This document shows positions 1 through 64,000 of a stretch of DNA of 64,000 nucleotides, piece by piece; the first letter of the stretch is position 1; each line of letters opens with the position of its first letter. This stretch comes from Sulfuricurvum sp. (GTDB taxonomy: Bacteria > Campylobacterota > Campylobacteria > Campylobacterales > Sulfurimonadaceae). The notes below the pieces were generated by a model. The model saw only the letters and a list, made by a program, of their open reading frames with translations, did not search any database and was not told the DNA's origin. Both the position numbers and the translations under genes were made by a program. The stretch lies in assembly GCA_030694265.1 (NCBI GenBank), contig JAUXYP010000006.1, forward strand, positions 186,001-250,000, read 5' to 3'.

Positions 1-1604
1 TTGATCGCTTGTATGAAGAGAATACCCTCTACACTTTTGATCTTGCTCTTCGTGAAAAAGTGATCAAGAAATTTTGTACGATTGCCTCTTACCAAGGGAT
101 CAAGCTTTTTTATAATCTTGACAATCGTCTTTTTGGAATGGGGGATTTCTCCAAGGGTAATACCTCGAGGATATTGAAACGTTATGGTTTGGATCATAAC
201 AGCATCGTATTTGAACTCTCAGAACACCATGAAATTGGAAATATTGATAATTTCGTGAGTCTTATGAGCCACTACCGACATGAAGGCTATTGTGTTGCTA
301 TTGATGATTTTGGAATTGGTCAGTCGGGATTCAAAATGCTTTATCATGCTACCCCCAATATTATTAAAATCGATCGATTCTTTTTAAGTAATATCGACAG
401 TGACCCCAAAAAAAAGCTGTTGGCCCGTAATATGGTTCAGTTATCAACATTGATGGGATGTCGTGTAATTGCTGAGGGGGTAGAAACTCAATCCGAGTTG
501 TTGGTATGCAAAGAAATAGGGTGTCATCTGGTACAAGGCTATTTTATACAAAAACCAACATGTGAATGTTCACAATTACGTTTGCAGTACGCTGATATTA
601 GTGGGCTTACGTTGCTGGAGAAGCGAATATCCGGTGATCAAAATATTATACGCAAACGATTGGAAATACTGGAAACCGTATACATAAGTGACCCAATGGA
701 TATGGTTGTTGAGAAGTTCAAAGTGGATCAAGAACTCTCTTTGATCCCTGTACTTGATAAGCAAGGCTCTCCTGTAGGAATAGTGCATGAACATCGTTTA
801 AAAGCAATTATTTATTCACAATTTGGAAGATCGCTGATTCAGAATAACTCTTCAAACTTCTCCGTACTGGAAACCTATGTGGAGCGTATACCGGTTGTGG
901 ACGTTACCATGTCACTTGAAACGATTGTGGAGCTCTATTCACAATCAGACAGTGCCCCGGGAGTCTTGGTGATTGAATCTTCCAAATACATTGGTTATTT
1001 GAGTGCACGTGTCATGATTGAAGCAGTCCATGAACGTAATTTGATACGAGCCCGTGATCAAAATCCACTCAGCCGGCTTCCGGGAAACTTTATGATCAAT
1101 GAACACATTGCACACTCTTTTGACTCAGAAGAGAAAAGTGTATTTTGTTATTTTGATTTTGACCATTTTAAACCTTTCAATGATCACTATGGATTTCGTA
1201 ATGGAGATAGGGTTATTGTTTTATTTGCTGAACTGATGCACAAAATTTTCTTGAATCAGTCTTTTATTGGCCATATCGGGGGAGATGACTTTTTTGCCGG
1301 TACATCGATTAAAGATGAAGGTATGTTGGATGAGTTTTGTGCGTCTGTACGAAAACTGATTCACCAATTTAGTGAGGATGTCCGTGAATTTTACAGTCAA
1401 GAAGACCGTGAACGAGGATGTATTTTAGCCGAAGATCGTGAAGGTGCTGTAAGACAGTTTGATCTGCTAAGTGTCAGTGCAGTCATTGTCTATAAAGGCA
1501 TTAATTCATCAATACAGTCACCCGAACAACTTCAAAAAATATTTGCCATAGAAAAGAAAAATGCCAAACGCTCTCCCGAACATCTCTGTTTGATTATTGA
1601 TTAA
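1..1604 (+). CDS. EAL-CBS-GGDEF c-di-GMP signalling protein, 5' end outside window
   Basis: This protein has a C-terminal-type arrangement of an EAL phosphodiesterase domain, a CBS pair and a GGDEF domain. The reading frame is open to the left edge, so the N-terminus and the EAL signature itself are missing. A TTG at 9 is only the first possible start inside the window. Numbering from it, EAL hallmarks are ELSE (69-72), DDFGIG (99-104), KIDR (120-123), EGVE (156-159) and QGYF (176-179). Residues about 215-340 look like two CBS repeats. The last ~175 residues are GGDEF-like with a DFDHFK metal-site motif and GGDDF at 424-428, a variant of GG[DE]EF. The EAL half may hydrolyse c-di-GMP, and the variant GGDDF site may be weak or only bind nucleotide. 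The gene lies 88 nt upstream of the Sia-like cassette, which suggests a functional link. Confidence 0.85.
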   Translation, partial: DRLYEENTLYTFDLALREKVIKKFCTIASYQGIKLFYNLDNRLFGMGDFSKGNTSRILKRYGLDHNSIVFELSEHHEIGNIDNFVSLMSHYRHEGYCVAIDDFGIGQSGFKMLYHATPNIIKIDRFFLSNIDSDPKKKLLARNMVQLSTLMGCRVIAEGVETQSELLVCKEIGCHLVQGYFIQKPTCECSQLRLQYADISGLTLLEKRISGDQNIIRKRLEILETVYISDPMDMVVEKFKVDQELSLIPVLDKQGSPVGIVHEHRLKAIIYSQFGRSLIQNNSSNFSVLETYVERIPVVDVTMSLETIVELYSQSDSAPGVLVIESSKYIGYLSARVMIEAVHERNLIRARDQNPLSRLPGNFMINEHIAHSFDSEEKSVFCYFDFDHFKPFNDHYGFRNGDRVIVLFAELMHKIFLNQSFIGHIGGDDFFAGTSIKDEGMLDEFCASVRKLIHQFSEDVREFYSQEDRERGCILAEDREGAVRQFDLLSVSAVIVYKGINSSIQSPEQLQKIFAIEKKNAKRSPEHLCLIID

Positions 1605-1692
1605 AAGAGAAAGTTAAAACACTCTTATATTGTTTCGATTTTGTAATAATATGTATATATACTTCTTATAGAATTAACAAAAGGATAAGCAA

Positions 1693-3312
1693 GTGGGATT
1701 AATGACAAAATTCGAGCCTGAAGTACTTGAAAATACGAGAGTAGAAGATAAAGTCAACTATTTGGTTAAGTTGACGCAAATACTTGCAATCAGTGCCATT
1801 ATCGCTGGTATCATTGGAATGTTGATATCGAATTTTTCCATTCGTTCACTCAATGGAAATGCGCTTGAGCCGCTAGGGCACTTACGGTTAATAAAAGAAT
1901 CTTACGAACAAAAAGTACTTGTCTTGGCACAAGATATTGCTCATGGAAGCGTAACAGACTATTCAAAAGTATCGAATGATTTAATGCTTGAAAAAGAAAA
2001 AATTGTTAGTGAATGGGATGCTTATAGTCACGGAAATATGACTAAAGAAGAAAATGAGTTATTGCCCGATGCTCAAAAGTATATGCAACTCTCAATTAAG
2101 AGTCTGGACACTCTTATCCAATTAACAAAAGAAAAAAAGTTGATGGATGTCTTATCATGGACAACGGATGATGCGCAGTATACGATTATAGAATTAACGC
2201 CAATTTTAAATAAGTTGATGCAAGTGCAAATCATCAATGCGCAAAATATTTATGCGACAACACAAATCCAATTTTTTGCCATTTTAGCTCTTATTATCAT
2301 CATCAGTATTGCAGGTTCAATGTACGTAGCAAAAATGGTAAAAAGGGTTGTTTATGATTTAACAAAACCTTTTGGTGAACTGTTATCACAATCCAGAGCA
2401 TTGGCAAATCAAAAATTTGATGAACCCTTTGTCTGGAAACGTTCGGATGAAATTGGACAAGTCGGTAAAAGCTTTGAATTATCACGTCAAGCACTTCATG
2501 ATTCGTTTCAACTCATTCATGCTAATAACAAAGAATTAGAGCAAATTAATACATTGGTTCGAAGCAGTATCAATTACGCCAGCCGTATACAACGCTCCTT
2601 TTTGCCAGAAGAAAATATACTGAATAAATTTTCAAAGGATTCATTCGTTATCTGGAAACCAAAAGATGTCATTGGAGGAGATTGTTATTGGGTTGACAAA
2701 ACAGAGCACGGATTTTTCGTTGCCATCATTGACTGTACTGGGCATGGGGTACCAGGCGCATTAATGACCTTTGTTGTTATTTCGATTCTTGACCGTTTAT
2801 TGTCGCAACAAAGATACCTTGATGATCCTGCACAGCTTTTGAGTCAAATGAACCGCCTTGTAAAAGAAACATTGGGACAATACGATGAGTCTAGTGAATC
2901 TAATGACGGTATGGACGGAGCATTTTGTTATGTTGATCTCAAAAATAAACGTTTAACATTTGCAGGAGCGAATACCCCTCTTTTATTTGTCGAAGATGGA
3001 CACCTTCATCATATTAAACCCGATAAACACAGTATCGGCTATGTACACAGTGATAACGATTTGACGTTTACAAATCAAACTTTAGAACTCAAAGAAGGGA
3101 TGCGTTTTTATCTGACTACTGATGGAATCATTGACCAAATTGGCGGTACCAAAAGAATAGCATATGGTAAAAAACGGCTTATGGAAGTCATTAATGATAA
3201 TTATATGAAGCCAATGCACGAGCAGCAAGCAATTATTTTGGAACAATATTACAACTACAAGGGAGATGAATCACAACGCGATGATAATACAATGATTGCA
3301 TTTCAAATTTAA
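1693..3312 (+). CDS. SiaA-like membrane PP2C/SpoIIE-type phosphatase with HAMP domain
   Basis: This is a membrane-anchored Ser/Thr phosphatase of the SpoIIE/PP2C type. Transmembrane segments lie at about 29-49 and 193-213, enclosing a periplasmic helical sensor region. A HAMP linker follows (~214-265), then the catalytic domain (~300-539) with GGD at 328-330, DCTGHGVPG at 347-355 and DDNT at 530-533, the expected metal-binding positions. The GTG start is preferred because AAGGA (1681-1685) sits 7 nt upstream, while the ATG at 1702 is too far. With the SiaB- and SiaC-like genes just downstream (20-21 nt gaps), it matches the Pseudomonas SiaA-B-C module. There SiaA dephosphorylates SiaC in response to an external signal. 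The role here is inferred from order and domains. Confidence 0.85.
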   Translation: MGLMTKFEPEVLENTRVEDKVNYLVKLTQILAISAIIAGIIGMLISNFSIRSLNGNALEPLGHLRLIKESYEQKVLVLAQDIAHGSVTDYSKVSNDLMLEKEKIVSEWDAYSHGNMTKEENELLPDAQKYMQLSIKSLDTLIQLTKEKKLMDVLSWTTDDAQYTIIELTPILNKLMQVQIINAQNIYATTQIQFFAILALIIIISIAGSMYVAKMVKRVVYDLTKPFGELLSQSRALANQKFDEPFVWKRSDEIGQVGKSFELSRQALHDSFQLIHANNKELEQINTLVRSSINYASRIQRSFLPEENILNKFSKDSFVIWKPKDVIGGDCYWVDKTEHGFFVAIIDCTGHGVPGALMTFVVISILDRLLSQQRYLDDPAQLLSQMNRLVKETLGQYDESSESNDGMDGAFCYVDLKNKRLTFAGANTPLLFVEDGHLHHIKPDKHSIGYVHSDNDLTFTNQTLELKEGMRFYLTTDGIIDQIGGTKRIAYGKKRLMEVINDNYMKPMHEQQAIILEQYYNYKGDESQRDDNTMIAFQI

Positions 3313-3332
3313 ATTAAAAAAAGGAAAAATTT

Positions 3333-3878
3333 ATGACATTAAGTGACTTTCGCTCATTGAAAGATATGATTGAATCTAAAAATGTTATCTTTTGCTACAA
3401 CGGGTACTTGTCGCAAGAGATCATTGTTGCTGTAAGTTCAATGATCAAAGGTAAATTGAGTGCCGATGAAACAAAAATGGGAATAAGCCAAAAAGTTTTA
3501 TACATGTTTGTGGAACAAGCACAAAATATTACCCGCTATTCACCCGATCAAATACAAAATCCGGAACAAGCCAGTATGAGTTACGGATCGGTTGCTATCG
3601 GAACTGAAGATGATAAATTTTACATCATGTGTTCAAACCGAATCGAAAAAACAAAAGTCTCAGCGCTCAAAGAAAAGCTTGAAGCCATTTCGGCCATGAA
3701 TCCAGAAGAGCTTAAAGCACTTTATAAAGAAAAAATGCGCTCAGATCCTGATGAAGGAAGTAAAGGTGCCAGTCTAGGTTTTATCGAGATGGCACGAAAA
3801 TCCAGCGAACCTATCGAATTTGATTTTATTGAGAATGATGAGACATTTGATTGTTTCACCCTCAAAGTCGTTATTTAA
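3333..3878 (+). CDS. SiaB-family protein kinase
   Basis: This 181-residue protein resembles SiaB-type kinases (DUF6272), which carry a GHKL-like ATP-binding fold and phosphorylate the SiaC partner. The segment EQAQNITRYS near residue 65 resembles an N-box, and KGASLGFIEMAR near residue 150 resembles a glycine-rich ATP-lid motif. There is no signal peptide or membrane segment, so it should be cytoplasmic. AAAAAAGGAAAAATTT precedes the ATG, giving a clear ribosome site. Its place between the phosphatase and SiaC-like genes supports a kinase/phosphatase pair acting on one small switch protein. The assignment rests on motif resemblance and context, not on a search. Confidence 0.75.
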   Translation: MTLSDFRSLKDMIESKNVIFCYNGYLSQEIIVAVSSMIKGKLSADETKMGISQKVLYMFVEQAQNITRYSPDQIQNPEQASMSYGSVAIGTEDDKFYIMCSNRIEKTKVSALKEKLEAISAMNPEELKALYKEKMRSDPDEGSKGASLGFIEMARKSSEPIEFDFIENDETFDCFTLKVVI

Positions 3879-3899
3879 CATAATAAAAAAGGAAAACCA

Positions 3900-4271
3900 A
3901 TGACAACCATTCAATCAACCGTAACAACTCCAAAAATTGTTTTGGATACTCAAAACAATGTGTACAGTTTCGAGGGAGAATCGTATCCGGAAGATGTTAA
4001 CGCATTTTTTGATCCGATTATGAATCCTCTGAAAGCTCATCTGAAAAGTCAACAAGACAGTAATATACAATTTGATTTCTTTTTGACCTATTTTAACAGT
4101 GCGAGTACCAAGGTTTTTTTCAACCTTTTTTCTACTCTTGATGAAATCTCTGAATTTAACAATGTTATAGTAAACTGGAAACATCATGAAGAAGACGATA
4201 CGGCAGAAGAATTTGGTCAAGATTTCAAAGAGGAAATTGATAACGTCCAGTTTAACTTTGTCACAATCTAA
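3900..4271 (+). CDS. SiaC-family regulatory phosphoprotein (DUF1987-like)
   Basis: This small 123-residue acidic protein resembles SiaC/DUF1987, the switch protein of the Sia system. The segment FNSASTKVFF (65-74) matches the family region holding the phosphorylated Ser/Thr, so T70 or S69 is the likely acceptor. In Pseudomonas, unphosphorylated SiaC binds and activates the diguanylate cyclase SiaD, and SiaB and SiaA set its phosphorylation state. No separate siaD follows here. The nearest GGDEF protein is the EAL-CBS-GGDEF gene upstream. It is the last gene of the cassette, with AAAAAGGAAAACC before its ATG. Confidence 0.8.
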   Translation: MTTIQSTVTTPKIVLDTQNNVYSFEGESYPEDVNAFFDPIMNPLKAHLKSQQDSNIQFDFFLTYFNSASTKVFFNLFSTLDEISEFNNVIVNWKHHEEDDTAEEFGQDFKEEIDNVQFNFVTI

Positions 4272-4321
4272 TATTGTTGCAGAATATCCACCTAAAATAA
4301 TCTAATGGATGGCCAGTTTGG

Positions 4322-4327
4322 TATAAT
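4322..4327 (+). promoter_or_regulatory. -10 element for greA
   Basis: A consensus TATAAT lies 30 nt before the GTG start of greA in the 86-nt gap after the SiaC-like gene. No good -35 is visible, which is usual for this phylum. It separates the Sia cassette from the greA-argC transcription unit. Confidence 0.6.
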
Positions 4328-4357
4328 ACCCCATTATTACTTCGCGCGGAGAGAACA

Positions 4358-4855
4358 GTGGAACAAAAAGAGCCTATGACAAAATTCGGATTTCAACGTT
4401 TAAGCGATGAGCTTAATAAGCTTAAAAACATCGATTTACCTGCTGTCAATGTAGAAATTGACCGTGCAAAAGAGAACGGAGATTTAAAAGAAAATTCTGA
4501 ATATCATGCGGCTAGAGAGCAACAAGCGTTTATCGGTACGCGTATCGCAGAGCTTGGCAGCGTAATTTCTCGTGCTCAGATTGTGGACCCAAGCGAGTTA
4601 GAACACGCTCGCGTAAGTTTTGGTTCGACTGTCGTATTGTGCGATGTAACAACGGATGAAGAGTTGACATATACTATTGTAGGAGGGATTGAGAGTAATC
4701 CTGATCGTGGGTTGATCTCATTTAACTCCCCTTTGGCCAAACAGCTCTTAGGAAGAGAAGAGGGCGATGAGGTGAATGCCAAATTGCCTAGCGGTGCAAA
4801 AACATTCGAAATCCTTGAGGTTAAATATCAGGAGATTGTTTTTGAAACCCATTAA
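4358..4855 (+). CDS. greA: Transcription elongation factor GreA
   Basis: GreA rescues backtracked RNA polymerase by stimulating transcript cleavage. The 165-residue protein has the N-terminal coiled coil with the acidic tip segment NGDLKENSEYHAA (residues about 40-52) and the C-terminal FKBP-like domain. GTG 4358 is chosen because GGAGAG lies 5 nt upstream. ATG 4376 would be a shorter alternative. The next gene, argC, starts inside its 3' end. Confidence 0.95.
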   Translation: MEQKEPMTKFGFQRLSDELNKLKNIDLPAVNVEIDRAKENGDLKENSEYHAAREQQAFIGTRIAELGSVISRAQIVDPSELEHARVSFGSTVVLCDVTTDEELTYTIVGGIESNPDRGLISFNSPLAKQLLGREEGDEVNAKLPSGAKTFEILEVKYQEIVFETH

Positions 4856-5855
4856 TGTTGGAATCATCGGAGTCAGCGGCTATACGGGGTTAGAACTGTT
4901 GAAAATGTTGTTGTTACACCCGATTTTCCAGCTTACGTATTGTGCAAATACAGAGGGTGCCGCGAGCGTATCGGAGATTCATCCTTCCTTGATGGGTGTT
5001 TGCAATATGGCTGTTGAAAAAGTAGATTTGGACATAGCTGCCCGCTCGTGTGAATTGATTTTTTTAGCACTTCCTCACAAAACGGCGATGAACACAGCCA
5101 AGGGATTACTGGAACGGGGTATCAAAGTCATAGACCTTTCTGCAGATTACCGCCTCTCTCAAGAAAATTACGAAGCATTTTACTGTGAGCACGAAGATTT
5201 AGACAACCTCGCGCGTGCGGTTTACTCAATTCCGGAACTCCATGGTAACACGGCTGCGGGCGCACAATTAGTTGCAAATCCTGGTTGCCATGTGACAGCA
5301 ACATTGTTGGCTATTGCTCCCTTTTTGGATTATATTGATCATACGGCTCCAATTTTCGTGGATTCCAAAACAGGCGTCTCCGGTGCTGGCAAGTCACCAA
5401 CTTCGGGTGTTCATTACGTGAGCGTGAATGATAATATCAACTGTTACAACATTATAAAACACCGACATGCGACGGAGATTCAACAGCATGCGAGTTCCTT
5501 ATGCGGTGCGGATGTTCGTGTTACTTTTGTTCCCTCGCTCGTTCCAATGACGCGCGGTATGTTGGCATGCGTTTATGCAACCCTCAAAGAAGATTGTGAT
5601 CCTCTAGCTCTGATGCAAAATTTTTATGCCAATAAACCTTTTATCCGCGTTCGCAACGAGCCTCCACATACCAAAATGACATCAGGTACAAATTTTGCAG
5701 ATATGTTTGCACAGCGTCATGGCAATGCATTGGTCGCGATGTGCGGCATTGATAATCTAATGCGCGGAGCAAGTTCTCAAGCGGTAGTGAACGCCAACAT
5801 CATGATGGGATTGGATGAAACTCTTGGAATTCCAAAAATAGCCTATGTTCCCTAA
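4842..5855 (+). CDS. argC: N-acetyl-gamma-glutamyl-phosphate reductase
   Basis: ArgC carries out the NADPH-dependent third step of arginine synthesis. The Rossmann motif GIIGVSGYTG is near the N-terminus and the active-site Cys lies in NPGC around residue 148. I place the start at TTG 4842, which gives the typical MKPINVGIIG beginning (337 residues) with AGGAG 7 nt upstream. A start at ATG 4776 would add an atypical 22-residue extension. The start overlaps the greA stop by 14 nt, so the two are probably translationally coupled. Its 3' end overlaps the next gene by 11 nt. Confidence 0.93.
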   Translation: MKPINVGIIGVSGYTGLELLKMLLLHPIFQLTYCANTEGAASVSEIHPSLMGVCNMAVEKVDLDIAARSCELIFLALPHKTAMNTAKGLLERGIKVIDLSADYRLSQENYEAFYCEHEDLDNLARAVYSIPELHGNTAAGAQLVANPGCHVTATLLAIAPFLDYIDHTAPIFVDSKTGVSGAGKSPTSGVHYVSVNDNINCYNIIKHRHATEIQQHASSLCGADVRVTFVPSLVPMTRGMLACVYATLKEDCDPLALMQNFYANKPFIRVRNEPPHTKMTSGTNFADMFAQRHGNALVAMCGIDNLMRGASSQAVVNANIMMGLDETLGIPKIAYVP

Positions 5856-6591
5856 GTTGCTGCACGAGGGGGCAATCTTGCTTGCTGACTCACACGCTGC
5901 TTCATGGCGGACTCCTTTTGTCGATTTTTTAGCGGCGCTTGAGCGTGATGAGATTCATACGACGCAATTGATATTGATGGGGGATAATTTTGATCTTCTT
6001 TTTGGTCCAGTAGCGCAAACACTACGGGACAATCACGCCTCTATTGAACTTTTAAACCGCCTTTCACAGAAAATTGAAATTATTTATCTTGAGGGGAATC
6101 ATGATTTTCGTCTTGCCTCTCTATTTCCTGCTATCTATGTGGTCGATCGTTCGCATCAGCCATTAATTCTTTCATTCAAAGAGGAACGTATTGCCTTATT
6201 GCATGGGGATATGAAAGTACCGTTTGGATACGCACTCTATACAAATTTGATCCGTAATCGGCCGATACTTTTTTGCTTGAATGTAATTAATGAGGTATTT
6301 AACGGGATTATTATTAACACCCTCTCTAAACAGATGCAGCGTAAAAATCATTGTAAAAAGATTGAGAATTTTGAAGCGATTGCCAAGCGCCATCTAGGAA
6401 CATCATGGGCACATAAATGTGACGTCATTATCGAGGGACATTACCATCAAAACTGTACTTTTGAATTGGATGGAATGAAATACTACAATTTAGGGGCTTT
6501 TGCTTGCAATGAAAGATATTATGTTGTAAAATCTTCACAAGATCGAACTATTATTTTAGATGAGGCCATTTTTCACAAGGAGCCCCGATGA
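5845..6591 (+). CDS. Calcineurin-like metallophosphoesterase, LpxH-like
   Basis: This 248-residue enzyme belongs to the dinuclear metallophosphoesterase fold. Metal-ligand motifs appear in order: DSH near residue 16, GDNFD near 46, GNHD near 84, HGD near 118 and GHYH near 197. The best match is UDP-2,3-diacylglucosamine diphosphatase (LpxH), which cleaves the pyrophosphate in lipid A synthesis. The DSH in place of the usual DxHL start is slightly unusual, so a related phosphoesterase role is possible. The ATG overlaps argC by 11 nt and its stop overlaps cheV by 4 nt. Confidence 0.7.
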   Translation: MFPKLLHEGAILLADSHAASWRTPFVDFLAALERDEIHTTQLILMGDNFDLLFGPVAQTLRDNHASIELLNRLSQKIEIIYLEGNHDFRLASLFPAIYVVDRSHQPLILSFKEERIALLHGDMKVPFGYALYTNLIRNRPILFCLNVINEVFNGIIINTLSKQMQRKNHCKKIENFEAIAKRHLGTSWAHKCDVIIEGHYHQNCTFELDGMKYYNLGAFACNERYYVVKSSQDRTIILDEAIFHKEPR

Positions 6592-7526
6592 AGGGACATA
6601 CAGATATCTTAAAAGTCGGTAGCAATGAGATGGAATTGGTTGATTTCCGTATCTTTAAGCGCGAAGACGGTGAGATATACGAAGGTATTTATGGTATCAA
6701 TGTCGCAAAAGTACGCGAAATTATCCGGTTACCCATGCTTACTGAGTTACCGGGGACGCCCAATTTTATAGAAGGAATCTTTGATCTGCGCGGTGTTGTT
6801 ATCCCGATCATTAATCTAGCAAAATGGATGGGGATTGATGCACCCGAAGAGATGACACAAAATGCACGGGTTATTATTACCGAATTTAACAATATGTTGA
6901 TCGGATTTGTAGTCCATGAAGCAAAGAGGATTCGCCGTATCAACTGGAAAGACATTGAACCTGCATCCTTTGTTGACGGAGGATTGGATGGCTCAAAAAT
7001 TACGGGTATGACACGCATTGAAGATGACAACGTATTATTAATTTTGGATTTGGAAAGCGTGGTTCAAGAGCTAGGGCTTTATCAGCCATCCAATACACGA
7101 CTTATTGAAGATAAAAAGCAGTTTACCGGATTGGTACTTTTACTCGATGACAGTTCAACGGCACGACGGATTATTAAAGAAGCACTTATGCAAATGGGCT
7201 TCACCGTTATGGAAGCAAGCGACGGGGAAAAAGGATTTGAGATTCTTGAAGAGCTGTATGAAGCACATGGTGCTGATTTATCCTCGAAATTACGTCTTAT
7301 CGCATCCGATATTGAAATGCCTCGAATGGATGGATTCCATTTTGCTGCAAAAGTAAAAGAGGACCCTCGATTTAAGATGATTCCGATTGTATTCAATTCT
7401 TCGATCAGTGATCATTTCAGTGATGTTCGTGGAAAAGAGGCTGGGGCAGAAGCGTATTTGGTCAAGTTTGATGGAAATATATTTTTCGATGAAATTGCAC
7501 GTGTTGTGCAAGCTCATATGTTATAG
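6588..7526 (+). CDS. cheV: Chemotaxis protein CheV (CheW-receiver fusion)
   Basis: CheV couples receptors to CheA through a CheW-like domain (residues ~1-165) and carries a receiver domain (~180-312) that can be phosphorylated, probably as an adaptation or phosphate-sink input. The receiver has the acidic DD pair in LLLDDSS, the phospho-acceptor D241 in SDIEMPRMDG, and a conserved Lys in LVKFDG. It starts with an ATGA overlap to the upstream phosphoesterase and is 9 nt from cheA, forming a cheV-cheA-cheW unit as in other Campylobacterota. Confidence 0.95.
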   Translation: MKGHTDILKVGSNEMELVDFRIFKREDGEIYEGIYGINVAKVREIIRLPMLTELPGTPNFIEGIFDLRGVVIPIINLAKWMGIDAPEEMTQNARVIITEFNNMLIGFVVHEAKRIRRINWKDIEPASFVDGGLDGSKITGMTRIEDDNVLLILDLESVVQELGLYQPSNTRLIEDKKQFTGLVLLLDDSSTARRIIKEALMQMGFTVMEASDGEKGFEILEELYEAHGADLSSKLRLIASDIEMPRMDGFHFAAKVKEDPRFKMIPIVFNSSISDHFSDVRGKEAGAEAYLVKFDGNIFFDEIARVVQAHML

Positions 7527-7535
7527 GGGTAGAAA

Positions 7536-10016
7536 ATGGATGAATTTGAAGAAATATTACAAGATTTTTTAGTTGAATCGTTTGAGTTAATCGAACAGCT
7601 TGACCAAGATTTAGTAGAGTTGGAAACGCGTCCGGATGATCTGGATTTACTTAACCGAATTTTCCGTGTTGCCCATACAATTAAAGGTGCCAGTTCATTT
7701 TTAAATTTTGATACGCTGACACATCTTACACACCACATGGAGAATATTCTTAATTTAGCGCGTCATGGGGATATTATCATTGATGCCGGAGTTATGGATG
7801 TTATTTTAGAGTCCATTGATTTAATGAAAGCATTATTGGTACGCATACGCGATACCCGTTCAGACAACGGATTAGATGTGAGTGCGTGTGTTGTCCGTTT
7901 GGATGCGGCTGTCAATGGTGACGCACCTGTTGTGGCAGCAGCCCCAGAGCCTGTTGCAGCTACTGCGGCTCTTGCAGATGAAGAAGAAGCTGATTATTCG
8001 GGGATGAGTGATGCTGAAGTTGAAGCAGAGATTGAGCGGTTATTGGCTCAAAAAAATGCAGAAGCCATTGCAAAACGTGCTGGAAGTGCTCCTGTTGTTG
8101 AAAAAAATGAAGAAGAAGCTGATTATTCGGGGATGAGCGATGCTGAAGTCGAAGCAGAGATTGAGCGGTTATTGGCTGAAAAAAATGCGGAAGCCATTGC
8201 AAAACGTGCCAATAAACAAAGTGAAGATACGGTTGCTGAGATACCAGCGGCAGCACCTGCTGCTGTGGTAGTTCCGACGCCTGAACCAACAACACAAGTA
8301 GCGCCGGTGGCGAAACCTGCAGCAGCGCCTGCTGCACCACGACGTGCTGAACCAAAAGAGGATGCTGATGCAAAGGGCGCAACCGTTGAGCAAACCATTC
8401 GTGTTGATGTCAAACGCCTTGACCATTTGATGAATTTGATCGGTGAGCTGGTGCTTGGTAAAAATCGTCTAATCAAAATTAACGATGATGTAGAAGAAAG
8501 GTATGAAGGAGAAGCCTTCCTCGAAGAACTCAATCAAGTCGTTTCGATTGTTTCATTGGTAACTACTGATTTGCAGATTGCCGTTATGAAAACGCGTATG
8601 TTGCCAATTGGGAAAGTGTTCAATAAATTCCCACGGATGATTCGAGATTTATCTAGAGAATTAAACAAAAAAATCGAGCTTGACATTGCAGGTGAAGATA
8701 CGGAATTGGATAAATCGATTGTTGAAGAGATTGGCGATCCATTGGTTCACATCATCCGAAATTCTTGTGACCACGGTATTGAAACGGGTGATGTACGTTT
8801 AGCAGCTGGAAAAGAAGAAGGCGGTACCATTCAACTTAAAGCGTATCATGAAGGGAACCATATCGTTATTCAAATTATCGATGATGGTAAAGGTCTTGAT
8901 ACAGACATGCTTAAATCAAAAGCAATAGAAAAAGGTCTTATAACTGAAAAAGAAGCGGATGGAATGACTGATAAAGAGGCTTATGGTCTTATCTTCCGTC
9001 CAGGTTTTTCAACAGCGGCACAAGTAACGAGCGTATCGGGACGTGGAGTGGGAATGGATGTTGTTAAAACCAATATCGAAAAACTCAATGGTATGATTGA
9101 CATTGACTCCGAATTGGGTCGTGGTACGTCTATGAAGCTCAAGATCCCGTTAACGCTTGCCATTATTCAAGCATTACTGGTTGGTGTACAAGAAGAATAT
9201 TATGCTATTCCTCTCGCATCCGTTTTGGAAACGGTTCGTATCAGCAAAGACGAGATTTATACGGTTGAGAATCGCTCTGTTATGCGTCTTCGTGATGAAG
9301 TCCTCTCATTGGTACATATTGGTGATATTTTCGAAGTTGAGCGCGTTTTTGATAACAGTGAGCATGCTTATGTTGTTGTTCTGGGGCTCGCCGAGAGTAA
9401 AATCGGACTTATCGTTGATACATTGATTGGACAAGAAGAGATTGTTATCAAATCCTTGGGTGAATATCTAAAAGGGATTGAAGGGATCGCTGGGGCTACT
9501 ATCCGAGGTGATGGTGGAGTAACTCTGATTGTGGATGTTGCAGCGCTTATGCAAATGGCAAAGTCGGTCAAATCAACAGTAGGCGATGAAAATAGCAGCG
9601 GTAAAAAATTGGGTGTTAAAAACAATGCAAGCGACTATTGTGTTATGATTGTTGATGATTCTAAAACGGATCGTACGATCATGAGAAAATCACTGGAACC
9701 TATGGGAATTACCCTTGTCGAAGCCGTCGATGGAATAGAAGCGATGAATATTCTGAAACAAGGCGATCATTTCTTTGATGCAATGTTGATAGACATCGAA
9801 ATGCCGCGTATGGATGGATATACACTGGCTGGAGAGATTAAGAAATATAATAAATATAAGAATCTTCCTCTGATCGCCGTCACATCACGTGCCGGTAAAG
9901 CAGATCGTATGCGTGGGGTAGAATCAGGAATGGTAGAGTACATCACCAAGCCGTATTCCTTTGATTATCTGATGAATGTTGTCAAACGTAATATTAAATT
10001 TAATGAGGGGCTGTAA
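7536..10016 (+). CDS. cheA: Chemotaxis histidine kinase CheA with C-terminal receiver (CheA-Y)
   Basis: CheA is the central chemotaxis kinase. The HPt domain (1-105) carries the phospho-His H47 in VAHTIKGASS. The usual P2 domain is replaced by an Ala/Pro/Glu-rich linker (~130-285) containing a 43-residue-period duplication. P3 dimerisation starts near 286. The ATPase domain has N-box HIIRNSCDHG (~405), G1 DDGKGLD and G2 GRGVGMD. A CheW-like P5 follows (~530-660). The receiver (~700-826) has D753 in LIDIEMPRMDG and a Lys in TKPYS. The CheA-receiver fusion is normal for this phylum. It sits between cheV and cheW. Confidence 0.96.
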   Translation: MDEFEEILQDFLVESFELIEQLDQDLVELETRPDDLDLLNRIFRVAHTIKGASSFLNFDTLTHLTHHMENILNLARHGDIIIDAGVMDVILESIDLMKALLVRIRDTRSDNGLDVSACVVRLDAAVNGDAPVVAAAPEPVAATAALADEEEADYSGMSDAEVEAEIERLLAQKNAEAIAKRAGSAPVVEKNEEEADYSGMSDAEVEAEIERLLAEKNAEAIAKRANKQSEDTVAEIPAAAPAAVVVPTPEPTTQVAPVAKPAAAPAAPRRAEPKEDADAKGATVEQTIRVDVKRLDHLMNLIGELVLGKNRLIKINDDVEERYEGEAFLEELNQVVSIVSLVTTDLQIAVMKTRMLPIGKVFNKFPRMIRDLSRELNKKIELDIAGEDTELDKSIVEEIGDPLVHIIRNSCDHGIETGDVRLAAGKEEGGTIQLKAYHEGNHIVIQIIDDGKGLDTDMLKSKAIEKGLITEKEADGMTDKEAYGLIFRPGFSTAAQVTSVSGRGVGMDVVKTNIEKLNGMIDIDSELGRGTSMKLKIPLTLAIIQALLVGVQEEYYAIPLASVLETVRISKDEIYTVENRSVMRLRDEVLSLVHIGDIFEVERVFDNSEHAYVVVLGLAESKIGLIVDTLIGQEEIVIKSLGEYLKGIEGIAGATIRGDGGVTLIVDVAALMQMAKSVKSTVGDENSSGKKLGVKNNASDYCVMIVDDSKTDRTIMRKSLEPMGITLVEAVDGIEAMNILKQGDHFFDAMLIDIEMPRMDGYTLAGEIKKYNKYKNLPLIAVTSRAGKADRMRGVESGMVEYITKPYSFDYLMNVVKRNIKFNEGL
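7978..8209 (+). repeat. Tandem 103-bp duplication within cheA linker
   Basis: Two copies, 7978-8080 and 8107-8209, lie at a 129-bp period in frame. By eye they differ at 4 of 103 positions, and most changes are synonymous or conservative. Each encodes an acidic helix with DYSGMSDAEVEAEIERLL followed by NAEAIAKRA. The 26-bp spacer encodes an Ala/Pro/Val-rich stretch. Confidence 0.95.
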
Positions 10017-10018
10017 CT

Positions 10019-10513
10019 ATGAGTAATCAATTGCAACAAGTTATTAATAAGCAAAACAATGCGCTCATAGGTGATGAGAGTAAGATTGATGATGTTGTTC
10101 AGCTGGTTGGCTTCATTGTTGGTGAAGAAGAGTTTGCGATACCAATTTTGAGCATACAAGAGATTATTAAACCGATTAGCTGTACGAGAGTGCCGCAAAC
10201 GCCAACGTATATTTTGGGTGTCTTCAATCTACGTGGCTCTGTTATTCCATTGATCGATTTACGGGCTCGTTTTGGATTAACGCCACAAAAACATACAGAT
10301 GAAACTCGATTCATTGTTATGAAAAGCGGCGACGATGTGGCAGGGTTTGTGATAGATCGTCTAACAGAAGCCATTCGAATGCCTAAAAAAGATATTGGTC
10401 CTGCCCCTGAGACGGTTTCAGAAGCGGAGACCATGATTGATGGGGTTGGTAAGCAATCTGATCGTATCGTAACTATTTTAAAAGTACACAAACTATTAGA
10501 ACGTAATTTTTAA
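10019..10513 (+). CDS. cheW: Chemotaxis coupling protein CheW
   Basis: CheW links methyl-accepting receptors to CheA in the polar signalling array. The 164-residue protein has about 35 extra N-terminal residues before the CheW fold, which starts around QLVGFIVGEEEFAIPI. The motif GVFNLRGSVIPLIDLR is typical of the family. It starts 2 nt after the cheA stop, so it is co-translated with cheV and cheA. Confidence 0.95.
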   Translation: MSNQLQQVINKQNNALIGDESKIDDVVQLVGFIVGEEEFAIPILSIQEIIKPISCTRVPQTPTYILGVFNLRGSVIPLIDLRARFGLTPQKHTDETRFIVMKSGDDVAGFVIDRLTEAIRMPKKDIGPAPETVSEAETMIDGVGKQSDRIVTILKVHKLLERNF

Positions 10514-10535
10514 TATACCCTTGATTCATTTGTGG

Positions 10536-10541
10536 CACAAT
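10536..10541 (+). promoter_or_regulatory. -10-like element just upstream of pepP start
   Basis: CACAAT lies exactly 7 nt before ATG 10549, so a transcript from it would begin at or next to the start codon. No Shine-Dalgarno sequence is visible. The layout closely matches that of cmoA. Confidence 0.4.
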
Positions 10542-10548
10542 GTCACTT

Positions 10549-11862
10549 ATGAATGAAATACATTATGAATCAAGACGCCAAAAACTGCTAAGTTCTGTCG
10601 AAGAAGGGGTGATTATTCTCACTTCGGCATCCCCGCAAACTCGCTCGAATGACACCGAATATCCCTACCGACAAAACAGTAACTTTTATTATATGTGCGG
10701 TTTTAAAGAGGACAATGCACTGCTAGTATTAGTTAAAAGTAAAGAATTTTCAAAAAGTATTCTATTTGTAGAACCCTACAATGAAGAGCATGCTCTTTGG
10801 AACGGCTCACGATTGGGAGTTGAAAAGGCATTAGCGTCTTATAATGTAGATGAAGTATACGATATTCATACGTATTCGCTATTAATCAAAGAAATTTTAC
10901 GTGATCATATCGCTTTGTATATTGACTTATTTGATGACTCTTTATGGATTTTACAGGCCAAAAAATGTGCCAAAGAACTGCATGAAACCCGTGGAGTGAA
11001 GCGTCATATTAGAACTATATATGATGTAACGCATTTGATTCGTACTCTTAGATTGATTAAAAGCCACGAAGAAATTTTAGAAATAAAAAAAGCAATTGAG
11101 TTGACCGCAAAAGCACATCATAAAGCGATGCAAATATCAAAAGCAGGGATGCATGAATATGAGCTTCAAGCGCATATGAGTTATGTATTTCAATCAAATG
11201 GTGCGCAAGCTGAATCCTATGAAGCGATTGTAGCAGGGGGTAACAATGCCAATACCCTTCATTACATTAACAATCGTGATGTACTGAGAGATGGGGATTT
11301 AGTATTGATTGATGCGGCATGCGAGTGGGAATTGTATGCCAGTGATATTACGAGAACCTTCCCAGTCAATGGAAAGTTTAGCGAGGCACAGCGAGAAGTA
11401 TATGAAAAAGTTTTGGATGTACAATTACGTGTGATTGAAGCCATGAAACCAGGGGTAAAGCGTGATTGGTTGCAGCACTATAGTGAAGAGCTATTATGTC
11501 AGGTTTTGATCGATTTAGGCATTTTAAGTGGTGATTGTAAAATACTTATGGAATCCAAAGCGCATAAAAAATATGCTCCACACGGAATAGGGCACTGGAT
11601 GGGGTTGGATGTACACGATCCGTGTCCTTATGTAGACGATGAGGGTGAAAGCCTTTCTTTTGTTTCAGGGATGGTGATGACGATTGAACCGGGTATTTAT
11701 ATACGAGCCGATGATGAAACAGTAGACGAAAAGTACCGAGGGATCGGTATTCGTATCGAGGATGATATTTTGATTACCGAAATGGGATACGAGAACCTTT
11801 CGACTGCAATCGTTAAAAGCGTAGCAGAGATAGAGGCTATGTGTAGGAGTTACGTGTTATAG
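10549..11862 (+). CDS. pepP: Xaa-Pro aminopeptidase (M24B)
   Basis: This cytoplasmic metallopeptidase removes N-terminal residues preceding proline. The N-terminal domain begins with YESRRQKLL and includes the PYRQNSNFYYMCG pattern. The pita-bread catalytic domain holds the metal ligands: Asp residues in LIDAACEWELYASDITR, His in PHGIGHWMGLDVHD, Glu in TIEPGIY, and Glu in GIRIEDD. I prefer ATG 10549 (437 residues) over ATG 10540 because a -10-like hexamer overlaps the earlier codon. Neither start has a ribosome-binding site. The last 13 nt overlap a convergent gene. Confidence 0.92.
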   Translation: MNEIHYESRRQKLLSSVEEGVIILTSASPQTRSNDTEYPYRQNSNFYYMCGFKEDNALLVLVKSKEFSKSILFVEPYNEEHALWNGSRLGVEKALASYNVDEVYDIHTYSLLIKEILRDHIALYIDLFDDSLWILQAKKCAKELHETRGVKRHIRTIYDVTHLIRTLRLIKSHEEILEIKKAIELTAKAHHKAMQISKAGMHEYELQAHMSYVFQSNGAQAESYEAIVAGGNNANTLHYINNRDVLRDGDLVLIDAACEWELYASDITRTFPVNGKFSEAQREVYEKVLDVQLRVIEAMKPGVKRDWLQHYSEELLCQVLIDLGILSGDCKILMESKAHKKYAPHGIGHWMGLDVHDPCPYVDDEGESLSFVSGMVMTIEPGIYIRADDETVDEKYRGIGIRIEDDILITEMGYENLSTAIVKSVAEIEAMCRSYVL

Positions 11863-12281
11863 CTATAGCTCCAACCGCTGAGGCCGTCTTTGGCTTCTTG
11901 AAAATCTTCTGATTCCCCTAAAAAATCAATAATGTGTAAGAGTGTCCAAGGAATGGTATTGGCCTCTGCATCGTCAATCAAGTGGCGAGGCATAGGTGTA
12001 TCTTGAGATGTCATGGCGAAGGCTATTCGTTCGCGGTTGTTGAGTACATGTTTCATATCCGTAATATTGTAATCGAAACAGAATTTTTCAAGTAATTGCT
12101 CTTTGATGGCATCGGGGATAAGTTCGGCAGTATTCAAGATGATCGTAAAATGCAGCGAGGGATCACGTTCGCTTTGCAACGAAGGAGCTGCCATCATGAT
12201 GAAATCGACTTTCTCCAATAAGGTTTGGATCTCATTATGCGAGAGATAGGTATTAATTTTAAGGGGTTTGATTTCAGTCAT
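11850..12281 (-). CDS. Uncharacterised 143-residue protein
   Basis: I do not recognise this gene. It encodes a soluble, slightly acidic protein without signal peptide, membrane segment, Cys cluster or clear motif. Its start overlaps the stop of the upstream gene by 1 nt (TAATG), so the two are probably translationally coupled. Its 3' end overlaps pepP by 13 nt in convergent orientation. The coupling and full-length open frame support a real gene. Confidence 0.65.
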   Translation of the reverse strand: MTEIKPLKINTYLSHNEIQTLLEKVDFIMMAAPSLQSERDPSLHFTIILNTAELIPDAIKEQLLEKFCFDYNITDMKHVLNNRERIAFAMTSQDTPMPRHLIDDAEANTIPWTLLHIIDFLGESEDFQEAKDGLSGWSYSYNT

Positions 12282-12769
12282 TATTGATTCCCGTTGAAGA
12301 TGTTGGTGATCAATGTAGTCATCCCTATATGGAGATTATAATTGCTAATCGGAAAGTCAATCGATTCGTCGCTCAAGTTAACCGTGTAGGTACTCAAATA
12401 AGTTCCCAATATTTCTAAGTCAATAGGCAAATAGGCAGCGGCACGTTCAGGAGCATATCTAGTACGCATCAGTTTTTCGGCAGTATTACTCTTTGCCAGT
12501 GTAAAAGCAAGGGTTTTAACGCTCATCAAGTCACACCATCGCAAAAAGAGTTCCATAGTTAATGCGTCCACCGGATTTCCCTCTGGAGTAAAAAGAAGGT
12601 TTTGTTCTCGCAATGGGATCAAGACGCTCAAAATAGCTTCGCAGTAAGGAAGTGTCTTTTGTTGCCAAAACGGGGCTTCGTCACTACGTTCAATGGCCGC
12701 TTTGATAGCGCCCAAAATTGCGGGGGCCTCACCTGATTGGAGAAGTGTAGACATAGAGTGTAATTTCAT
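12281..12769 (-). CDS. Uncharacterised 162-residue protein
   Basis: I do not recognise this gene. The protein appears largely helical, with an internal segment APFWQQKTLPYCEAILSVL that faintly recalls the all-alpha region of conjugative coupling ATPases. There is no P-loop and that resemblance is weak. It starts 69 nt from the divergent DUF445 gene. ATG 12769 lacks a clear ribosome site, and a second Met at 12754 is possible. It is coupled to the downstream 143-residue gene. Confidence 0.6.
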   Translation of the reverse strand: MKLHSMSTLLQSGEAPAILGAIKAAIERSDEAPFWQQKTLPYCEAILSVLIPLREQNLLFTPEGNPVDALTMELFLRWCDLMSVKTLAFTLAKSNTAEKLMRTRYAPERAAAYLPIDLEILGTYLSTYTVNLSDESIDFPISNYNLHIGMTTLITNIFNGNQ

Positions 12770-12801
12770 AAGGGATCTTTTTTACAGAACAATAACCTTT
12801 T

Positions 12802-12814
12802 TTGTATAATACAA
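12802..12814. promoter_or_regulatory. Symmetric bidirectional -10 element
   Basis: The 13-bp palindrome TTGTATAATACAA contains TATAAT on the plus strand (12805-12810) and TATTAT on the minus strand (12806-12811). It lies in the 69-nt gap between divergent genes and can drive both. The plus transcript would have a leader of about 22 nt with AGAAGGAG. Confidence 0.6.
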
Positions 12815-12838
12815 GCATTAATAGAAGGAGTTGCCAAA

Positions 12839-13537
12839 ATGGATAAAGGATGGAGTACAAACATCATTGCACTTGGATGTGTAGGCGGATCGTATTTACT
12901 AGAAGGACAGCTTGCCGGTGCAGTCCGAAATGCCGGATTATTTGCCCTTTCCGGTGCGATCACAAATCAATTAGCCATACATATGCTCTTTGAAAAAGTT
13001 CCTTTTTTGTACGGTTCAGGAATTATATTGGATCAATTTGAATCGATACGAGAAGCACTGAAGACATTGATAATGGAACAGTTCTTCAGTCCTGAGAAGA
13101 TTGAAGCGTTTGTTCAGTCTCAAGAGCGTTCGATAGACTTAACTCCCATTATTCAACAGACTGATTTTACCCCTGCCTATGACGCTTTAGTATTAAGTGT
13201 TATGGAGTCGCCTATGGGAGGAATGTTGGGAATGTTTGGTGGAGAGACATTGATTGCAAAGCTCAAAGACCCGTTTATAGAGAAGATTAAACTTTCAACC
13301 ATACAAATAGCACAAAGCGACTCTTTTATGAATGCATTAAATACTCACATGCATCAAGGAAGTTCCACGTTAACACAGACGATTGGTGAGATTGTCGAAT
13401 CACGTCTTGCTGAGCTTACTCCGCTGATGGTTAAAGAGATGCTGTACTCTCTTATGAGAGAGCATTTAGGATGGCTTGTTGTATGGGGCGGAGTGTTTGG
13501 TGGTGCGATAGGGATAGTGTCAGCGTTCTTAGTATAA
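12839..13537 (+). CDS. DUF445 family membrane protein
   Basis: This 232-residue protein has hydrophobic segments near both ends (about 8-40 and 212-232) with a soluble middle, so it is probably anchored in the inner membrane. The segment NQLAIHMLFEKVPFLYGSG (about 42-60) is the family hallmark, in which a TNxLA motif is followed by a conserved Pro/Gly region. The function of the family is not established. AGAAGGAG 8 nt before the ATG and a TATAAT upstream support the start. Confidence 0.8.
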   Translation: MDKGWSTNIIALGCVGGSYLLEGQLAGAVRNAGLFALSGAITNQLAIHMLFEKVPFLYGSGIILDQFESIREALKTLIMEQFFSPEKIEAFVQSQERSIDLTPIIQQTDFTPAYDALVLSVMESPMGGMLGMFGGETLIAKLKDPFIEKIKLSTIQIAQSDSFMNALNTHMHQGSSTLTQTIGEIVESRLAELTPLMVKEMLYSLMREHLGWLVVWGGVFGGAIGIVSAFLV

Positions 13538-13555
13538 GTAAATTTATTTAAAAGA

Positions 13556-13576
13556 CTTGACAATAAGTGACTCAAA
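13556..13576 (+). promoter_or_regulatory. HAIR-like HspR operator over the clpB promoter
   Basis: The sequence reads CTTGACA, 7 nt, then ACTCAAA. The HspR-associated inverted repeat consensus is CTTGAGT-N7-ACTCAAG, so 5 of 7 positions match on the left and 6 of 7 on the right with exact spacing. It covers the -35 box and spacer, where a bound repressor would block polymerase. HspR control of clpB is known in Helicobacter and Campylobacter. Confidence 0.65.
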
Positions 13577-13586
13577 GTATTATAAT
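13557..13586 (+). promoter_or_regulatory. Sigma70-type promoter of clpB
   Basis: TTGACA (13557-13562) and TATAAT (13581-13586) are separated by 18 bp. This is the best -35/-10 pair I see in the window, 30 nt before the clpB ATG. Campylobacterota lack sigma32, so control of the heat-shock gene is expected to come from a repressor. Confidence 0.8.
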
Positions 13587-13615
13587 TCTCTCAACTCAAT
13601 TAGAAGGAAACTATT

Positions 13616-16192
13616 ATGCAAAATATTTTTGAAAAACTAACCCATCAAATGACAGAGATGATCGAGTCATCGATCTCTTTGGCGCTGCACACTAAAAACA
13701 GCGAGGTAGAACCTATCCATTTTTTGTGGGCATTATTGGCGAACAGTAACTCACCGCTTAATCAGATGCTTACGAAAATGAGTATCGATAAGACGGCTAT
13801 TGAATTGGATGTTAAAAGTGCTGCATCAAAACTACCTACCTCTTCAAATGTGACTAAAGAGAGCATTCGTCTGTCTCGAAATTTTACGCATTCACTTGAA
13901 GTGAGTTCTGGAGAGATGGCTAAAAACGGTGACACCTTTTTGGCGGTTGATACCTATATTGTTGCCAATTTAAACAATGATCCTTTTAAATCGATAGTCG
14001 GAAAATATGTTGATTTAAGGGAACTTGCAAAAACATTTGAGGCATCACGCGCAGGTCAAAAAATAGAGTCCCAAACTGCGGATGAAAATCTCGAGGCATT
14101 GTCGAAATACGGTATTGATTTAACTCGTGAGGCCGTTGAAGGCAAACTTTCACCGGTTATCGGACGGGATGAAGAGATCAGCCGCATGATGCAGATTTTA
14201 ATACGCAAGACAAAAAATAATCCAATCCTTTTGGGTGAACCTGGGGTCGGTAAAACGGCATTGGTAGAGGGACTCGCACAGCGTATTATTAATAAAGAGG
14301 TTCCTTTAAGCCTGCAGAATAAGAAAGTGATTGCGTTAGATATGAGTGCCCTTATCGCAGGTGCGAAATATCGCGGAGAGTTTGAAGATCGTCTTAAGGC
14401 CGTTATTGATGAAGTCAAGAGAAGTGCCAATATCATTCTCTTTATTGATGAAATTCATACTATCGTTGGTGCGGGAGCGTCAGAGGGGTCTATGGATGCG
14501 GCTAATATCCTAAAGCCGGCACTCGCACGTGGTGAGTTGCATACTATCGGTGCGACAACGCTCAAAGAGTATCGTAAATACTTTGAAAAAGATACCGCAT
14601 TACAGCGCCGTTTTCAACCAGTACACGTTGAAGAACCAAGTGTTAATCAAACATTACAGATTTTACGTGGGCTTAAAGAGCGTCTTGAAGCACACCATAG
14701 TATAAGCATCGCTGATTCAGCATTGGTTGCGGCAGCAAAACTCTCCGATCGTTATATCAGTGATCGATTTTTACCGGATAAAGCGATTGATTTGATTGAT
14801 GAAGCGGCTGCAGAATTGCGTATGCAAATCGAGTCTGAGCCTAACGCTCTTGCCAGCGTAAAACGTCGTATGACACAGCTTCAAGTCGAAAAAGAAGCAT
14901 TAAAGATGGAAGAGAGCGTTGCAAACACCAAACGTCTCGAAGAAATCGTCAAAGAACTCGCGGATGTGAGTGAAGAGCGCCGAAATCTTGAAACGCAGTT
15001 TGAACATGAAAAAGCGGAATTCGATCGCGTTTCAAAAATCAAACGTGAGATCGAATCCAAACGACGTGAAGCCGAAAATGCGCAACAGCAAGGTGATTTT
15101 GCGAAAGTAGCCGAAATTACTCATGGCCAAATCCCAAAACTCGAAGAGGAAGAAGATCAGCTCAAAGAGAAATGGAAGATCATGCAGTCTCAGGGGACGT
15201 TGCTCAAAAACAGCGTTGATGAAGCATCCATTGCAGGGGTTGTAAGTCGTTGGACGAAAATTCCTGTTAATAAAATGCTTCAGGGGGAAAAAGAAAAAAT
15301 CTTGCACATCGAGGAAGAACTGAACCGTGATGTTGTAGGGCAAGAAAAAGCAACTCATGCAGTAGCGCGTGCGATCAAACGTAACAAAGCCGGCCTATCA
15401 GATAAAAGCCGTCCAATAGGTTCGTTTTTGTTTCTCGGACCAACCGGTGTTGGAAAGACTCAGACAGCGAAAACATTGGCAAAATTTTTGTTTGACAGCA
15501 GTGAGTCGATGATCCGTATTGATATGTCCGAATACATGGAAAAACATGCGGTATCACGACTCGTCGGGGCTCCTCCTGGATACGTAGGATTTGATGAGGG
15601 CGGACAGCTCACCGAAGCAGTACGTCGCAAGCCTTACAGTGTTATTTTATTTGATGAGGTCGAAAAAGCGCATCCCGATGTTTTCAATGTGTTGCTTCAA
15701 GTGCTTGATGATGGACGCTTAACGGACAACAAGGGTGTAGTAGTAGATTTTACCAATACTATCATTATCTTGACCTCTAACATCGCCAGCGATAAGATTA
15801 TGGCACATCATGGAGAGAGTGGTTTGGAAGAGATGGTATTGGGTGAATTACGACAGCACTTTAAACCGGAATTTTTGAATCGTTTAGATGATGTGGTCGT
15901 CTTTAATCCACTGGGAGAGAGTCAAATTCTCAGTATTGTTGATTTGTTCTTTGCTGACATTATGGCGAAAGTAGAAGAACGCAATATTACACTGTCTCTG
16001 ACGGATGCTGCAAAACGTCACATTGCTGAAGCTGGATTTGACCCTGTCTATGGTGCGCGTCCATTGAAGCGTGCATTGTACGAGATTGTTGAAGATCGTT
16101 TGGCAGATTTGATACTTGGAGGTGAAGTAATTGAGGGTTCATCTGTGGCTTTTGACACGATAGGTGATGAGATTAGTGTTACTGTGTCATAA
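13616..16192 (+). CDS. clpB: Chaperone disaggregase ClpB
   Basis: ClpB is the AAA+ disaggregase that rescues heat-damaged proteins together with DnaK. Its 858 residues are the usual full length. In order there is a Clp_N domain (1-145), NBD1 with Walker A GEPGVGKT (~206), a coiled-coil middle domain (~405-530), and NBD2 with Walker A GPTGVGKT (~607), followed by the small C-terminal domain. AGAAGGAAACT precedes the ATG. The promoter upstream carries a HAIR-like repressor site, consistent with heat-shock induction. Confidence 0.97.
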
Positions 16193-16199
16193 TCGCTTT

Positions 16200-16556
16200 A
16201 TGAAAAAACTAACGATTCTTTGTTTTATGCTGTTTTTACCTCTATTTGGATGTACAGGGGATTGCATGACGTGCCATCCAGCATTGCTTAAAAATATCGA
16301 TTTTGACAAACGTCACAAGCCAATGACGACGTGTATTAAATGTCACTCTGCTAACCCTGCAAAAATGGCGGATTGCGGGAGTGATTGTTTTGCTTGTCAC
16401 CCTGTAGCAAAAATCGAAGGGGTGCATGTAAAAGAACACGCTGTTATTCGTGAATGTCGTGACTGTCATATGAAGATGAAAACAACGCTTGGATTGGACA
16501 CGATGCCGCAAGGGCAATCTTCTGCGCCTACGCTTCGAGATTTTTTGAAGCATTAG
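16200..16556 (+). CDS. Small tetraheme c-type cytochrome, probable lipoprotein
   Basis: This 118-residue protein has four heme-binding CxxCH motifs: CMTCH (22-26), CIKCH (45-49), CFACH (63-67) and CRDCH (86-90). The N-terminus is a signal sequence with a lipobox-like LFGC at 15-18, so it is probably a periplasmic lipid-anchored electron carrier. I place the start at ATG 16200, which gives a standard signal peptide. An in-frame ATG at 16164 would overlap clpB and add 12 unsuitable residues. It starts 7 nt after clpB but is unlikely to be functionally linked to it. The electron partner is unknown. Confidence 0.85.
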   Translation: MKKLTILCFMLFLPLFGCTGDCMTCHPALLKNIDFDKRHKPMTTCIKCHSANPAKMADCGSDCFACHPVAKIEGVHVKEHAVIRECRDCHMKMKTTLGLDTMPQGQSSAPTLRDFLKH

Positions 16557-16607
16557 GTGTATAAAACTTCAAGCTTGTATGAAACTTAATGGCACTTTAA
16601 GTAAGAT

Positions 16608-16635
16608 TTGACTACCATTGCGGCTAAAATATAAC
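16608..16635 (+). promoter_or_regulatory. Probable promoter of rpmH cluster
   Basis: TTGACT (16608-16613) and TATAAC (16630-16635) are separated by 16 bp, in the 92-nt gap before rpmH. It would drive the rpmH-rnpA-yidD-yidC-jag-mnmE-ruvX unit. Confidence 0.5.
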
Positions 16636-16648
16636 AAGGGGAATGGTA

Positions 16649-16783
16649 ATGAAAAGAACATACCAACCACATAATACACCACGTAAGCGTACACATGGTT
16701 TCCGTTTACGTATGTCTACAAAGAATGGTCGCCGAGTTATCAATGCTCGTCGTGCTAAAGGCAGAAGCAGATTGGCTGTATAA
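16649..16783 (+). CDS. rpmH: 50S ribosomal protein L34
   Basis: The 44-residue basic protein starts [18 protein letters not shown] and ends RLAV, the classic L34 sequence of the large ribosomal subunit. AAGGGGAATGGTA precedes the ATG. It heads the conserved rpmH-rnpA-yidD-yidC order, 11 nt before rnpA. Confidence 0.97.
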
Positions 16784-16794
16784 ACGGCTTTTCT

Positions 16795-17127
16795 ATGCTG
16801 AAACTCAATTCAGAGTTTCAGCGAGTTTATAAACGCGGGAAGAGTGCTCACAGTACTTCTGTCGCGTTGTTTTATCTCCCAGTAATGGGAGAGAAAACAG
16901 TTGGATATACCGCTAGTAAAAAAGTAGGAAACGCCGTCGTTCGCAATCATTGCAAAAGACGTTTACGTGCCCTTTTTTCCGAACTGTCTGGTCAGCTTTC
17001 AGATGGATGGTATGTATTGGTCGCCAAAGAGCCGTTGCATAGCAATGACTTTGAAAGTGTGCGACGAGACTGTAAATATGTTTTAAAACGGACAGGTGCT
17101 TTGATAATGAGTAGCGAGGGACAATGA
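16795..17127 (+). CDS. rnpA: Ribonuclease P protein component
   Basis: RnpA is the protein subunit of RNase P, which trims the 5' leader of tRNA precursors. The 110-residue basic protein has the family signature KKVGNAVVRNHCKRRLR near residues 42-58. It starts 11 nt after rpmH and overlaps yidD by 4 nt (ATGA). Confidence 0.95.
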   Translation: MLKLNSEFQRVYKRGKSAHSTSVALFYLPVMGEKTVGYTASKKVGNAVVRNHCKRRLRALFSELSGQLSDGWYVLVAKEPLHSNDFESVRRDCKYVLKRTGALIMSSEGQ

Positions 17128-17447
17128 TAAGAAAATTCTTTCTTAGCCTCCTATGGTTTTATCGGCATTCCTTCTCTTTGGTGACACGCGGATCGTGTCG
17201 TCACTATCCTTCGTGTTCTGAATATGCTCTTTGGCAATTTGAATCTAACTCTCTTCCCTACGCTTTTTTCACAACATTTTTACGTATTTGTCGATGTAAT
17301 CAACTTTTTCGAGGTGGAATCGATTACCCAATGATTACCAAACCAACGGGTAAAACAGCTAAACTTTCGATAATTACGATAAAATATTGGTTCGTTCCTC
17401 ATCAGCAGAAATATTTTCTGATTAAAAATTTTAGGTATAAAGGATAA
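17124..17447 (+). CDS. yidD: Membrane protein insertion efficiency factor YidD
   Basis: YidD is a small membrane-associated protein thought to help YidC-dependent insertion. The conserved Cys/Pro pattern SCRHYPSCSEYA appears near residues 24-35, followed by the usual RICRCNQLFRGGIDYP region. At 107 residues it carries a basic C-terminal tail. It overlaps rnpA and is followed 2 nt later by yidC. Confidence 0.93.
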   Translation: MIRKFFLSLLWFYRHSFSLVTRGSCRHYPSCSEYALWQFESNSLPYAFFTTFLRICRCNQLFRGGIDYPMITKPTGKTAKLSIITIKYWFVPHQQKYFLIKNFRYKG

Positions 17448-17449
17448 CA

Positions 17450-19054
17450 GTGTTAGAAAAATTTACTCCAAACCAGCGTTTGTTGTTAGCCGTTGCGCTT
17501 TCATTTGCTTTTTTTATCGGCTATACAACTCTCTTTCCTCCAAAAGCACCCAATGGAAGTGATGTTAATAAGTCAGCTGAGATTACTGTCAAGCAAACAC
17601 CTGCAGCAGTACCACAGCCATCTGGACCATTATTAGCTACAATCGGTGATGTAAAAACGGTTAAAACGGATACATTAGCAACCATTAATTCAACAGAATT
17701 TACCCTTAAAATTGATACATTAGGTCGTATTTCATCGATTGTGTTAAAAAATGCAAAACATGATAATAAAGAAGGAAAATTAGCAGAACTGATCTCTCCA
17801 ACGGGCCCAAAACCGTTGCAGGTTCGTTTTGCTGATGAAGCGTTGGAAGCTATTGCACAAAAAACACCGTATGCGAGTAATGTTGATGACATCGTATTGG
17901 GTGAAAATGGAAAAGCAGAAATTCTTTTAACACAATCTTTGAACGGATTGAGTGTTACTAAAAAAGTCACTTTCTATGCAGACGGCCATTATGATGTTGC
18001 GATGAATCTTTCAGAAGAGAAGCGTTATTTTGTTTATCTTGGTCAGCATCCTCAGATTAATGACAAGATGATGACGGTAACGGGTGGCATGGTCTATGCC
18101 GGTGACAACAAGACAACGATTTATGAAGATGGTGACGTAGAGGGTAGAGAAGGTTTCAGCAATGTTCATCTGCTTTCTGCCTTTGATCAGTATTACGCAA
18201 CGATTTTCTATGATTTTGATGCAACAACTCCTGTGTATGTTGAACGTGATATTAATGATAATCCAGTCAGTTATTTGGAAGGAACTAAATCGTTTGCTTT
18301 CAAAGGGTATATTGGACCAAAAGAGTATAAAACTCTCGAAACTATTAATCCGGTATTAACACATGCAATCGAGTTTGGAATGTTTACGTTCATTGCGGCA
18401 CCTATTTTTAAAGTATTGATGTGGTTGCACGGAATATTTGGAAACTGGGGATGGTCAATCATTGCTTTGACGGCGCTTATCCGCATGATGCTTTATCCTT
18501 TGACGCAAAAGGGTATGGTCTCTATGCAAAAGATCAAAGAGATCGCTCCTAAGATCAAAGAGGTTCAGGCAAAATACAAAGGTGATCCTCAGCGTATGAA
18601 TGCTGCTGTTATGGAAATGTACAAAAAACACGGTGCTAATCCACTCGGAGGATGTCTTCCATTGGTATTGCAAATCCCTGTATTCTTTGCCATTTACCGT
18701 GTTTTACTTAATGCAGTAGAGCTTCAGGGAGCGCCTTGGCTTCTTTGGGTTACTGACTTGTCACGCATGGATCCGTATTATATATTACCGATTCTCATGG
18801 GTGCCACGATGTATTATCAGCAGAAGATTACACCAAGCAATTTCACAGATCCATTGCAAGAAAAAATCTTTAAATTTTTACCGATTATATTTACGTTCTT
18901 TTTCTTCACATTCCCTGCAGGGCTCGTGTTGTACTGGTTCATCAATAATATTTTTTCAATTGCGCAACAGTATCTTGTAAATAGACAGTTTGCAGCGGCA
19001 CGCATCATTCGACATGAGGCGCATCTCGCGGAGAAGCACCATGAAAAAGATTGA
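17450..19054 (+). CDS. yidC: Membrane protein insertase YidC
   Basis: YidC inserts and folds inner-membrane proteins, alone or with SecYEG. The 534-residue protein has an N-terminal transmembrane anchor (~10-27), a large periplasmic beta domain, and a C-terminal block of five hydrophobic segments from about residue 300. The segment NPLGGCLPLVLQIPVFFAIYR is typical. GTG 17450 is used, with AAAGGATAACA just upstream. Confidence 0.96.
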   Translation: MLEKFTPNQRLLLAVALSFAFFIGYTTLFPPKAPNGSDVNKSAEITVKQTPAAVPQPSGPLLATIGDVKTVKTDTLATINSTEFTLKIDTLGRISSIVLKNAKHDNKEGKLAELISPTGPKPLQVRFADEALEAIAQKTPYASNVDDIVLGENGKAEILLTQSLNGLSVTKKVTFYADGHYDVAMNLSEEKRYFVYLGQHPQINDKMMTVTGGMVYAGDNKTTIYEDGDVEGREGFSNVHLLSAFDQYYATIFYDFDATTPVYVERDINDNPVSYLEGTKSFAFKGYIGPKEYKTLETINPVLTHAIEFGMFTFIAAPIFKVLMWLHGIFGNWGWSIIALTALIRMMLYPLTQKGMVSMQKIKEIAPKIKEVQAKYKGDPQRMNAAVMEMYKKHGANPLGGCLPLVLQIPVFFAIYRVLLNAVELQGAPWLLWVTDLSRMDPYYILPILMGATMYYQQKITPSNFTDPLQEKIFKFLPIIFTFFFFTFPAGLVLYWFINNIFSIAQQYLVNRQFAAARIIRHEAHLAEKHHEKD

Positions 19055-19874
19055 AGCACCTTCTCTTGAACTAGCTTATGCCAAAGCAGCGGCTGAGTTT
19101 GGATGTTCAGTTACTATGCTGCAAGTAGAGATCGTACAGTTTCCTTCAAAGGGGATATTGGGTCTCTTTAAAAAATCAGCCATCATTGTGGCAAATTTAC
19201 CGGTGGTCTCTACTCCTATCGTTGAGAAAAAGGCTTCTGTGCCAGTGATGAGCGAAGAAGTTCATGAAGAGGAAGTTGAGCATCGCGGTTCTATGCACAA
19301 TGATGTGCTTTTATCAGAATCGTTTGCAACGGAACAAGAAGATGAACTGGATGAGGATGACGAAGATATCTATGGTGATTATGATGACCAGGATGATTAT
19401 GAAGAACTTTCGGTAGAAGAATGCGCACTCGAAGTAAAAGAAAAAATCAATGAGCTTTTTAAATCCATTTGTTTTGATCTTCATGAGATTGAAGTTTCTG
19501 CGTATGATGAAAATACCTTACTTGTGGAGATCACAGGAATTGATTCAGCGCTCATGATCGGAAAAGAAGGGTACCGCTATAAAGCTCTTTCATACATGTT
19601 GTTTAATTGGATTAATGCGGCATACGGATTACAGCTACGTCTTGAGATTGCAGAATTTTTGAAAAATCAAGAAGAGTCGATTGCCCGTTATTTGGTCGGT
19701 GTTTGCGAGAGCATCGAGCGTGATGGCCGAGGTCAGACGAAAACACTCGATGGTGTCTTGGTTCAAATTGCCCTAAAGCAGCTTCGTGACCGTTATCCGG
19801 ATCGTTATGTGGCGATACGTTCCACGCGTGATGGCGGTAAATTTATCGTCATCAACAGCTATCACGAGTATTAA
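19041..19874 (+). CDS. jag: Jag/KhpB-like RNA-binding protein
   Basis: The 278-residue protein has an N-terminal Jag domain (FPSKGILGLFKK near 36-47), a very acidic linker (about 70-125), a KH domain with the GKEG loop in MIGKEGYRYKAL, and a C-terminal R3H-like domain. At the R3H position I see DGVLVQIALK, so the signature Arg and His appear to be replaced. ATG 19041 is preferred because GGAGAAG precedes it. An ATG at 18990 lies deep inside yidC. It overlaps yidC by 14 nt, and its RNA target is unknown. Confidence 0.88.
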   Translation: MKKIEAPSLELAYAKAAAEFGCSVTMLQVEIVQFPSKGILGLFKKSAIIVANLPVVSTPIVEKKASVPVMSEEVHEEEVEHRGSMHNDVLLSESFATEQEDELDEDDEDIYGDYDDQDDYEELSVEECALEVKEKINELFKSICFDLHEIEVSAYDENTLLVEITGIDSALMIGKEGYRYKALSYMLFNWINAAYGLQLRLEIAEFLKNQEESIARYLVGVCESIERDGRGQTKTLDGVLVQIALKQLRDRYPDRYVAIRSTRDGGKFIVINSYHEY

Positions 19875-19880
19875 TTTTTT

Positions 19881-21224
19881 ATGCATCACACCATAGCCGC
19901 CATTGCTACGGCACATGGCGTGGGTTCCATTGCTATTGTTCGCCTTAGCGGTCATCAATCCCTCTCTATTGCCTTAAAGCTTTCTCAAAAACACACGCTT
20001 GAACCTCGATATGCAACCTTAACCTCTTTATATCATGACAACGGCACATTGATTGACGAGGCCATAGTGATTTATTTTCAAGGGCCTAAAAGCTTTACAG
20101 GGGAGGATGTCGTTGAGTTTCAATGCCATGGTGGTATGATTGTTGCGGAATCGGTTTTGAGAGCTTGTGTAGCTCAGGGAGCACACTTGGCGCAGCCGGG
20201 TGAATTTAGCAAGAGGGCATTTTTGAATGGACGCCTCGATTTGACCCAAGCAGAAGCGATAGCATCCTTAATTGAGGCAAAGAGTGATGATGCTGCACGG
20301 GTTTTGGCACGCCAGATGAAAGGTGAATTACGGGAGTATGTAGAAAGTATTCGTGATTCACTGCTTGAAATTTTGGCCTATTCTGAGGTGGTGATTGATT
20401 ACGCCGAAGAGGACTTACCCGCTGATGTCGTGGATCAAATAGCCCATAAGTTAGACAAAATAAAAACTGAACTTTCCAAAACACTGGAGTCAAGTCGTAG
20501 ACGTAGCGGTTTGATGCAAGGGTATCGTGTAGCCATTATCGGAAAACCAAATGTAGGAAAAAGTTCACTGCTTAATGCTCTGTTAGATTATGAGCGGGCA
20601 ATTGTGAGTGAAATCGCGGGAACAACACGCGATACGATTGAAGAGCAAGTGCGTTTGGGTACCCATTTGATTCGTCTTGTTGATACGGCAGGGATACGAA
20701 ACGCGCATGATGAGATTGAAAAAATCGGGATTGAACGTTCCATTGCCGCGATTGAGAATGCGGATTTGGTGATTGCATTATTTGATAACAGTCGCGAATG
20801 CGATGAAGAAGACAATGCCATTATGAGCCTTATGGAACAGTTTTCACTAACAAAGCCCTTTATCTGTATTCTTAATAAAGTTGATTTACCTCAAAAATTT
20901 CAAACAGCACTTCTTCAGCAATATGTGCCAATCGAATTGAGTTGTAAAACAGATACCCAAGCCCTAGTAGAGGCATTAACACACCTGATGGACTATGACA
21001 ATGACTCCGAAGCGATGATGCTTATCTCTGAGCGCCAGATCAATGCTACTGCGTCAGCTGTAAACGCCATAGACGATGCATATGAACCGTTGCGTAGCGG
21101 TGAATTGGAGTTTTTCTCTTTTCATATTAATCAAGCTATCCGTTCTATCGCTTCATTAACACGCCCCTATGAACTGGATGAAATGTTTGACAAAATGTTC
21201 GGCCAATTTTGTTTGGGAAAATGA
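19881..21224 (+). CDS. mnmE: tRNA modification GTPase MnmE
   Basis: MnmE works with MnmG to add carboxymethylaminomethyl groups to U34 of certain tRNAs. The 447-residue protein has the tetrahydrofolate-binding N-terminal domain, a helical domain, and an inserted G domain with G1 GKPNVGKS (~220), G3 DTAG and G4 NKVD. It ends with the conserved CLGK, whose Cys is required for modification. It follows jag by 6 nt and overlaps ruvX by 4 nt. Confidence 0.97.
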   Translation: MHHTIAAIATAHGVGSIAIVRLSGHQSLSIALKLSQKHTLEPRYATLTSLYHDNGTLIDEAIVIYFQGPKSFTGEDVVEFQCHGGMIVAESVLRACVAQGAHLAQPGEFSKRAFLNGRLDLTQAEAIASLIEAKSDDAARVLARQMKGELREYVESIRDSLLEILAYSEVVIDYAEEDLPADVVDQIAHKLDKIKTELSKTLESSRRRSGLMQGYRVAIIGKPNVGKSSLLNALLDYERAIVSEIAGTTRDTIEEQVRLGTHLIRLVDTAGIRNAHDEIEKIGIERSIAAIENADLVIALFDNSRECDEEDNAIMSLMEQFSLTKPFICILNKVDLPQKFQTALLQQYVPIELSCKTDTQALVEALTHLMDYDNDSEAMMLISERQINATASAVNAIDDAYEPLRSGELEFFSFHINQAIRSIASLTRPYELDEMFDKMFGQFCLGK

Positions 21225-21613
21225 TGGGCTCTATTATTGCAATTGATTTGGGACTCAAACGGATCGGGCTTGCTCTGAGTTCAGGGGTAGGGATAGTAAC
21301 CCCTCTTCCAGCGGTAGAGCGGAAAAATCGCAACCAAGCGGCAAACGATGTCAAAAAAGTACTCAATGAGTATGAAGCAATCAAAGTAGTTGTTGGTATT
21401 CCAATGGGAAGTACTACAGAAGCTGAGATGCGCCGGCGCGTAGAGCACTTTATGAATCTTGTCGATTTTAAAGGGGAAATCGCCTATCAAGACGAATCCC
21501 ACAGCTCCCAAGAAGCCGAAGCACTCATGAAGGGTGAAATCCGCTACAAACGTGACGGGCGGATCGACTCCCTCTCGGCGAAGATTATTTTAGAGCGGTA
21601 CCTCAAATTATAG
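21221..21613 (+). CDS. ruvX: YqgF/RuvX family pre-16S rRNA nuclease
   Basis: YqgF has an RNase H-like fold and acts in 16S rRNA 5' maturation; it was first proposed as a Holliday junction resolvase. The 130-residue protein carries the acidic residues in IAIDLGLKRIG, YQDESHSS and IDSLSAKIIL. ATG 21221 gives an ATGA overlap with the mnmE stop. A TTG at 21209 is an earlier but less likely start. Confidence 0.9.
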   Translation: MMGSIIAIDLGLKRIGLALSSGVGIVTPLPAVERKNRNQAANDVKKVLNEYEAIKVVVGIPMGSTTEAEMRRRVEHFMNLVDFKGEIAYQDESHSSQEAEALMKGEIRYKRDGRIDSLSAKIILERYLKL

Positions 21614-21653
21614 TTACATACGCCATGTGTTTGCGGCAATATATGGATATTAT

Positions 21654-22232
21654 TTATTTTGGAAGATTATTGGATATAAATTCCCAATTTAAAAGTTTCC
21701 ACCAATTTTCCAAATAATCTGCGCGTCCATTACGATAATCTATATAGTAAGCGTGTTCCCAAACATCACAGGTAAGCAGTGGAATAACATCGTGACGGAC
21801 TGGAGTATCAGCATTAGAGGTTTGGTCAATTGCGAGTTTCCCATCTTTGGTAAGGACTAACCAGATCCATCCAGAACCGAAAAATCCAGTTGCGACTGTT
21901 AATATTTTTTCTTTAAATACTTCCATAGATCCAAAATCACGTTGAATTAGACTGGAAAGTTTCGTTGAGGGATTATTAGGAACAGGAGTAAGGCAATTCC
22001 AGTAGAAATCATGATTATAGACTTGAGCCGCATTATTGAAAATAGGACCATCAGCATGTTTTACTGTATACTCTAGCGCTTTATCCGCATACTCTGTTCC
22101 GACAATAAGTCCATTGAGTTTATTGACATATCCTGAATGGTGCTTACCATAGTGATAGGAAACGGTTTCGGCAGAAATATAGGGTTCCAGTGCTGTCTGT
22201 GCATAAGGCAGCTGCATCAATGTATGTTGCAT
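21654..22232 (-). CDS. sodB: Iron superoxide dismutase
   Basis: SodB converts superoxide to oxygen and hydrogen peroxide in the cytoplasm. The 192-residue protein has metal-ligand regions at H27 in SYHYGKHH, His in AAQVYNHDFYWN, and Asp/His in DVWEHAYYIDYR. The Gln in NNAAQVYNHDFYW is the pattern of iron-dependent forms. CAAGGAG lies upstream of the ATG. An AT-rich perfect palindrome sits about 57-74 nt before the start and could be a metal-regulator site. Confidence 0.95.
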   Translation of the reverse strand: MQHTLMQLPYAQTALEPYISAETVSYHYGKHHSGYVNKLNGLIVGTEYADKALEYTVKHADGPIFNNAAQVYNHDFYWNCLTPVPNNPSTKLSSLIQRDFGSMEVFKEKILTVATGFFGSGWIWLVLTKDGKLAIDQTSNADTPVRHDVIPLLTCDVWEHAYYIDYRNGRADYLENWWKLLNWEFISNNLPK

Positions 22233-22288
22233 TGTAAACTCCTTGAGAATTTTATTTATTCTACAAGGGTATGTATAAAATTTACCAA

Positions 22289-22306
22289 AATATAATTAAT
22301 TATATT
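22289..22306. promoter_or_regulatory. 18-bp AT-rich perfect palindrome upstream of sodB
   Basis: AATATAATTAATTATATT is a perfect inverted repeat. It overlaps the stop codon of the upstream gene and lies just upstream of the region where the sodB promoter should be. AT-rich palindromes of this sort are bound by Fur in the phylum, but the base composition makes chance symmetry plausible. Confidence 0.3.
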
Positions 22307-22938
22307 AATTTGAAATATTCTGCAGCTTCCTCTTCATCACCACTAAGCGTTGCAAAATCAGGATCATGCGCCATTTTATCTTTGATAACAGTGACACAAT
22401 AGTCAAACGCCAGTTTTTGCGCAGCTTCTATATCAAATATGAATCCTAAGCCGCTAAACTGATACGGCTCGTCCTGCTCTATACAGATAAGAATTCCATC
22501 GATTTTTTCTTCAAATTGATCGACTATATCGCGATATTGGATGTTGAATTCTGTCGCGTGCCATCCGATAGTTTCGAGTGTTTTATCAGCAAACTCTGCA
22601 ATACCATCCCCTGTAGTATCGTCATATAATGATCGGTTACGATTAAATCCGATAATGGATTGCCATGCTGGCGTTGCTTTGATAAGGATACGATCATCAT
22701 CCTCAACAATACGGTAATTGTCACCTAGCATGTTTGCAATTGGACGTGCCAAATTAGTACTAAGAGGGGAAATAGGAGGAATTGAACCCTCATAGATTGA
22801 AATGAGATTTGGTTCAAAAGGTTCATAGGCAATTTGTCCATCATAGGCAATTGCAAAATGTTTTGATGAATTGATGGCGTGCATAAAGTCGGAACGTTTA
22901 ACGACAATGATCTCTTTAAATAGGTTGAATTTTTTCAT
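22300..22938 (-). CDS. Uncharacterised 212-residue protein
   Basis: I do not recognise this gene. ATG 22938 has AAGAGGT upstream and gives MKKFNLFKEIIVV. An in-frame ATG at 22995 would add 19 residues. The protein is soluble and acidic, with a C-terminal Glu/Asp-rich segment (GDEEEAAEYF) and no catalytic motif that I can see. It could be co-transcribed with sodB, 67 nt downstream on the same strand. Confidence 0.65.
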   Translation of the reverse strand: MKKFNLFKEIIVVKRSDFMHAINSSKHFAIAYDGQIAYEPFEPNLISIYEGSIPPISPLSTNLARPIANMLGDNYRIVEDDDRILIKATPAWQSIIGFNRNRSLYDDTTGDGIAEFADKTLETIGWHATEFNIQYRDIVDQFEEKIDGILICIEQDEPYQFSGLGFIFDIEAAQKLAFDYCVTVIKDKMAHDPDFATLSGDEEEAAEYFKLI

Positions 22939-23057
22939 GTGATAACCTCTTAATAGTTTTGTGAATTTTACCATGGTTAAATTGCCTTGAAGCACTGTGT
23001 GAGAATTTAGCCTTTCATTATAAGGGGGTGCTAATATTAATTTTTGGAAAGCTGGGA

Positions 23058-24130
<1,073 letters not shown>

Positions 24131-24141
24131 AATTCTTCATT

Positions 24142-24161
24142 GAGAGCCTTTTATGGCTTTC
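24142..24161 (+). terminator. Weak hairpin after ilvC
   Basis: GAGAGCC, a 6-nt loop and GGCTTTC form a 7-bp stem with one G-U pair, 11 nt after the ilvC stop. There is no T-tract after it, so intrinsic termination is doubtful. Confidence 0.3.
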
Positions 24162-24188
24162 ACCCCATTCTAATACAAGTGCATCCTA

Positions 24189-25214
24189 ATGGACAAACCT
24201 CCTTTTTCTTTTCGAATTTTTTTAACGCTTAAAAATCTTATTTTTATTTTATCGGTTTTAATTGCGGTACTACTTGCGGTATTAATAGGTTATTTTATTG
24301 GCTTTAATCAAGTTCAGGAAAAATTGGATCAAGAGCGAGAAGAAACTCAGCGTCTAATGGCACAGATAGAAAAAATTAGTAAGGTGGACTCGAATGTATC
24401 CGAAAGAGTAACAAGGTCTCAATTACATGATGCGCAAGCTGAAAAGTTAAAAAAAGAGCTCAAAGAATTGTTAGCGCATGAGGCTGTTAGCGCACGACAT
24501 GAATATGCGTCCAAAGATAAAGATGCGCTTCCTCCTCCTGCTGAACCAAGAACAGAGCCTCCAGCAAAGGTATGTGGAGGGAAATTGGTGATCATCATGG
24601 ATGATGTCTCTTACGCCCATGATGTGGCTGCAATACGTTCTACGGGTTTACCTCTGGTCATGTCTTTTTTACCACCTAGCCCACGTCATCCGGAGTCGGC
24701 TGAATTGGCGGCTTCCGTTTCAGGGTATATGGTTCATCTACCGATGGAAGCGGTTGCGTATAATCAAGAAGAGCCTGTTACTCTTCGCATTACAGATTCT
24801 ATTGAAATGATAACCAAACAAATCACTTTGATTAAGCGTTTGTATCCTAATGTCAAATATATCAATAATCATACCGGATCTAAGTTTACTTCGGATGAAG
24901 GTGCTATGGATAGGTTTATCGGTGTTATGAAAGAAAACGGACTTATCTTTGTTGACAGTAGAACAATTGCGGCAAGCAAGGGTAAGATCATTGATGCAAA
25001 GTATGGTTTACGTTATTTGGGTCGTGATGTCTTTTTAGATCATAAAGACGGTGTTGCCAATGTTAAAAAACAAATCCGTGAAGCTATAGCGATTGCAAAA
25101 CGTCATGGAAGTGCCATTGCCATTGGCCATCCACGCCCTGATACTATTCAAGCTCTGAAAGAATCTAAAGACATTTTGAATCAAGTTCAGATTGTAAGGA
25201 TTGACCAAATTTGA
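24189..25214 (+). CDS. Divergent polysaccharide deacetylase family protein
   Basis: The 341-residue protein has an N-terminal transmembrane helix (~18-42), a coiled-coil linker (~45-105) and a periplasmic deacetylase-like domain. Family features are VIIMDDVSYA with the Asp pair, and INNHTGSKFT carrying the HxGS metal-site pattern. Related proteins (YibQ-like) are of unknown substrate, presumed to act on envelope polysaccharide or peptidoglycan. It stands alone between ilvC and dprA. Confidence 0.8.
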   Translation: MDKPPFSFRIFLTLKNLIFILSVLIAVLLAVLIGYFIGFNQVQEKLDQEREETQRLMAQIEKISKVDSNVSERVTRSQLHDAQAEKLKKELKELLAHEAVSARHEYASKDKDALPPPAEPRTEPPAKVCGGKLVIIMDDVSYAHDVAAIRSTGLPLVMSFLPPSPRHPESAELAASVSGYMVHLPMEAVAYNQEEPVTLRITDSIEMITKQITLIKRLYPNVKYINNHTGSKFTSDEGAMDRFIGVMKENGLIFVDSRTIAASKGKIIDAKYGLRYLGRDVFLDHKDGVANVKKQIREAIAIAKRHGSAIAIGHPRPDTIQALKESKDILNQVQIVRIDQI

Positions 25215-25288
25215 CATCTTGTCATATTTTAAAATTCAATTTACCTATTAGGATATCATTTAGATAATATTTTATAAGTGAGCCTGAA

Positions 25289-26065
25289 ATGTTCAATACA
25301 GTGCCATATCTTATTTCTGAGCTGGAATCGATGCAGCAATACCCAAAAAATCTTTATTATAAAGGCTCTCTGGAATTACTCTCTCGACCTAAAATTTCCA
25401 TCGTCGGAACTCGCCGTCCAAATCCCTATACGCGTAGTATGACTAACGAATTAGCCAAAAAACTTTCATATGCAGGGGTTGTGATTGTGAGTGGTGCTGC
25501 TGCCGGTGTCGATACCCTGGCGCACCAAGGGGCTGGGATGGATAATACCATCGCGGTGCTTCCCAACGGTATTGATATTAGGTATCCTAAAGCCAATACT
25601 GAACTTATTACTTCGATTGAAGCAAATGGATTAACGCTCTCTCAATTTGAACCCACATTTGAAGCAAGAACATGGAGCTTTGTAGTGCGTAATGAAATTG
25701 TTGTTGCATTAGGTGAGTGTTTGATTGTTACGGAAGCCGATATCGGAAGCGGGAGCATGCGCAGTGTTGAATATGCATTAGAGATGGGTAAACAAATTTA
25801 TGTGTTGCCGCATCGCATACGGGAGAGTGAGGGAACACATAAATTATTGGCGCAGAAAAAGGCAATAGGGATTGAAAATATAGATGATTTTGTGGCATAT
25901 ATTTCGAAAAAAACACTAAATACTATCGTAGATACGCCATTTATAGCATTTTGTAGAACGTTCCCTAGCTATGAAGAAGTGATGACAAAATATCCAAAAG
26001 AGATCTTCGAAGCGGAGTTAAGCGGTATTGTGGATGTACGAAATGGAAGAGTTGTCGTAGTGTAA
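25289..26065 (+). CDS. dprA: DNA processing protein DprA
   Basis: DprA binds incoming single-stranded DNA and loads RecA during natural transformation. The 258-residue protein contains the Rossmann core with SIVGTRRPNPYTR and VSGAAAGVDTLAHQGA, and NGIDIRYPKAN further on. Its length is close to that of other Campylobacterota DprA proteins, which lack or have a reduced N-terminal SAM domain. The ATG has only a weak ribosome site. Natural competence of this organism would need other com genes that are not in the window. Confidence 0.92.
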   Translation: MFNTVPYLISELESMQQYPKNLYYKGSLELLSRPKISIVGTRRPNPYTRSMTNELAKKLSYAGVVIVSGAAAGVDTLAHQGAGMDNTIAVLPNGIDIRYPKANTELITSIEANGLTLSQFEPTFEARTWSFVVRNEIVVALGECLIVTEADIGSGSMRSVEYALEMGKQIYVLPHRIRESEGTHKLLAQKKAIGIENIDDFVAYISKKTLNTIVDTPFIAFCRTFPSYEEVMTKYPKEIFEAELSGIVDVRNGRVVVV

Positions 26066-26077
26066 AAGAACAGAGCA

Positions 26078-26398
26078 TTAATGCCCTGTATTTGATTCGT
26101 ATCCATAGTGTTTGACGAAATAATTGATAATGATTTGCTGATCTTCTTTTGGAATAGGGGCTTTAAACTCATTAACCATTTTGGCAACAGTACCTGTCCA
26201 GTAGGGACGACTTTTTTTACCCTGATTTAGCATATATCCAAATGAGTGACAGGTAAGGCAGTATTGTTGTACTACTTCGTCATGGTCCCCTGCTTCTATA
26301 GGATATTCCACATAAGGTAATTCTATTGGCTTAGTCACTTGTGAAAAAAGAGCGGTAGCACTTAATAATATTCCGGCAATAAGTATATTTATTTTCAT
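26078..26398 (-). CDS. sorB: Monoheme cytochrome c, sulfite dehydrogenase subunit SorB-like
   Basis: This 106-residue exported protein has a signal peptide (1-19) and one heme site, CLTCH at 47-51. It lies 10 nt downstream of the SorA-like gene, the same pairing as in Campylobacter, where SorB accepts electrons from the molybdenum subunit. A Met around residue 74 could be the axial heme ligand. It ends convergently 12 nt from dprA. Confidence 0.85.
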   Translation of the reverse strand: MKINILIAGILLSATALFSQVTKPIELPYVEYPIEAGDHDEVVQQYCLTCHSFGYMLNQGKKSRPYWTGTVAKMVNEFKAPIPKEDQQIIINYFVKHYGYESNTGH

Positions 26399-26408
26399 CT
26401 ATGGGTCC

Positions 26409-27632
26409 TTATACTATTTTTACGTTAACGACATCAACGGCATTGTATTGATATCCACCGGCATTCCATCCGATGTCGCCTGGCAGAGGCTGAATATTAC
26501 CGATACGATTGATTGCACGTACCATAATGGAATATTCACCTTTGATTTTCGGTTCCCACGAGAAACTCCATTGACGATACGCGTATTTGCCATAATCCTT
26601 TTGAAGATTAGTGGAACTCCAACTTTTCCCTCCATCAAGAGAGATCATCACTTCTTTGATCCCTTTCCCCTGGTCAAAAGCGACACCCGTAACATTGATA
26701 CGAGAGCCTTTTTTTATCACGCTGTTTGGTGCAGGATAACCGATGACAGACTTTACTTTCATTTGAGCGATAGGTTTGCGTTTATACTCAAAGTCACCTC
26801 CAGAGATGACACATTCACAGTCATTATCAGGAACAGTGTAGGCTACATCCATGAAAAATGTCTTACGGTATTCATCCATTACGGTGATCTCTGAGAGCAT
26901 TTTTACCCAGCTGTCTGAAAAGTGACCTGGGATGATCAGCTTGAGTGGGAAACCATTGAGATACGGGATATCTTGCCCATTCATCTCATACGCAACAATT
27001 AATTCATCTGTAAGAGCTTCATCGATTCCCATCTCTCTAAAAAAGTGAGGAGTTTCATCAATGGCAGGCTTTTCCAATCCATTGACACCGACATATTTAG
27101 CCGTTGCATTGACTCCTGCCATATTGAGGATGTCTTTAAGCCGAGCCCCTTTCCATACAGCACACCCCATGGCCCCATGGCCCCATTGTACGCCGTGAGT
27201 CGCTTGACCTGTTTTTTCTGAAAAGAATTTTCGACTATTACCTCCACATTGAAGAACGGAAGTGATTTCTACTGGTTCAAATTTTGATTTAAGATCATCG
27301 ATACTCAAAGATAAAGCATTTGCGACACTTCCCTTGACTTCGAGTCGAAAGGTGTTCAAGTCAATGTAAGTTGGAATATCAGGCATATGCCAACGAACAA
27401 AGAATTGATCATTGGGGGTAATGGCTTGTGTGAAAATATCACGTGATGATTCAAGAAGAGGAGGACGATCGGAAATCGTTTTCATCGGTTTTTTTTCTGG
27501 AAATGCGATCATAGGAGGGACGAAAGCTTTCGTTTCTGTTGCGACAGTTTTGGCGGCTTCTTTAGCAAAAAGAGTTGACGCACCAAAAATAAGGCCGGCA
27601 CCTAAAAAATTTCTTCGTGAAAATTTGTCCAT
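26409..27632 (-). CDS. sorA: Sulfite dehydrogenase molybdenum subunit SorA-like
   Basis: The 407-residue protein belongs to the sulfite oxidase family and oxidises sulfite to sulfate in the periplasm. A Tat signal SRRNFLG starts at residue 5. The molybdenum-ligand Cys is C129 in VLQCGGNSRKFF. The C-terminal dimerisation domain follows (~285-407). The small cytochrome next to it points to SorAB. A SoxC role is less likely because no soxD-sized diheme partner is present. Export would use the TatBC encoded nearby. Confidence 0.87.
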   Translation of the reverse strand: MDKFSRRNFLGAGLIFGASTLFAKEAAKTVATETKAFVPPMIAFPEKKPMKTISDRPPLLESSRDIFTQAITPNDQFFVRWHMPDIPTYIDLNTFRLEVKGSVANALSLSIDDLKSKFEPVEITSVLQCGGNSRKFFSEKTGQATHGVQWGHGAMGCAVWKGARLKDILNMAGVNATAKYVGVNGLEKPAIDETPHFFREMGIDEALTDELIVAYEMNGQDIPYLNGFPLKLIIPGHFSDSWVKMLSEITVMDEYRKTFFMDVAYTVPDNDCECVISGGDFEYKRKPIAQMKVKSVIGYPAPNSVIKKGSRINVTGVAFDQGKGIKEVMISLDGGKSWSSTNLQKDYGKYAYRQWSFSWEPKIKGEYSIMVRAINRIGNIQPLPGDIGWNAGGYQYNAVDVVNVKIV

Positions 27633-27684
27633 GGGAAATCCCTATTAAATAATATTGCCTGATTTTAGCATATTTAGCTGAAAA

Positions 27685-28713
27685 TTATAGGATTAACATA
27701 GCATCACCATAGGAAAAAAAGCGATATTGTTTATCAATCGCCTCCTGATACAGTCGATGGGTCTCTTCAAGTCCCACAAAAGAAGCCACGAGCATTAAAA
27801 GGGTTGATTGGGGAAGATGAAAATTCGTCAGCAGATGGTTGACCCGTTTTGGGGGATTATGCGGATGTAAAAAGAGGTTGGCTTGTCCCTGTGATTCACC
27901 CGTTCGGATGTGATATTCGACGGTTCGTGTTGACGTTGTTCCTACGCACAATAGGGGAGCTGGACCTTGTATAAGATCCAAAGATTTTTTACTTATTTCA
28001 AAATATTCCGAGTGCATCGGATGATCGGTAATCGTAGTGCATTCTACGGGTTTGAATGTCCCTGAACCTACATGCAGTGTTACAAATGCGTGTGGATGCT
28101 GCTCACATAGCTGATTGAAAAGCTCATCTGTAAAATGCAGTGATGCTGTAGGAGCAGCCACGGCGCCCTCGTGTGCAGCAAAAACGCTTTGGTATTCACA
28201 CTCATCTTCACTATTGTCTTCACGCCCCAGATAAGGAGGAAGAGGGATGTGCCCAATTTTGTCTAAAAGAGGTAAAAGCTCCTCAAATCGTAAGAGTACA
28301 TCGTTAAGAAAAAAATTTACTTCACGTGATCCATCCTCGTTGAGAGCAGTAACAGCAGCTTTAAGATTTTGATCAAAATAAAGGAGGGTGCCGATTTTTA
28401 CCCGTCCTTTAATGTATACATTGATGGTATGGGCATTGAGCGGGCGATTAATGAGAAGCTCTACAGCACCACCACTTTCTTTTTTCCCATAAAGTCTGGC
28501 TTTTATAACTTTGGTATCATTGAAAATGATAGCACACTCTTTGGGTAAAAAATCATTTAACTGATCAAAGCGCGTATGGGTGATTGAGCGATCACTTCGA
28601 TTGTAAACAAGGAGTCTTGCATGGTCTCTGGGATGGACGGGGTGGGTGGCTATGAGCCCATCAGGGAGATGGTATTCATAACTTGACGTAAGCAGAGGAT
28701 CTTTATTAGTCAA
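27685..28713 (-). CDS. queA: S-adenosylmethionine:tRNA ribosyltransferase-isomerase
   Basis: QueA transfers the ribosyl part of SAM to preQ1-tRNA, making epoxyqueuosine. The 342-residue protein has the family pattern YHLPDGLIATHP near residue 14, RDHARLLV, and FNDTKVIKARL. It overlaps tatC by 8 nt on the same strand, so it is translated from the tatB-tatC-queA message. Confidence 0.95.
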   Translation of the reverse strand: MTNKDPLLTSSYEYHLPDGLIATHPVHPRDHARLLVYNRSDRSITHTRFDQLNDFLPKECAIIFNDTKVIKARLYGKKESGGAVELLINRPLNAHTINVYIKGRVKIGTLLYFDQNLKAAVTALNEDGSREVNFFLNDVLLRFEELLPLLDKIGHIPLPPYLGREDNSEDECEYQSVFAAHEGAVAAPTASLHFTDELFNQLCEQHPHAFVTLHVGSGTFKPVECTTITDHPMHSEYFEISKKSLDLIQGPAPLLCVGTTSTRTVEYHIRTGESQGQANLFLHPHNPPKRVNHLLTNFHLPQSTLLMLVASFVGLEETHRLYQEAIDKQYRFFSYGDAMLIL

Positions 28714-29488
28714 TCGTCTCTTCTTCGTCTTCTAGCGCTGCTAAGTCTTCTTTGGGTGCCGGATTAACCGCGCCAACAATAAGGATGGAAATACCGTAAA
28801 GAATGATAAGGGGAACGGCCATCATGGTTTGGCTAAGAACATCCGGTGGGGTTAACAAAGCGGCTATAATGAAGATAAGGACAATAGCATAGCGAAAGAA
28901 ACTCTTCATCATGCGATCATCAATGAGTCCCATCAGGGCTAAGAAATAACAAAAAACGGGAAGTTCAAAGGCAAGTCCAAAACCAAACAATATTTTGGTG
29001 AAAAACTCTACGTATTCTGAAATATTATACATCGGAACGAAGGTAGCACTTCCAAATTCAATAAAAAAAGCAAATCCCATAGGGGTGACAAAATAGTAGG
29101 CAAAAGAGGCACCAATTAGGAACATAGCTGTTCCCCCGACAACGATGGGGATCATCATTTTTTTCTCATTGGCATAAAGGCCAGGAGCAATAAAAAGCCA
29201 TATTTGAGACAGTATGATCGGCAGTGCCGCAAGAAGTCCTGCAAAAAACGATACTTTCATCGCAACGAAAAATGCCTCGGATAATTCTCGTGTAACGATC
29301 ATTCCCTGTGCAGCTTTACGGGAAATTTTAGCGGTAGCAGTCAGTGCATCGATAAGCGGTTGAGTAATCCATGCAAGGATGGCATCATGGAAGCTCCACA
29401 TTACAATCGACATAATTATAATTGCAGCAACACTGATACCAAGGCGCTTGCGCAGTTCTACTAAGTGAGGACGTAAATCATCAAACAT
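28706..29488 (-). CDS. tatC: Sec-independent protein translocase TatC
   Basis: TatC is the receptor for twin-arginine signal peptides. The 260-residue protein begins MFDDLRPHLVELRKRL, the typical cytoplasmic N-terminus, and has about six hydrophobic segments. Its ATG overlaps the tatB stop by 1 nt. It would serve the Tat substrates SorA and the PsrA-like subunit in this window. TatA is not encoded here. Confidence 0.96.
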   Translation of the reverse strand: MFDDLRPHLVELRKRLGISVAAIIIMSIVMWSFHDAILAWITQPLIDALTATAKISRKAAQGMIVTRELSEAFFVAMKVSFFAGLLAALPIILSQIWLFIAPGLYANEKKMMIPIVVGGTAMFLIGASFAYYFVTPMGFAFFIEFGSATFVPMYNISEYVEFFTKILFGFGLAFELPVFCYFLALMGLIDDRMMKSFFRYAIVLIFIIAALLTPPDVLSQTMMAVPLIILYGISILIVGAVNPAPKEDLAALEDEEETID

Positions 29489-29865
29489 TAAGCTTCCTCT
29501 TTATTTTTTGGAGCGAAGGTAATTGGCTCTGGGGCTTTGGGTGCAGCAGGTGCAGAGGCAGGCATTTCCAATGTTAAATCATTCCCCATAGCAGTGAGAT
29601 CTGCCCCAATTTCTGTCAAGTCCGTCATACGTGTTAACTCTGAACTCGCATTGGTGAGTTCAGCTTTATAATCCATCACGCTCTCTTTGATTCCAGAGAG
29701 TCTGATTTCATCCTCAATCGTAGCTTTTGCCGAATTAACGGTTCCTTTGACGCTGCGGAAGAATTTGGCGATCTCTATCATCGTAGAGGGAAGTTTATCG
29801 GGTCCCAAAAAGAGAACAGCGACGATAGCGATAAGAAGAATTTCTGTAATGCCCATTCCAAACAT
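29488..29865 (-). CDS. tatB: Sec-independent protein translocase TatB
   Basis: The 125-residue protein has one N-terminal membrane helix (MGITEILLIAIVAVLFLG) followed by the Gly-Pro hinge and a long amphipathic helix, then an Ala/Pro-rich tail. This matches TatB rather than the shorter TatA. It directly precedes tatC. A promoter could lie in the 76-nt gap to hemW. Confidence 0.9.
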   Translation of the reverse strand: MFGMGITEILLIAIVAVLFLGPDKLPSTMIEIAKFFRSVKGTVNSAKATIEDEIRLSGIKESVMDYKAELTNASSELTRMTDLTEIGADLTAMGNDLTLEMPASAPAAPKAPEPITFAPKNKEEA

Positions 29866-29941
29866 GTTATTTGCCTGCTTATTGTTTGATTTTTATAAAG
29901 AATTGAAGCGATTTTATCAAAAGTTAGTTTAAAGGGTACCT

Positions 29942-31003
29942 CTAATAGCCTTCAATTCTTAGAGTGATTTCATCTGCAAGGAGAAAATTAGGATTATAAT
30001 AGTGCCCATCACGATATTCCAATAATCCACCCTCATGCAGCATTTGTGCTTGAGCCTGTTGTGCTTTAGACAGAAGCGTTTTGTTTACACCGACGCAGCT
30101 GCGAAATCCTAAGAAAAATTTTTCATTTAAGAGTTCTGACTCATTAAGAATTTCTTCTTTAATAGTTGTTGGTGCGTCAATGTATGTTTCTATATCGGTC
30201 GTGGGATAAAAGCGAGTTGAACCTAAAAATCCAACCGCTCCTGCACCTAATCCGATGTAGGGTTTATGCTCCCAATACCCTAGATTATGACGTGAACGAT
30301 ATTTGCCAAAATTGGATATTTCATACTGATCAAATCCTTTGACGGAAATTTCATCAAACAGCCATTGGGTGAGATCGAGTTGTTCGCTCGCCATTTCGGG
30401 TAATTTTTCGAATGCGGTCTCTTCTTCAATTGTGAGGGAATAAAGGCTGATATGGTCTATTGGGAGTTCAAACGCCTGATCAATATCACTGCGTAACAAA
30501 TCTTTTGTATCCCCTTGCACACCGTAAATGAGATCGAGAGAAAGGTGCTCATAGCCTAGTAGTGCCGCATTTCGGATAGCTTCAAGAGCATGTTGCGTAT
30601 TGTGTGCACGTCCGAGTGTTTTGAGTTTCTGATCGTCAAAACTTTGTACTCCAAAACTGATACGGTTGACACCCAATGCCTTCATACCCTCAAGCCACTC
30701 TTTGGTGGCACTGTTAGGATTGGCTTCGGATGTGATTTCGGCACCTTCTTGTAAAAAAGGACGAATACATTCGAATATCGGTCTATAAAGCTCTGGGTCA
30801 ACGGTTGATGGGGTGCCACCGCCGATAAAAACAGTTTCTATAAGATTTTCAGGACTGACGTTAAAACGTTTTAATTCAAATTCAAGTTGAATACCGAGGG
30901 CATTCATATAGCGTTCACGTTGTGAAAACTTATCAACATAAGAATTAAAGGCACAATAAGAGCATTTGCTATCGCAAAAAGGGATATGAATGTATAAAAG
31001 CAT
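29942..31003 (-). CDS. hemW: Radical SAM heme chaperone HemW-like
   Basis: The 353-residue protein has the radical SAM cluster motif at C10, C14 and C17 (IPFCDSKCSYCAF). The Phe after the third Cys, in place of a fourth Cys, distinguishes HemW from coproporphyrinogen dehydrogenase HemN. HemW is thought to bind heme and deliver it to respiratory enzymes. The start codon lies only 5 nt from a TATAAT, and there is no ribosome-binding site. Confidence 0.9.
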   Translation of the reverse strand: MLLYIHIPFCDSKCSYCAFNSYVDKFSQRERYMNALGIQLEFELKRFNVSPENLIETVFIGGGTPSTVDPELYRPIFECIRPFLQEGAEITSEANPNSATKEWLEGMKALGVNRISFGVQSFDDQKLKTLGRAHNTQHALEAIRNAALLGYEHLSLDLIYGVQGDTKDLLRSDIDQAFELPIDHISLYSLTIEEETAFEKLPEMASEQLDLTQWLFDEISVKGFDQYEISNFGKYRSRHNLGYWEHKPYIGLGAGAVGFLGSTRFYPTTDIETYIDAPTTIKEEILNESELLNEKFFLGFRSCVGVNKTLLSKAQQAQAQMLHEGGLLEYRDGHYYNPNFLLADEITLRIEGY

Positions 31004-31008
31004 GGCGA

Positions 31009-31014
31009 ATTATA
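31009..31014 (-). promoter_or_regulatory. -10 element for hemW, 5 nt before the start codon
   Basis: TATAAT on the minus strand is followed by 5 nt and then the hemW ATG. Transcription would start at or near the start codon, suggesting a leaderless message. Confidence 0.45.
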
Positions 31015-31036
31015 CTTTTTTTAATGGTGAATACCC

Positions 31037-31042
31037 TACAAT
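31037..31042 (+). promoter_or_regulatory. -10 element for rppH
   Basis: TACAAT lies 20 nt before the rppH ATG, in the 59-nt gap between divergent hemW and rppH. It would start the rppH-lysC-hobA-holB-folP unit. Confidence 0.45.
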
Positions 31043-31062
31043 TATAGGAAAAAAGATAGTGA

Positions 31063-31533
31063 ATGACTCAAAAGAAGTTTTATCGCCCGAATGTCGCAGC
31101 TATTATTGTTTCCAGTGCGTACCCTGATGAGAAGCAAATTTTTATTGCTGAGCGAAGTGATTTGGCAGGAGTATGGCAATTTCCGCAAGGGGGAATAGAT
31201 GAGGGAGAAAGCCCAGAAGAAGCCCTTTTTCGAGAACTCAAAGAAGAAATAGGGACCAATAAGGTGGAAGTCATCGCTGAGTATCCCGAATGGATATCGT
31301 ATGATTTTCCTCCACATGTTGCGGCAAAAATGGCACCTTTTGCAGGACAAAAACAGCGCTATTATTTGGTCCGACTCAAGAAAAATGCTAAAATTAATTT
31401 GGATACCAAGCATCCGGAATTTAAGAAATATGAATTTGTGGCTCTTCAAGAGCTCAATGGAAAAATCGCCCATTTTAAAAAACCGATTTATGAAGAGGTT
31501 ATTTCACATTTTAGAGCCAAGGGGTATCTGTAA
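31063..31533 (+). CDS. rppH: RNA pyrophosphohydrolase (Nudix)
   Basis: RppH removes pyrophosphate from mRNA 5' ends and so triggers decay. The 156-residue protein carries a full Nudix box at 43-65, including GGIDEGESPEEALFREL followed by KEEIG. It begins a co-oriented run and its stop overlaps lysC by 1 nt (TAATG). The same rppH-lysC order occurs in Helicobacter. Confidence 0.94.
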   Translation: MTQKKFYRPNVAAIIVSSAYPDEKQIFIAERSDLAGVWQFPQGGIDEGESPEEALFRELKEEIGTNKVEVIAEYPEWISYDFPPHVAAKMAPFAGQKQRYYLVRLKKNAKINLDTKHPEFKKYEFVALQELNGKIAHFKKPIYEEVISHFRAKGYL

Positions 31534-32744
31534 TGCTTATTGTACAAAAGTTTGGTGGAACCAGTGTCGGAGATTTAGAGCGGATTCAAAATGTTGCCAA
31601 TCGTGTCTCCCAAACTCTTAAAGAAGGGCACCAAGTTGTCGTCGTCGTTTCCGCTATGAGCGGTGAAACCAATAAATTGATTGCTTATGCGGAACATTAT
31701 ACTGCCTCTCCAGAGCGCAGTGAAGTGGATATGTTGTTAAGTTCAGGAGAACGTGTAACTGCGGCGTTACTCTCGATTGCGCTAAATGCTATGGGGCACA
31801 AAGCGGCTTCCATGAGCGGTAGACGAGCGGGCATAGTGACAGACAATGTTCATACTAAAGCCCGTATCGAGAGCATTGATCCTTCTCTTATGCACGCCGA
31901 ATTGGCACAGGGTAAAGTGATCGTTGTTGCAGGGTTCCAAGGGGTAAGTGAACTGGGCCAAGTTACGACCCTCGGTCGTGGTGGATCAGACCTTTCTGCC
32001 GTCGCTCTCGCTGGAGCATTAAAAGCTGATTTATGTGAAATTTATACGGATGTTGACGGTATTTATACGACCGATCCTCGGATTGAACCAAAAGCGCGTA
32101 AAATGGATCGTATCAGCTACGATGAGATGTTGGAGCTAGCTTCGTTGGGGGCAAAAGTTCTCCAAAACCGTTCAGTAGAATTGGCCAAAAAATTGAATGT
32201 TAATCTTGTAACCCGGTCTAGTTTCACAATGGCAGAAGGAACACTTATAACAAAGGAAGAGAATATTATGGAAAAACCACTCGTTAGCGGCATTGCACTG
32301 GATAAGAATCAAGCACGTGTTTCTTTGCTCGAAGTTATTGATCGTCCGGGAATTGCGTCTGATATATTTACCCGTTTGGCAGACAACAGTGTAAATATTG
32401 ATATGATTATCCAAACGCAGGGTCATGATGGCAAAACCCACTTGGACTTTACGGTTCCAAAGACAGAATTGTTGGACGCTAAAAAAGTGGTTGAAACCTT
32501 TATCGCTGAAGGCGAAATTGGCCGTGCCAGTTATGACGAGTGTATTTGTAAAGTTTCCATTGTCGGTGTCGGTATGAAATCGCATACGGGTGTTGCGGCA
32601 AAAGCATTTCAAACGATGGCGCGTGAAAATATCAACATTATGATGATTTCGACATCAGAAATCAAAGTGTCGATGGTCATTGATGAGAAGTATGCCGAAT
32701 TGGCAGTGCGTTCACTTCACAGCGCGTATTCGTTGGATCAATAA
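31533..32744 (+). CDS. lysC: Aspartate kinase
   Basis: LysC phosphorylates aspartate in the first step of lysine, threonine and methionine synthesis. The 403-residue protein starts MLIVQKFGGTSV, the ATP-binding signature, and has two ACT domains in the last ~140 residues for allosteric control. TAATG overlaps link it to rppH upstream and hobA downstream. Confidence 0.96.
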   Translation: MLIVQKFGGTSVGDLERIQNVANRVSQTLKEGHQVVVVVSAMSGETNKLIAYAEHYTASPERSEVDMLLSSGERVTAALLSIALNAMGHKAASMSGRRAGIVTDNVHTKARIESIDPSLMHAELAQGKVIVVAGFQGVSELGQVTTLGRGGSDLSAVALAGALKADLCEIYTDVDGIYTTDPRIEPKARKMDRISYDEMLELASLGAKVLQNRSVELAKKLNVNLVTRSSFTMAEGTLITKEENIMEKPLVSGIALDKNQARVSLLEVIDRPGIASDIFTRLADNSVNIDMIIQTQGHDGKTHLDFTVPKTELLDAKKVVETFIAEGEIGRASYDECICKVSIVGVGMKSHTGVAAKAFQTMARENINIMMISTSEIKVSMVIDEKYAELAVRSLHSAYSLDQ

Positions 32745-33295
32745 TGCATCAATTTGATCGATGGACCCTCGATACTATTAGAGCTGAGGGTGCATCGATG
32801 AGCTGGTTTGAAGAGCAGCGTTTTGAGTGGATTCCTCAAATAGCCAGTGCTATGGATCAAATCATGCAAGGGCGTACCATCGTCCTCGTTACTGATCCAC
32901 AACGTCGCTGGTTTTCCCACTATATTACTGAAACTATCAATAAAAAACTCAAAGAACGTCCGATGATTCCTATCGTCTATTTGGATGGTTTGTATCCTCA
33001 TATCGATCAATTGGTGGATGCAGAGGCGATGGAAACGCTTAGCGATATGCTTGACCTCTCATACAAAGGTGAATATTTCTTTTGGTACATCGGAAAGGGT
33101 GGTGATGAACGCCGTGCGGATATCGTTAAGCGGACGGATAATGCCCTGATGTGGATTATGGATGAAAATTATCCAAATGCCTTAAGCATGCGATCCTATG
33201 ATCCTTTGATCGATATCAAATTGTTACAGCTCTATCGTTTATTTGATAAAACGCTTTCTGCTGTCTTGTTTGGGGAGATTGATGTTCACGCCTAG
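32744..33295 (+). CDS. hobA: DnaA-interacting replication initiation protein HobA
   Basis: HobA binds DnaA and promotes the initiation complex at the origin. It is a Campylobacterota protein with a SIS-like fold. The 183-residue size and the location between lysC and holB match Helicobacter pylori. Segments such as RRWFSHYITETINKK and GGDERRADIVKRTDNAL fit the family in my judgement. It overlaps lysC by 1 nt and holB by 14 nt. Confidence 0.88.
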   Translation: MHQFDRWTLDTIRAEGASMSWFEEQRFEWIPQIASAMDQIMQGRTIVLVTDPQRRWFSHYITETINKKLKERPMIPIVYLDGLYPHIDQLVDAEAMETLSDMLDLSYKGEYFFWYIGKGGDERRADIVKRTDNALMWIMDENYPNALSMRSYDPLIDIKLLQLYRLFDKTLSAVLFGEIDVHA

Positions 33296-33905
33296 TGGTG
33301 GCTCTATCTTAATCACGGAGCATTTCGAAGAGAAATCATTGGAAATTGAACAGGAACTTTTACCTTTGCGTTGTGTTCGTTTTATACGTGAAGACTTTAA
33401 AATAGAAGATGCCAAAGAAGTTATTAGCGAAGCGTACAAGAGTGAATCTCAAATGAAAACACTGATTTTAGGTGCCAAAAGTTTCACAATACCTGCACAG
33501 AACGCTTTACTTAAAATTCTAGAAGAACCTCCGCCTAATATTGTTTTTCTACTGCTTGCCCCCAATAAAAGTACTTTTTTACCTACGGTTCGTTCACGTT
33601 TATCATTGAGTCAAGAGCACAGTGAAAAACACCATGAACCAATCTCACTAACTCTTCGTACATTGGATCTTTCAGGTATGTTTTCGTGGATAAAAGAACA
33701 TGAAAAATTCAAGAAACATGAAGCCAAGGAACTGATTGAACACCTCTTTTATCATGCAGTTCATGTTGAGGGATTATCGCTGACAACTGTTCAAATAGAA
33801 GGATTTGATAAAGCTTTTAGGCTCATTGAACTTAACGCACGCGTCCAAAATGTTTTAGTGATGATCTTGATGAATTTTCTTAAAGAGGTAAAGCGTGTAC
33901 GTTGA
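33282..33905 (+). CDS. holB: DNA polymerase III delta prime subunit HolB
   Basis: HolB is part of the clamp loader. At 207 residues it is much shorter than the E. coli protein (334), as is normal for this phylum. I see the SRC-like region LPTVRSRLS and the AQNALLKILEEPP motif but no Walker A motif and no zinc-binding Cys set. ATG 33282 has GGGGAG 6 nt upstream. An earlier ATG at 33243 lies inside hobA. It overlaps folP by 11 nt. Confidence 0.88.
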   Translation: MFTPSGGSILITEHFEEKSLEIEQELLPLRCVRFIREDFKIEDAKEVISEAYKSESQMKTLILGAKSFTIPAQNALLKILEEPPPNIVFLLLAPNKSTFLPTVRSRLSLSQEHSEKHHEPISLTLRTLDLSGMFSWIKEHEKFKKHEAKELIEHLFYHAVHVEGLSLTTVQIEGFDKAFRLIELNARVQNVLVMILMNFLKEVKRVR

Positions 33906-35037
33906 GCATCTTTCTTCTAGCGTAAATCTTAAAACACTTCTTCAAGAGTTAAAAGTGGATGCAGGCGGAGTATCAATTTTACAGGACAAGGGTAAAATAC
34001 ACCTTATCAGAATCGTAGACTTACACGTGGGTGCAGCAAATATTCTTAAACAAGATGCGCTCAGTATTGGGGCTGATCTCGCCGTTCCAAGAGGAACAGT
34101 GACGGCACTTGAGCCCAGAGTCAATGCAATTTTGATTGCAAATGAAAGACAGCTTCAGCTCCTAGTAAAAAAAGAAAAAGCACAACCTTTTGGGCTCAAG
34201 GCATTGGCGCATGAGTTGGAACGTCATTGTCATCAGAAAAGTACCTTAGACATTGAAATTATGGGTATTATCAATGCCAATGATGACAGTTTTTATGCTC
34301 AAAGCCGATTTAAAGAGGCGCAAGCGATTGAAAAAATTGAAATGATGATACTTGAGGGAGCCCACATTATCGACATAGGAGGAGTTTCAAGCCGTCCTAA
34401 CAGTCAAAGTGTGAGTTCCAAAGAAGAACTTTTACGGGTGCGCCCGATTATTGACACATTGTATGCACAGCGTATGCATGAAAAAGTTCGGTTAAGTTTG
34501 GACAGTTATGAGCCATCTGTAATTGCGTATGCTCTTGAAAAAGGATTTAGTATTGTCAATGATATTACGGGTCTGGCGAATGATGAGGTGGCCCAATTGT
34601 GTGCATCATATGATGCGACGGCAGTGATCATGCATATGAGGGGAAATCCCCAAACAATGCAGGTAAATCCTCATTATGATTCTGTCCTTCATGAGGTGGA
34701 ACAGTTTTTTGAAGAACGGCTTGAAAAAGCGGAAAGATTTAGGATTAAAAATACTATTCTCGATTGCGGAATCGGTTTTGGAAAACGTTTAGAAGATAAT
34801 AGGGCACTCATCGCGCATCAAAAACATTTTTTACATTTTGGAAAACCACTCCTTGTAGGAGCGAGCCGTAAATCCATGATCGATCAAATTGTTCATTCCC
34901 AATGTGATGAGCGTCTTAGTGGAACGTTGGCTATTCATCTCAAAGCGATTGAAGAAGGCGCTACGATTGTCAGAGTCCACGATGTTAAAGAACACACACA
35001 GGCAATTACAGTATGGAAAGCATTAAGGGGATGGTAA
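33895..35037 (+). CDS. folP: Dihydropteroate synthase with N-terminal extension
   Basis: FolP condenses p-aminobenzoate with dihydropterin pyrophosphate in folate synthesis. The TIM-barrel core starts near residue 119 (DIEIMGIINANDDSF) and includes IIDIGGVSSRP, VNDITG, MHMRGNP, DCGIGFGK and LVGASRK. The usual NxTPDSF loop reads NANDDSF. About 118 N-terminal residues precede the core, as in Helicobacter FolP (380 residues here). GTG 33895 overlaps holB by 11 nt. Confidence 0.93.
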   Translation: MYVEHLSSSVNLKTLLQELKVDAGGVSILQDKGKIHLIRIVDLHVGAANILKQDALSIGADLAVPRGTVTALEPRVNAILIANERQLQLLVKKEKAQPFGLKALAHELERHCHQKSTLDIEIMGIINANDDSFYAQSRFKEAQAIEKIEMMILEGAHIIDIGGVSSRPNSQSVSSKEELLRVRPIIDTLYAQRMHEKVRLSLDSYEPSVIAYALEKGFSIVNDITGLANDEVAQLCASYDATAVIMHMRGNPQTMQVNPHYDSVLHEVEQFFEERLEKAERFRIKNTILDCGIGFGKRLEDNRALIAHQKHFLHFGKPLLVGASRKSMIDQIVHSQCDERLSGTLAIHLKAIEEGATIVRVHDVKEHTQAITVWKALRGW

Positions 35038-36200
35038 TGAGTAATAGTGTTGTTATTGTAACTTTGTCGCTTTTAATTATGTTTTCTCCTTTTTTATCAA
35101 GGGTGACTAAAATTCCCGTGGTAGTTGTGGAAATTTTATTGGGCAGTATCGCGGCGTATTTTGGCTTATTGGTTGAAAATGAACTTTTTAAAATTATTGC
35201 CAAAGTTGGATTTTTATATCTGATGTTTTTGGCAGGTATGGAAGTGAATCTCAAAGAGTTTGGGTTCGCGAAATCTTCTTTATTACGCCGTACCATCGTC
35301 TATTTCGCTATGTTGTACGGGTGTTCTTTTGGTCTCTATGTGTATTTTGATCTAAGTGCTGTTTATTTGGTCGCTTTCCCGATTTTTTCGTTGGGTATGT
35401 TGATGGCATTGGTCAAAGAGTACGGAAAGCATCAGCCATGGCTTGCGTTGGCACTCAATATTGGTATCATCGGCGAACTGGTGAGTATCATGGCACTGAC
35501 GGTACTTAGTGGTGGACTCGAATACGGTTATAACCGAGAATTCGCGATTACGTTGGGCGGGTTATTCGCATTTTTAGTAGGATTCGTTCTCTTTTTTCGT
35601 GGAATTCGCATTTTGTTTTGGTGGTATCCTGGGTTGAAAACTCTTATTATGCCTCATGAGGATGGGAAAGATCAGGATATTCGTTTCTCGATGTCATTGA
35701 TGTTTATCTTGGTTGCAGGGATGTTGTATCTCAAAATAGATGTTGTTTTGGGGGCATTTTTAGCAGGGACATTTATTGCCACCTATTTTAAACACAAAAC
35801 AGAGTTGCCTGAAAAATTATCCTCTTTTGGATTTGGATTTTTGGTTCCGATTTTTTTTATACACGTTGGATCAACAGTTGCATTGGAAGCATTTACAGAT
35901 AGTAATATATTACAAATGGCCTTTTTTATAGCAAGTGCAATTATTGGGATTCGACTAGTAAGTTCATTAGTGGCGTATGTAGGATATTTGGGATTGAAAA
36001 ATACCATTCTTTTCTCTTTGAGTGATTCTATGCCGTTGACGTTCACGGTTGCGATTGCAACCTTGGGGTATCAAGCGGATGCGATTAGTCATGATGAATA
36101 CTATGCATTTATTGTGGCGAGCATGGGCAGTGGTATTTTTCTCATGATTCTGATCAAAATACTGCATAGCTATTTTTATCCTAAAGAATCAAAAGAATAA
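35037..36200 (+). CDS. Cation:proton antiporter (CPA2 type)
   Basis: The 387-residue protein is very hydrophobic, with about 11-12 membrane segments, and starts like KefB/GerN-type exchangers (LLIMFSPFLSRVTKIPVVVVEILLG). It probably exchanges Na+ or K+ for protons. No C-terminal TrkA-N domain is present. ATG 35037 overlaps the folP stop by 1 nt with AAGGGG upstream. ATGs at 35013 and 35031 are less likely. Confidence 0.85.
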   Translation: MSNSVVIVTLSLLIMFSPFLSRVTKIPVVVVEILLGSIAAYFGLLVENELFKIIAKVGFLYLMFLAGMEVNLKEFGFAKSSLLRRTIVYFAMLYGCSFGLYVYFDLSAVYLVAFPIFSLGMLMALVKEYGKHQPWLALALNIGIIGELVSIMALTVLSGGLEYGYNREFAITLGGLFAFLVGFVLFFRGIRILFWWYPGLKTLIMPHEDGKDQDIRFSMSLMFILVAGMLYLKIDVVLGAFLAGTFIATYFKHKTELPEKLSSFGFGFLVPIFFIHVGSTVALEAFTDSNILQMAFFIASAIIGIRLVSSLVAYVGYLGLKNTILFSLSDSMPLTFTVAIATLGYQADAISHDEYYAFIVASMGSGIFLMILIKILHSYFYPKESKE

Positions 36201-36290
36201 TGCTTTTCAGTGAAAAAAAGGTACAATCGAGCAATTAATGGGTAAATACAATTGCAAAGATTGCACTAAGATAAAAGAAAAGGAGTTCTT

Positions 36291-37061
36291 GTGGACTTAA
36301 CAACGATTTTAGGGATATTAGGGGCGATGGCTTCTATTTCTATCGGAGACTTGATGGAGGGCGGAAACCCTGTCCATGTTGTCCACATTACATCACTTAT
36401 TATTATTATTCCTACAACTCTTTTGGCGTCGATGGTAAGTACAGATGCAGAATACATCAAAGGTGCATGGAAAAATTTAGGAATGAATTTTAAAAAGTCA
36501 CCGGTTAATTTGGAAGAGCGTATCAAAGAACTCGTAGAATTAGCATTAATGGCTCGACGTGACGGGTTGCTTTCACTTGAAAAGAGAGTGTCTGAACTGG
36601 ATAATGAGTTTTTAAAACAAGGTCTTAGTATGGCTGTTGATGGCAATGAAATTGACACAATTGCAGAAACTTTAGAAGCTGTTATTGAAGAGACTGAACA
36701 TTATTGGCACGGATGTGCCCATTATTGGATTCTAGCTGGGGAGACATCTCCGGTTATGGGTCTTGTTGGAGCGGTTTTGGGTCTGATTTTGGCACTTCAA
36801 AAACTGGATAATCCAAAAGAAATGGCGGAGGGTATTGCAGGTGCATTTACCGCGACTGTCACCGGGATTTTCGGGGCATACGTCTTGATCGGGCCGATGG
36901 GAAATAAAATGAAGGCAAAAGCACATCATATTGTTAAAGAACAAAAGGTGATGTTAGAAGGGATAATAGGTATCGTTCATGGTGATAATCCGCGCACACT
37001 TGAAGCAAAATTATTAAATTTCCTTTCACCTGCTGAAGAGAAACACAGCCAATTTTCGTGA
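36291..37061 (+). CDS. motA: Flagellar stator protein MotA
   Basis: MotA forms the proton channel of the flagellar motor with MotB. The 256-residue protein has four membrane helices, two near the N-terminus and two around residues 150-205, and the conserved Pro in GETSPVMGLVGAVLG. A cytoplasmic loop lies between. GTG 36291 is preceded by AAAAGGAGTTCTT. motB follows 11 nt later. Confidence 0.95.
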   Translation: MDLTTILGILGAMASISIGDLMEGGNPVHVVHITSLIIIIPTTLLASMVSTDAEYIKGAWKNLGMNFKKSPVNLEERIKELVELALMARRDGLLSLEKRVSELDNEFLKQGLSMAVDGNEIDTIAETLEAVIEETEHYWHGCAHYWILAGETSPVMGLVGAVLGLILALQKLDNPKEMAEGIAGAFTATVTGIFGAYVLIGPMGNKMKAKAHHIVKEQKVMLEGIIGIVHGDNPRTLEAKLLNFLSPAEEKHSQFS

Positions 37062-37072
37062 TGAGTAACTAG

Positions 37073-37918
37073 ATGGCAAAGAAAAAATGTAAAAAATGTC
37101 CGGAATGTCCTGCGGGGGAAAAATGGGCAGTTCCTACGGCTGACTTTTTCAGTCTTTTATTGGCATTATTTATTGCGCTGTATGCCCTTGCATCCGTAAA
37201 TAAAGAAAAAGTGCGCGCACTAAAAGAAGAGTTTGTCAAAATTTATGATTATGCGCCTGCACCTGAGGAGATAAGCCCGGTATTACCTATGAATCCAGAG
37301 TCTACGGATAAATCTGAGAAATCCAGTGCTGGGAAAATGCCGGTTTCCAGTGGAGGGGCATTACTGGATACTACATCTACTTTGGGTGAGGGAACAACGG
37401 TAGCAAGCAGTAATGAAAGCCAAGATGAAGAGGCGCAGAATGTTTCTGTAGGAGAAGGTGCTTTGGATCAAACAATGGATGGGGTGTTATTTAAACTTCC
37501 GGCAACGATCCCTTTCAGAGGGTCGAATGCCAGTATTGATGATCAAGAGATGCACCTTTTTATTAAAAGGGTTGCAGATATTATAAAGACACTTCCCCCT
37601 ACGGTGGATATATCGGTGCGCGGTTACACGGACAATCTAGTGCTTCCAAAAGGTACACAATACCGTGATAATCTTGATTTATCAAGTGCAAGAGCGGCAA
37701 CAGTAGTGCGTGAACTTATTAAAAACGGTGTTTCAGCTGATCGTCTTTCAAGCGCAGGATTTGGATCTGGCAAACCGTTGGCAACTAACTCAAATGAGAC
37801 GAATCGTGCTAAAAACAGACGAGTTGAATTTTATATGTTTGTTTCAAATGATAAAAAGTTGGATCAAGAAAAACAAAAAAGTGTGTTAGATTCATTGGCG
37901 AAACTTCCTCAAAAATGA
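37073..37918 (+). CDS. motB: Flagellar stator protein MotB
   Basis: MotB anchors the stator to peptidoglycan. The 281-residue protein has the proton-carrying Asp D24 at the start of its single membrane helix (PTADFFSLLLALFIALYA) and a C-terminal OmpA-like domain with VRGYTDN, LSSARA and NRAKNRRVEF. The cytoplasmic N-terminus has three Cys (C6, C9, C12) in a C-x2-C-x2-C pattern. A hairpin terminator overlaps its stop codon. Confidence 0.95.
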   Translation: MAKKKCKKCPECPAGEKWAVPTADFFSLLLALFIALYALASVNKEKVRALKEEFVKIYDYAPAPEEISPVLPMNPESTDKSEKSSAGKMPVSSGGALLDTTSTLGEGTTVASSNESQDEEAQNVSVGEGALDQTMDGVLFKLPATIPFRGSNASIDDQEMHLFIKRVADIIKTLPPTVDISVRGYTDNLVLPKGTQYRDNLDLSSARAATVVRELIKNGVSADRLSSAGFGSGKPLATNSNETNRAKNRRVEFYMFVSNDKKLDQEKQKSVLDSLAKLPQK

Positions 37919-37923
37919 GGAAG
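37904..37923. terminator. Hairpin overlapping the motB stop, possibly bidirectional
   Basis: CTTCCTCA, loop AAAA and TGAGGAAG form a perfect 8-bp stem whose right arm contains the motB TGA. T-tracts are short on both sides. It lies between convergent motB and the cyclophilin gene, 5 nt before the latter's stop. Confidence 0.5.
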
Positions 37924-37928
37924 AGCCT

Positions 37929-38447
37929 TTATGGAAGAATGGTAGCTTTGAGAATTTTTTGAGTTTGGATCGGTTTGTCATTACTGGTTTGAACGTTATT
38001 TAGCTTTCCAATTACATCCATTCCCCCCACTACTTTTCCAAATATAGTATGATAGCCATTGAGCCATGGAGTTGGTGCTGTAGTAATAAAGAACTGACTT
38101 CCATTGGTTCGTGGACCGGCATTTGCCATAGCAAGAATACCGGCTTTGTCAAATACTACTCCTGATTTAAACTCATCTTTAAACGGTTTTTTCCACATTG
38201 ATTCACCGCCGGCACCTGTACCCGTAGGGTCACCACCTTGAATCATGAAATTTTTGATGATACGGTGAAAGGTCAGGCCATTGTAATAGCCATTTTTTGC
38301 CAAGGTTGTAAAATTTTCAACAGCAAGCGGTGCAACATCTTCATACAGCTCAAGAATAACTTCTCCCTGAGTTGTTTGTAATGAAACTCTGGGATGGGCG
38401 GCTAGGGCAAGGCCTGAAGCGAGCAGTAAAGAAACTAATATACGCAT
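37929..38447 (-). CDS. Exported cyclophilin-type peptidyl-prolyl isomerase
   Basis: The 172-residue protein has a signal peptide (1-16, cleaved after ALA) and a cyclophilin domain with FHRIIKNFMIQGGDP and NGSQFFITTAPTPWLNG, which contain the catalytic Arg and substrate-binding residues. It should assist periplasmic protein folding. It lies 10 nt downstream of msrB, another repair or folding enzyme. Confidence 0.93.
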   Translation of the reverse strand: MRILVSLLLASGLALAAHPRVSLQTTQGEVILELYEDVAPLAVENFTTLAKNGYYNGLTFHRIIKNFMIQGGDPTGTGAGGESMWKKPFKDEFKSGVVFDKAGILAMANAGPRTNGSQFFITTAPTPWLNGYHTIFGKVVGGMDVIGKLNNVQTSNDKPIQTQKILKATILP

Positions 38448-38457
38448 TATGTAACTC

Positions 38458-38853
38458 CTAAGTTCGTGGTTTGAAGTCTAAGCAGACTGAATTGATACAG
38501 TAGCGAAGACCGGTTGTTTTTGGCCCATCGGAAAACACATGCCCTAGATGGGCGTCACACGCAGCACACAGGACTTCAACACGAATCATGCCATGAGCCA
38601 TGTCTTGCTTCTCTATGATGGTCTCAGGGCTAAGGGGGCTATCGTAGCTAGGCCAGCCAGTTCCTGAATCAAATTTAGCAGTTGAGTCAAACAATGGGGT
38701 ACCGCAACAGATGCATGTATAAACGCCATCGGCTTTGTAATTGGCATATTCACCGCTGAATGCAGGTTCTGTTCCATGTTGACGTGCAACGTAATATGCT
38801 TCCGGTGACAATTGCTCTTGCCATTGGCTATCAGACTTGATAATTTTTGTCAT
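38458..38853 (-). CDS. msrB: Methionine-R-sulfoxide reductase MsrB
   Basis: MsrB reduces methionine-R-sulfoxide in oxidised proteins. The 131-residue protein has two CxxC zinc pairs (CICC and CAAC), the [10 protein letters not shown] segment and the catalytic Cys in RYCINS. No signal peptide is seen, so it is cytoplasmic. It starts 1 nt after the stop of the upstream 481-residue gene. Confidence 0.95.
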
Positions 38854-38854
38854 T

Positions 38855-40300
38855 TCATCCCTCCAAATTAGATTCGGAGATTATAGTGACCGTATCTGAT
38901 GCACGGCTTAACGCTAGAGGATAATAGAGTAGATCGTGATGGTTTAGATTGATAAGATAGCTGTGAGGTACATTGAGGCCGCTGATATATTCAGGAGTTG
39001 AAAGTGTGATTTCCTCTAAATTATCGTATTGTAAACTAAAAGTATCGTTTAAAATCCTGCAGTTGACTTTTAAATGATCTTCAATGGCTTTTTTATACTC
39101 AAGGAATATCTCGTGGTTAGGTAATATGATCATGATAAGGTTACTGTTTATAGTCTCCAAGTGGGTTTTTAAACCAGTGAGCAAAGTGAAAAGCGCTCCT
39201 TTGGTATGCGTAAAGTGAACGGTATGGACAGTGGGTTGTCGATAGATTGTGGTTAGGGTATTGGCATGTATATCTATGGGATTAGTAACACCACATAAGA
39301 GAAGTGCTCGTGAACCCTTATGCTCTATAACCCGCTCCAGCGTTTCAGGGGAGAGCAAATGAACATCGTCACAAACAATGAGGCTGCTTTCTAGGAATAT
39401 ACGCGTTGTTTCAATAGATTCATTCTCCGGTGAAGGTGTGTAAAAGTGGAGGTGGGATAAATTGCATTTGACAGCTGCAAACTCCATTAGGGAAATAAAC
39501 TCATTACGCAGTAATTCGCCGCTTAATCGTGTCGGTGTCATAACAAGAACAGATTGCTCAGGATGAGTAAGCAAATAATCCATTACTTTTCGAATTAATA
39601 CCGTACTTTTTCCACTGCTGTGCGGGGCACTTAGGACGAGTGTTGAACGATTTTTGATGGGAGTATCCAAAAACAGCAGTTGTTCTGGTGAGAGGAAGGA
39701 GCCAAAAGTTTCAGTGGCTGTTGGTAGTACAAGAGTATGTGCTCTAAGTGATCCGATAACTTTTAGTTTGGAGAATGCGTACGTTTGATACTCACGTAAT
39801 GCATGAAGTTTATTTTGAATATCAAGAGCAGTATCATCTTTAAAAATCAATCGTCCTCTTGGTAACAGTTCATGGAAGGATGGGCTAAGAGTTTCAAATT
39901 CGGCATAGGTGAGATTTTTCATCCAAAAAATTCGCTCTATCGGCGTGGCATCAAAAGAGAGTACGTCCTGAAGCTTTTGATAAATTATTTTTTCGGTGGA
40001 TTCAAGTTGAGTATGAGAGGCAGCATGACTCTGGCGCGTTAAACGTTTGACACTCGCCCCCTTGAGTTCTTGTAAATTCCATAGAATCTTTTCTCCCAAG
40101 TAAAGGCCATAATGGGGAAGAAAAAGCAAAAGGTCGATATTAAAATGGTTTTCATGGTGAAATAAGACGAAATCGGTTAAATAAACTGAATCTTCAGGAA
40201 GTGTTAAATCGTCAAAAATAGTAGCGATATTATCGAGTGAAGGAATGTCTTCTAAGAGTATTTTTGACGATTTAAAACGGGAAAAAAAGGAAAATAGCAA
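38855..40300 (-). CDS. NERD-like plus UvrD-like (SF1) P-loop protein
   Basis: The 481-residue protein has an N-terminal segment (about 35-130) resembling a NERD nuclease-related domain, with N54-I55-D56 and E70-K71 in place of the usual D and ExK. It is followed by SF1 helicase-like motifs: a Q motif LSPEQ (204-208), Walker [10 protein letters not shown] (225-233), motif Ia VLVMTPTR, Walker [10 protein letters not shown] and motif VI-like [13 protein letters not shown] nucleic-acid repair or defence role is possible. TTG 40300 is used, with AGGGG 7 nt upstream. No partner is seen. Confidence 0.65.
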
Positions 40301-40372
40301 AAAAACCCCTAAATTCAGATAATGAGTAATTATAACCTATTTGAAAAAAAAAGAGAGAAATGAAGTTAAGTG

Positions 40373-40395
40373 TTCCTGAAGAAGATCCTCAGGAA
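40373..40395 (-). terminator. Hairpin downstream of hup
   Basis: TTCCTGA and TCAGGAA form a 7-bp stem with a 9-nt loop, 14 nt after the HU stop. The T-run on the minus strand comes about 20 nt later, so termination there is uncertain. Confidence 0.35.
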
Positions 40396-40408
40396 GATGG
40401 GAAACAAA

Positions 40409-40693
40409 TTACTTTGCTGCAGCAACGCTGTCTTTAAGACTTTTGCCTGGCTTGAATTTAGGAACCATTTTGTCAGAAGTTGTATAAGTTTTAGTAGTAC
40501 CAGGTACTGTACCGCTTTTACCTTTTTGTAATGATGCTGCAAAACTTCCAAAACCTACCAAAGAAACTTCTTCTTTAGAAACAAGCGCTTCAGTTACTGC
40601 TTCTGTGAAAGCTTTGATAGCTGTTTCAGCTTCAATTTTAGTTTTGTAACCACCATTTTTTTGTACCAACTCTACGAATTGTGCTTTGTTCAT
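40409..40693 (-). CDS. hup: DNA-binding protein HU
   Basis: HU is a small basic nucleoid protein that bends DNA. The 94-residue sequence begins MNKAQFVELVQKNG and has the dimer core VSLVGFGSFAASL; the DNA-binding arm ends in the basic KFKPGKSLKDSV. It has its own ~110-nt upstream region with a predicted leader hairpin. Confidence 0.96.
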   Translation of the reverse strand: MNKAQFVELVQKNGGYKTKIEAETAIKAFTEAVTEALVSKEEVSLVGFGSFAASLQKGKSGTVPGTTKTYTTSDKMVPKFKPGKSLKDSVAAAK

Positions 40694-40724
40694 TTATTAC
40701 CCTTAAGATTAGATAGATGACATT

Positions 40725-40766
40725 CACTTCAACCCCCTGCTTCTATGGGAAATAGAGAGGGAAGTG
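40725..40766 (-). promoter_or_regulatory. Hairpin in the hup 5' leader
   Basis: On the minus strand CACTTC pairs with GAAGTG, CCTCT with AGGGG (one G-U pair) and CTAT with ATAG around a TTCCC loop. The middle pairing works on the minus-strand RNA but is mismatched on the plus strand, which supports an RNA structure in the hup message. No T-run follows, so it is not an obvious terminator. Confidence 0.4.
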
Positions 40767-40804
40767 ATTCAAACGCGAATACTTTAATATCTCTTAGCTT
40801 AAAT

Positions 40805-41044
40805 TTATCTGTGTTTTTCTATTTTTTTGTAATTTGTTGGCAAAATTGACCATTTTAGAGCACTTTTTGTCTTTTTAATGGATGAGCAGTCATTTAAAAA
40901 GTATTTCATTGACTCTTTAATGTGCAGTATCCAATAGCAATGGTATTGAGACAAAGACCATTTTAGGGGTGAAAATCGTGTTGAGGAGATGGATAAAAAA
41001 ACATCTTCTAAGCCATCGCGTTCTTGCTCACTTAAAATGCTCAT
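40805..41044 (-). CDS. Small uncharacterised protein coupled to HTH gene
   Basis: I do not recognise this 79-residue protein. It begins MSILSEQERDGLEDVFLSI and has a basic, aromatic-rich C-terminal half with several Lys, Trp and Tyr. Its ATG overlaps the stop of the upstream HTH gene by 4 nt (ATGA), which argues that it is real and made together with it. Confidence 0.6.
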   Translation of the reverse strand: MSILSEQERDGLEDVFLSISSTRFSPLKWSLSQYHCYWILHIKESMKYFLNDCSSIKKTKSALKWSILPTNYKKIEKHR

Positions 41045-41286
41045 GTTAGTTTTCCTAATTTATTAATTTTTCGTATCACTCTGATGATTTCATCGTCATC
41101 GAGCATGGCGAGCATTTCAAGAACAGCTTTAGCCGCTTGCGGTTTTGCATTTCCTAATCTCCAATCTTGATAGGTTCGCATAGAAATATCCAACTTTTCA
41201 GACATCGTTTTTTGGGAAATCTTTTTGCCATTGTTTTGTGCCTCAACGGCATTATGTAGAAGATTAAAAATATCATTGATTTCCAT
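41041..41286 (-). CDS. Small helix-turn-helix regulator
   Basis: This 81-residue protein has an XRE-like helix-turn-helix at about residues 22-48 (ISQKTMSEKLDISMRTYQDWRLG). It is predicted to be a DNA-binding regulator. The partner gene downstream overlaps by 4 nt. The start is 6 nt from a TAGAAT -10-like hexamer with no room for a normal leader. Its targets are unknown. The upstream region to 41468 holds promoters but no other known gene. Confidence 0.75.
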   Translation of the reverse strand: MEINDIFNLLHNAVEAQNNGKKISQKTMSEKLDISMRTYQDWRLGNAKPQAAKAVLEMLAMLDDDEIIRVIRKINKLGKLT

Positions 41287-41292
41287 TACCCC

Positions 41293-41298
41293 ATTCTA
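41293..41298 (-). promoter_or_regulatory. -10-like element for the HTH gene
   Basis: TAGAAT on the minus strand is followed by GGGGTA and the ATG of the HTH gene, a 6-nt spacing that would give a leaderless or nearly leaderless transcript. Confidence 0.35.
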
Positions 41299-41409
41299 AT
41301 CTTCATTTCTTAAAATAAACATTAAAGTGTGTGTTTTGGTCTTTATAAATTATATAAATGGAATAAATATGTAGTTAATGCACAGAATAACGTATAATAT
41401 TGGATAGAT

Positions 41410-41415
41410 TATAAT
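41410..41415 (+). promoter_or_regulatory. -10 element before a small plus-strand ORF
   Basis: TATAAT lies exactly 7 nt before ATG 41423. Whether it drives the small ORF or an antisense RNA is unknown. Confidence 0.4.
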
Positions 41416-41422
41416 AGAATTA

Positions 41423-41533
41423 ATGGTGAGTGAAAAAAAAGGTGGGGATGTAGAAGCCTTGTTAAAGGCTAAAGAAGATCAGTATAGTCGTATTTTGACA
41501 AATCGACGTAAAATATTCCCTCTCGTTGGATAA
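41423..41533 (+). CDS. Possible 36-residue protein antisense to a gene end
   Basis: A short frame starting MVSEKKGGDVEALLKAKEDQ runs 36 codons to TAA. A TATAAT lies 7 nt upstream, and no ribosome-binding site is seen. Its last 65 nt are antisense to the 3' end of the HTH/coiled-coil gene. It could be a small protein, the spurious product of an antisense RNA, or the remnant of a larger gene. Confidence 0.3.
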   Translation: MVSEKKGGDVEALLKAKEDQYSRILTNRRKIFPLVG

Positions 41534-42137
41534 TACGGACATCACTGCCAAAACGCTCTGTAAAACGGTGACGTACCAGTTTGCGTTCTTCACTTCCTAT
41601 GCCTATGAATTTTAAATAGCGTTTCAATTCAATAATCCCTTTTGGTTCAATAGAGATAGTACTGGATTGTGCTACATCGACGTCATGTACCGTATTGGTA
41701 TTGTTAGAGAGCATTAATTTACTACTGAGCACTTCTAAAATATTTTTGAGCTGCTCATCTTTGGCCATGTATATTTCTTCAATTCGTACACGCTCGGCTA
41801 TCAACATCTCCTCTTTGTCGTTTGTCAATTGGTCTATTTTTGCTTCAAGTTCTTTGATCTTGAGTTTGAGATGGTGATTTTCTTTTTGATAAAGGGAAAT
41901 GACCATCCCAACGCTTGTTTTAGGAGATGCAGTTACTGGGACAGTTGCAGTTACTGTTTGTTTCGAGGAATCGTGTATTTCTCGTTGCTTTTCTTCATCA
42001 AGTGAACTGCGGGGAACTATGATATAGGTTACCCCCGATTCAATAATATAATTGAGTCGTTTGGTCCGAATCTTATTTTGTATCATTTCTTTAGACATTT
42101 TAAATGTTTTTGCGTATTCATCAATACTAAATCGCAC
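41469..42137 (-). CDS. HTH-like and coiled-coil protein coupled to a cyclase
   Basis: The 222-residue protein has an N-terminal domain resembling excisionase or MerR-type HTH (SIDEYAKTFKMSKEMIQNKI), a Ser/Thr/Val linker, a long coiled coil (about 83-140, ENHHLKLKIKELEAKI), and a basic C-terminal domain that ends FYVDLSKYDYTDLL. It may match a Campylobacterota-specific uncharacterised family such as DUF3972, which I cannot verify. It overlaps the cyclase-like gene by 11 nt, so the two are translationally coupled. Confidence 0.65.
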   Translation of the reverse strand: MRFSIDEYAKTFKMSKEMIQNKIRTKRLNYIIESGVTYIIVPRSSLDEEKQREIHDSSKQTVTATVPVTASPKTSVGMVISLYQKENHHLKLKIKELEAKIDQLTNDKEEMLIAERVRIEEIYMAKDEQLKNILEVLSSKLMLSNNTNTVHDVDVAQSSTISIEPKGIIELKRYLKFIGIGSEERKLVRHRFTERFGSDVRIIQREGIFYVDLSKYDYTDLL

Positions 42138-42789
42138 GAATTCTCCTTTTTGGGGTTAACCAGTCTTGTTTTGGAGGAGGGATTATTCCTCCTTGACGCA
42201 TCCATATTAAATAACCGTTGCGTTTAATTTCATGTTTATCATGAAAGGTGTGCAGTGCGCTGTATCGAAATTCACATTTTTTTAAAAGAGCTGAAAAGTC
42301 GTCATGTTCATCCAAAAAGGTTTGCAATGAGTCGAAGGCTGAGGCCGAAATAAAAACGGTATCAGCTACTAAGTTTTTGATTTCGATATAGCGTGCACAC
42401 TCATTTAAACCATCACCTACAAAGTTATTATGTCCCAAAATATCTTCAAATCGGTGTACCTTTCCGGTATGAACGGCTACTCTTATACCCTGAAAATAGG
42501 GGTACTCTTTCGAAATAAAATCAGAAAAATGGATAAAAGAGAGACCAAGGATCGCTCCGAATCCTTTAAGATTTGGATGTAAGATACAATAAAAACCATC
42601 ACCTGTAGGGATAATACCTTGTAGCATTTTTTCCAAAGGTATGCCTGAATTTTCCAACATTTTTCGAATCATTTTTTTGTAACTTTGAGAAAGAAACGTA
42701 ATGAGTTCAAGCTGTTTGGACATTTCAAGGCGAGAAAAGTCGATGATATCAATCAAAACGATATCAGTCTCAATAGCTTGTTTATGCAT
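42127..42789 (-). CDS. Class III nucleotide cyclase-like protein
   Basis: The 220-residue protein resembles a stand-alone class III adenylate/guanylate cyclase catalytic domain. Metal-binding Asp candidates are D14 in LIDIIDFS and D64 in PTGDGFYC. N129 and R133 in GLNECARY match the catalytic Asn and Arg. The Lys that usually precedes the GDG motif and sets adenine specificity is absent (LQGIIPTGDG), so substrate choice is unclear. There is no membrane or sensor domain. It is coupled to the HTH/coiled-coil gene downstream. Confidence 0.7.
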   Translation of the reverse strand: MHKQAIETDIVLIDIIDFSRLEMSKQLELITFLSQSYKKMIRKMLENSGIPLEKMLQGIIPTGDGFYCILHPNLKGFGAILGLSFIHFSDFISKEYPYFQGIRVAVHTGKVHRFEDILGHNNFVGDGLNECARYIEIKNLVADTVFISASAFDSLQTFLDEHDDFSALLKKCEFRYSALHTFHDKHEIKRNGYLIWMRQGGIIPPPKQDWLTPKRRIRAI

Positions 42790-42952
42790 AATTTGGATAG
42801 TTTCCAGTTACTGAAATAGGTCATTCATTGTAGTCAAATTCACCTCTATAATCACTGAGATGGCGTGTTTAATATCGGCAAAAATAACAAAGTTGTAATC
42901 TAAATATGTTATTATGGACAAAAGTAAACATTATTAAATATAGGAAAAAAGT

Positions 42953-44449
42953 ATGCAAAAGCGAACAAAAATTTTGGCAACGGTTGGGCCAGCGTCGGAG
43001 AGTGTAAAAACATTATCAGGAATGATTCGAGCCGGTGTCAATGTCTTTCGTCTTAATTTTTCACACGGAACACATGAATATCATTTGGGAGTACTGAATA
43101 ATATCCGTCAAGCAATGCGCGAAACGGGGCTTATTGTAGGAATTTTACAAGACATAAGTGGTCCAAAAATTCGTATTGGTATTTTAAAAGAGGAGTTTCA
43201 TTTACATCCTAAAGACATCATTGATGTGTACTATGAAGAGATTGAGGGGGAGCAAGTAGGAGAACATCATTTTCAAACGTGTCTAAATCAAGGCGAGATA
43301 TTAAAAATGCTCAATGTGGGAGATGCTATTTACTTATATGATGGCAATATTCGTGCTAAAGTTATTGAATGTGAAGAGAAATATGTGCGCATTAGTATCG
43401 AAAATCAGGGGAAGCTTGGGTCTAAAAAAGGGGTTAACTTTCCTAATACACGATTAGGTATTGATGTATTAACGCCTAAAGACCGTATTGATATGGCATG
43501 GGGTGTTGCTAATGGCGTTGATTTTATGGCGATCTCTTTTGTTCAAAATGCTGCGGATATGATTGAAGCTCGAAATATTATCCGTTCACTTAACGGAGAG
43601 GTCCAATTGTTCGCTAAAATTGAGAAATTTGATGCGGTTGAAAATATTGATGAAATTTTAGAGTATTCAGATGGAGTGATGGTGGCGCGAGGTGACTTGG
43701 GAATTGAAGTTCCTTATCATCGTGTTCCCACTATTCAAAAAATGTTGATTCGAAAAGCAAATGAATCTTCAAAACCTGTAATTACTGCGACACAAATGCT
43801 GTTGTCTATGACTGAAAAAGAGACGGCTACGCGTGCTGAGATAAGCGATGTAGCTAATGCCGTATTGGATGGAACGGATGCTGTGATGCTATCTGAAGAA
43901 TCGGCTGTTGGACATAATCCTATTTTAGTAGTTGAGACAATGGTCAACACCATACAATCGATTGAAGAGATTTATCCATTTGATAAATTTCTAGAGTTTA
44001 AGCATCATGATCCGATGGATACGGTTAATGAATCGGCTGTACGCCTTGGAGATGCATTGCATGCTGCTGGGATTATAGCGATGACTACATCGGGACAGTC
44101 TGCTATAAAACTCGCACGATATCGTCCCCAGATGACTATTTATGCGGCTACACACGATGAGAGAGTGGCGCGTTTATTAACCATTGCATGGGGGGTAGTA
44201 CCGGCATATTTGATTAAAAAAGGGAAGCTTGAAGATATGCTAGGTGAGATTATTACGCGTGGGCTTGCGCGTAAAATAATAGATAAAACACAAACGTATA
44301 TTTTTACCGCAGGAGATCCTGTGGGAGTGAAGGGAACAACCAATACCATTCGTATTTTGAGAGAGCATGAAATTACATTTTTTGAAGAGAGCAAAAATGT
44401 AACAGGGAAAACTAAAAAAGCGATAGAAATAGCACCTACGCTTTTTTAA
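42953..44449 (+). CDS. pyk: Pyruvate kinase
   Basis: Pyruvate kinase makes pyruvate and ATP from phosphoenolpyruvate. The 498-residue protein starts MQKRTKILATVGPAS and contains the active-site region ELQLFAKIEKFDAVENI-like (VQLFAKIEKFDAVENI), MVARGDLGIEVP and the usual C-terminal domain. TAGGAAAAAAG precedes the ATG. It is the only glycolytic gene here apart from fba. Confidence 0.95.
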   Translation: MQKRTKILATVGPASESVKTLSGMIRAGVNVFRLNFSHGTHEYHLGVLNNIRQAMRETGLIVGILQDISGPKIRIGILKEEFHLHPKDIIDVYYEEIEGEQVGEHHFQTCLNQGEILKMLNVGDAIYLYDGNIRAKVIECEEKYVRISIENQGKLGSKKGVNFPNTRLGIDVLTPKDRIDMAWGVANGVDFMAISFVQNAADMIEARNIIRSLNGEVQLFAKIEKFDAVENIDEILEYSDGVMVARGDLGIEVPYHRVPTIQKMLIRKANESSKPVITATQMLLSMTEKETATRAEISDVANAVLDGTDAVMLSEESAVGHNPILVVETMVNTIQSIEEIYPFDKFLEFKHHDPMDTVNESAVRLGDALHAAGIIAMTTSGQSAIKLARYRPQMTIYAATHDERVARLLTIAWGVVPAYLIKKGKLEDMLGEIITRGLARKIIDKTQTYIFTAGDPVGVKGTTNTIRILREHEITFFEESKNVTGKTKKAIEIAPTLF

Positions 44450-44480
44450 ATGTGGACCATGTTTTGCTAGTAATTTAACG

Positions 44481-44530
44481 TTTTAGAAAAGGTGCATTAT
44501 GGTGTTTCGTCGCGCCGCCTTTTCTTAAAA
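44481..44530 (+). terminator. Long hairpin between pyk and cmoA
   Basis: TTTTAGAAAAGG pairs with CCTTTTCT plus AAAA (one bulged T) around a ~25-nt GC-richer loop. It lies 31 nt after pyk and ends at the position of the expected cmoA -35 region. No T-tract follows it. Confidence 0.4.
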
Positions 44531-44543
44531 CAACTCTTTTCGC

Positions 44544-44549
44544 TACAAT
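44544..44549 (+). promoter_or_regulatory. -10 element 7 nt before cmoA start
   Basis: TACAAT is followed by 7 nt and ATG 44557. The ATG at 44548 overlaps the hexamer itself, so the later codon is the likely start of a leaderless message. Confidence 0.45.
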
Positions 44550-44556
44550 GCTGCTT

Positions 44557-45273
44557 ATGAACACTGATACTTTATTTACGAAACCTATTTCTAAACAGTT
44601 TGAATTTGATGCTGATGTGGCAGCTGTATTTGACGATATGCTAAGCCGTTCAGTCCCTTTTTACAAAGAATCTTTACAGCTGACTCGGCAATTTTCAATT
44701 AACGCATTACGTGAGGGCGGAAGAGTAATTGATCTTGGATGCTCCACGGCTTCCTTACTCTTAGAGATTGAGCGTTCTCTACAATCAATGGATGGAATTG
44801 AGTTAATCGGTATTGACAATTCAACTGCCATGATAGAACATGCCCATAAAAAAATAGAAGCGTATGGATCAAAAATTTCGTTGGTTGAGGGGGATATTTT
44901 AGAATATCCTTTTGGCAGTACCAAGGTTATTGTTTGTAACTACACATTGCAATTCATACGTCCCATGGTGAGAGAAACGCTTTTGCGTAAAATATACGAT
45001 TCTCTGGAAGAGGGTGGTGTATTTATTTTTAGCGAAAAAGTACTGAGTGAAAATGCAACACTTAATAAACAGCTCATTGATTGTTATTATAACTTCAAAA
45101 AAGAGCAGGGGTACAGTGAATACGAGATCGTTCAAAAGCGCGAGGCCCTCGAGAATGTGCTGATACCTTATACGATGATAGAAAATATTGAAATGGCAAA
45201 AAAAAGCGGTTTTTCAAGCTGTGATGTTCTATTCAGATGGGCCAATTTTGCAACGTTTATCGCGTGCAAATAA
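44557..45273 (+). CDS. cmoA: Carboxy-S-adenosyl-L-methionine synthase
   Basis: CmoA makes carboxy-SAM from SAM and prephenate for uridine-34 modification of tRNA. The 238-residue protein has the SAM-binding motif VIDLGCSTASLLLEIE and the family pattern FDDMLSRSVPFYKE. ATG 44557 gives MNTDTLFTKP. ATG 44548 is also in frame. CmoB is not in the window. Confidence 0.92.
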   Translation: MNTDTLFTKPISKQFEFDADVAAVFDDMLSRSVPFYKESLQLTRQFSINALREGGRVIDLGCSTASLLLEIERSLQSMDGIELIGIDNSTAMIEHAHKKIEAYGSKISLVEGDILEYPFGSTKVIVCNYTLQFIRPMVRETLLRKIYDSLEEGGVFIFSEKVLSENATLNKQLIDCYYNFKKEQGYSEYEIVQKREALENVLIPYTMIENIEMAKKSGFSSCDVLFRWANFATFIACK

Positions 45274-45287
45274 TGACTAGATAAAAC

Positions 45288-45503
45288 TCACCATACTTTC
45301 GGATCTGCAGCTTTGGCAGGTGATGTTAATGCTTTTTTGACATCACTGTAGTCAACGATATTCTCATCGCATTTCTTTTGATAATACCCTTGTGCATCGT
45401 AATATTCTTCGCAGTCATTATAGTAGCGTAAGCTAACGCCTCGTTCATTCACACAGCCAGTAAATAGTAGCATCGCTATAAAAAATAATAATCTTTTAAT
45501 CAT
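45288..45503 (-). CDS. Small lipoprotein
   Basis: The 71-residue protein has a signal peptide with lipobox LLFTGC ending at Cys 17, so it should be lipid-anchored in the envelope. The mature part is rich in Tyr, Asp and Cys (NDCEEYYDAQGYYQKKC). ATG 45503 gives a clean signal peptide. An in-frame ATG at 45557 overlaps nth and would add 18 basic residues. Function unknown. Confidence 0.65.
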   Translation of the reverse strand: MIKRLLFFIAMLLFTGCVNERGVSLRYYNDCEEYYDAQGYYQKKCDENIVDYSDVKKALTSPAKAADPKVW

Positions 45504-45516
45504 GGCCGATTTTACC

Positions 45517-46164
45517 TTATCTCGGTTTAAAACTTTCCTTGGTTTTGCAGTAGGCATTTAAAAAGCATCCGTCATCACATTTTGGATTTCGTGCGGTACA
45601 TATATAACGCCCGAAGAGGACCATCCCCTGATGAAGTTGATGAAGATTTGTTTTAAACTTTTTTACCAGGGTTGCTTCAGTTGTCGCAGGTGTGAGATCA
45701 TCACTGAGTCCCAGACGATGACTAACTCTAAAAACATGGGTATCGACTGCCATTAAATTGGCTCCTGTATACTCTATCAAGACGACATGTGCAGTCTTTT
45801 GCCCTACCCCTGCAAGGGTAATGAGTTCTTTTTCATCCAGAGGGACTTCCCCATTATAGACATTTACAATCCGTTTGGCCATCTCAATGAGATTGATTGC
45901 TTTGTTATTGAAAAAAGAGCAGGTTTGAAGTAGATTTTTAACGTCTTTCAAATCCGCCTTGGCTAAATCATAGGCAGTTGGGTACGCGTTAAACAGGGCA
46001 GGAGTTATCAGATTTACCCGCTTATCGGTACATTGAGCAGAAAGAGCCACGGCAATGACCAGTTCATAAACATTACGATAGGTGAGCTCAGTGACAGCAT
46101 CATCGTAACGCGCCACCAGCTCAGATTTTATAGCTTCAATTTCTTTTCTCGTTGCTTTCTTCAT
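45517..46164 (-). CDS. nth: Endonuclease III
   Basis: Nth is a DNA glycosylase/AP lyase for oxidised pyrimidines. The 215-residue protein has the HhH motif LAGVGQKTAHVVL with the catalytic Lys and VDTHVFRVSHRLG with the catalytic Asp. The C-terminal [4Fe-4S] Cys set reads CTARNPKCDDGCFLNAYC, giving C-x6-C-x3-C-x5-C, one residue more than the usual C-x6-C-x2-C-x5-C. The ATG has no ribosome-binding site but overlaps the stop of a five-codon ORF. Confidence 0.93.
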   Translation of the reverse strand: MKKATRKEIEAIKSELVARYDDAVTELTYRNVYELVIAVALSAQCTDKRVNLITPALFNAYPTAYDLAKADLKDVKNLLQTCSFFNNKAINLIEMAKRIVNVYNGEVPLDEKELITLAGVGQKTAHVVLIEYTGANLMAVDTHVFRVSHRLGLSDDLTPATTEATLVKKFKTNLHQLHQGMVLFGRYICTARNPKCDDGCFLNAYCKTKESFKPR

Positions 46165-46178
46165 TCGGATAAACTCAT
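46161..46178 (-). other. Five-codon ORF coupled to nth
   Basis: ATG at 46178 starts a frame encoding MSLSE whose TGA overlaps the nth ATG (ATGA). A TATAAT lies 8 nt upstream of it. This could supply ribosomes to nth, which lacks a Shine-Dalgarno sequence. It may equally be chance. Confidence 0.25.
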
Positions 46179-46186
46179 TTTTTCAA

Positions 46187-46192
46187 ATTATA
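46187..46192 (-). promoter_or_regulatory. -10 element upstream of nth
   Basis: TATAAT on the minus strand lies 22 nt before the nth start and 8 nt before the five-codon ORF. It is the only good hexamer in this gap on that strand. Confidence 0.45.
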
Positions 46193-46281
46193 GCATTATG
46201 CTTCAAACACCCACATGGAATTTTTGTGTTACAATATACTACTTATGTTAATGAGTGTGATCTTAAGCGTGGGAGTATGGT

Positions 46282-48228
46282 TTGGAGTTCAAGAAATGGA
46301 TTATGAAGTTCATAGGTGGAAAGTCCGCCGGTACGATGGAAGCCGCAAACTATAATATAGATAAAGAGCTTTTTTATAAAATCTTGGACACGGATCCGTG
46401 CGCCATTTTATTTTTTACTAAAGATAATGGATGGATCGGAGCAAATAAGGCTTTTTTTGCATTAGTACAAGTAAAAACAATCGAAGAATTGCGCACAAAA
46501 TATGAGAGTATCCGTGAATTGTTTAATGATGAAGATGAAGAAGTGTTTACGGAATACGATAAGAGCTGGTTGGATTACATCCGTACGCATTGTTCTAATG
46601 GATATGGATTGGGAATTGTGGATGCAAAAGGAAACCGCCATTCTATGACGGCAACGTCGACGTTGTTAAATCAAGGTTCAAGTGAACTTTATTTACTTCG
46701 ACTGGAAGATCGTAGTAACGTCGTAGCATTGCAGGATGAAGTAGTGCAGGTCGAAAACATGAAAACAAAGTTTTTGGCCAATATTGGGCATGAATTTCGT
46801 ACACCAATGAATGGGATATTGGGTTTTGTTGACCTTCTTACTAAAACGACTCCGACCGAAACACAGCTTGAGTACATACATTCGGTACAGGGCTCTGCTC
46901 GTAACTTAATGTCCAATATTGAAAATTTACTCGATCTGGCGCAAATGCAAACAGGGCGACTTACCATTAGCAAATCAGATTTTAATATTATTACAGAAAT
47001 GGAAGAACTGGCACGAGGGTTTGTCTCTTTAGGAGATGAAAAAGGGGTAGCTGTTCACTTTTTTATTGATCCTAAACTTCCAACACATTTAATTGGGGAC
47101 ATTCGCAAAATTAAACAAGTTTTGAACAATTTATATAACAATGCATTGAAATTCACTGCACCGCAAGGACGTATAACGATAGAGGTTAAACTCCTAAAAC
47201 GCAATACGTCAGGAACGTGTAATATCGGATTTGGTGTCAAAGATACAGGAAAAGGAATTAGTAAAAGTGAGCTTAGCTATATCACTAGACCTTTTGTATC
47301 AGGCGATCATGCCGACAATCGATTGGGTGTAGGTTTGAGTTTATCACACGGATTGATTAATTTGATGGGCGGAGAGCTAAAAATCACGAGCGAAGAGGGA
47401 AAAGGTTCTTCTTTCAGTTTTGCCTTTACGCTGGATGGTTCATCCGACCAAGCAATGCGAATGATAAATGCCCATACAGCGAAAGTTGTCTTACTTGATG
47501 ATAAACGGTTGGATGATGCGAATCATCTTACGAATTATCTTCGAAGTTTTGGAGTGAGTGTAACAAAAACACATCTCATCGACGATAGTATTTTTGATGC
47601 GACTGATATAGTCTATTTTATCGCATCACAGCAGAAAAGTGATTGGATCTTAAAACTTTCAATGCTGAAACGTACGTGTAAAACCATTTTATTATTGGAT
47701 CAAAATGAACAGCTTCTCGCACGTACAATGCACGTTATTGATGCAGGTCTTTCTAAACCAATTTTACCTACAACCTTGCTGACTCATTTAATTGATGTCC
47801 TAAATTTGGAAAAACAAGCTGAGGTCATAGTAGCACATTTACAACGTGGCATTAATGCGCTTGTGGTTGAAGACAATTTGATTAATCAGCGGTTGATTAA
47901 GCTTCTGCTCAAGGAATATGGACTCAATGTAGTAACCGCATCGGACGGTGAAGAAGGTGTGGAAGCATGCCGCAATCAAAAATTTGACATTGTCTTTATG
48001 GATATTGATATGCCGGTAAAAGATGGTATTTTGGCGACACAAGAAATTAAAGCCCAAGAAGGGATGAGTCGTGTCGGGAAAATGCCAATTATTGCCTTAA
48101 CCGCATTGGCTATGGAAGGTGATCGGGAATACATTCTGGCCAAAGGGCTTGATGATTATATCTCTAAGCCGTTGACGAGAGAAAAACTCGAGTATATTTT
48201 GCATAAATATTTACAAGTTACAGCATAG
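46282..48228 (+). CDS. Hybrid sensor histidine kinase (PAS-HisKA-HATPase-REC)
   Basis: The 648-residue cytoplasmic kinase has a PAS-like sensor (~25-150), HisKA with H170 in GHEFRTPMNG, an ATPase domain (NNALKFT, DTGKGIS, GVGLSLSHG), a degenerate receiver-like segment (~390-515) and a receiver with D574 in FMDIDMPVKDG. TTG 46282 is used because GGGAG lies 6 nt upstream. It is a paralogue of the next gene. No DNA-binding response regulator is adjacent. Confidence 0.9.
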   Translation: MEFKKWIMKFIGGKSAGTMEAANYNIDKELFYKILDTDPCAILFFTKDNGWIGANKAFFALVQVKTIEELRTKYESIRELFNDEDEEVFTEYDKSWLDYIRTHCSNGYGLGIVDAKGNRHSMTATSTLLNQGSSELYLLRLEDRSNVVALQDEVVQVENMKTKFLANIGHEFRTPMNGILGFVDLLTKTTPTETQLEYIHSVQGSARNLMSNIENLLDLAQMQTGRLTISKSDFNIITEMEELARGFVSLGDEKGVAVHFFIDPKLPTHLIGDIRKIKQVLNNLYNNALKFTAPQGRITIEVKLLKRNTSGTCNIGFGVKDTGKGISKSELSYITRPFVSGDHADNRLGVGLSLSHGLINLMGGELKITSEEGKGSSFSFAFTLDGSSDQAMRMINAHTAKVVLLDDKRLDDANHLTNYLRSFGVSVTKTHLIDDSIFDATDIVYFIASQQKSDWILKLSMLKRTCKTILLLDQNEQLLARTMHVIDAGLSKPILPTTLLTHLIDVLNLEKQAEVIVAHLQRGINALVVEDNLINQRLIKLLLKEYGLNVVTASDGEEGVEACRNQKFDIVFMDIDMPVKDGILATQEIKAQEGMSRVGKMPIIALTALAMEGDREYILAKGLDDYISKPLTREKLEYILHKYLQVTA

Positions 48229-48239
48229 GATAGATACCA

Positions 48240-50147
48240 ATGGACTACACGGATTTATTTAAAGAAAAATTTCTTTCGTCGGTAGGAATGTTAACCTCAT
48301 GTGCAAACTTGCACAGTGATCCTTTTTTGTATACGTATCTTTCAGGTGAAATTCTCGGCGCTAACAAACCTTTATTGTCACTTTTTGGAGAAGATCACGT
48401 TGTCGGAATTTCCGCAATAGAAGAATGGCTAAAACCACAGGGAGTAGAACTTTCTTTTCTTTTGTCACAATCGGGTGAATATCGTGGAAAAGTAACTGCA
48501 CAAGGAAAAGAATACGATATAGCGATACGTTCGGAAGTAATTCTTTTAGGAGATGAACCAATTATCGCGATTGTTTTGCGGGACACTTCTGTTATTGAAC
48601 GCGCACGTGCGGCTGAACGCTATTTTGACCAGTTTAAAAAGAAATTTTTGACGAATATGTCACATGAATTTAGAACGCCGATGAATGCCATTATCGGATT
48701 TACGGATTTACTCAAGGGGACTCCTCTGAGCTCATGGCAGCAAGAATATGTCGATATGGTTAGTAAAAGTGCCTCTTCGATGATGCGTAATATCGAAAAT
48801 CTTTTGGAACTCATGCAAGTAGAAAGCGGAAGTATTCACGCAACGCTTCAAGTTTTTGCTCCGATAGAAACGTTTGAAACTTTTTCGGTACAGTTTAAAG
48901 AACTGGCAGAGACTAAAGAGATTCAGCTTATGTTTTTAATTGATCCAAGATTGCCAAAAACAATGACGGGCGATCAGGATAAAATTTTGACAATTTTACG
49001 AAATTTGATTCAAAATGCAATTAAATTTACAAATGAGAATGGCCAAGTCCTTGTTGAAATCATCATTGTTAAAATGGAAAATCGCAGTATTGAAGTTGAA
49101 TATGCCGTTAGCGACACAGGTATAGGCATTGATGCAGAGCATATTAAAACGCTGTTACGTCCTTTTGCCTCTGCATGGGAAAATCAGCGGCGTGGAAAAG
49201 ATGGATTGGGTATTGGTCTAAGTCTAAGTCATAAATACGTGGATATGATGAATTCTCATTTGATGTTAGCCTCTCAAGAAGGTATTGGATCACGATTTTC
49301 ATTTCGAATCACCCATAAAATTAGTGAAGTGGGAAGTTTCGAATTTATTGAGGGAACACAAGCCGCTCTTTATTCGCACGACCTTGCATCAGCTCAGAGT
49401 GCATTGTTGCATAAATATTTGGATCTTTTTAATATTAAGACTACGACAATCACCACATTGGTTAATCGAATTCTTTTTGACTCAAATATTCTTTTTATGG
49501 ACACTCCTCATATCTCTAGCTCACAAATCGAATCCCTTAAAATGACGTATCCTGAATTGGAAATAGTTCCTATCGTAGAACTGGAATACAGTGGAAAGGC
49601 AGATCTTTTATTGGAAGTTGTAAAATCGGTTGTGACTCTTCCGTTACTACCAAGTTCATTGCATAAAACACTCTCCGTTGTATGGAATACTATGCCAAAA
49701 GAGTACATTGATACGAATGTACCGTTTATTTCCAGAAAAAAAGAAATTAAGATTTTGGTTGCTGAAGACAACTTAATCAACCTTCGACTATTGGAAACTA
49801 TTTTAGTACAGCAAAACTTCAAAGTTACAGCAGTCGATAATGGGCAAAAAGCAGTTGATGCGTATTTAAAAGAGCCGTTTGATTTGGTGCTTATGGATAT
49901 TGATATGCCGGTCATGGACGGTTTGACGGCTAATCGTCTTATTAAAGAGATAGACAAGCGCGATGACCGAGGAGCTACTCCTGTTATTGCCTTGACGGCA
50001 CATGCCCTTATTGGGGACAGGGAGAGAATTATTGGTGCTGGATTGGATGCACACCTTGCTAAGCCTATTGATAAAAACTTCTTGTTACAAACGATTGAAC
50101 GCTATTTGAAGATAGCCCAAGATGGTAAACATACAAAAAGTGTTTAA
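48240..50147 (+). CDS. Hybrid sensor histidine kinase, paralogue of upstream gene
   Basis: The 635-residue protein has the same architecture as its upstream neighbour: PAS-like N-terminus, H142 in SHEFRTPMNAI, ATPase motifs (NAIKFT, DTGIGID, GIGLSLSHKY), a second degenerate receiver-like region, and a receiver with D553 in LMDIDMPVMDG. It lies 11 nt downstream. The pair probably arose by tandem duplication. Neither has membrane helices, so both probably sense cytoplasmic signals. Confidence 0.9.
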   Translation: MDYTDLFKEKFLSSVGMLTSCANLHSDPFLYTYLSGEILGANKPLLSLFGEDHVVGISAIEEWLKPQGVELSFLLSQSGEYRGKVTAQGKEYDIAIRSEVILLGDEPIIAIVLRDTSVIERARAAERYFDQFKKKFLTNMSHEFRTPMNAIIGFTDLLKGTPLSSWQQEYVDMVSKSASSMMRNIENLLELMQVESGSIHATLQVFAPIETFETFSVQFKELAETKEIQLMFLIDPRLPKTMTGDQDKILTILRNLIQNAIKFTNENGQVLVEIIIVKMENRSIEVEYAVSDTGIGIDAEHIKTLLRPFASAWENQRRGKDGLGIGLSLSHKYVDMMNSHLMLASQEGIGSRFSFRITHKISEVGSFEFIEGTQAALYSHDLASAQSALLHKYLDLFNIKTTTITTLVNRILFDSNILFMDTPHISSSQIESLKMTYPELEIVPIVELEYSGKADLLLEVVKSVVTLPLLPSSLHKTLSVVWNTMPKEYIDTNVPFISRKKEIKILVAEDNLINLRLLETILVQQNFKVTAVDNGQKAVDAYLKEPFDLVLMDIDMPVMDGLTANRLIKEIDKRDDRGATPVIALTAHALIGDRERIIGAGLDAHLAKPIDKNFLLQTIERYLKIAQDGKHTKSV

Positions 50148-50185
50148 TGTTGATTAATTTGTATGTGATATTCTTTTATTTGTAT

Positions 50186-50191
50186 TATAAT
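50186..50191 (+). promoter_or_regulatory. -10 element for PEB4-like gene
   Basis: TATAAT lies 46 nt upstream of the ATG at 50237, in the 89-nt gap after the kinases. A leader of about 39 nt with AATAAGGAC before the start is predicted. Confidence 0.5.
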
Positions 50192-50236
50192 TCAGTTATT
50201 GAAAAATCTTGAGTCAAAGATAAAATAAGGACAACG

Positions 50237-51079
50237 ATGAAACGACAGTTTTCTATTTGGGTATTAGGCGTGTTATTGAGCGGTTCAGTTGCAAGTGCAG
50301 CAGTTCTCGCAACAGTTAATGGTGATGCGATTACTTCGGATGAAGTGAATAAAGTATTGATGGAAGGGACTCAAGGACGATTTGATTCACTGCCTGCAGA
50401 TAAGCAAAATGAATTACGTCAACGTATCATTGAGGGGATGGTCGCTCAGCAGCTTGTCTTTGAAGATGCAAAGAAAAGCGGTATCTTGGAATCTAAAGAG
50501 TATAAACAAGAATTCCAGCTCTTAATGGAACGCATGAAAATGCAGCTTGCAGCAAAGGTTTGGGAACAAAAGCAATTTGAGTCAATCAATGTAGATGCAA
50601 AAGAAGTCAAGTCGTATTATGATGCAAATTCTGATGAGTTTGTCGATAAAGAAAAAGTACGTGCACGTCATATCTTGATGAAAACAAAAGAGGATGCTGA
50701 GGCAGTTATTCAAAGTATGAAAGGTCTTAGTGGTGAAAAACTAAGAACTGAATTTACAGGGCAAGCTAAATCAAAATCAACGGGACCGAGTGCTGCTAAA
50801 GGGGGCGATTTGGGTTACTTTCCACGCGGACAGATGGTACCGTCATTTAATGATGCTGTGTTTTCTATGAGAGAAGGGACGATTTCAACTGAGCCTGTTC
50901 AAAGTCAATTCGGATATCATGTTATCTATCTCGAAGATAAGAAGCCGGCACAGAAAATGAGTTTTGATGAAGTTAAAAATTTCATTGAGCAGCGTTTGAA
51001 AATGGATAAATTTAAAGCCTCTATGGAGAAGAAAATGAATTCTCTAAAAGCAAAAGCAAAAATTACCTACGCTAAATAA
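50237..51079 (+). CDS. PEB4-like periplasmic peptidyl-prolyl isomerase (SurA-type)
   Basis: The 280-residue exported protein has a signal peptide (1-21) and a parvulin-type PPIase domain (~130-225) after a helical SurA-like N-terminus starting at VLATVNGDAIT. The domain includes VRARHILM and GGDLGYFPRGQMVPSF. It should help outer-membrane proteins fold. PEB4/HP0175 genes lie beside fba in related bacteria, as here, where fba is convergent. Confidence 0.9.
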   Translation: MKRQFSIWVLGVLLSGSVASAAVLATVNGDAITSDEVNKVLMEGTQGRFDSLPADKQNELRQRIIEGMVAQQLVFEDAKKSGILESKEYKQEFQLLMERMKMQLAAKVWEQKQFESINVDAKEVKSYYDANSDEFVDKEKVRARHILMKTKEDAEAVIQSMKGLSGEKLRTEFTGQAKSKSTGPSAAKGGDLGYFPRGQMVPSFNDAVFSMREGTISTEPVQSQFGYHVIYLEDKKPAQKMSFDEVKNFIEQRLKMDKFKASMEKKMNSLKAKAKITYAK

Positions 51080-51096
51080 ATCATCTTCTATCTCGT

Positions 51097-51120
51097 TTCC
51101 CGCATTTGCGGGAATTTTCT
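51097..51120 (+). terminator. Rho-independent terminator of PEB4-like gene
   Basis: TTCCCGC, loop ATTT and GCGGGAA form a 7-bp GC-rich stem followed by TTTTCTTCC and then a second T run. It lies 17 nt after the stop and before the convergent fba stop. Confidence 0.75.
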
Positions 51121-51132
51121 TCCTATTTTTTC

Positions 51133-52212
51133 TTAGTTACGATCGATTGCATTGAGGTCGTTAAACGCTACTTTTACACGTTCAACTAATGTTTTTTGCC
51201 CATCACGTAACCATTTTCTTGGGTCATAATATTTTTTATTCGGTTTTTCTTCCCCCTCAGGGTTTCCGATTTGCCCTTGTAGGTAATCTTTGTATTTTTC
51301 ATAATAGTCTTTAACCCCTTCCCATGTCGCCCACTGGGTATCGGTATCAATATTCATTTTGATAACGCCATAACTGATGGCTTCCCGTATTTCTTCAAGA
51401 CTTGAACCTGAACCGCCATGAAATACAAAGTTCACAGGCTTAGGCGCAGTATGAAACTTTTCTTGGATATAGCGTTGAGAATTGTCGAGGATAGAAGGTG
51501 TCAGGACAACATTACCTGGCTTATAAACACCATGCACATTACCAAAAGAGGCTGCAATAGTAAAGTTTTCACTCACTTTCATAAGTTGTTCATACGCATA
51601 CGCCACATCTTCAGGCTGTGTATAGAGAAGAGAATTGTCAATGTTAGTATTATCAACGCCATCTTCTTCACCACCCGTAACACCCAGTTCGATTTCCAAT
51701 GTCATACCAATTTTAGACATACGTTTTAGATATTCAACACAGGTTGCCACATTTTCTTCGAGACTTTCTTCGGAAAGGTCAAGCATATGAGAGCTAAATA
51801 ATGGTTTGCCATGTTCCTTGAAATGCTTTTCTCCCGCATCGAGCAGGGCATCAATCCATGGTAAAAAGTTACGCGCTGCGTGATCAGTGTGAAGTACTAC
51901 AGGGATCCCATACGCTTCTGCCATCATGTGAACATGGATTGCGCCGCTGATAGCACCGACTATTGCCGCTTTTTCATTCTCATTGCTGAGTCCTTTACCG
52001 GCATAGTAGCTCGCACCACCATTTGAGAACTGAATAACAACAGGAGAATTAACCAGTTTTGCGGCTTCGAGTACGGCATTTATAGAGTCGGTTCCGACGA
52101 CATTTACTGCTGGAAGGGCATACCCTTCTTCTTTTGCAATGGCGAATAAGGTATTGAGATCTTTCCCGAATACAACACCTGGTTTAATTACTTCTAATAT
52201 ACGTTTGGACAT
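51133..52212 (-). CDS. fba: Class II fructose-bisphosphate aldolase
   Basis: Fba splits or forms fructose-1,6-bisphosphate with a zinc ion. The 359-residue protein is of the class IIA type. Zinc and substrate motifs seen are VVLHTDHAA, FGNVHGVYKPG and FHGGSGSS, and the N-terminus ALPAVNVV is typical. GGGGTAGTTC precedes the ATG. Confidence 0.96.
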   Translation of the reverse strand: MSKRILEVIKPGVVFGKDLNTLFAIAKEEGYALPAVNVVGTDSINAVLEAAKLVNSPVVIQFSNGGASYYAGKGLSNENEKAAIVGAISGAIHVHMMAEAYGIPVVLHTDHAARNFLPWIDALLDAGEKHFKEHGKPLFSSHMLDLSEESLEENVATCVEYLKRMSKIGMTLEIELGVTGGEEDGVDNTNIDNSLLYTQPEDVAYAYEQLMKVSENFTIAASFGNVHGVYKPGNVVLTPSILDNSQRYIQEKFHTAPKPVNFVFHGGSGSSLEEIREAISYGVIKMNIDTDTQWATWEGVKDYYEKYKDYLQGQIGNPEGEEKPNKKYYDPRKWLRDGQKTLVERVKVAFNDLNAIDRN

Positions 52213-52239
52213 GAACTACCCCAAAAAAAAATATGGGGC

Positions 52240-52245
52240 ATTATA
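52240..52245 (-). promoter_or_regulatory. -10 element for fba
   Basis: TATAAT on the minus strand lies 27 nt before the fba ATG. It shares the 81-nt intergenic region (99 nt to the chosen TTG start) with the divergent promoter of the peptidase gene. Confidence 0.55.
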
Positions 52246-52273
52246 GCATTCACCCCCAAATTTCCATATTAGC

Positions 52274-52279
52274 TATAAT
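52274..52279 (+). promoter_or_regulatory. -10 element for M23 peptidase gene
   Basis: TATAAT would start transcription near 52286. That leaves 8 nt before ATG 52294 but 26 nt, with AAGGGG, before TTG 52312, favouring the later start. Confidence 0.5.
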
Positions 52280-52311
52280 ATGAAAGAGAATAAATGAGAA
52301 GGGGAAGTGCA

Positions 52312-53682
52312 TTGGTAAAAAGCATACTGATCATCATATCAGCTATTTTGTTACTACAGGGACAAGATGGGTTACCTTATTGCACCTTGGCACAGCCTCT
52401 TGAACAGAATGCACGAAAAATGCGTCAGCTGGATGTGGAAGCACTAAATACTTCTGAAAAAAAGATTATTGAACGTTTTTGCAGCGGAGTGAAGGAAACT
52501 TTGTCTATGGGAGAAGCGTTGTCAAAATTTCCCAAACCACAGCCAGAGCTTTTAACAACCTATCTCAAAGAGTTAAGAGAGTTGACTTCCCAGGAAGAGG
52601 TGATTTATCAATTGTATCGTGCCTCTCTAAGTGATGCGATACAGACAGAAGACAACAAGAGATTTGAGCATTTAACTTCTATTGGATTAGAACCTTTACA
52701 TCAACCTCGTATCCGAGCTGATGCCATTGCGTATTATCAAAAGAATTTTCCGACGCATTCAATCAAAAGTCTTGATTTATTGTGTAATGAGCAGGTATTA
52801 GAGAAAAAAAGCATTCAATTCGTCCTTGAACAAGAACAGGCTTATGAAGAACATTTACGTATTTTAAAGCGTTCTGAAGCACAGCAAATACGAAAAACAG
52901 CGAAAATGGGTTCACGTAATAGCGTAATGATCACAGCAGAAACAACTTCAAGTGGTGCAATAGATTTTGAGGCAGAAAATTTGAATCCATACCGAGTGAC
53001 ATTGACACTTGATTTTGAAAGTATTTTGAATCTGAAGACATCAATTCATCTTCCATTGAGTATTGAATTGAGAGGATACAGTAAGAAGAAGATTTTAGCG
53101 CTCGATCGCATTGACAGTACTAAGAGTGTAAATTATAAGTCATCGTATGGATGGGTACGTGGATCACCGTTTGTTAAACATGACGATGCATATGTTTACG
53201 GACTTCCTTTCGCTAAAGGTTCAACCGTTCGTGTCTCCCAGGGGTATAATGGGGATACCTCCCATAAAGGGCTCTCTGCCTATGCCATTGATTTTCCATT
53301 ACCGATGGGAACTTCTATCTATGCGGCACGTGACGGAATTATTGTGGGGGTTGAAGTATCGAATACTTTTGGTGGTCCCAGCCCGGAATATCGTCCATAT
53401 GCTAACTATGTAGTTATTGAACATGATGATGGAACGATGGGAAATTATTACCACTTAAAACAGGGTGGAACGGCTGTAAAGATCGGAGATAAAGTTACCA
53501 AAGGTCAGTTAATTGCATATTCTGGCAATACTGGCTATACGACGGCTCCGCACCTTCACTTTAGTGTTAGCAAAGTGGATCCTGTTTCGATGCGTCGCCC
53601 GATGAATCTTCCTGTTAAAATGCAAACAATGATGGGAATTGTCACGTGTCCTAGATGCGGAGATTATTATACGGTACAATGA
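52312..53682 (+). CDS. Exported M23 family metallopeptidase
   Basis: The 456-residue protein should cut peptidoglycan peptides. After a hydrophobic N-terminal signal (~3-20) comes a long helical region, a beta domain (~220-290), and the M23 domain with [11 protein letters not shown] and HLHFSV holding the zinc ligands. A C-terminal CPRCGDYY pair is extra. TTG 52312 is preferred over ATG 52294 because of AAGGGG 8 nt upstream and the promoter position. Its 3' end lies 26 nt before the chemoreceptor start. Confidence 0.85.
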
Positions 53683-53708
53683 GGGTTGAAAGTAAGGGAG
53701 TGTTTTAC

Positions 53709-55295
53709 ATGTTTGATACGGTTAAATCTAAAATTATTTTTTCAACATTAGTATTTGGTGTTTTAGGACTTTGGGCTGTTTACGGCTACTTAAATATGAC
53801 ATTTCACAACTTTTCTAATGAGACATCAAAGCGTTCTTTGACGATGTTAAGTCAGTCCATTTTTCAAACTTTGTCCCAAAGTATGCTTGCAGGCGATCCA
53901 AAAATTGTTGCGGAAACGATCGAAAAAGCAAAAGAAATTGACGGTATCATGGATGTTCAAGTTCAACGCTCAATAGCAGTCAATGAATTATTTGGCAGTC
54001 AAACACAAATGAGCGATGATCTTATGATCAAAAAGATTTTTGAGACTAAACAACCTGCAGTTATGGAGAACAGTGAAAGAGGGCACACAATACGTTTATT
54101 ACAACCTTTAGTCGCTGAGGAGAAATGTTTGGCCTGTCATACTAATGTTAAGACAGGCGATGTTTTGGGGATCATGGATTTAGTTGTATCGATGGAACAA
54201 AATGATCAAGCTATTGATAAAACACAAAATGTATTGTTGATTGCTCTTGGAATTATTGTTATTGTATTTGTAATCATATTAAATCTTTTCTTCGGTAAAG
54301 AAGTTCTGGTTCCATTGAATGAATTACGCAATCGTATATCAGCACTGGTCAGTGGAGATAAAGATTTAACAAAACGGCTTGAAGTACTTAAAAAAGATGA
54401 ATTTTCTCAAGCAGCAACCGCGGTGAATAATTTTGTAGAAATGATTCAAGAGACGGTTAATGAAGTCAAATCTCTGGGCCAGCAAAATAATGCGATAGCC
54501 ACTACCATCACCCAAGAAACCCAAAATATTTCGCAAGGGGTCGAGCAAGAGCGATTGATCGTTCAGGCAACCACGGAAAAAAGTCATTCAATAAAAGCTA
54601 CCCTTTCTACTGCAATTACAATATCAGAACAAACTCAAAGCAATATCACCAATGCAAATGCCGAACTGATAACGGCAAAAGATGCACTGGAGCGTTTGGT
54701 TAATGAAGTAGAAGGATACATTGAGGCCGAACATGAAATGTCGTCGCAATTGGTAGGACTACGTAACGATGCGGAACAGGTCAAAAATGTATTAGGGGTT
54801 ATTAAAGATATCGCGGATCAAACAAATCTTTTGGCACTTAATGCAGCTATTGAAGCAGCACGGGCAGGAGAACATGGACGCGGATTTGCGGTGGTTGCAG
54901 ATGAAGTACGTAAACTCGCTGAACGAACACAAAAAAGTTTAACGGAAATTGAGATTAGTGTAGGGACAATTGTCCAGTCGATCAATGACGTTAGCGATAA
55001 AATAGGACAAAATGCAATCAGCATGAATGGGCTAACGGATATTTCAAGAGAAGTAGAAGAAAAAATTTCAATGACCTCCGTAGAGATGGAAAATTCAGTT
55101 ATTGTGGCAAAACGTTCTCATGGGGATTCGGTTGATATGGTAAGTCATGTAGAATGGATTATTGATAAAATATCGCAAATCAATGATGTTTCCGGATCAA
55201 ATCAAAAAAGTGTAGAAAAAATTGAAGAGGATTCAGGGCAGTTGTTGCGTGTTGCACAACTGCTTCAAGACCATATTAACGAATTCAAGAGTTAA
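53709..55295 (+). CDS. Methyl-accepting chemotaxis protein with c-type heme motif
   Basis: The 528-residue receptor has membrane segments near 10-28 and 175-197, enclosing a periplasmic sensor domain with a CxxCH heme-binding motif at C140, C143 and H144 (EKCLACHTN). HAMP and a signalling domain follow, with the hairpin tip [24 protein letters not shown] 53709 has AAGGGAG 8 nt upstream. An upstream ATG at 53655 overlaps the peptidase gene. A covalent heme suggests sensing of redox state, oxygen or NO. Confidence 0.9.
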
Positions 55296-55581
55296 ACACT
55301 CCCAACCAAAGCGCATCATCCGATGTCGATAAAACTTGGTGGACCGTATGTCTCGGGAGAAAAACAGAGTCTCCTTCGCTAAGCTGCATAACCTTTTCAT
55401 CCACTTTCAATTGTGCATTTCCGCGAATTAAGACAACCCATTCATCTTGCTCTTGATTGTAAACTTTTCCTGGTTGTAATAGATGTGACCGTATGGCCTC
55501 AATTTTAATATTTTTATTTTCATAAAGCGTTGCAAAGCTCTCAAAATCAGGCTTAGGGTTTTCTAGGGTATAAATATTCAC
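55285..55581 (-). CDS. Small cupin-domain protein
   Basis: The 98-residue protein is a single cupin barrel, with motif 1 around [17 protein letters not shown] and motif 2 around [14 protein letters not shown]. Two His and one Glu could bind a metal. Its substrate is unknown. Its 3' end overlaps the convergent chemoreceptor gene by 11 nt. Confidence 0.8.
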
Positions 55582-55643
55582 GAGTCACTCCTAAGTTTAT
55601 GCGTGTTATGATTGCACCATTATAATTTAAAGTGTCCTAAATC

Positions 55644-56153
55644 ATGAAAAATATTGTATTAATCGGTTTTATGGGAGTAGGCAAGGGTTCTGTAGCCCGT
55701 GCAATGGTTCAACAAACGGCTATGATGGCGTTGGATACCGATGATGTTATTGAGAGTATGGAAAACCGTTCGGTGAAAGAAATCTTTGCCAAAGAAGGTG
55801 AAGAATACTTTCGCAACTTGGAGCGTAAAACAGCACGATGGCTTAAGAAAAAAGTAGAGGGGACCATCATCTCTACGGGTGGCGGATTTTTTAAAGTTCC
55901 TGCCATTAAAAAAGTGGGAACAATTGTTTTACTTAATGCCCCATTTGAAACTATTTATGAGCGTATTTTAGCCCATCCGGATGCGGATAAAAAACTCAAA
56001 AAACGTCCTTTATTTCAAGATATTGATAAAGCGCGTGCTTTGTATGAAGAGAGACTTTCCCAGTATTTGAAAGTGGCTGATATTATCATAGATGTAAGTG
56101 ATAAAGATGTGAATACCATTGCAAAAGAAATCTTAAAAAAGGTAAAAAAATGA
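55644..56153 (+). CDS. aroK: Shikimate kinase
   Basis: AroK phosphorylates shikimate in aromatic amino-acid synthesis. The 169-residue protein has a Walker A motif GFMGVGKGS and, near residues 54-60, FRNLERK; ISTGGGFF contains the conserved GGG substrate site. It overlaps the downstream thioredoxin-like gene by 4 nt. Confidence 0.93.
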   Translation: MKNIVLIGFMGVGKGSVARAMVQQTAMMALDTDDVIESMENRSVKEIFAKEGEEYFRNLERKTARWLKKKVEGTIISTGGGFFKVPAIKKVGTIVLLNAPFETIYERILAHPDADKKLKKRPLFQDIDKARALYEERLSQYLKVADIIIDVSDKDVNTIAKEILKKVKK

Positions 56154-56569
56154 TCAAAATGATATTTCTACTCTTAGTAACACTCTCCGCAGCATTTGCA
56201 GGTGGTATAAAATGGGAAAAAGATTATGCGACTGCGTTGAAGCAATCTAAGGCACTGAACAAGCCGATGATGTTTATCATTTCTAATCATAATTGTCACT
56301 TTTGTGTTCAATTTGAATCCACAGCCCTTAGCAATCCAAAAGTAATTCAAAAACTAAATACGCAATACGTAGCAGCAATTGCGTATGTGGATGAAAATCC
56401 TATTTTTCCGAATGATCTTTATGTCGGAGGAACACCTGCCACATGGTTTTTGAAAAGCGATGGTGAACCTTTGTTTGAGCCTTTGATGGGTGCCGTTGAT
56501 ACAACAGGATTTATAAAAGCACTTGATATTGTAAGTGATGAATACAAAAAAAAGTCAACGAAAAAATAA
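56150..56569 (+). CDS. Exported thioredoxin-fold protein
   Basis: The 139-residue protein has a signal peptide (1-17) and a thioredoxin fold with active-site C49 and C52 in NCHFC and the cis-Pro in GGTPATW. The C-terminal tail is Lys-rich. It should act in the periplasm on disulfides or in cytochrome c maturation. Its ATG overlaps aroK and it precedes hisD by 12 nt; the operon is housekeeping and gives no functional clue. Confidence 0.85.
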   Translation: MIKMIFLLLVTLSAAFAGGIKWEKDYATALKQSKALNKPMMFIISNHNCHFCVQFESTALSNPKVIQKLNTQYVAAIAYVDENPIFPNDLYVGGTPATWFLKSDGEPLFEPLMGAVDTTGFIKALDIVSDEYKKKSTKK

Positions 56570-56581
56570 GAAAGGGAGTAT

Positions 56582-57874
56582 ATGACTATTATCCAAAGCA
56601 GTGATGCCAATTTTCAAACGGTTTTCAGTGATTTATTGAATCGTGGAAAAATGGACATGGAACACGTATCCGTTGTTGTTAAAAGTCTTATTGATGACAT
56701 TCGTGAAAGTCAGGACGACGCACTTATAGCGCATATTGAAAAATTCGATCGCTGGTCACCTAAAAACGGGGCTGATCTTCGTATTCATACCGCCGATATG
56801 AAAGCTGCGTATGAGGCACTCGAACCCAATCTAAAATCAGCATTGCATCTTGCCTATGATCGTATTCGTGCTTATCATGAGAAACAGCTTCCACGTAGTT
56901 GGTTTGATACGGAAGCCAATGGGACGATTCTAGGACAAAAAGTGACAGCAGTTGACCGTGCAGGACTTTATATTCCTGGAGGAAAAGCAGCGTATCCCAG
57001 TTCATTGCTAATGAATGTTATTCCAGCGCAAGTAGCAGGAGTAGAACAGATTATCGTATGTACACCAACCCCTGATAATGAACCGAATGCATTATTATTA
57101 GCAGCGTGCCATTTATGCGGAGTCAGCGAGGTGTTCAAAGTAGGCGGAGCAAGCGCGATTGCAGCAATGGCCTATGGAACACAAACGATTCCAAAAGTAG
57201 ACGTTATTACAGGTCCGGGGAATATTTTTGTGGCAACGGCTAAAAAAATGGTATTTGGCGAAGTGAACATTGACATGATTGCAGGTCCCAGTGAAATAGG
57301 TATTCTCGCAGATGAAACAGCCAATGCGCGTCATATTGCGATTGATCTTTTGTCTCAGGCGGAACACGATGAGATGGCAAGCTCGATTCTCATAACAACG
57401 TCGCAAGAAATTGCGGATCAAACAGCTATCGAGATCGAAATATGGTTGGAGCAATTGCCAAGAGAAGTGATTGCCCGCAAATCGATTGAAGAGAGAGCGG
57501 CAATCATTATCACTAAAACGATGGAAGAAGCAGTCAGCTTAATGAACCAAATTGCTCCTGAACATCTTGAGGTGGTTACGGTAAATCCTTTTGAATTACT
57601 TGCATCGATCAAACATGCCGGAGCGATCTTTTTAGGTCCCAATACTCCTGAAGCCATCGGTGATTATGTGGCAGGTCCAAACCATACATTACCAACAGGG
57701 GGAACGGCACGATTTTACTCACCACTTGGTGTTGAAAATTTCATGAAAAAATCCTCTATTATTGCGTTTTCACGTCAAGCGATTAATGAAATTGGTGAAG
57801 CATGTGCCCTGATTGCTAACACCGAAGGATTGGGAGCCCACGAAGCGTCCGTTCGCTGCCGTTTAGAGTCATAG
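56582..57874 (+). CDS. hisD: Histidinol dehydrogenase
   Basis: HisD makes histidine from histidinol in two NAD-dependent steps. The 430-residue protein has YIPGGKAAYPSS, TGPGNIFVATAKK, AGPSEIGILAD and SQAEHDE, which carries catalytic and zinc residues. AGAAAGGGAGTAT precedes the ATG. The 224-nt gap after it (57875-58098) holds the psr-like promoter region and no visible gene. Confidence 0.96.
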   Translation: MTIIQSSDANFQTVFSDLLNRGKMDMEHVSVVVKSLIDDIRESQDDALIAHIEKFDRWSPKNGADLRIHTADMKAAYEALEPNLKSALHLAYDRIRAYHEKQLPRSWFDTEANGTILGQKVTAVDRAGLYIPGGKAAYPSSLLMNVIPAQVAGVEQIIVCTPTPDNEPNALLLAACHLCGVSEVFKVGGASAIAAMAYGTQTIPKVDVITGPGNIFVATAKKMVFGEVNIDMIAGPSEIGILADETANARHIAIDLLSQAEHDEMASSILITTSQEIADQTAIEIEIWLEQLPREVIARKSIEERAAIIITKTMEEAVSLMNQIAPEHLEVVTVNPFELLASIKHAGAIFLGPNTPEAIGDYVAGPNHTLPTGGTARFYSPLGVENFMKKSSIIAFSRQAINEIGEACALIANTEGLGAHEASVRCRLES

Positions 57875-58064
57875 ATCCCTAAAAGGTTTATGACGATTAA
57901 ACTATCATTTTTCTAGTATTTGTTTCCTTCTTAGGCATACCTGTCTTATTATCAAAAAATAATCAATAAATTAACTATTATTTAGATTGCATTAAAGCTA
58001 TTTTGGCTACTATCCAACCAGCAATAATGCCGTTATAAGCATATTATGATGGCTAATTATTATT

Positions 58065-58079
58065 ATTGTGTTGCACAAT
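58065..58079. promoter_or_regulatory. Perfect palindrome at the 5' end of the psr-like operon
   Basis: ATTGTG, TTG and CACAAT form a perfect inverted repeat of 15 bp centred 27 nt before the psrB-like ATG. It lies where the promoter or transcript start should be, so a regulator bound there could control the operon. The regulator family is not recognisable from the site. Confidence 0.45.
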
Positions 58080-58098
58080 AGGAATTGAAGGAGTATAT

Positions 58099-58737
58099 AT
58101 GCAGTTAGGTTTCTTGGTAGACCTTCGCCTTTGTATGGGTTGTAAGGGCTGTGAGATCGCATGTAAAGTGGAAAATGAAGTTCCACTCAGTACATGGCGT
58201 CTTCGTGTAAAATATGTGGATGTGGGGAGTTTTCCGGAAACAAAACGAACATTTACTCCACTTCGTTGTAATCACTGTGCTAATGCACCGTGTGAACGTA
58301 TTTGTCCGGTTAGTGCATTGCACTATATCGAAAACGGCATTGTTAACATTGATAAAGATCGTTGTATCGGTTGTGCGGGCTGTATTATGGCATGTCCATA
58401 CGGAGCGATTTACATCGATCCACTCACTCAAACTGCTGACAAATGTACCTATTGTGCACACCGTGTAGCGAGTGCCATGATGCCATCATGTGTTGTTGCA
58501 TGTCCGGTAGAAGCAAACATATTTGGAGACTTGGACGATCCGATGTCAAATATTAGTAAATACATTCAAGAGAATCAAGGCAATGTCCAAGTGCGTAAGC
58601 CAGAAAAAGGGACGGATCCTCACCACTTCTATGTTGGCGGTGGCAATGTTACCTTGAATCCATTGGCATCATTCAGAGCTGAAGGACATTCATTGTTTAA
58701 TAATCTTACACATCTTCCAGTAGGAGGGCACCACTAA
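58099..58737 (+). CDS. PsrB-like four-cluster iron-sulfur electron-transfer subunit
   Basis: The 212-residue protein carries four Cys groups for [4Fe-4S] clusters: CMGCKGCEIACK, CNHCANAPCERICP, CIGCAGCIMACP and CTYC with a distant CVVACP. It passes electrons between the membrane subunit and the molybdenum subunit. ATG 58099 has GAAGGAG 5 nt upstream. An ATG at 58066 would add 11 residues and lie in the operator palindrome. No signal peptide is seen; export would follow the Tat partner. Confidence 0.93.
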   Translation: MQLGFLVDLRLCMGCKGCEIACKVENEVPLSTWRLRVKYVDVGSFPETKRTFTPLRCNHCANAPCERICPVSALHYIENGIVNIDKDRCIGCAGCIMACPYGAIYIDPLTQTADKCTYCAHRVASAMMPSCVVACPVEANIFGDLDDPMSNISKYIQENQGNVQVRKPEKGTDPHHFYVGGGNVTLNPLASFRAEGHSLFNNLTHLPVGGHH

Positions 58738-59636
58738 TGGCACATGAAATTATCGCAGCAACCAATGCTGTTGTTACTCTTGACGTAGCATTGCCGGGTA
58801 TCGTATGGGGTTGGATTATTACCATGAATATGTGGGCAAAAAGTATCGGTACCGGTATTATTTTTATTGCCTTTTATTTATTGAAAAAATATCCGCTTGA
58901 AACAGGATTTATCCGTTTGCCTTCAGTAGTGATATCAATCGTATTTATTCACCTATTCTTATTTTTCACGGTGATTGACTTGCACCAGATGTTCAGATTC
59001 TGGCATATCTTTTTCCATCCTCATATGACGTCTATGATTACGATAGGTGCATGGTTGGCAACAGGATTTGTCGGTATCATCTTGGGTATGGCGTATTTCC
59101 TTTATATGAAAAAAGATGTAGCGATGTATGACAAATTGCTAGGATACGGTGTTGTCTTAGCCGTCCCTGTTACGTTGTATACGGCGGGATTAATGGCTCA
59201 ATCGACTGCACGTGAATTGTGGCAAATGCCTACAGAGTCGATTCAGATGATGTTAGCCGCTTTCTTGGCGGGATCAGCAACGATGCTTTTACTCGGCGGA
59301 AACAAATTTTCCGATACGATTAAAAAAGATTTAGCACTGATTTTGGGCTTTAGTGCTCTTACTGCATTTATCATGTACATGTTAGAGTTGGTTTTTGGAC
59401 CGATGAAGGCAGAAGAAGTTGTTGCAACATTAGAGTTCGTAAAAGGTGGAGAATATACATTTATGTTCTGGCTTGGTCAAATCGTTGCCTTCTTGATTCC
59501 TATGGCATTGGTATGCAAAAGTATTAAAGATAAATCGTATTATTTGTTGAAAATCGCTGCAGTGTCAGCGTTGGTCGGATTGTGGATTACCAAGCACGTA
59601 TGGTTAGTTATCCCACAATTGTTAAACATGAGCTAA
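58737..59636 (+). CDS. NrfD/PsrC-like quinone-reactive membrane subunit
   Basis: The 299-residue protein has about eight hydrophobic segments and belongs to the NrfD/PsrC family that links the quinone pool to molybdoenzymes. It begins MAHEIIAATNAVVTLDVALPGIVWGW. The start overlaps the iron-sulfur gene stop by 1 nt. It should anchor the complex in the inner membrane on the periplasmic side. Confidence 0.9.
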   Translation: MAHEIIAATNAVVTLDVALPGIVWGWIITMNMWAKSIGTGIIFIAFYLLKKYPLETGFIRLPSVVISIVFIHLFLFFTVIDLHQMFRFWHIFFHPHMTSMITIGAWLATGFVGIILGMAYFLYMKKDVAMYDKLLGYGVVLAVPVTLYTAGLMAQSTARELWQMPTESIQMMLAAFLAGSATMLLLGGNKFSDTIKKDLALILGFSALTAFIMYMLELVFGPMKAEEVVATLEFVKGGEYTFMFWLGQIVAFLIPMALVCKSIKDKSYYLLKIAAVSALVGLWITKHVWLVIPQLLNMS

Positions 59637-59644
59637 AGAGGTAG

Positions 59645-62600
59645 ATGATGTATTTAGAAAGTAGAAGAACATTTTTAAAAGGTGCCGCATTTACAGTTGC
59701 AGGCGCTGCGATTGCAAAGGGCGTATTTACAACGGATGCTGCTGCTGAATCTGTAGAGAACAGCAAGTTTACCAATACACCTGACAGCCTTTCATTTTAT
59801 CCGCCATTGGATCAGTGGGAAGGTTTCCAAGAGCTTGACGGTACAGACTGGAAGCGTGGTGGTATTAACCGTCATGGTGTGCAAAGCGAAGAGAATCCTG
59901 ACGGTATTTTAGTACATGATTATATGATCGTTCCAACAGCATGTTCAAACTGTGAAGCATCATGTGGTTTGACGGCGTGGATTGATAAAAAAACGATGAC
60001 TATCAAAAAGTATATGGGTAATCCATTACACCCGGGCTCACGCGGACGTAACTGTGCCAAAGGGTATGCCGTTCAATCACAAATGTACGATCCTGATCGT
60101 ATCCCGTTCCCACTTAAGCGTGCACCTGGTTCTAAGCGTGGAGAGGGTAAATGGATTCGTACAACATGGGACGAAGCGATGACGACCATCGGTAAAAAGA
60201 TGGGGGACACGATTCGTAAAGGGGATGAACTTTCTCGTAAATCCGTTATGTTCCATATAGGACGACCAAATGAGAACGGATTCGTTCCCCAAGTATGGGA
60301 AACATTGGGGCTTGATGCGTATAACTCTCATACCAACATCTGTTCGTCAAACGGCCGTACACCGACGATTTGGACAGCAAACGATGACCGTACCAGTCCT
60401 GACTGGGCAAATGCGAAATTGATTTTCTTGAATTCTTCTCACGCAGCAGATGCAGGACACTATTTCCAACAATCAGCAGGTTTCATTGCAGATGCTCGTA
60501 AGAAGGGCGCGAAGATGGTCGTTATGGACCCTCGTATGTCTAACTCTGCGGGTATGTCCGATCTATGGATTGCTGCATGGCCTGGGACGGAAGCGGCTAT
60601 TTATCTTTACCTTGCTAACCGTATTTTGAACGAAAATATGACAGACAAAAAGTTTGTTAAAAAATGGTTCAACTGGGAAACATTGATGAACGATCAAGTG
60701 CATCTTGATTTTATGCTTGAAAAAGGTCAAATTACCAAAGCGCCGACAGGTAACGGGTTTGATGACTATATGGATCTTTTAAAAGACATGTATGCGCCTT
60801 ATACCTTAGAGTATGCGGTTAAAGAAACACATGTTCCTGCGTATAAACTTGAAAAATTGTACGAGATGTTTATCTGGGCTGGTGATGCAATTTCTACGTA
60901 TATCTGGCGTGCAGCAGCTGCGGGTAACCGCGGTGCATGGATGGGCGGACGTGCAGCGTATTTCTGTATCGGTCTACGCGGTGCTATCGGTACTGAGGGT
61001 GGTACATTCTTCCACCACTGGCACGTTATTTCTGTCTCTGGTAAGGGTGGAAGTTCTACTGTTGGTCAGGGTGCAGGCGGAGCAGATGTTCCGAAAGTAA
61101 AAGTTTGGAATGAGTTAACATGGCCTCCTGAATGGCCTTTGTCAACGTATGAAATGTCGTATTTGTTACCGCATCTTCTTACCGATACGGCATGGCAAAA
61201 AAAATGGAATGATCGTGGTCTGAAAGTTCCAAGTAAACTAGCAGTGTACATTCCTCGTATGTATAACCCAGTCTGGATTAATCCTGATGGTTTCCGTTGG
61301 ATTGAAGTGCTTAAAGACGAAACGAAGATGGAACTTACTATGAATCTCTCTCCGGTATGGTCAGAGACAAACTGGTACATGGACTATGTTTTACCAGTTG
61401 GACTAGCAGGTGAGCGTCATGATCAGCACTCAGAAGCAACATTTCCGGCACGATGGACCTCTTTCCGTCAGCCGGTATTGCGCGTAGCATTAGAAAAATC
61501 AGGCTGGAAAGCTAAAAACCCTAACCGTGCGACTCTCGAAGCACACGTTAAAGCGGGTCTTGGCGAAGTATGGGAAGACAATGAATTCTGGTTTGAGATG
61601 TGTGTTAACTATATCGATCCAGACGGTAGCCTCGGTATCAAGAAGATGTGGGAGTCCAAACGTCATCCAGGAAAACCGGTTACGATAGCTGAGTGGTATG
61701 ATGCTGCGTTTGGTGACAACTTACCAAAACTTAAAGAAACGGCAACAAGCGACGAGCGTTACAGCAAGGAAGAATTTCCGGTTTATGCTTATTTACGTGA
61801 CCATGGCGCGTGGATGGAAGAAGATAAGATCTATAATGCGATGGAACGCGAGCTTAAATTTGAAGACGGTGAAGTTGTCTCTCATGGGCATAAATTTGAT
61901 GCTGGTTCTATGAGTGTCGGGACTGCGGGTGTAATTTCTGCAAAAGACCATACGGGTAAAGAGAAAAAAATCGGTATTGAAATCGATGGTAAAAAGATGG
62001 AAGGATTTGAAACCCTTACGCGTAAGTTGGAATTCTTTACACAATGGGCTACGGATTGGAAATGGAGAGAGTACGCAATGCCGTTCTATCCACGTAATGA
62101 CAAAGAAAAGACAGAAATGGTGCATCTTGTATCCCAAGTTAACCACATGTATATGAAAGAGGAAAATTCATTCGCTCTTAATACCGTATTCCGTTTGCCG
62201 TATAACATTCATACCCGTTCTGCGAACTCCAAGCACTTGATGGAGATTTCACAGAATCATGACCCAATTTGGATTTATACTAAAGATGCGCAGCGTCTTG
62301 GATTCAAACGCGGCGATGCTATGCGTGTTAAAATTGTGGATACGGTTTCCGGTTTAGAGAGCGGTTACTTTGTCGCTATGGCAGTTCCTACAGAGGGTGT
62401 TATGCCAGGTACATTGGCGTGTTCACACCATGGTGGACGTTGGAAATTGACCAATCATGTCACTATTCCTAATGGTGTCACTGATGGTAAAGTAGCTCCT
62501 TCTACGGCGCCACGTGATCTATCAAATAAAGAGTACATTAAAGAATCACCGGTAAATATCGGTAAAGAGGGTGCACAAATCAAGATTGAGGATTACAGCG

Positions 62601-63037
62601 GTACCGCTGGTATTAACAGTTTTGGTGTTCCGGTTGCAGAAGTGCAAATGGATGGAAAAGTTGGTAAACTCAAGTACGTTGAGGGTATCAAAGGGTTTAA
62701 AGCAGAGCGTTTTGCTGAGTACAACCGCGACTCTGAAAATGTTTGGTGGGATGGATTAACAGGTTCATGGCAAAATGCTGTAGCTGCTCCACATCCAGAT
62801 CCTGTATCGGGTATGCACTGTTGGCACCATAAGGTTATGTTAGAGCCTGCTCAACCGGGTGATAAAATTGGTGATATTTTTGTAAATTATGACAATAATC
62901 TTAAAGTATATCAAGCATGGAGAGATAAACTTTCGAGAGGTTTGGATGAAAATTCAACCATACGTCGTCCTCGCCATATCAAGCGTCCATGGGTCACTCT
63001 TGAACCTACAGCATACGATGTCAATTTCAAGTCTTAG
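59645..63037 (+). CDS. Tat-exported molybdopterin oxidoreductase, PsrA-like, unusually large
   Basis: This is the catalytic subunit of a complex iron-sulfur molybdoenzyme. The Tat signal RRTFLKG starts at residue 7. The [4Fe-4S] cluster is held by C100, C103, C107 and C137, and C233 in HTNICSSNG is the likely molybdenum ligand. A MGD-binding C-terminal domain is present. At 1130 residues it is far longer than PsrA or PhsA (~760) and nearer to TtrA-type enzymes. The substrate (polysulfide, thiosulfate, tetrathionate or another sulfur oxyanion) cannot be read from the sequence. It starts 8 nt after the PsrC-like gene. Confidence 0.88.
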   Translation: MMYLESRRTFLKGAAFTVAGAAIAKGVFTTDAAAESVENSKFTNTPDSLSFYPPLDQWEGFQELDGTDWKRGGINRHGVQSEENPDGILVHDYMIVPTACSNCEASCGLTAWIDKKTMTIKKYMGNPLHPGSRGRNCAKGYAVQSQMYDPDRIPFPLKRAPGSKRGEGKWIRTTWDEAMTTIGKKMGDTIRKGDELSRKSVMFHIGRPNENGFVPQVWETLGLDAYNSHTNICSSNGRTPTIWTANDDRTSPDWANAKLIFLNSSHAADAGHYFQQSAGFIADARKKGAKMVVMDPRMSNSAGMSDLWIAAWPGTEAAIYLYLANRILNENMTDKKFVKKWFNWETLMNDQVHLDFMLEKGQITKAPTGNGFDDYMDLLKDMYAPYTLEYAVKETHVPAYKLEKLYEMFIWAGDAISTYIWRAAAAGNRGAWMGGRAAYFCIGLRGAIGTEGGTFFHHWHVISVSGKGGSSTVGQGAGGADVPKVKVWNELTWPPEWPLSTYEMSYLLPHLLTDTAWQKKWNDRGLKVPSKLAVYIPRMYNPVWINPDGFRWIEVLKDETKMELTMNLSPVWSETNWYMDYVLPVGLAGERHDQHSEATFPARWTSFRQPVLRVALEKSGWKAKNPNRATLEAHVKAGLGEVWEDNEFWFEMCVNYIDPDGSLGIKKMWESKRHPGKPVTIAEWYDAAFGDNLPKLKETATSDERYSKEEFPVYAYLRDHGAWMEEDKIYNAMERELKFEDGEVVSHGHKFDAGSMSVGTAGVISAKDHTGKEKKIGIEIDGKKMEGFETLTRKLEFFTQWATDWKWREYAMPFYPRNDKEKTEMVHLVSQVNHMYMKEENSFALNTVFRLPYNIHTRSANSKHLMEISQNHDPIWIYTKDAQRLGFKRGDAMRVKIVDTVSGLESGYFVAMAVPTEGVMPGTLACSHHGGRWKLTNHVTIPNGVTDGKVAPSTAPRDLSNKEYIKESPVNIGKEGAQIKIEDYSGTAGINSFGVPVAEVQMDGKVGKLKYVEGIKGFKAERFAEYNRDSENVWWDGLTGSWQNAVAAPHPDPVSGMHCWHHKVMLEPAQPGDKIGDIFVNYDNNLKVYQAWRDKLSRGLDENSTIRRPRHIKRPWVTLEPTAYDVNFKS

Positions 63038-63092
63038 GACTTGAACCCTTTTCCTAACCTTCTTCTCTCATGTACTTTTCAGTCGAAGTAGC

Positions 63093-63098
63093 TACAAT
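63093..63098 (+). promoter_or_regulatory. -10 element for the TorD-like chaperone gene
   Basis: TACAAT lies 26 nt upstream of the chaperone ATG, in the 87-nt gap after the molybdoenzyme gene. It suggests a separate or additional promoter. Confidence 0.4.
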
Positions 63099-63124
63099 CC
63101 CATCACTATTTAAAGGTCTGATTA

Positions 63125-63748
63125 ATGGATGAAATTATCGCACGTAGTAATATCTACGCTCTTCTTTCTCGTATAATGCTCCAAGAGCTTGACGTTGAAA
63201 TGTTGAATACACTAATGAATGACGAAACGGTTTTAGAATTCTTGCCTCACTGGAATGAGTGGGAATTGCGCGATACTATGCCTAACCAAAAGCTTTTAGA
63301 GGAATATTTAAATCCTGATTTCACGAATCTGTCACTTTTGCATTTAGTTCCTTATGAGACTTTTTACACACGTGCGGATCAAATGATTGAAACTGGCGGA
63401 GCCAACCCTGTTACGGACATGTACAGTGCCTATGATTTTATCGTGGATTATGCTGTTGCACGTGTTGTGTCATCGGATCATATTGGTGTAGAACTTGAAT
63501 TCATGCATCACTTGTGTCAGGCACAAATAAAAGCGATAGAAGAGGGTGACACTGATTCTGCCACTGAACTGCAGGCAGTTCAACATCGTTTTTTGAATAC
63601 CCATTTGCTCCAATGGGCGCCTATGTATCTTATTAATATGAAGTATGAATCACGTACTCCATTGTACTATGATGCGGCCGAAATGGCATTAGAATTTATT
63701 CTCTCTGACAATGAAATTTTAAGCGCGGTTGTAGCTAAAGCTTCATGA
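63125..63748 (+). CDS. TorD/DmsD-like molybdoenzyme chaperone
   Basis: The 207-residue all-helical protein fits the TorD family, which binds Tat signal peptides and helps insert the molybdenum cofactor. The family region DHIGVELEFMHHLCQ (about 119-133) and HLLQWAP near residue 160 are typical. TaaAGG precedes the ATG with a normal spacing. It probably serves the large PsrA-like enzyme. It overlaps the ferredoxin gene by 4 nt. Confidence 0.85.
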   Translation: MDEIIARSNIYALLSRIMLQELDVEMLNTLMNDETVLEFLPHWNEWELRDTMPNQKLLEEYLNPDFTNLSLLHLVPYETFYTRADQMIETGGANPVTDMYSAYDFIVDYAVARVVSSDHIGVELEFMHHLCQAQIKAIEEGDTDSATELQAVQHRFLNTHLLQWAPMYLINMKYESRTPLYYDAAEMALEFILSDNEILSAVVAKAS

Positions 63749-64000
63749 GTCTTTTAATCCTCTCTCCAAGTTCATGTGTCAGAGCACTGAGTGTAAATTC
63801 GATTTGTACCCATTGCAGTGATGTCTGTCCGACAGGGGCTATTAGTATCACTGGGCGTCTTCCTTCTATTAATCAAGCCCAATGTGTTGGATGTGCGGGA
63901 TGTGTTTCAGTATGTCCTACGGAAGCGTTGAACCTTGATGATTTTAGCCCTACCGATTTTTTCTTCTCGTTTGCAGCAGATAAAGAAAATCTTCTTTCTT
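63745..64000 (+). CDS. Ferredoxin-like 2[4Fe-4S] protein, 3' end outside window
   Basis: The frame from ATG 63745 encodes a protein with CTHCSDVCP and CVGCAGCVSVCP, two [4Fe-4S] clusters, preceded by SSC. It runs beyond the window after 85 residues. The start overlaps the TorD-like stop (ATGA), so it is translated with the chaperone. Position suggests an electron carrier or maturation partner of the psr-like operon. Whether it continues into a larger ferredoxin-domain protein cannot be seen. Confidence 0.85.
   Translation, partial: MSLLILSPSSCVRALSVNSICTHCSDVCPTGAISITGRLPSINQAQCVGCAGCVSVCPTEALNLDDFSPTDFFFSFAADKENLLS

Follow-up and report, generated by a model that had tools for sequence, protein, structure and literature searches.

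Does a small cyclase-like gene of the sulfur-oxidising bacterium Sulfuricurvum sp., the stop of which overlaps the start of a putative regulator gene, belong to a second-messenger pathway? The sequence-only reading of the window, which is the whole stretch of 64,000 nucleotides analysed here, had proposed that a stand-alone class III cyclase-like domain is coupled to an HTH/coiled-coil protein at this locus. The features on which the analysis was based, all of them on the minus strand, are as follows.

42127..42789 (-): cyclase-fold gene, 220 aa, predicted single-domain class III nucleotide-cyclase fold, ATG start, TAG stop
41469..42137 (-): partner gene, 222 aa, GTG start; predicted winged HTH at about residues 1-50, coiled coil at 76-144, and small C-terminal beta-alpha-beta-beta domain at 174-212
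42127..42137 (-): overlap of the cyclase stop and the partner start, 11 nt
42143..42151 (-): AAAAAGGAG, putative ribosome-binding site of the partner within the cyclase gene, read from the sequence
42827..42860 (-): candidate promoter/operator of the pair, conserved TCTCAG...TAGA and TACAAT (-10-like), restricted to the genus
42748..42750 (-): codon of D14, first metal-binding Asp, assigned by alignments
42598..42600 (-): codon of D64 (in TGDG), second metal-binding Asp, assigned by alignments
42610..42612 (-): codon of I60, equivalent to the Lys position in an ungapped reading; all relatives have I or V here
42424..42426 (-): codon of N122, an unvarying Asn at the second base-contact position
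42403..42405 (-): codon of N129, catalytic Asn, assigned by alignments
42391..42393 (-): codon of R133, transition-state Arg, assigned by alignments

Both open reading frames were present, and the overlap claimed for them was borne out at 11 nt. The ribosome-binding site AAAAAGGAG was located directly 5' of the partner GTG, within the 3' end of the cyclase gene, and the same spacing of -11 between the two genes recurred in many Sulfuricurvum relatives. Both genes were under purifying selection in the pairs with estimable dS, with a dN/dS of 0.036-0.063 for the cyclase gene and of about 0.06-0.11 for the partner gene. The TCTCAG...TAGA element was not found 5' of the cyclase-partner pair in other genera, indicating that the family as a whole does not share it as an operator. 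In some members of the genus, an 11-bp indel (about one helical turn) separated this element from the TACAAT box.

Fold and active site of the cyclase-like protein

When the protein was searched as a single sequence, no credible family match was obtained in Pfam, NCBIfam, PADLOC, or PDB, and the PDB sequence searches gave chance matches only. Among 28 diverse relatives, PF00211 was matched by more members than any other family, namely by 7, all below the cut-off (best E 0.025), and the window protein itself had no such match. These sub-threshold matches are one of four lines of evidence for a class III cyclase, the others coming from a profile comparison and from a structure model. In a profile-profile comparison with 20 class III domains of the same phylum, an E-value of 9.3e-6 and a probability of 83% were obtained, and the alignment paired up D14, the GD motif, the HTG motif, and GDGLNECAR. 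As negative controls, the partner profile was compared with either cyclase profile, giving a probability of about 0%. The AF2 model, built from shallow alignments of 8 sequences, had a pLDDT of 64.5 and a pTM of 0.67. All of the top 50 Foldseek matches of this model were class III cyclases (best E 4.8e-6), and the best VIA-align match was soluble guanylate cyclase, with a Z of 14.5 and an rmsd of 3.2 over 171 residues. The beta-alpha-beta-beta-alpha-beta arrangement of the cyclase fold was thus recovered by AF2, Foldseek, VIA, and the profile comparison. As judged by structure prediction and profile-profile comparison, the product of 42127-42789 is a stand-alone protein with the class III nucleotide-cyclase fold, as had been claimed.

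D14, D64, N129, and R133 were present as described earlier and were unchanged across an alignment of some 60 sequences with identities as low as about 50%. They were also kept in an orphan relative (G344, 45%) and in a distant one (G189, 28%). A conserved loss of N129, R133, or the metal Asp was looked for in the homologues and did not occur. Because the AF2 model is weak at residues 114-140 (pLDDT < 50), which include N129 and R133, these two residues were placed by sequence and not by geometry. That the transition-state residues are fully conserved speaks for catalysis. An attractive idea was that the invariant K185 of the DKH motif corresponds to the Lys of the VKG motif, which binds the triphosphate; as the two did not coincide in the combined alignment, we make no such claim.

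The base-contact positions were different in character. ATP is selected by a Lys-Asp pair, and GTP by a Glu with a varied second residue (PMC4215837). The absence of the adenine-specifying Lys was confirmed, since neither a conserved Lys nor a conserved Glu was found at residues 55-63 in the family alignments in a gapped or an ungapped reading. Profile aligners put an insertion of 2-3 residues before TGDG instead of the ungapped reading that leads to I60. The second base-contact position is N122 in the family, whereas Thr occupies it in 19 of the 20 ordinary class III cyclases from the phylum. Consequently, the ATP-type base pair (Lys plus Asp/Thr) is lacking, with the Lys absent and N122 in place of Asp/Thr, and the Glu that would mark the GTP type at the Lys position is also lacking, with no conserved Glu at positions 56-62. 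These sequence comparisons indicate that the base pocket is diverged from both the ATP- and the GTP-selecting types; with the Lys lost and an Asn at the second position, the substrate is not readable from sequence.

A cyclase-like fold with lost base-contact residues could be a pseudo-enzyme, and this is the main rival to an active cyclase. According to this explanation, the protein would bind metal and NTP but cyclise the NTP inefficiently or not at all, and it would serve the partner as a switch or an allosteric subunit. It fits the observation that both base-contact positions are unlike those of ATP- and GTP-specific cyclases, the tight coupling of the two genes, and the lack of a usable CNBD-type cNMP receptor in the carrier genomes (see below). 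However, the Asp, Asp, Asn, and Arg residues are invariant in about 60 sequences, whereas loss of the Arg or Asn in some lineages would be expected of a protein that binds without catalysis; moreover, the gene decays by fragments and deletion (G119, G052, and G124), not by point loss at the active site. We therefore regard a pseudo-enzyme as rather unlikely, though it deserves serious weight.

Partner protein, neighbourhood and distribution

The description of the partner as an HTH/coiled-coil protein was supported by structure prediction, which gave an N-terminal HTH and a coiled coil. In the AF2 model, the N-terminus formed a helix-helix-hairpin with a pLDDT of about 87, and Foldseek with this domain returned the MerR/BldC winged HTH as weak matches (E about 0.1-0.3). 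HTH_17 was matched below the cut-off only. The score against DUF3972 was 15.7 bits, under the cut-off of 26.2, and this family was matched by 14 of 27 partner-family members at an E of 0.1 or better (best 5e-5). From these models, the partner is predicted to be a DNA-binding protein. A second winged HTH at the C-terminus was also considered and was not supported by a profile comparison of both ends.

The partner was adjacent to the cyclase, downstream, and on the same strand at all the intact Sulfurimonadaceae loci that were inspected and not interrupted by a contig end, with a spacing of -11 to +161 nt, several of these loci being repeat fetches of one genome. At the G344 locus (L113), no partner adjoined the cyclase. 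The flanks varied across genera, with pyk or fba upstream and a FapA_N-like gene or hth81 downstream, while the adjacency of cyclase and partner stayed.

The two families differed in their breadth. The partner family was matched in 147 of 151 Sulfurimonadaceae genomes when the paralogue was included, with a cyclase-type orthologue in roughly 140, and more distant relatives occurred through the phylum. The cyclase family was matched in 81 of the 151 genomes, at least 3 of these matches being fragments, and in 38 of 41 genomes within the genus. Loci without the cyclase kept their flanks, namely a cmoA-like gene with fba, or the cmoA-like gene alone, upstream and hth81 with HU downstream; at the G119 locus, a broken cyclase copy was retained. 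Since the partner is distributed more widely and often occurs alone, the pair is not an obligate two-component unit, and the partner looks like an older regulator to which the cyclase supplies an input that is optional.

These data also bear on an alternative in which the two genes are linked by a common operon within a stable housekeeping region (pyk or fba, cmoA-like, HU), the cyclase having no action on the partner. The conserved neighbourhood indeed extends past the pair, many genomes keep the partner without the cyclase between identical flanks, and one cyclase (L113) has no adjoining partner. Against this, the two genes remain adjacent across genera while other neighbours change, and in Sulfuricurvum they are coupled by the overlap and the ribosome-binding site. 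Such functional independence is, in our estimate, improbable.

Several other features of the neighbourhood were observed. Outside Sulfuricurvum, a 550-aa FapA_N (flagellar assembly protein A) protein often followed the partner (L038:4780-6447, L049:5496-7154, and others). A co-occurrence of the cyclase and the FapA_N-like gene was considered and dropped, as many cyclase-less genomes have the FapA_N-like gene beside the partner. In the window, two small genes at 40805-41286 (-), which separate the pair from the HU gene in an order kept across genera, encode an HTH protein of 81 aa that is weakly similar to SspB/DUF4007/RstR and a basic protein of 79 aa. In the same genome (L114:3681-5773, G000:C10), a paralogue of the partner adjoins proteins that by eye are HD-GYP-like and YajQ-like. 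Such proteins are tied to c-di-GMP in other bacteria.

In the phylum sample, the cyclase family was matched in 28 of 397 genomes, and the only 2 outside Sulfurimonadaceae were G344 (E 9e-50) and G189 (E 3e-7, TIR-associated). The family is thus essentially confined to Sulfurimonadaceae, where it occupies a stable chromosomal locus in about half of the sampled genomes. The family name follows our reading of the named relatives, the nearest of which to the window genome are Sulfuricurvum MAGs. No relatives were found in viral contigs by profile search or in plasmids or phages by tblastn; accordingly, the gene does not appear to be mobile cargo in those collections.

The sequence-only reading had also held that cyclic-nucleotide signalling is scarcely described in Campylobacterota. 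This view needs correction in that class III cyclases are not absent from the phylum: one over the Pfam cut-off was present in 46 of 298 genomes, and an earlier search of the phylum with PF00211 and PF01295 reported that 21% of species have cyclases, exclusively CHASE2-type ones (PMC9239204). Because the present family is unrecognised by Pfam, NCBIfam, and PADLOC, that survey could not have counted it. The new point is therefore the existence of a variant family of class III cyclases that is genuine but has been overlooked, lying outside the earlier cyclase searches of Campylobacterota.

Receptors in the carrier genomes and a possible mechanism

The genome of the window (2.15 Mb, 100% complete) contained no Pfam-detectable class III (PF00211) cyclase and no class I (PF01295) cyclase and encoded four CNBD proteins, the CRP type among them. 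The binding Arg was scored with a motif pattern fitted to E. coli CRP. The Arg of the phosphate-binding cassette was kept in none of these four proteins, and the cNMP-binding Arg was found in none of the 34 CNBD proteins of eight carrier genomes (the 4 above and 30 from seven others). In the search for CRP-like receptors proposed earlier, CRP-like proteins were thus found in the genome, but none has the cNMP-binding Arg.

The presence of CRP-type CNBD proteins in the window genome would suit a classical cAMP or cGMP pathway via such proteins. However, the ATP-selecting Lys is missing with no Glu in its place, and no CNBD of the eight carrier genomes has the binding Arg, which makes the classical cAMP-CRP pathway unlikely. 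An earlier conclusion that the CRP homologues of cyclase-less Campylobacterota are not cAMP-regulated (PMC9239204) agrees with these results. Overall, we consider a classical pathway very improbable.

The loss of both the base-selecting residues and the CNBD receptors argues for non-cAMP signalling, and a cyclase-effector pair, as had been suggested for this locus, is plausible as a hypothesis. Our preferred reading, to which we give tentative and somewhat less than even confidence, is that an NTP cyclase of non-canonical type is active as a homodimer and that its output acts on the regulator translated together with it. The upstream gene would give a small soluble class III cyclase, presumably active and homodimeric, which would turn an NTP into a cyclic mononucleotide, or at least bind and turn over NTP. 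Given that the two genes are coupled and that the eight carrier genomes lack CNBD receptors with the binding Arg, the signal would be read by the co-translated winged-HTH/coiled-coil partner and not by a CRP-like receptor, and it may adjust the DNA binding of the partner.

A more specific proposal, which we think unlikely, is that the product of this cyclase lineage is a cyclic nucleotide, neither cAMP nor cGMP, that is read by a CNBD-less winged-HTH/coiled-coil receptor. If true, Campylobacterota would have a receptor of a new type and, encoded in the core genome, a second-messenger route that is likewise new. To our knowledge, cyclic pyrimidine nucleotides in bacteria have so far been tied to phage defence alone; their housekeeping use, if true, would be new.

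Comparison with known systems

The window family shares with the PF00211 catalytic domain the fold, the order of the elements, the pair of metal Asp residues, and the catalytic Asn and Arg. It differs in falling below the Pfam threshold, in lacking the Lys, in having an Asn at the second base position, in having no sensor or transducer domain, and in a distinct C-terminal motif, FxDKH...WxR. The CHASE2-type adenylate cyclases of Campylobacterota have the superfamily and the phylum in common with it. They are, however, large sensor proteins in a four-gene cluster with a phosphodiesterase (PMC9239204) and Lys/Thr predominates at their base positions in the aligned set, whereas the window cyclase is a soluble single domain beside an HTH/coiled-coil gene. 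DUF2652 is another divergent cyclase-like family with other base residues (PMC4886424); it resembles the present one in being soluble and class III-like, in its conserved metal Asp, and in having been recognised by computation. Its base pair is Lys-Glu or Glu-Lys, and DUF2652 was absent among the Pfam matches of the window protein and 28 relatives.

Pycsar PycC likewise has a small soluble class III fold, a non-ATP pocket, and a two-gene unit, and its base-contact residues are different (PMC11224242). A Pycsar-type anti-phage system, in which a pyrimidine cyclase acts with an effector, would be consistent with the small two-gene unit, the non-purine-type pocket, and the Anabaena uridylate cyclase 8jsz among the fold matches. 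Nevertheless, PADLOC gave 0 matches for the window cyclase, although real PycC proteins of Campylobacterota (L107-L109, positive controls) scored 1e-32 to 1e-90 with the same library. Furthermore, no CNBD or TIR/TM effector adjoins the gene, its neighbour being the predicted winged-HTH/coiled-coil protein, for which Pfam gave no CNBD match, and the locus belongs to the stable core genome. We find this explanation scarcely credible.

The positive controls are genuine Pycsar pyrimidine cyclases of the Campylobacterota genomes G203, G400, and G151 (L107:3739-4464, L108:3766-4395, and L109:3824-4465), and a gene similar to them was found at L110:3420-4172. The genes of L108-L110 adjoin small hydrophobic, probably membrane, proteins, and those of L109 and L110 lie within restriction-system loci. 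In G189 (L112:2970-4720), a ThsB-type TIR gene is located directly 5' of the gene of a 384-aa cyclase-domain protein that has the IPTGDG, N-xx-G, and DKH signatures of the window family. PADLOC recognises only the TIR of this pair, which is possibly an undescribed TIR-cyclase defence pair.

Finally, the predicted N-terminal winged HTH and long coiled coil of the partner resemble those of MerR, BldC (HTH_17/MerR-like), and DUF3972; its matches to them are weak or below the cut-off, and it differs from them in having a C-terminal domain of its own.
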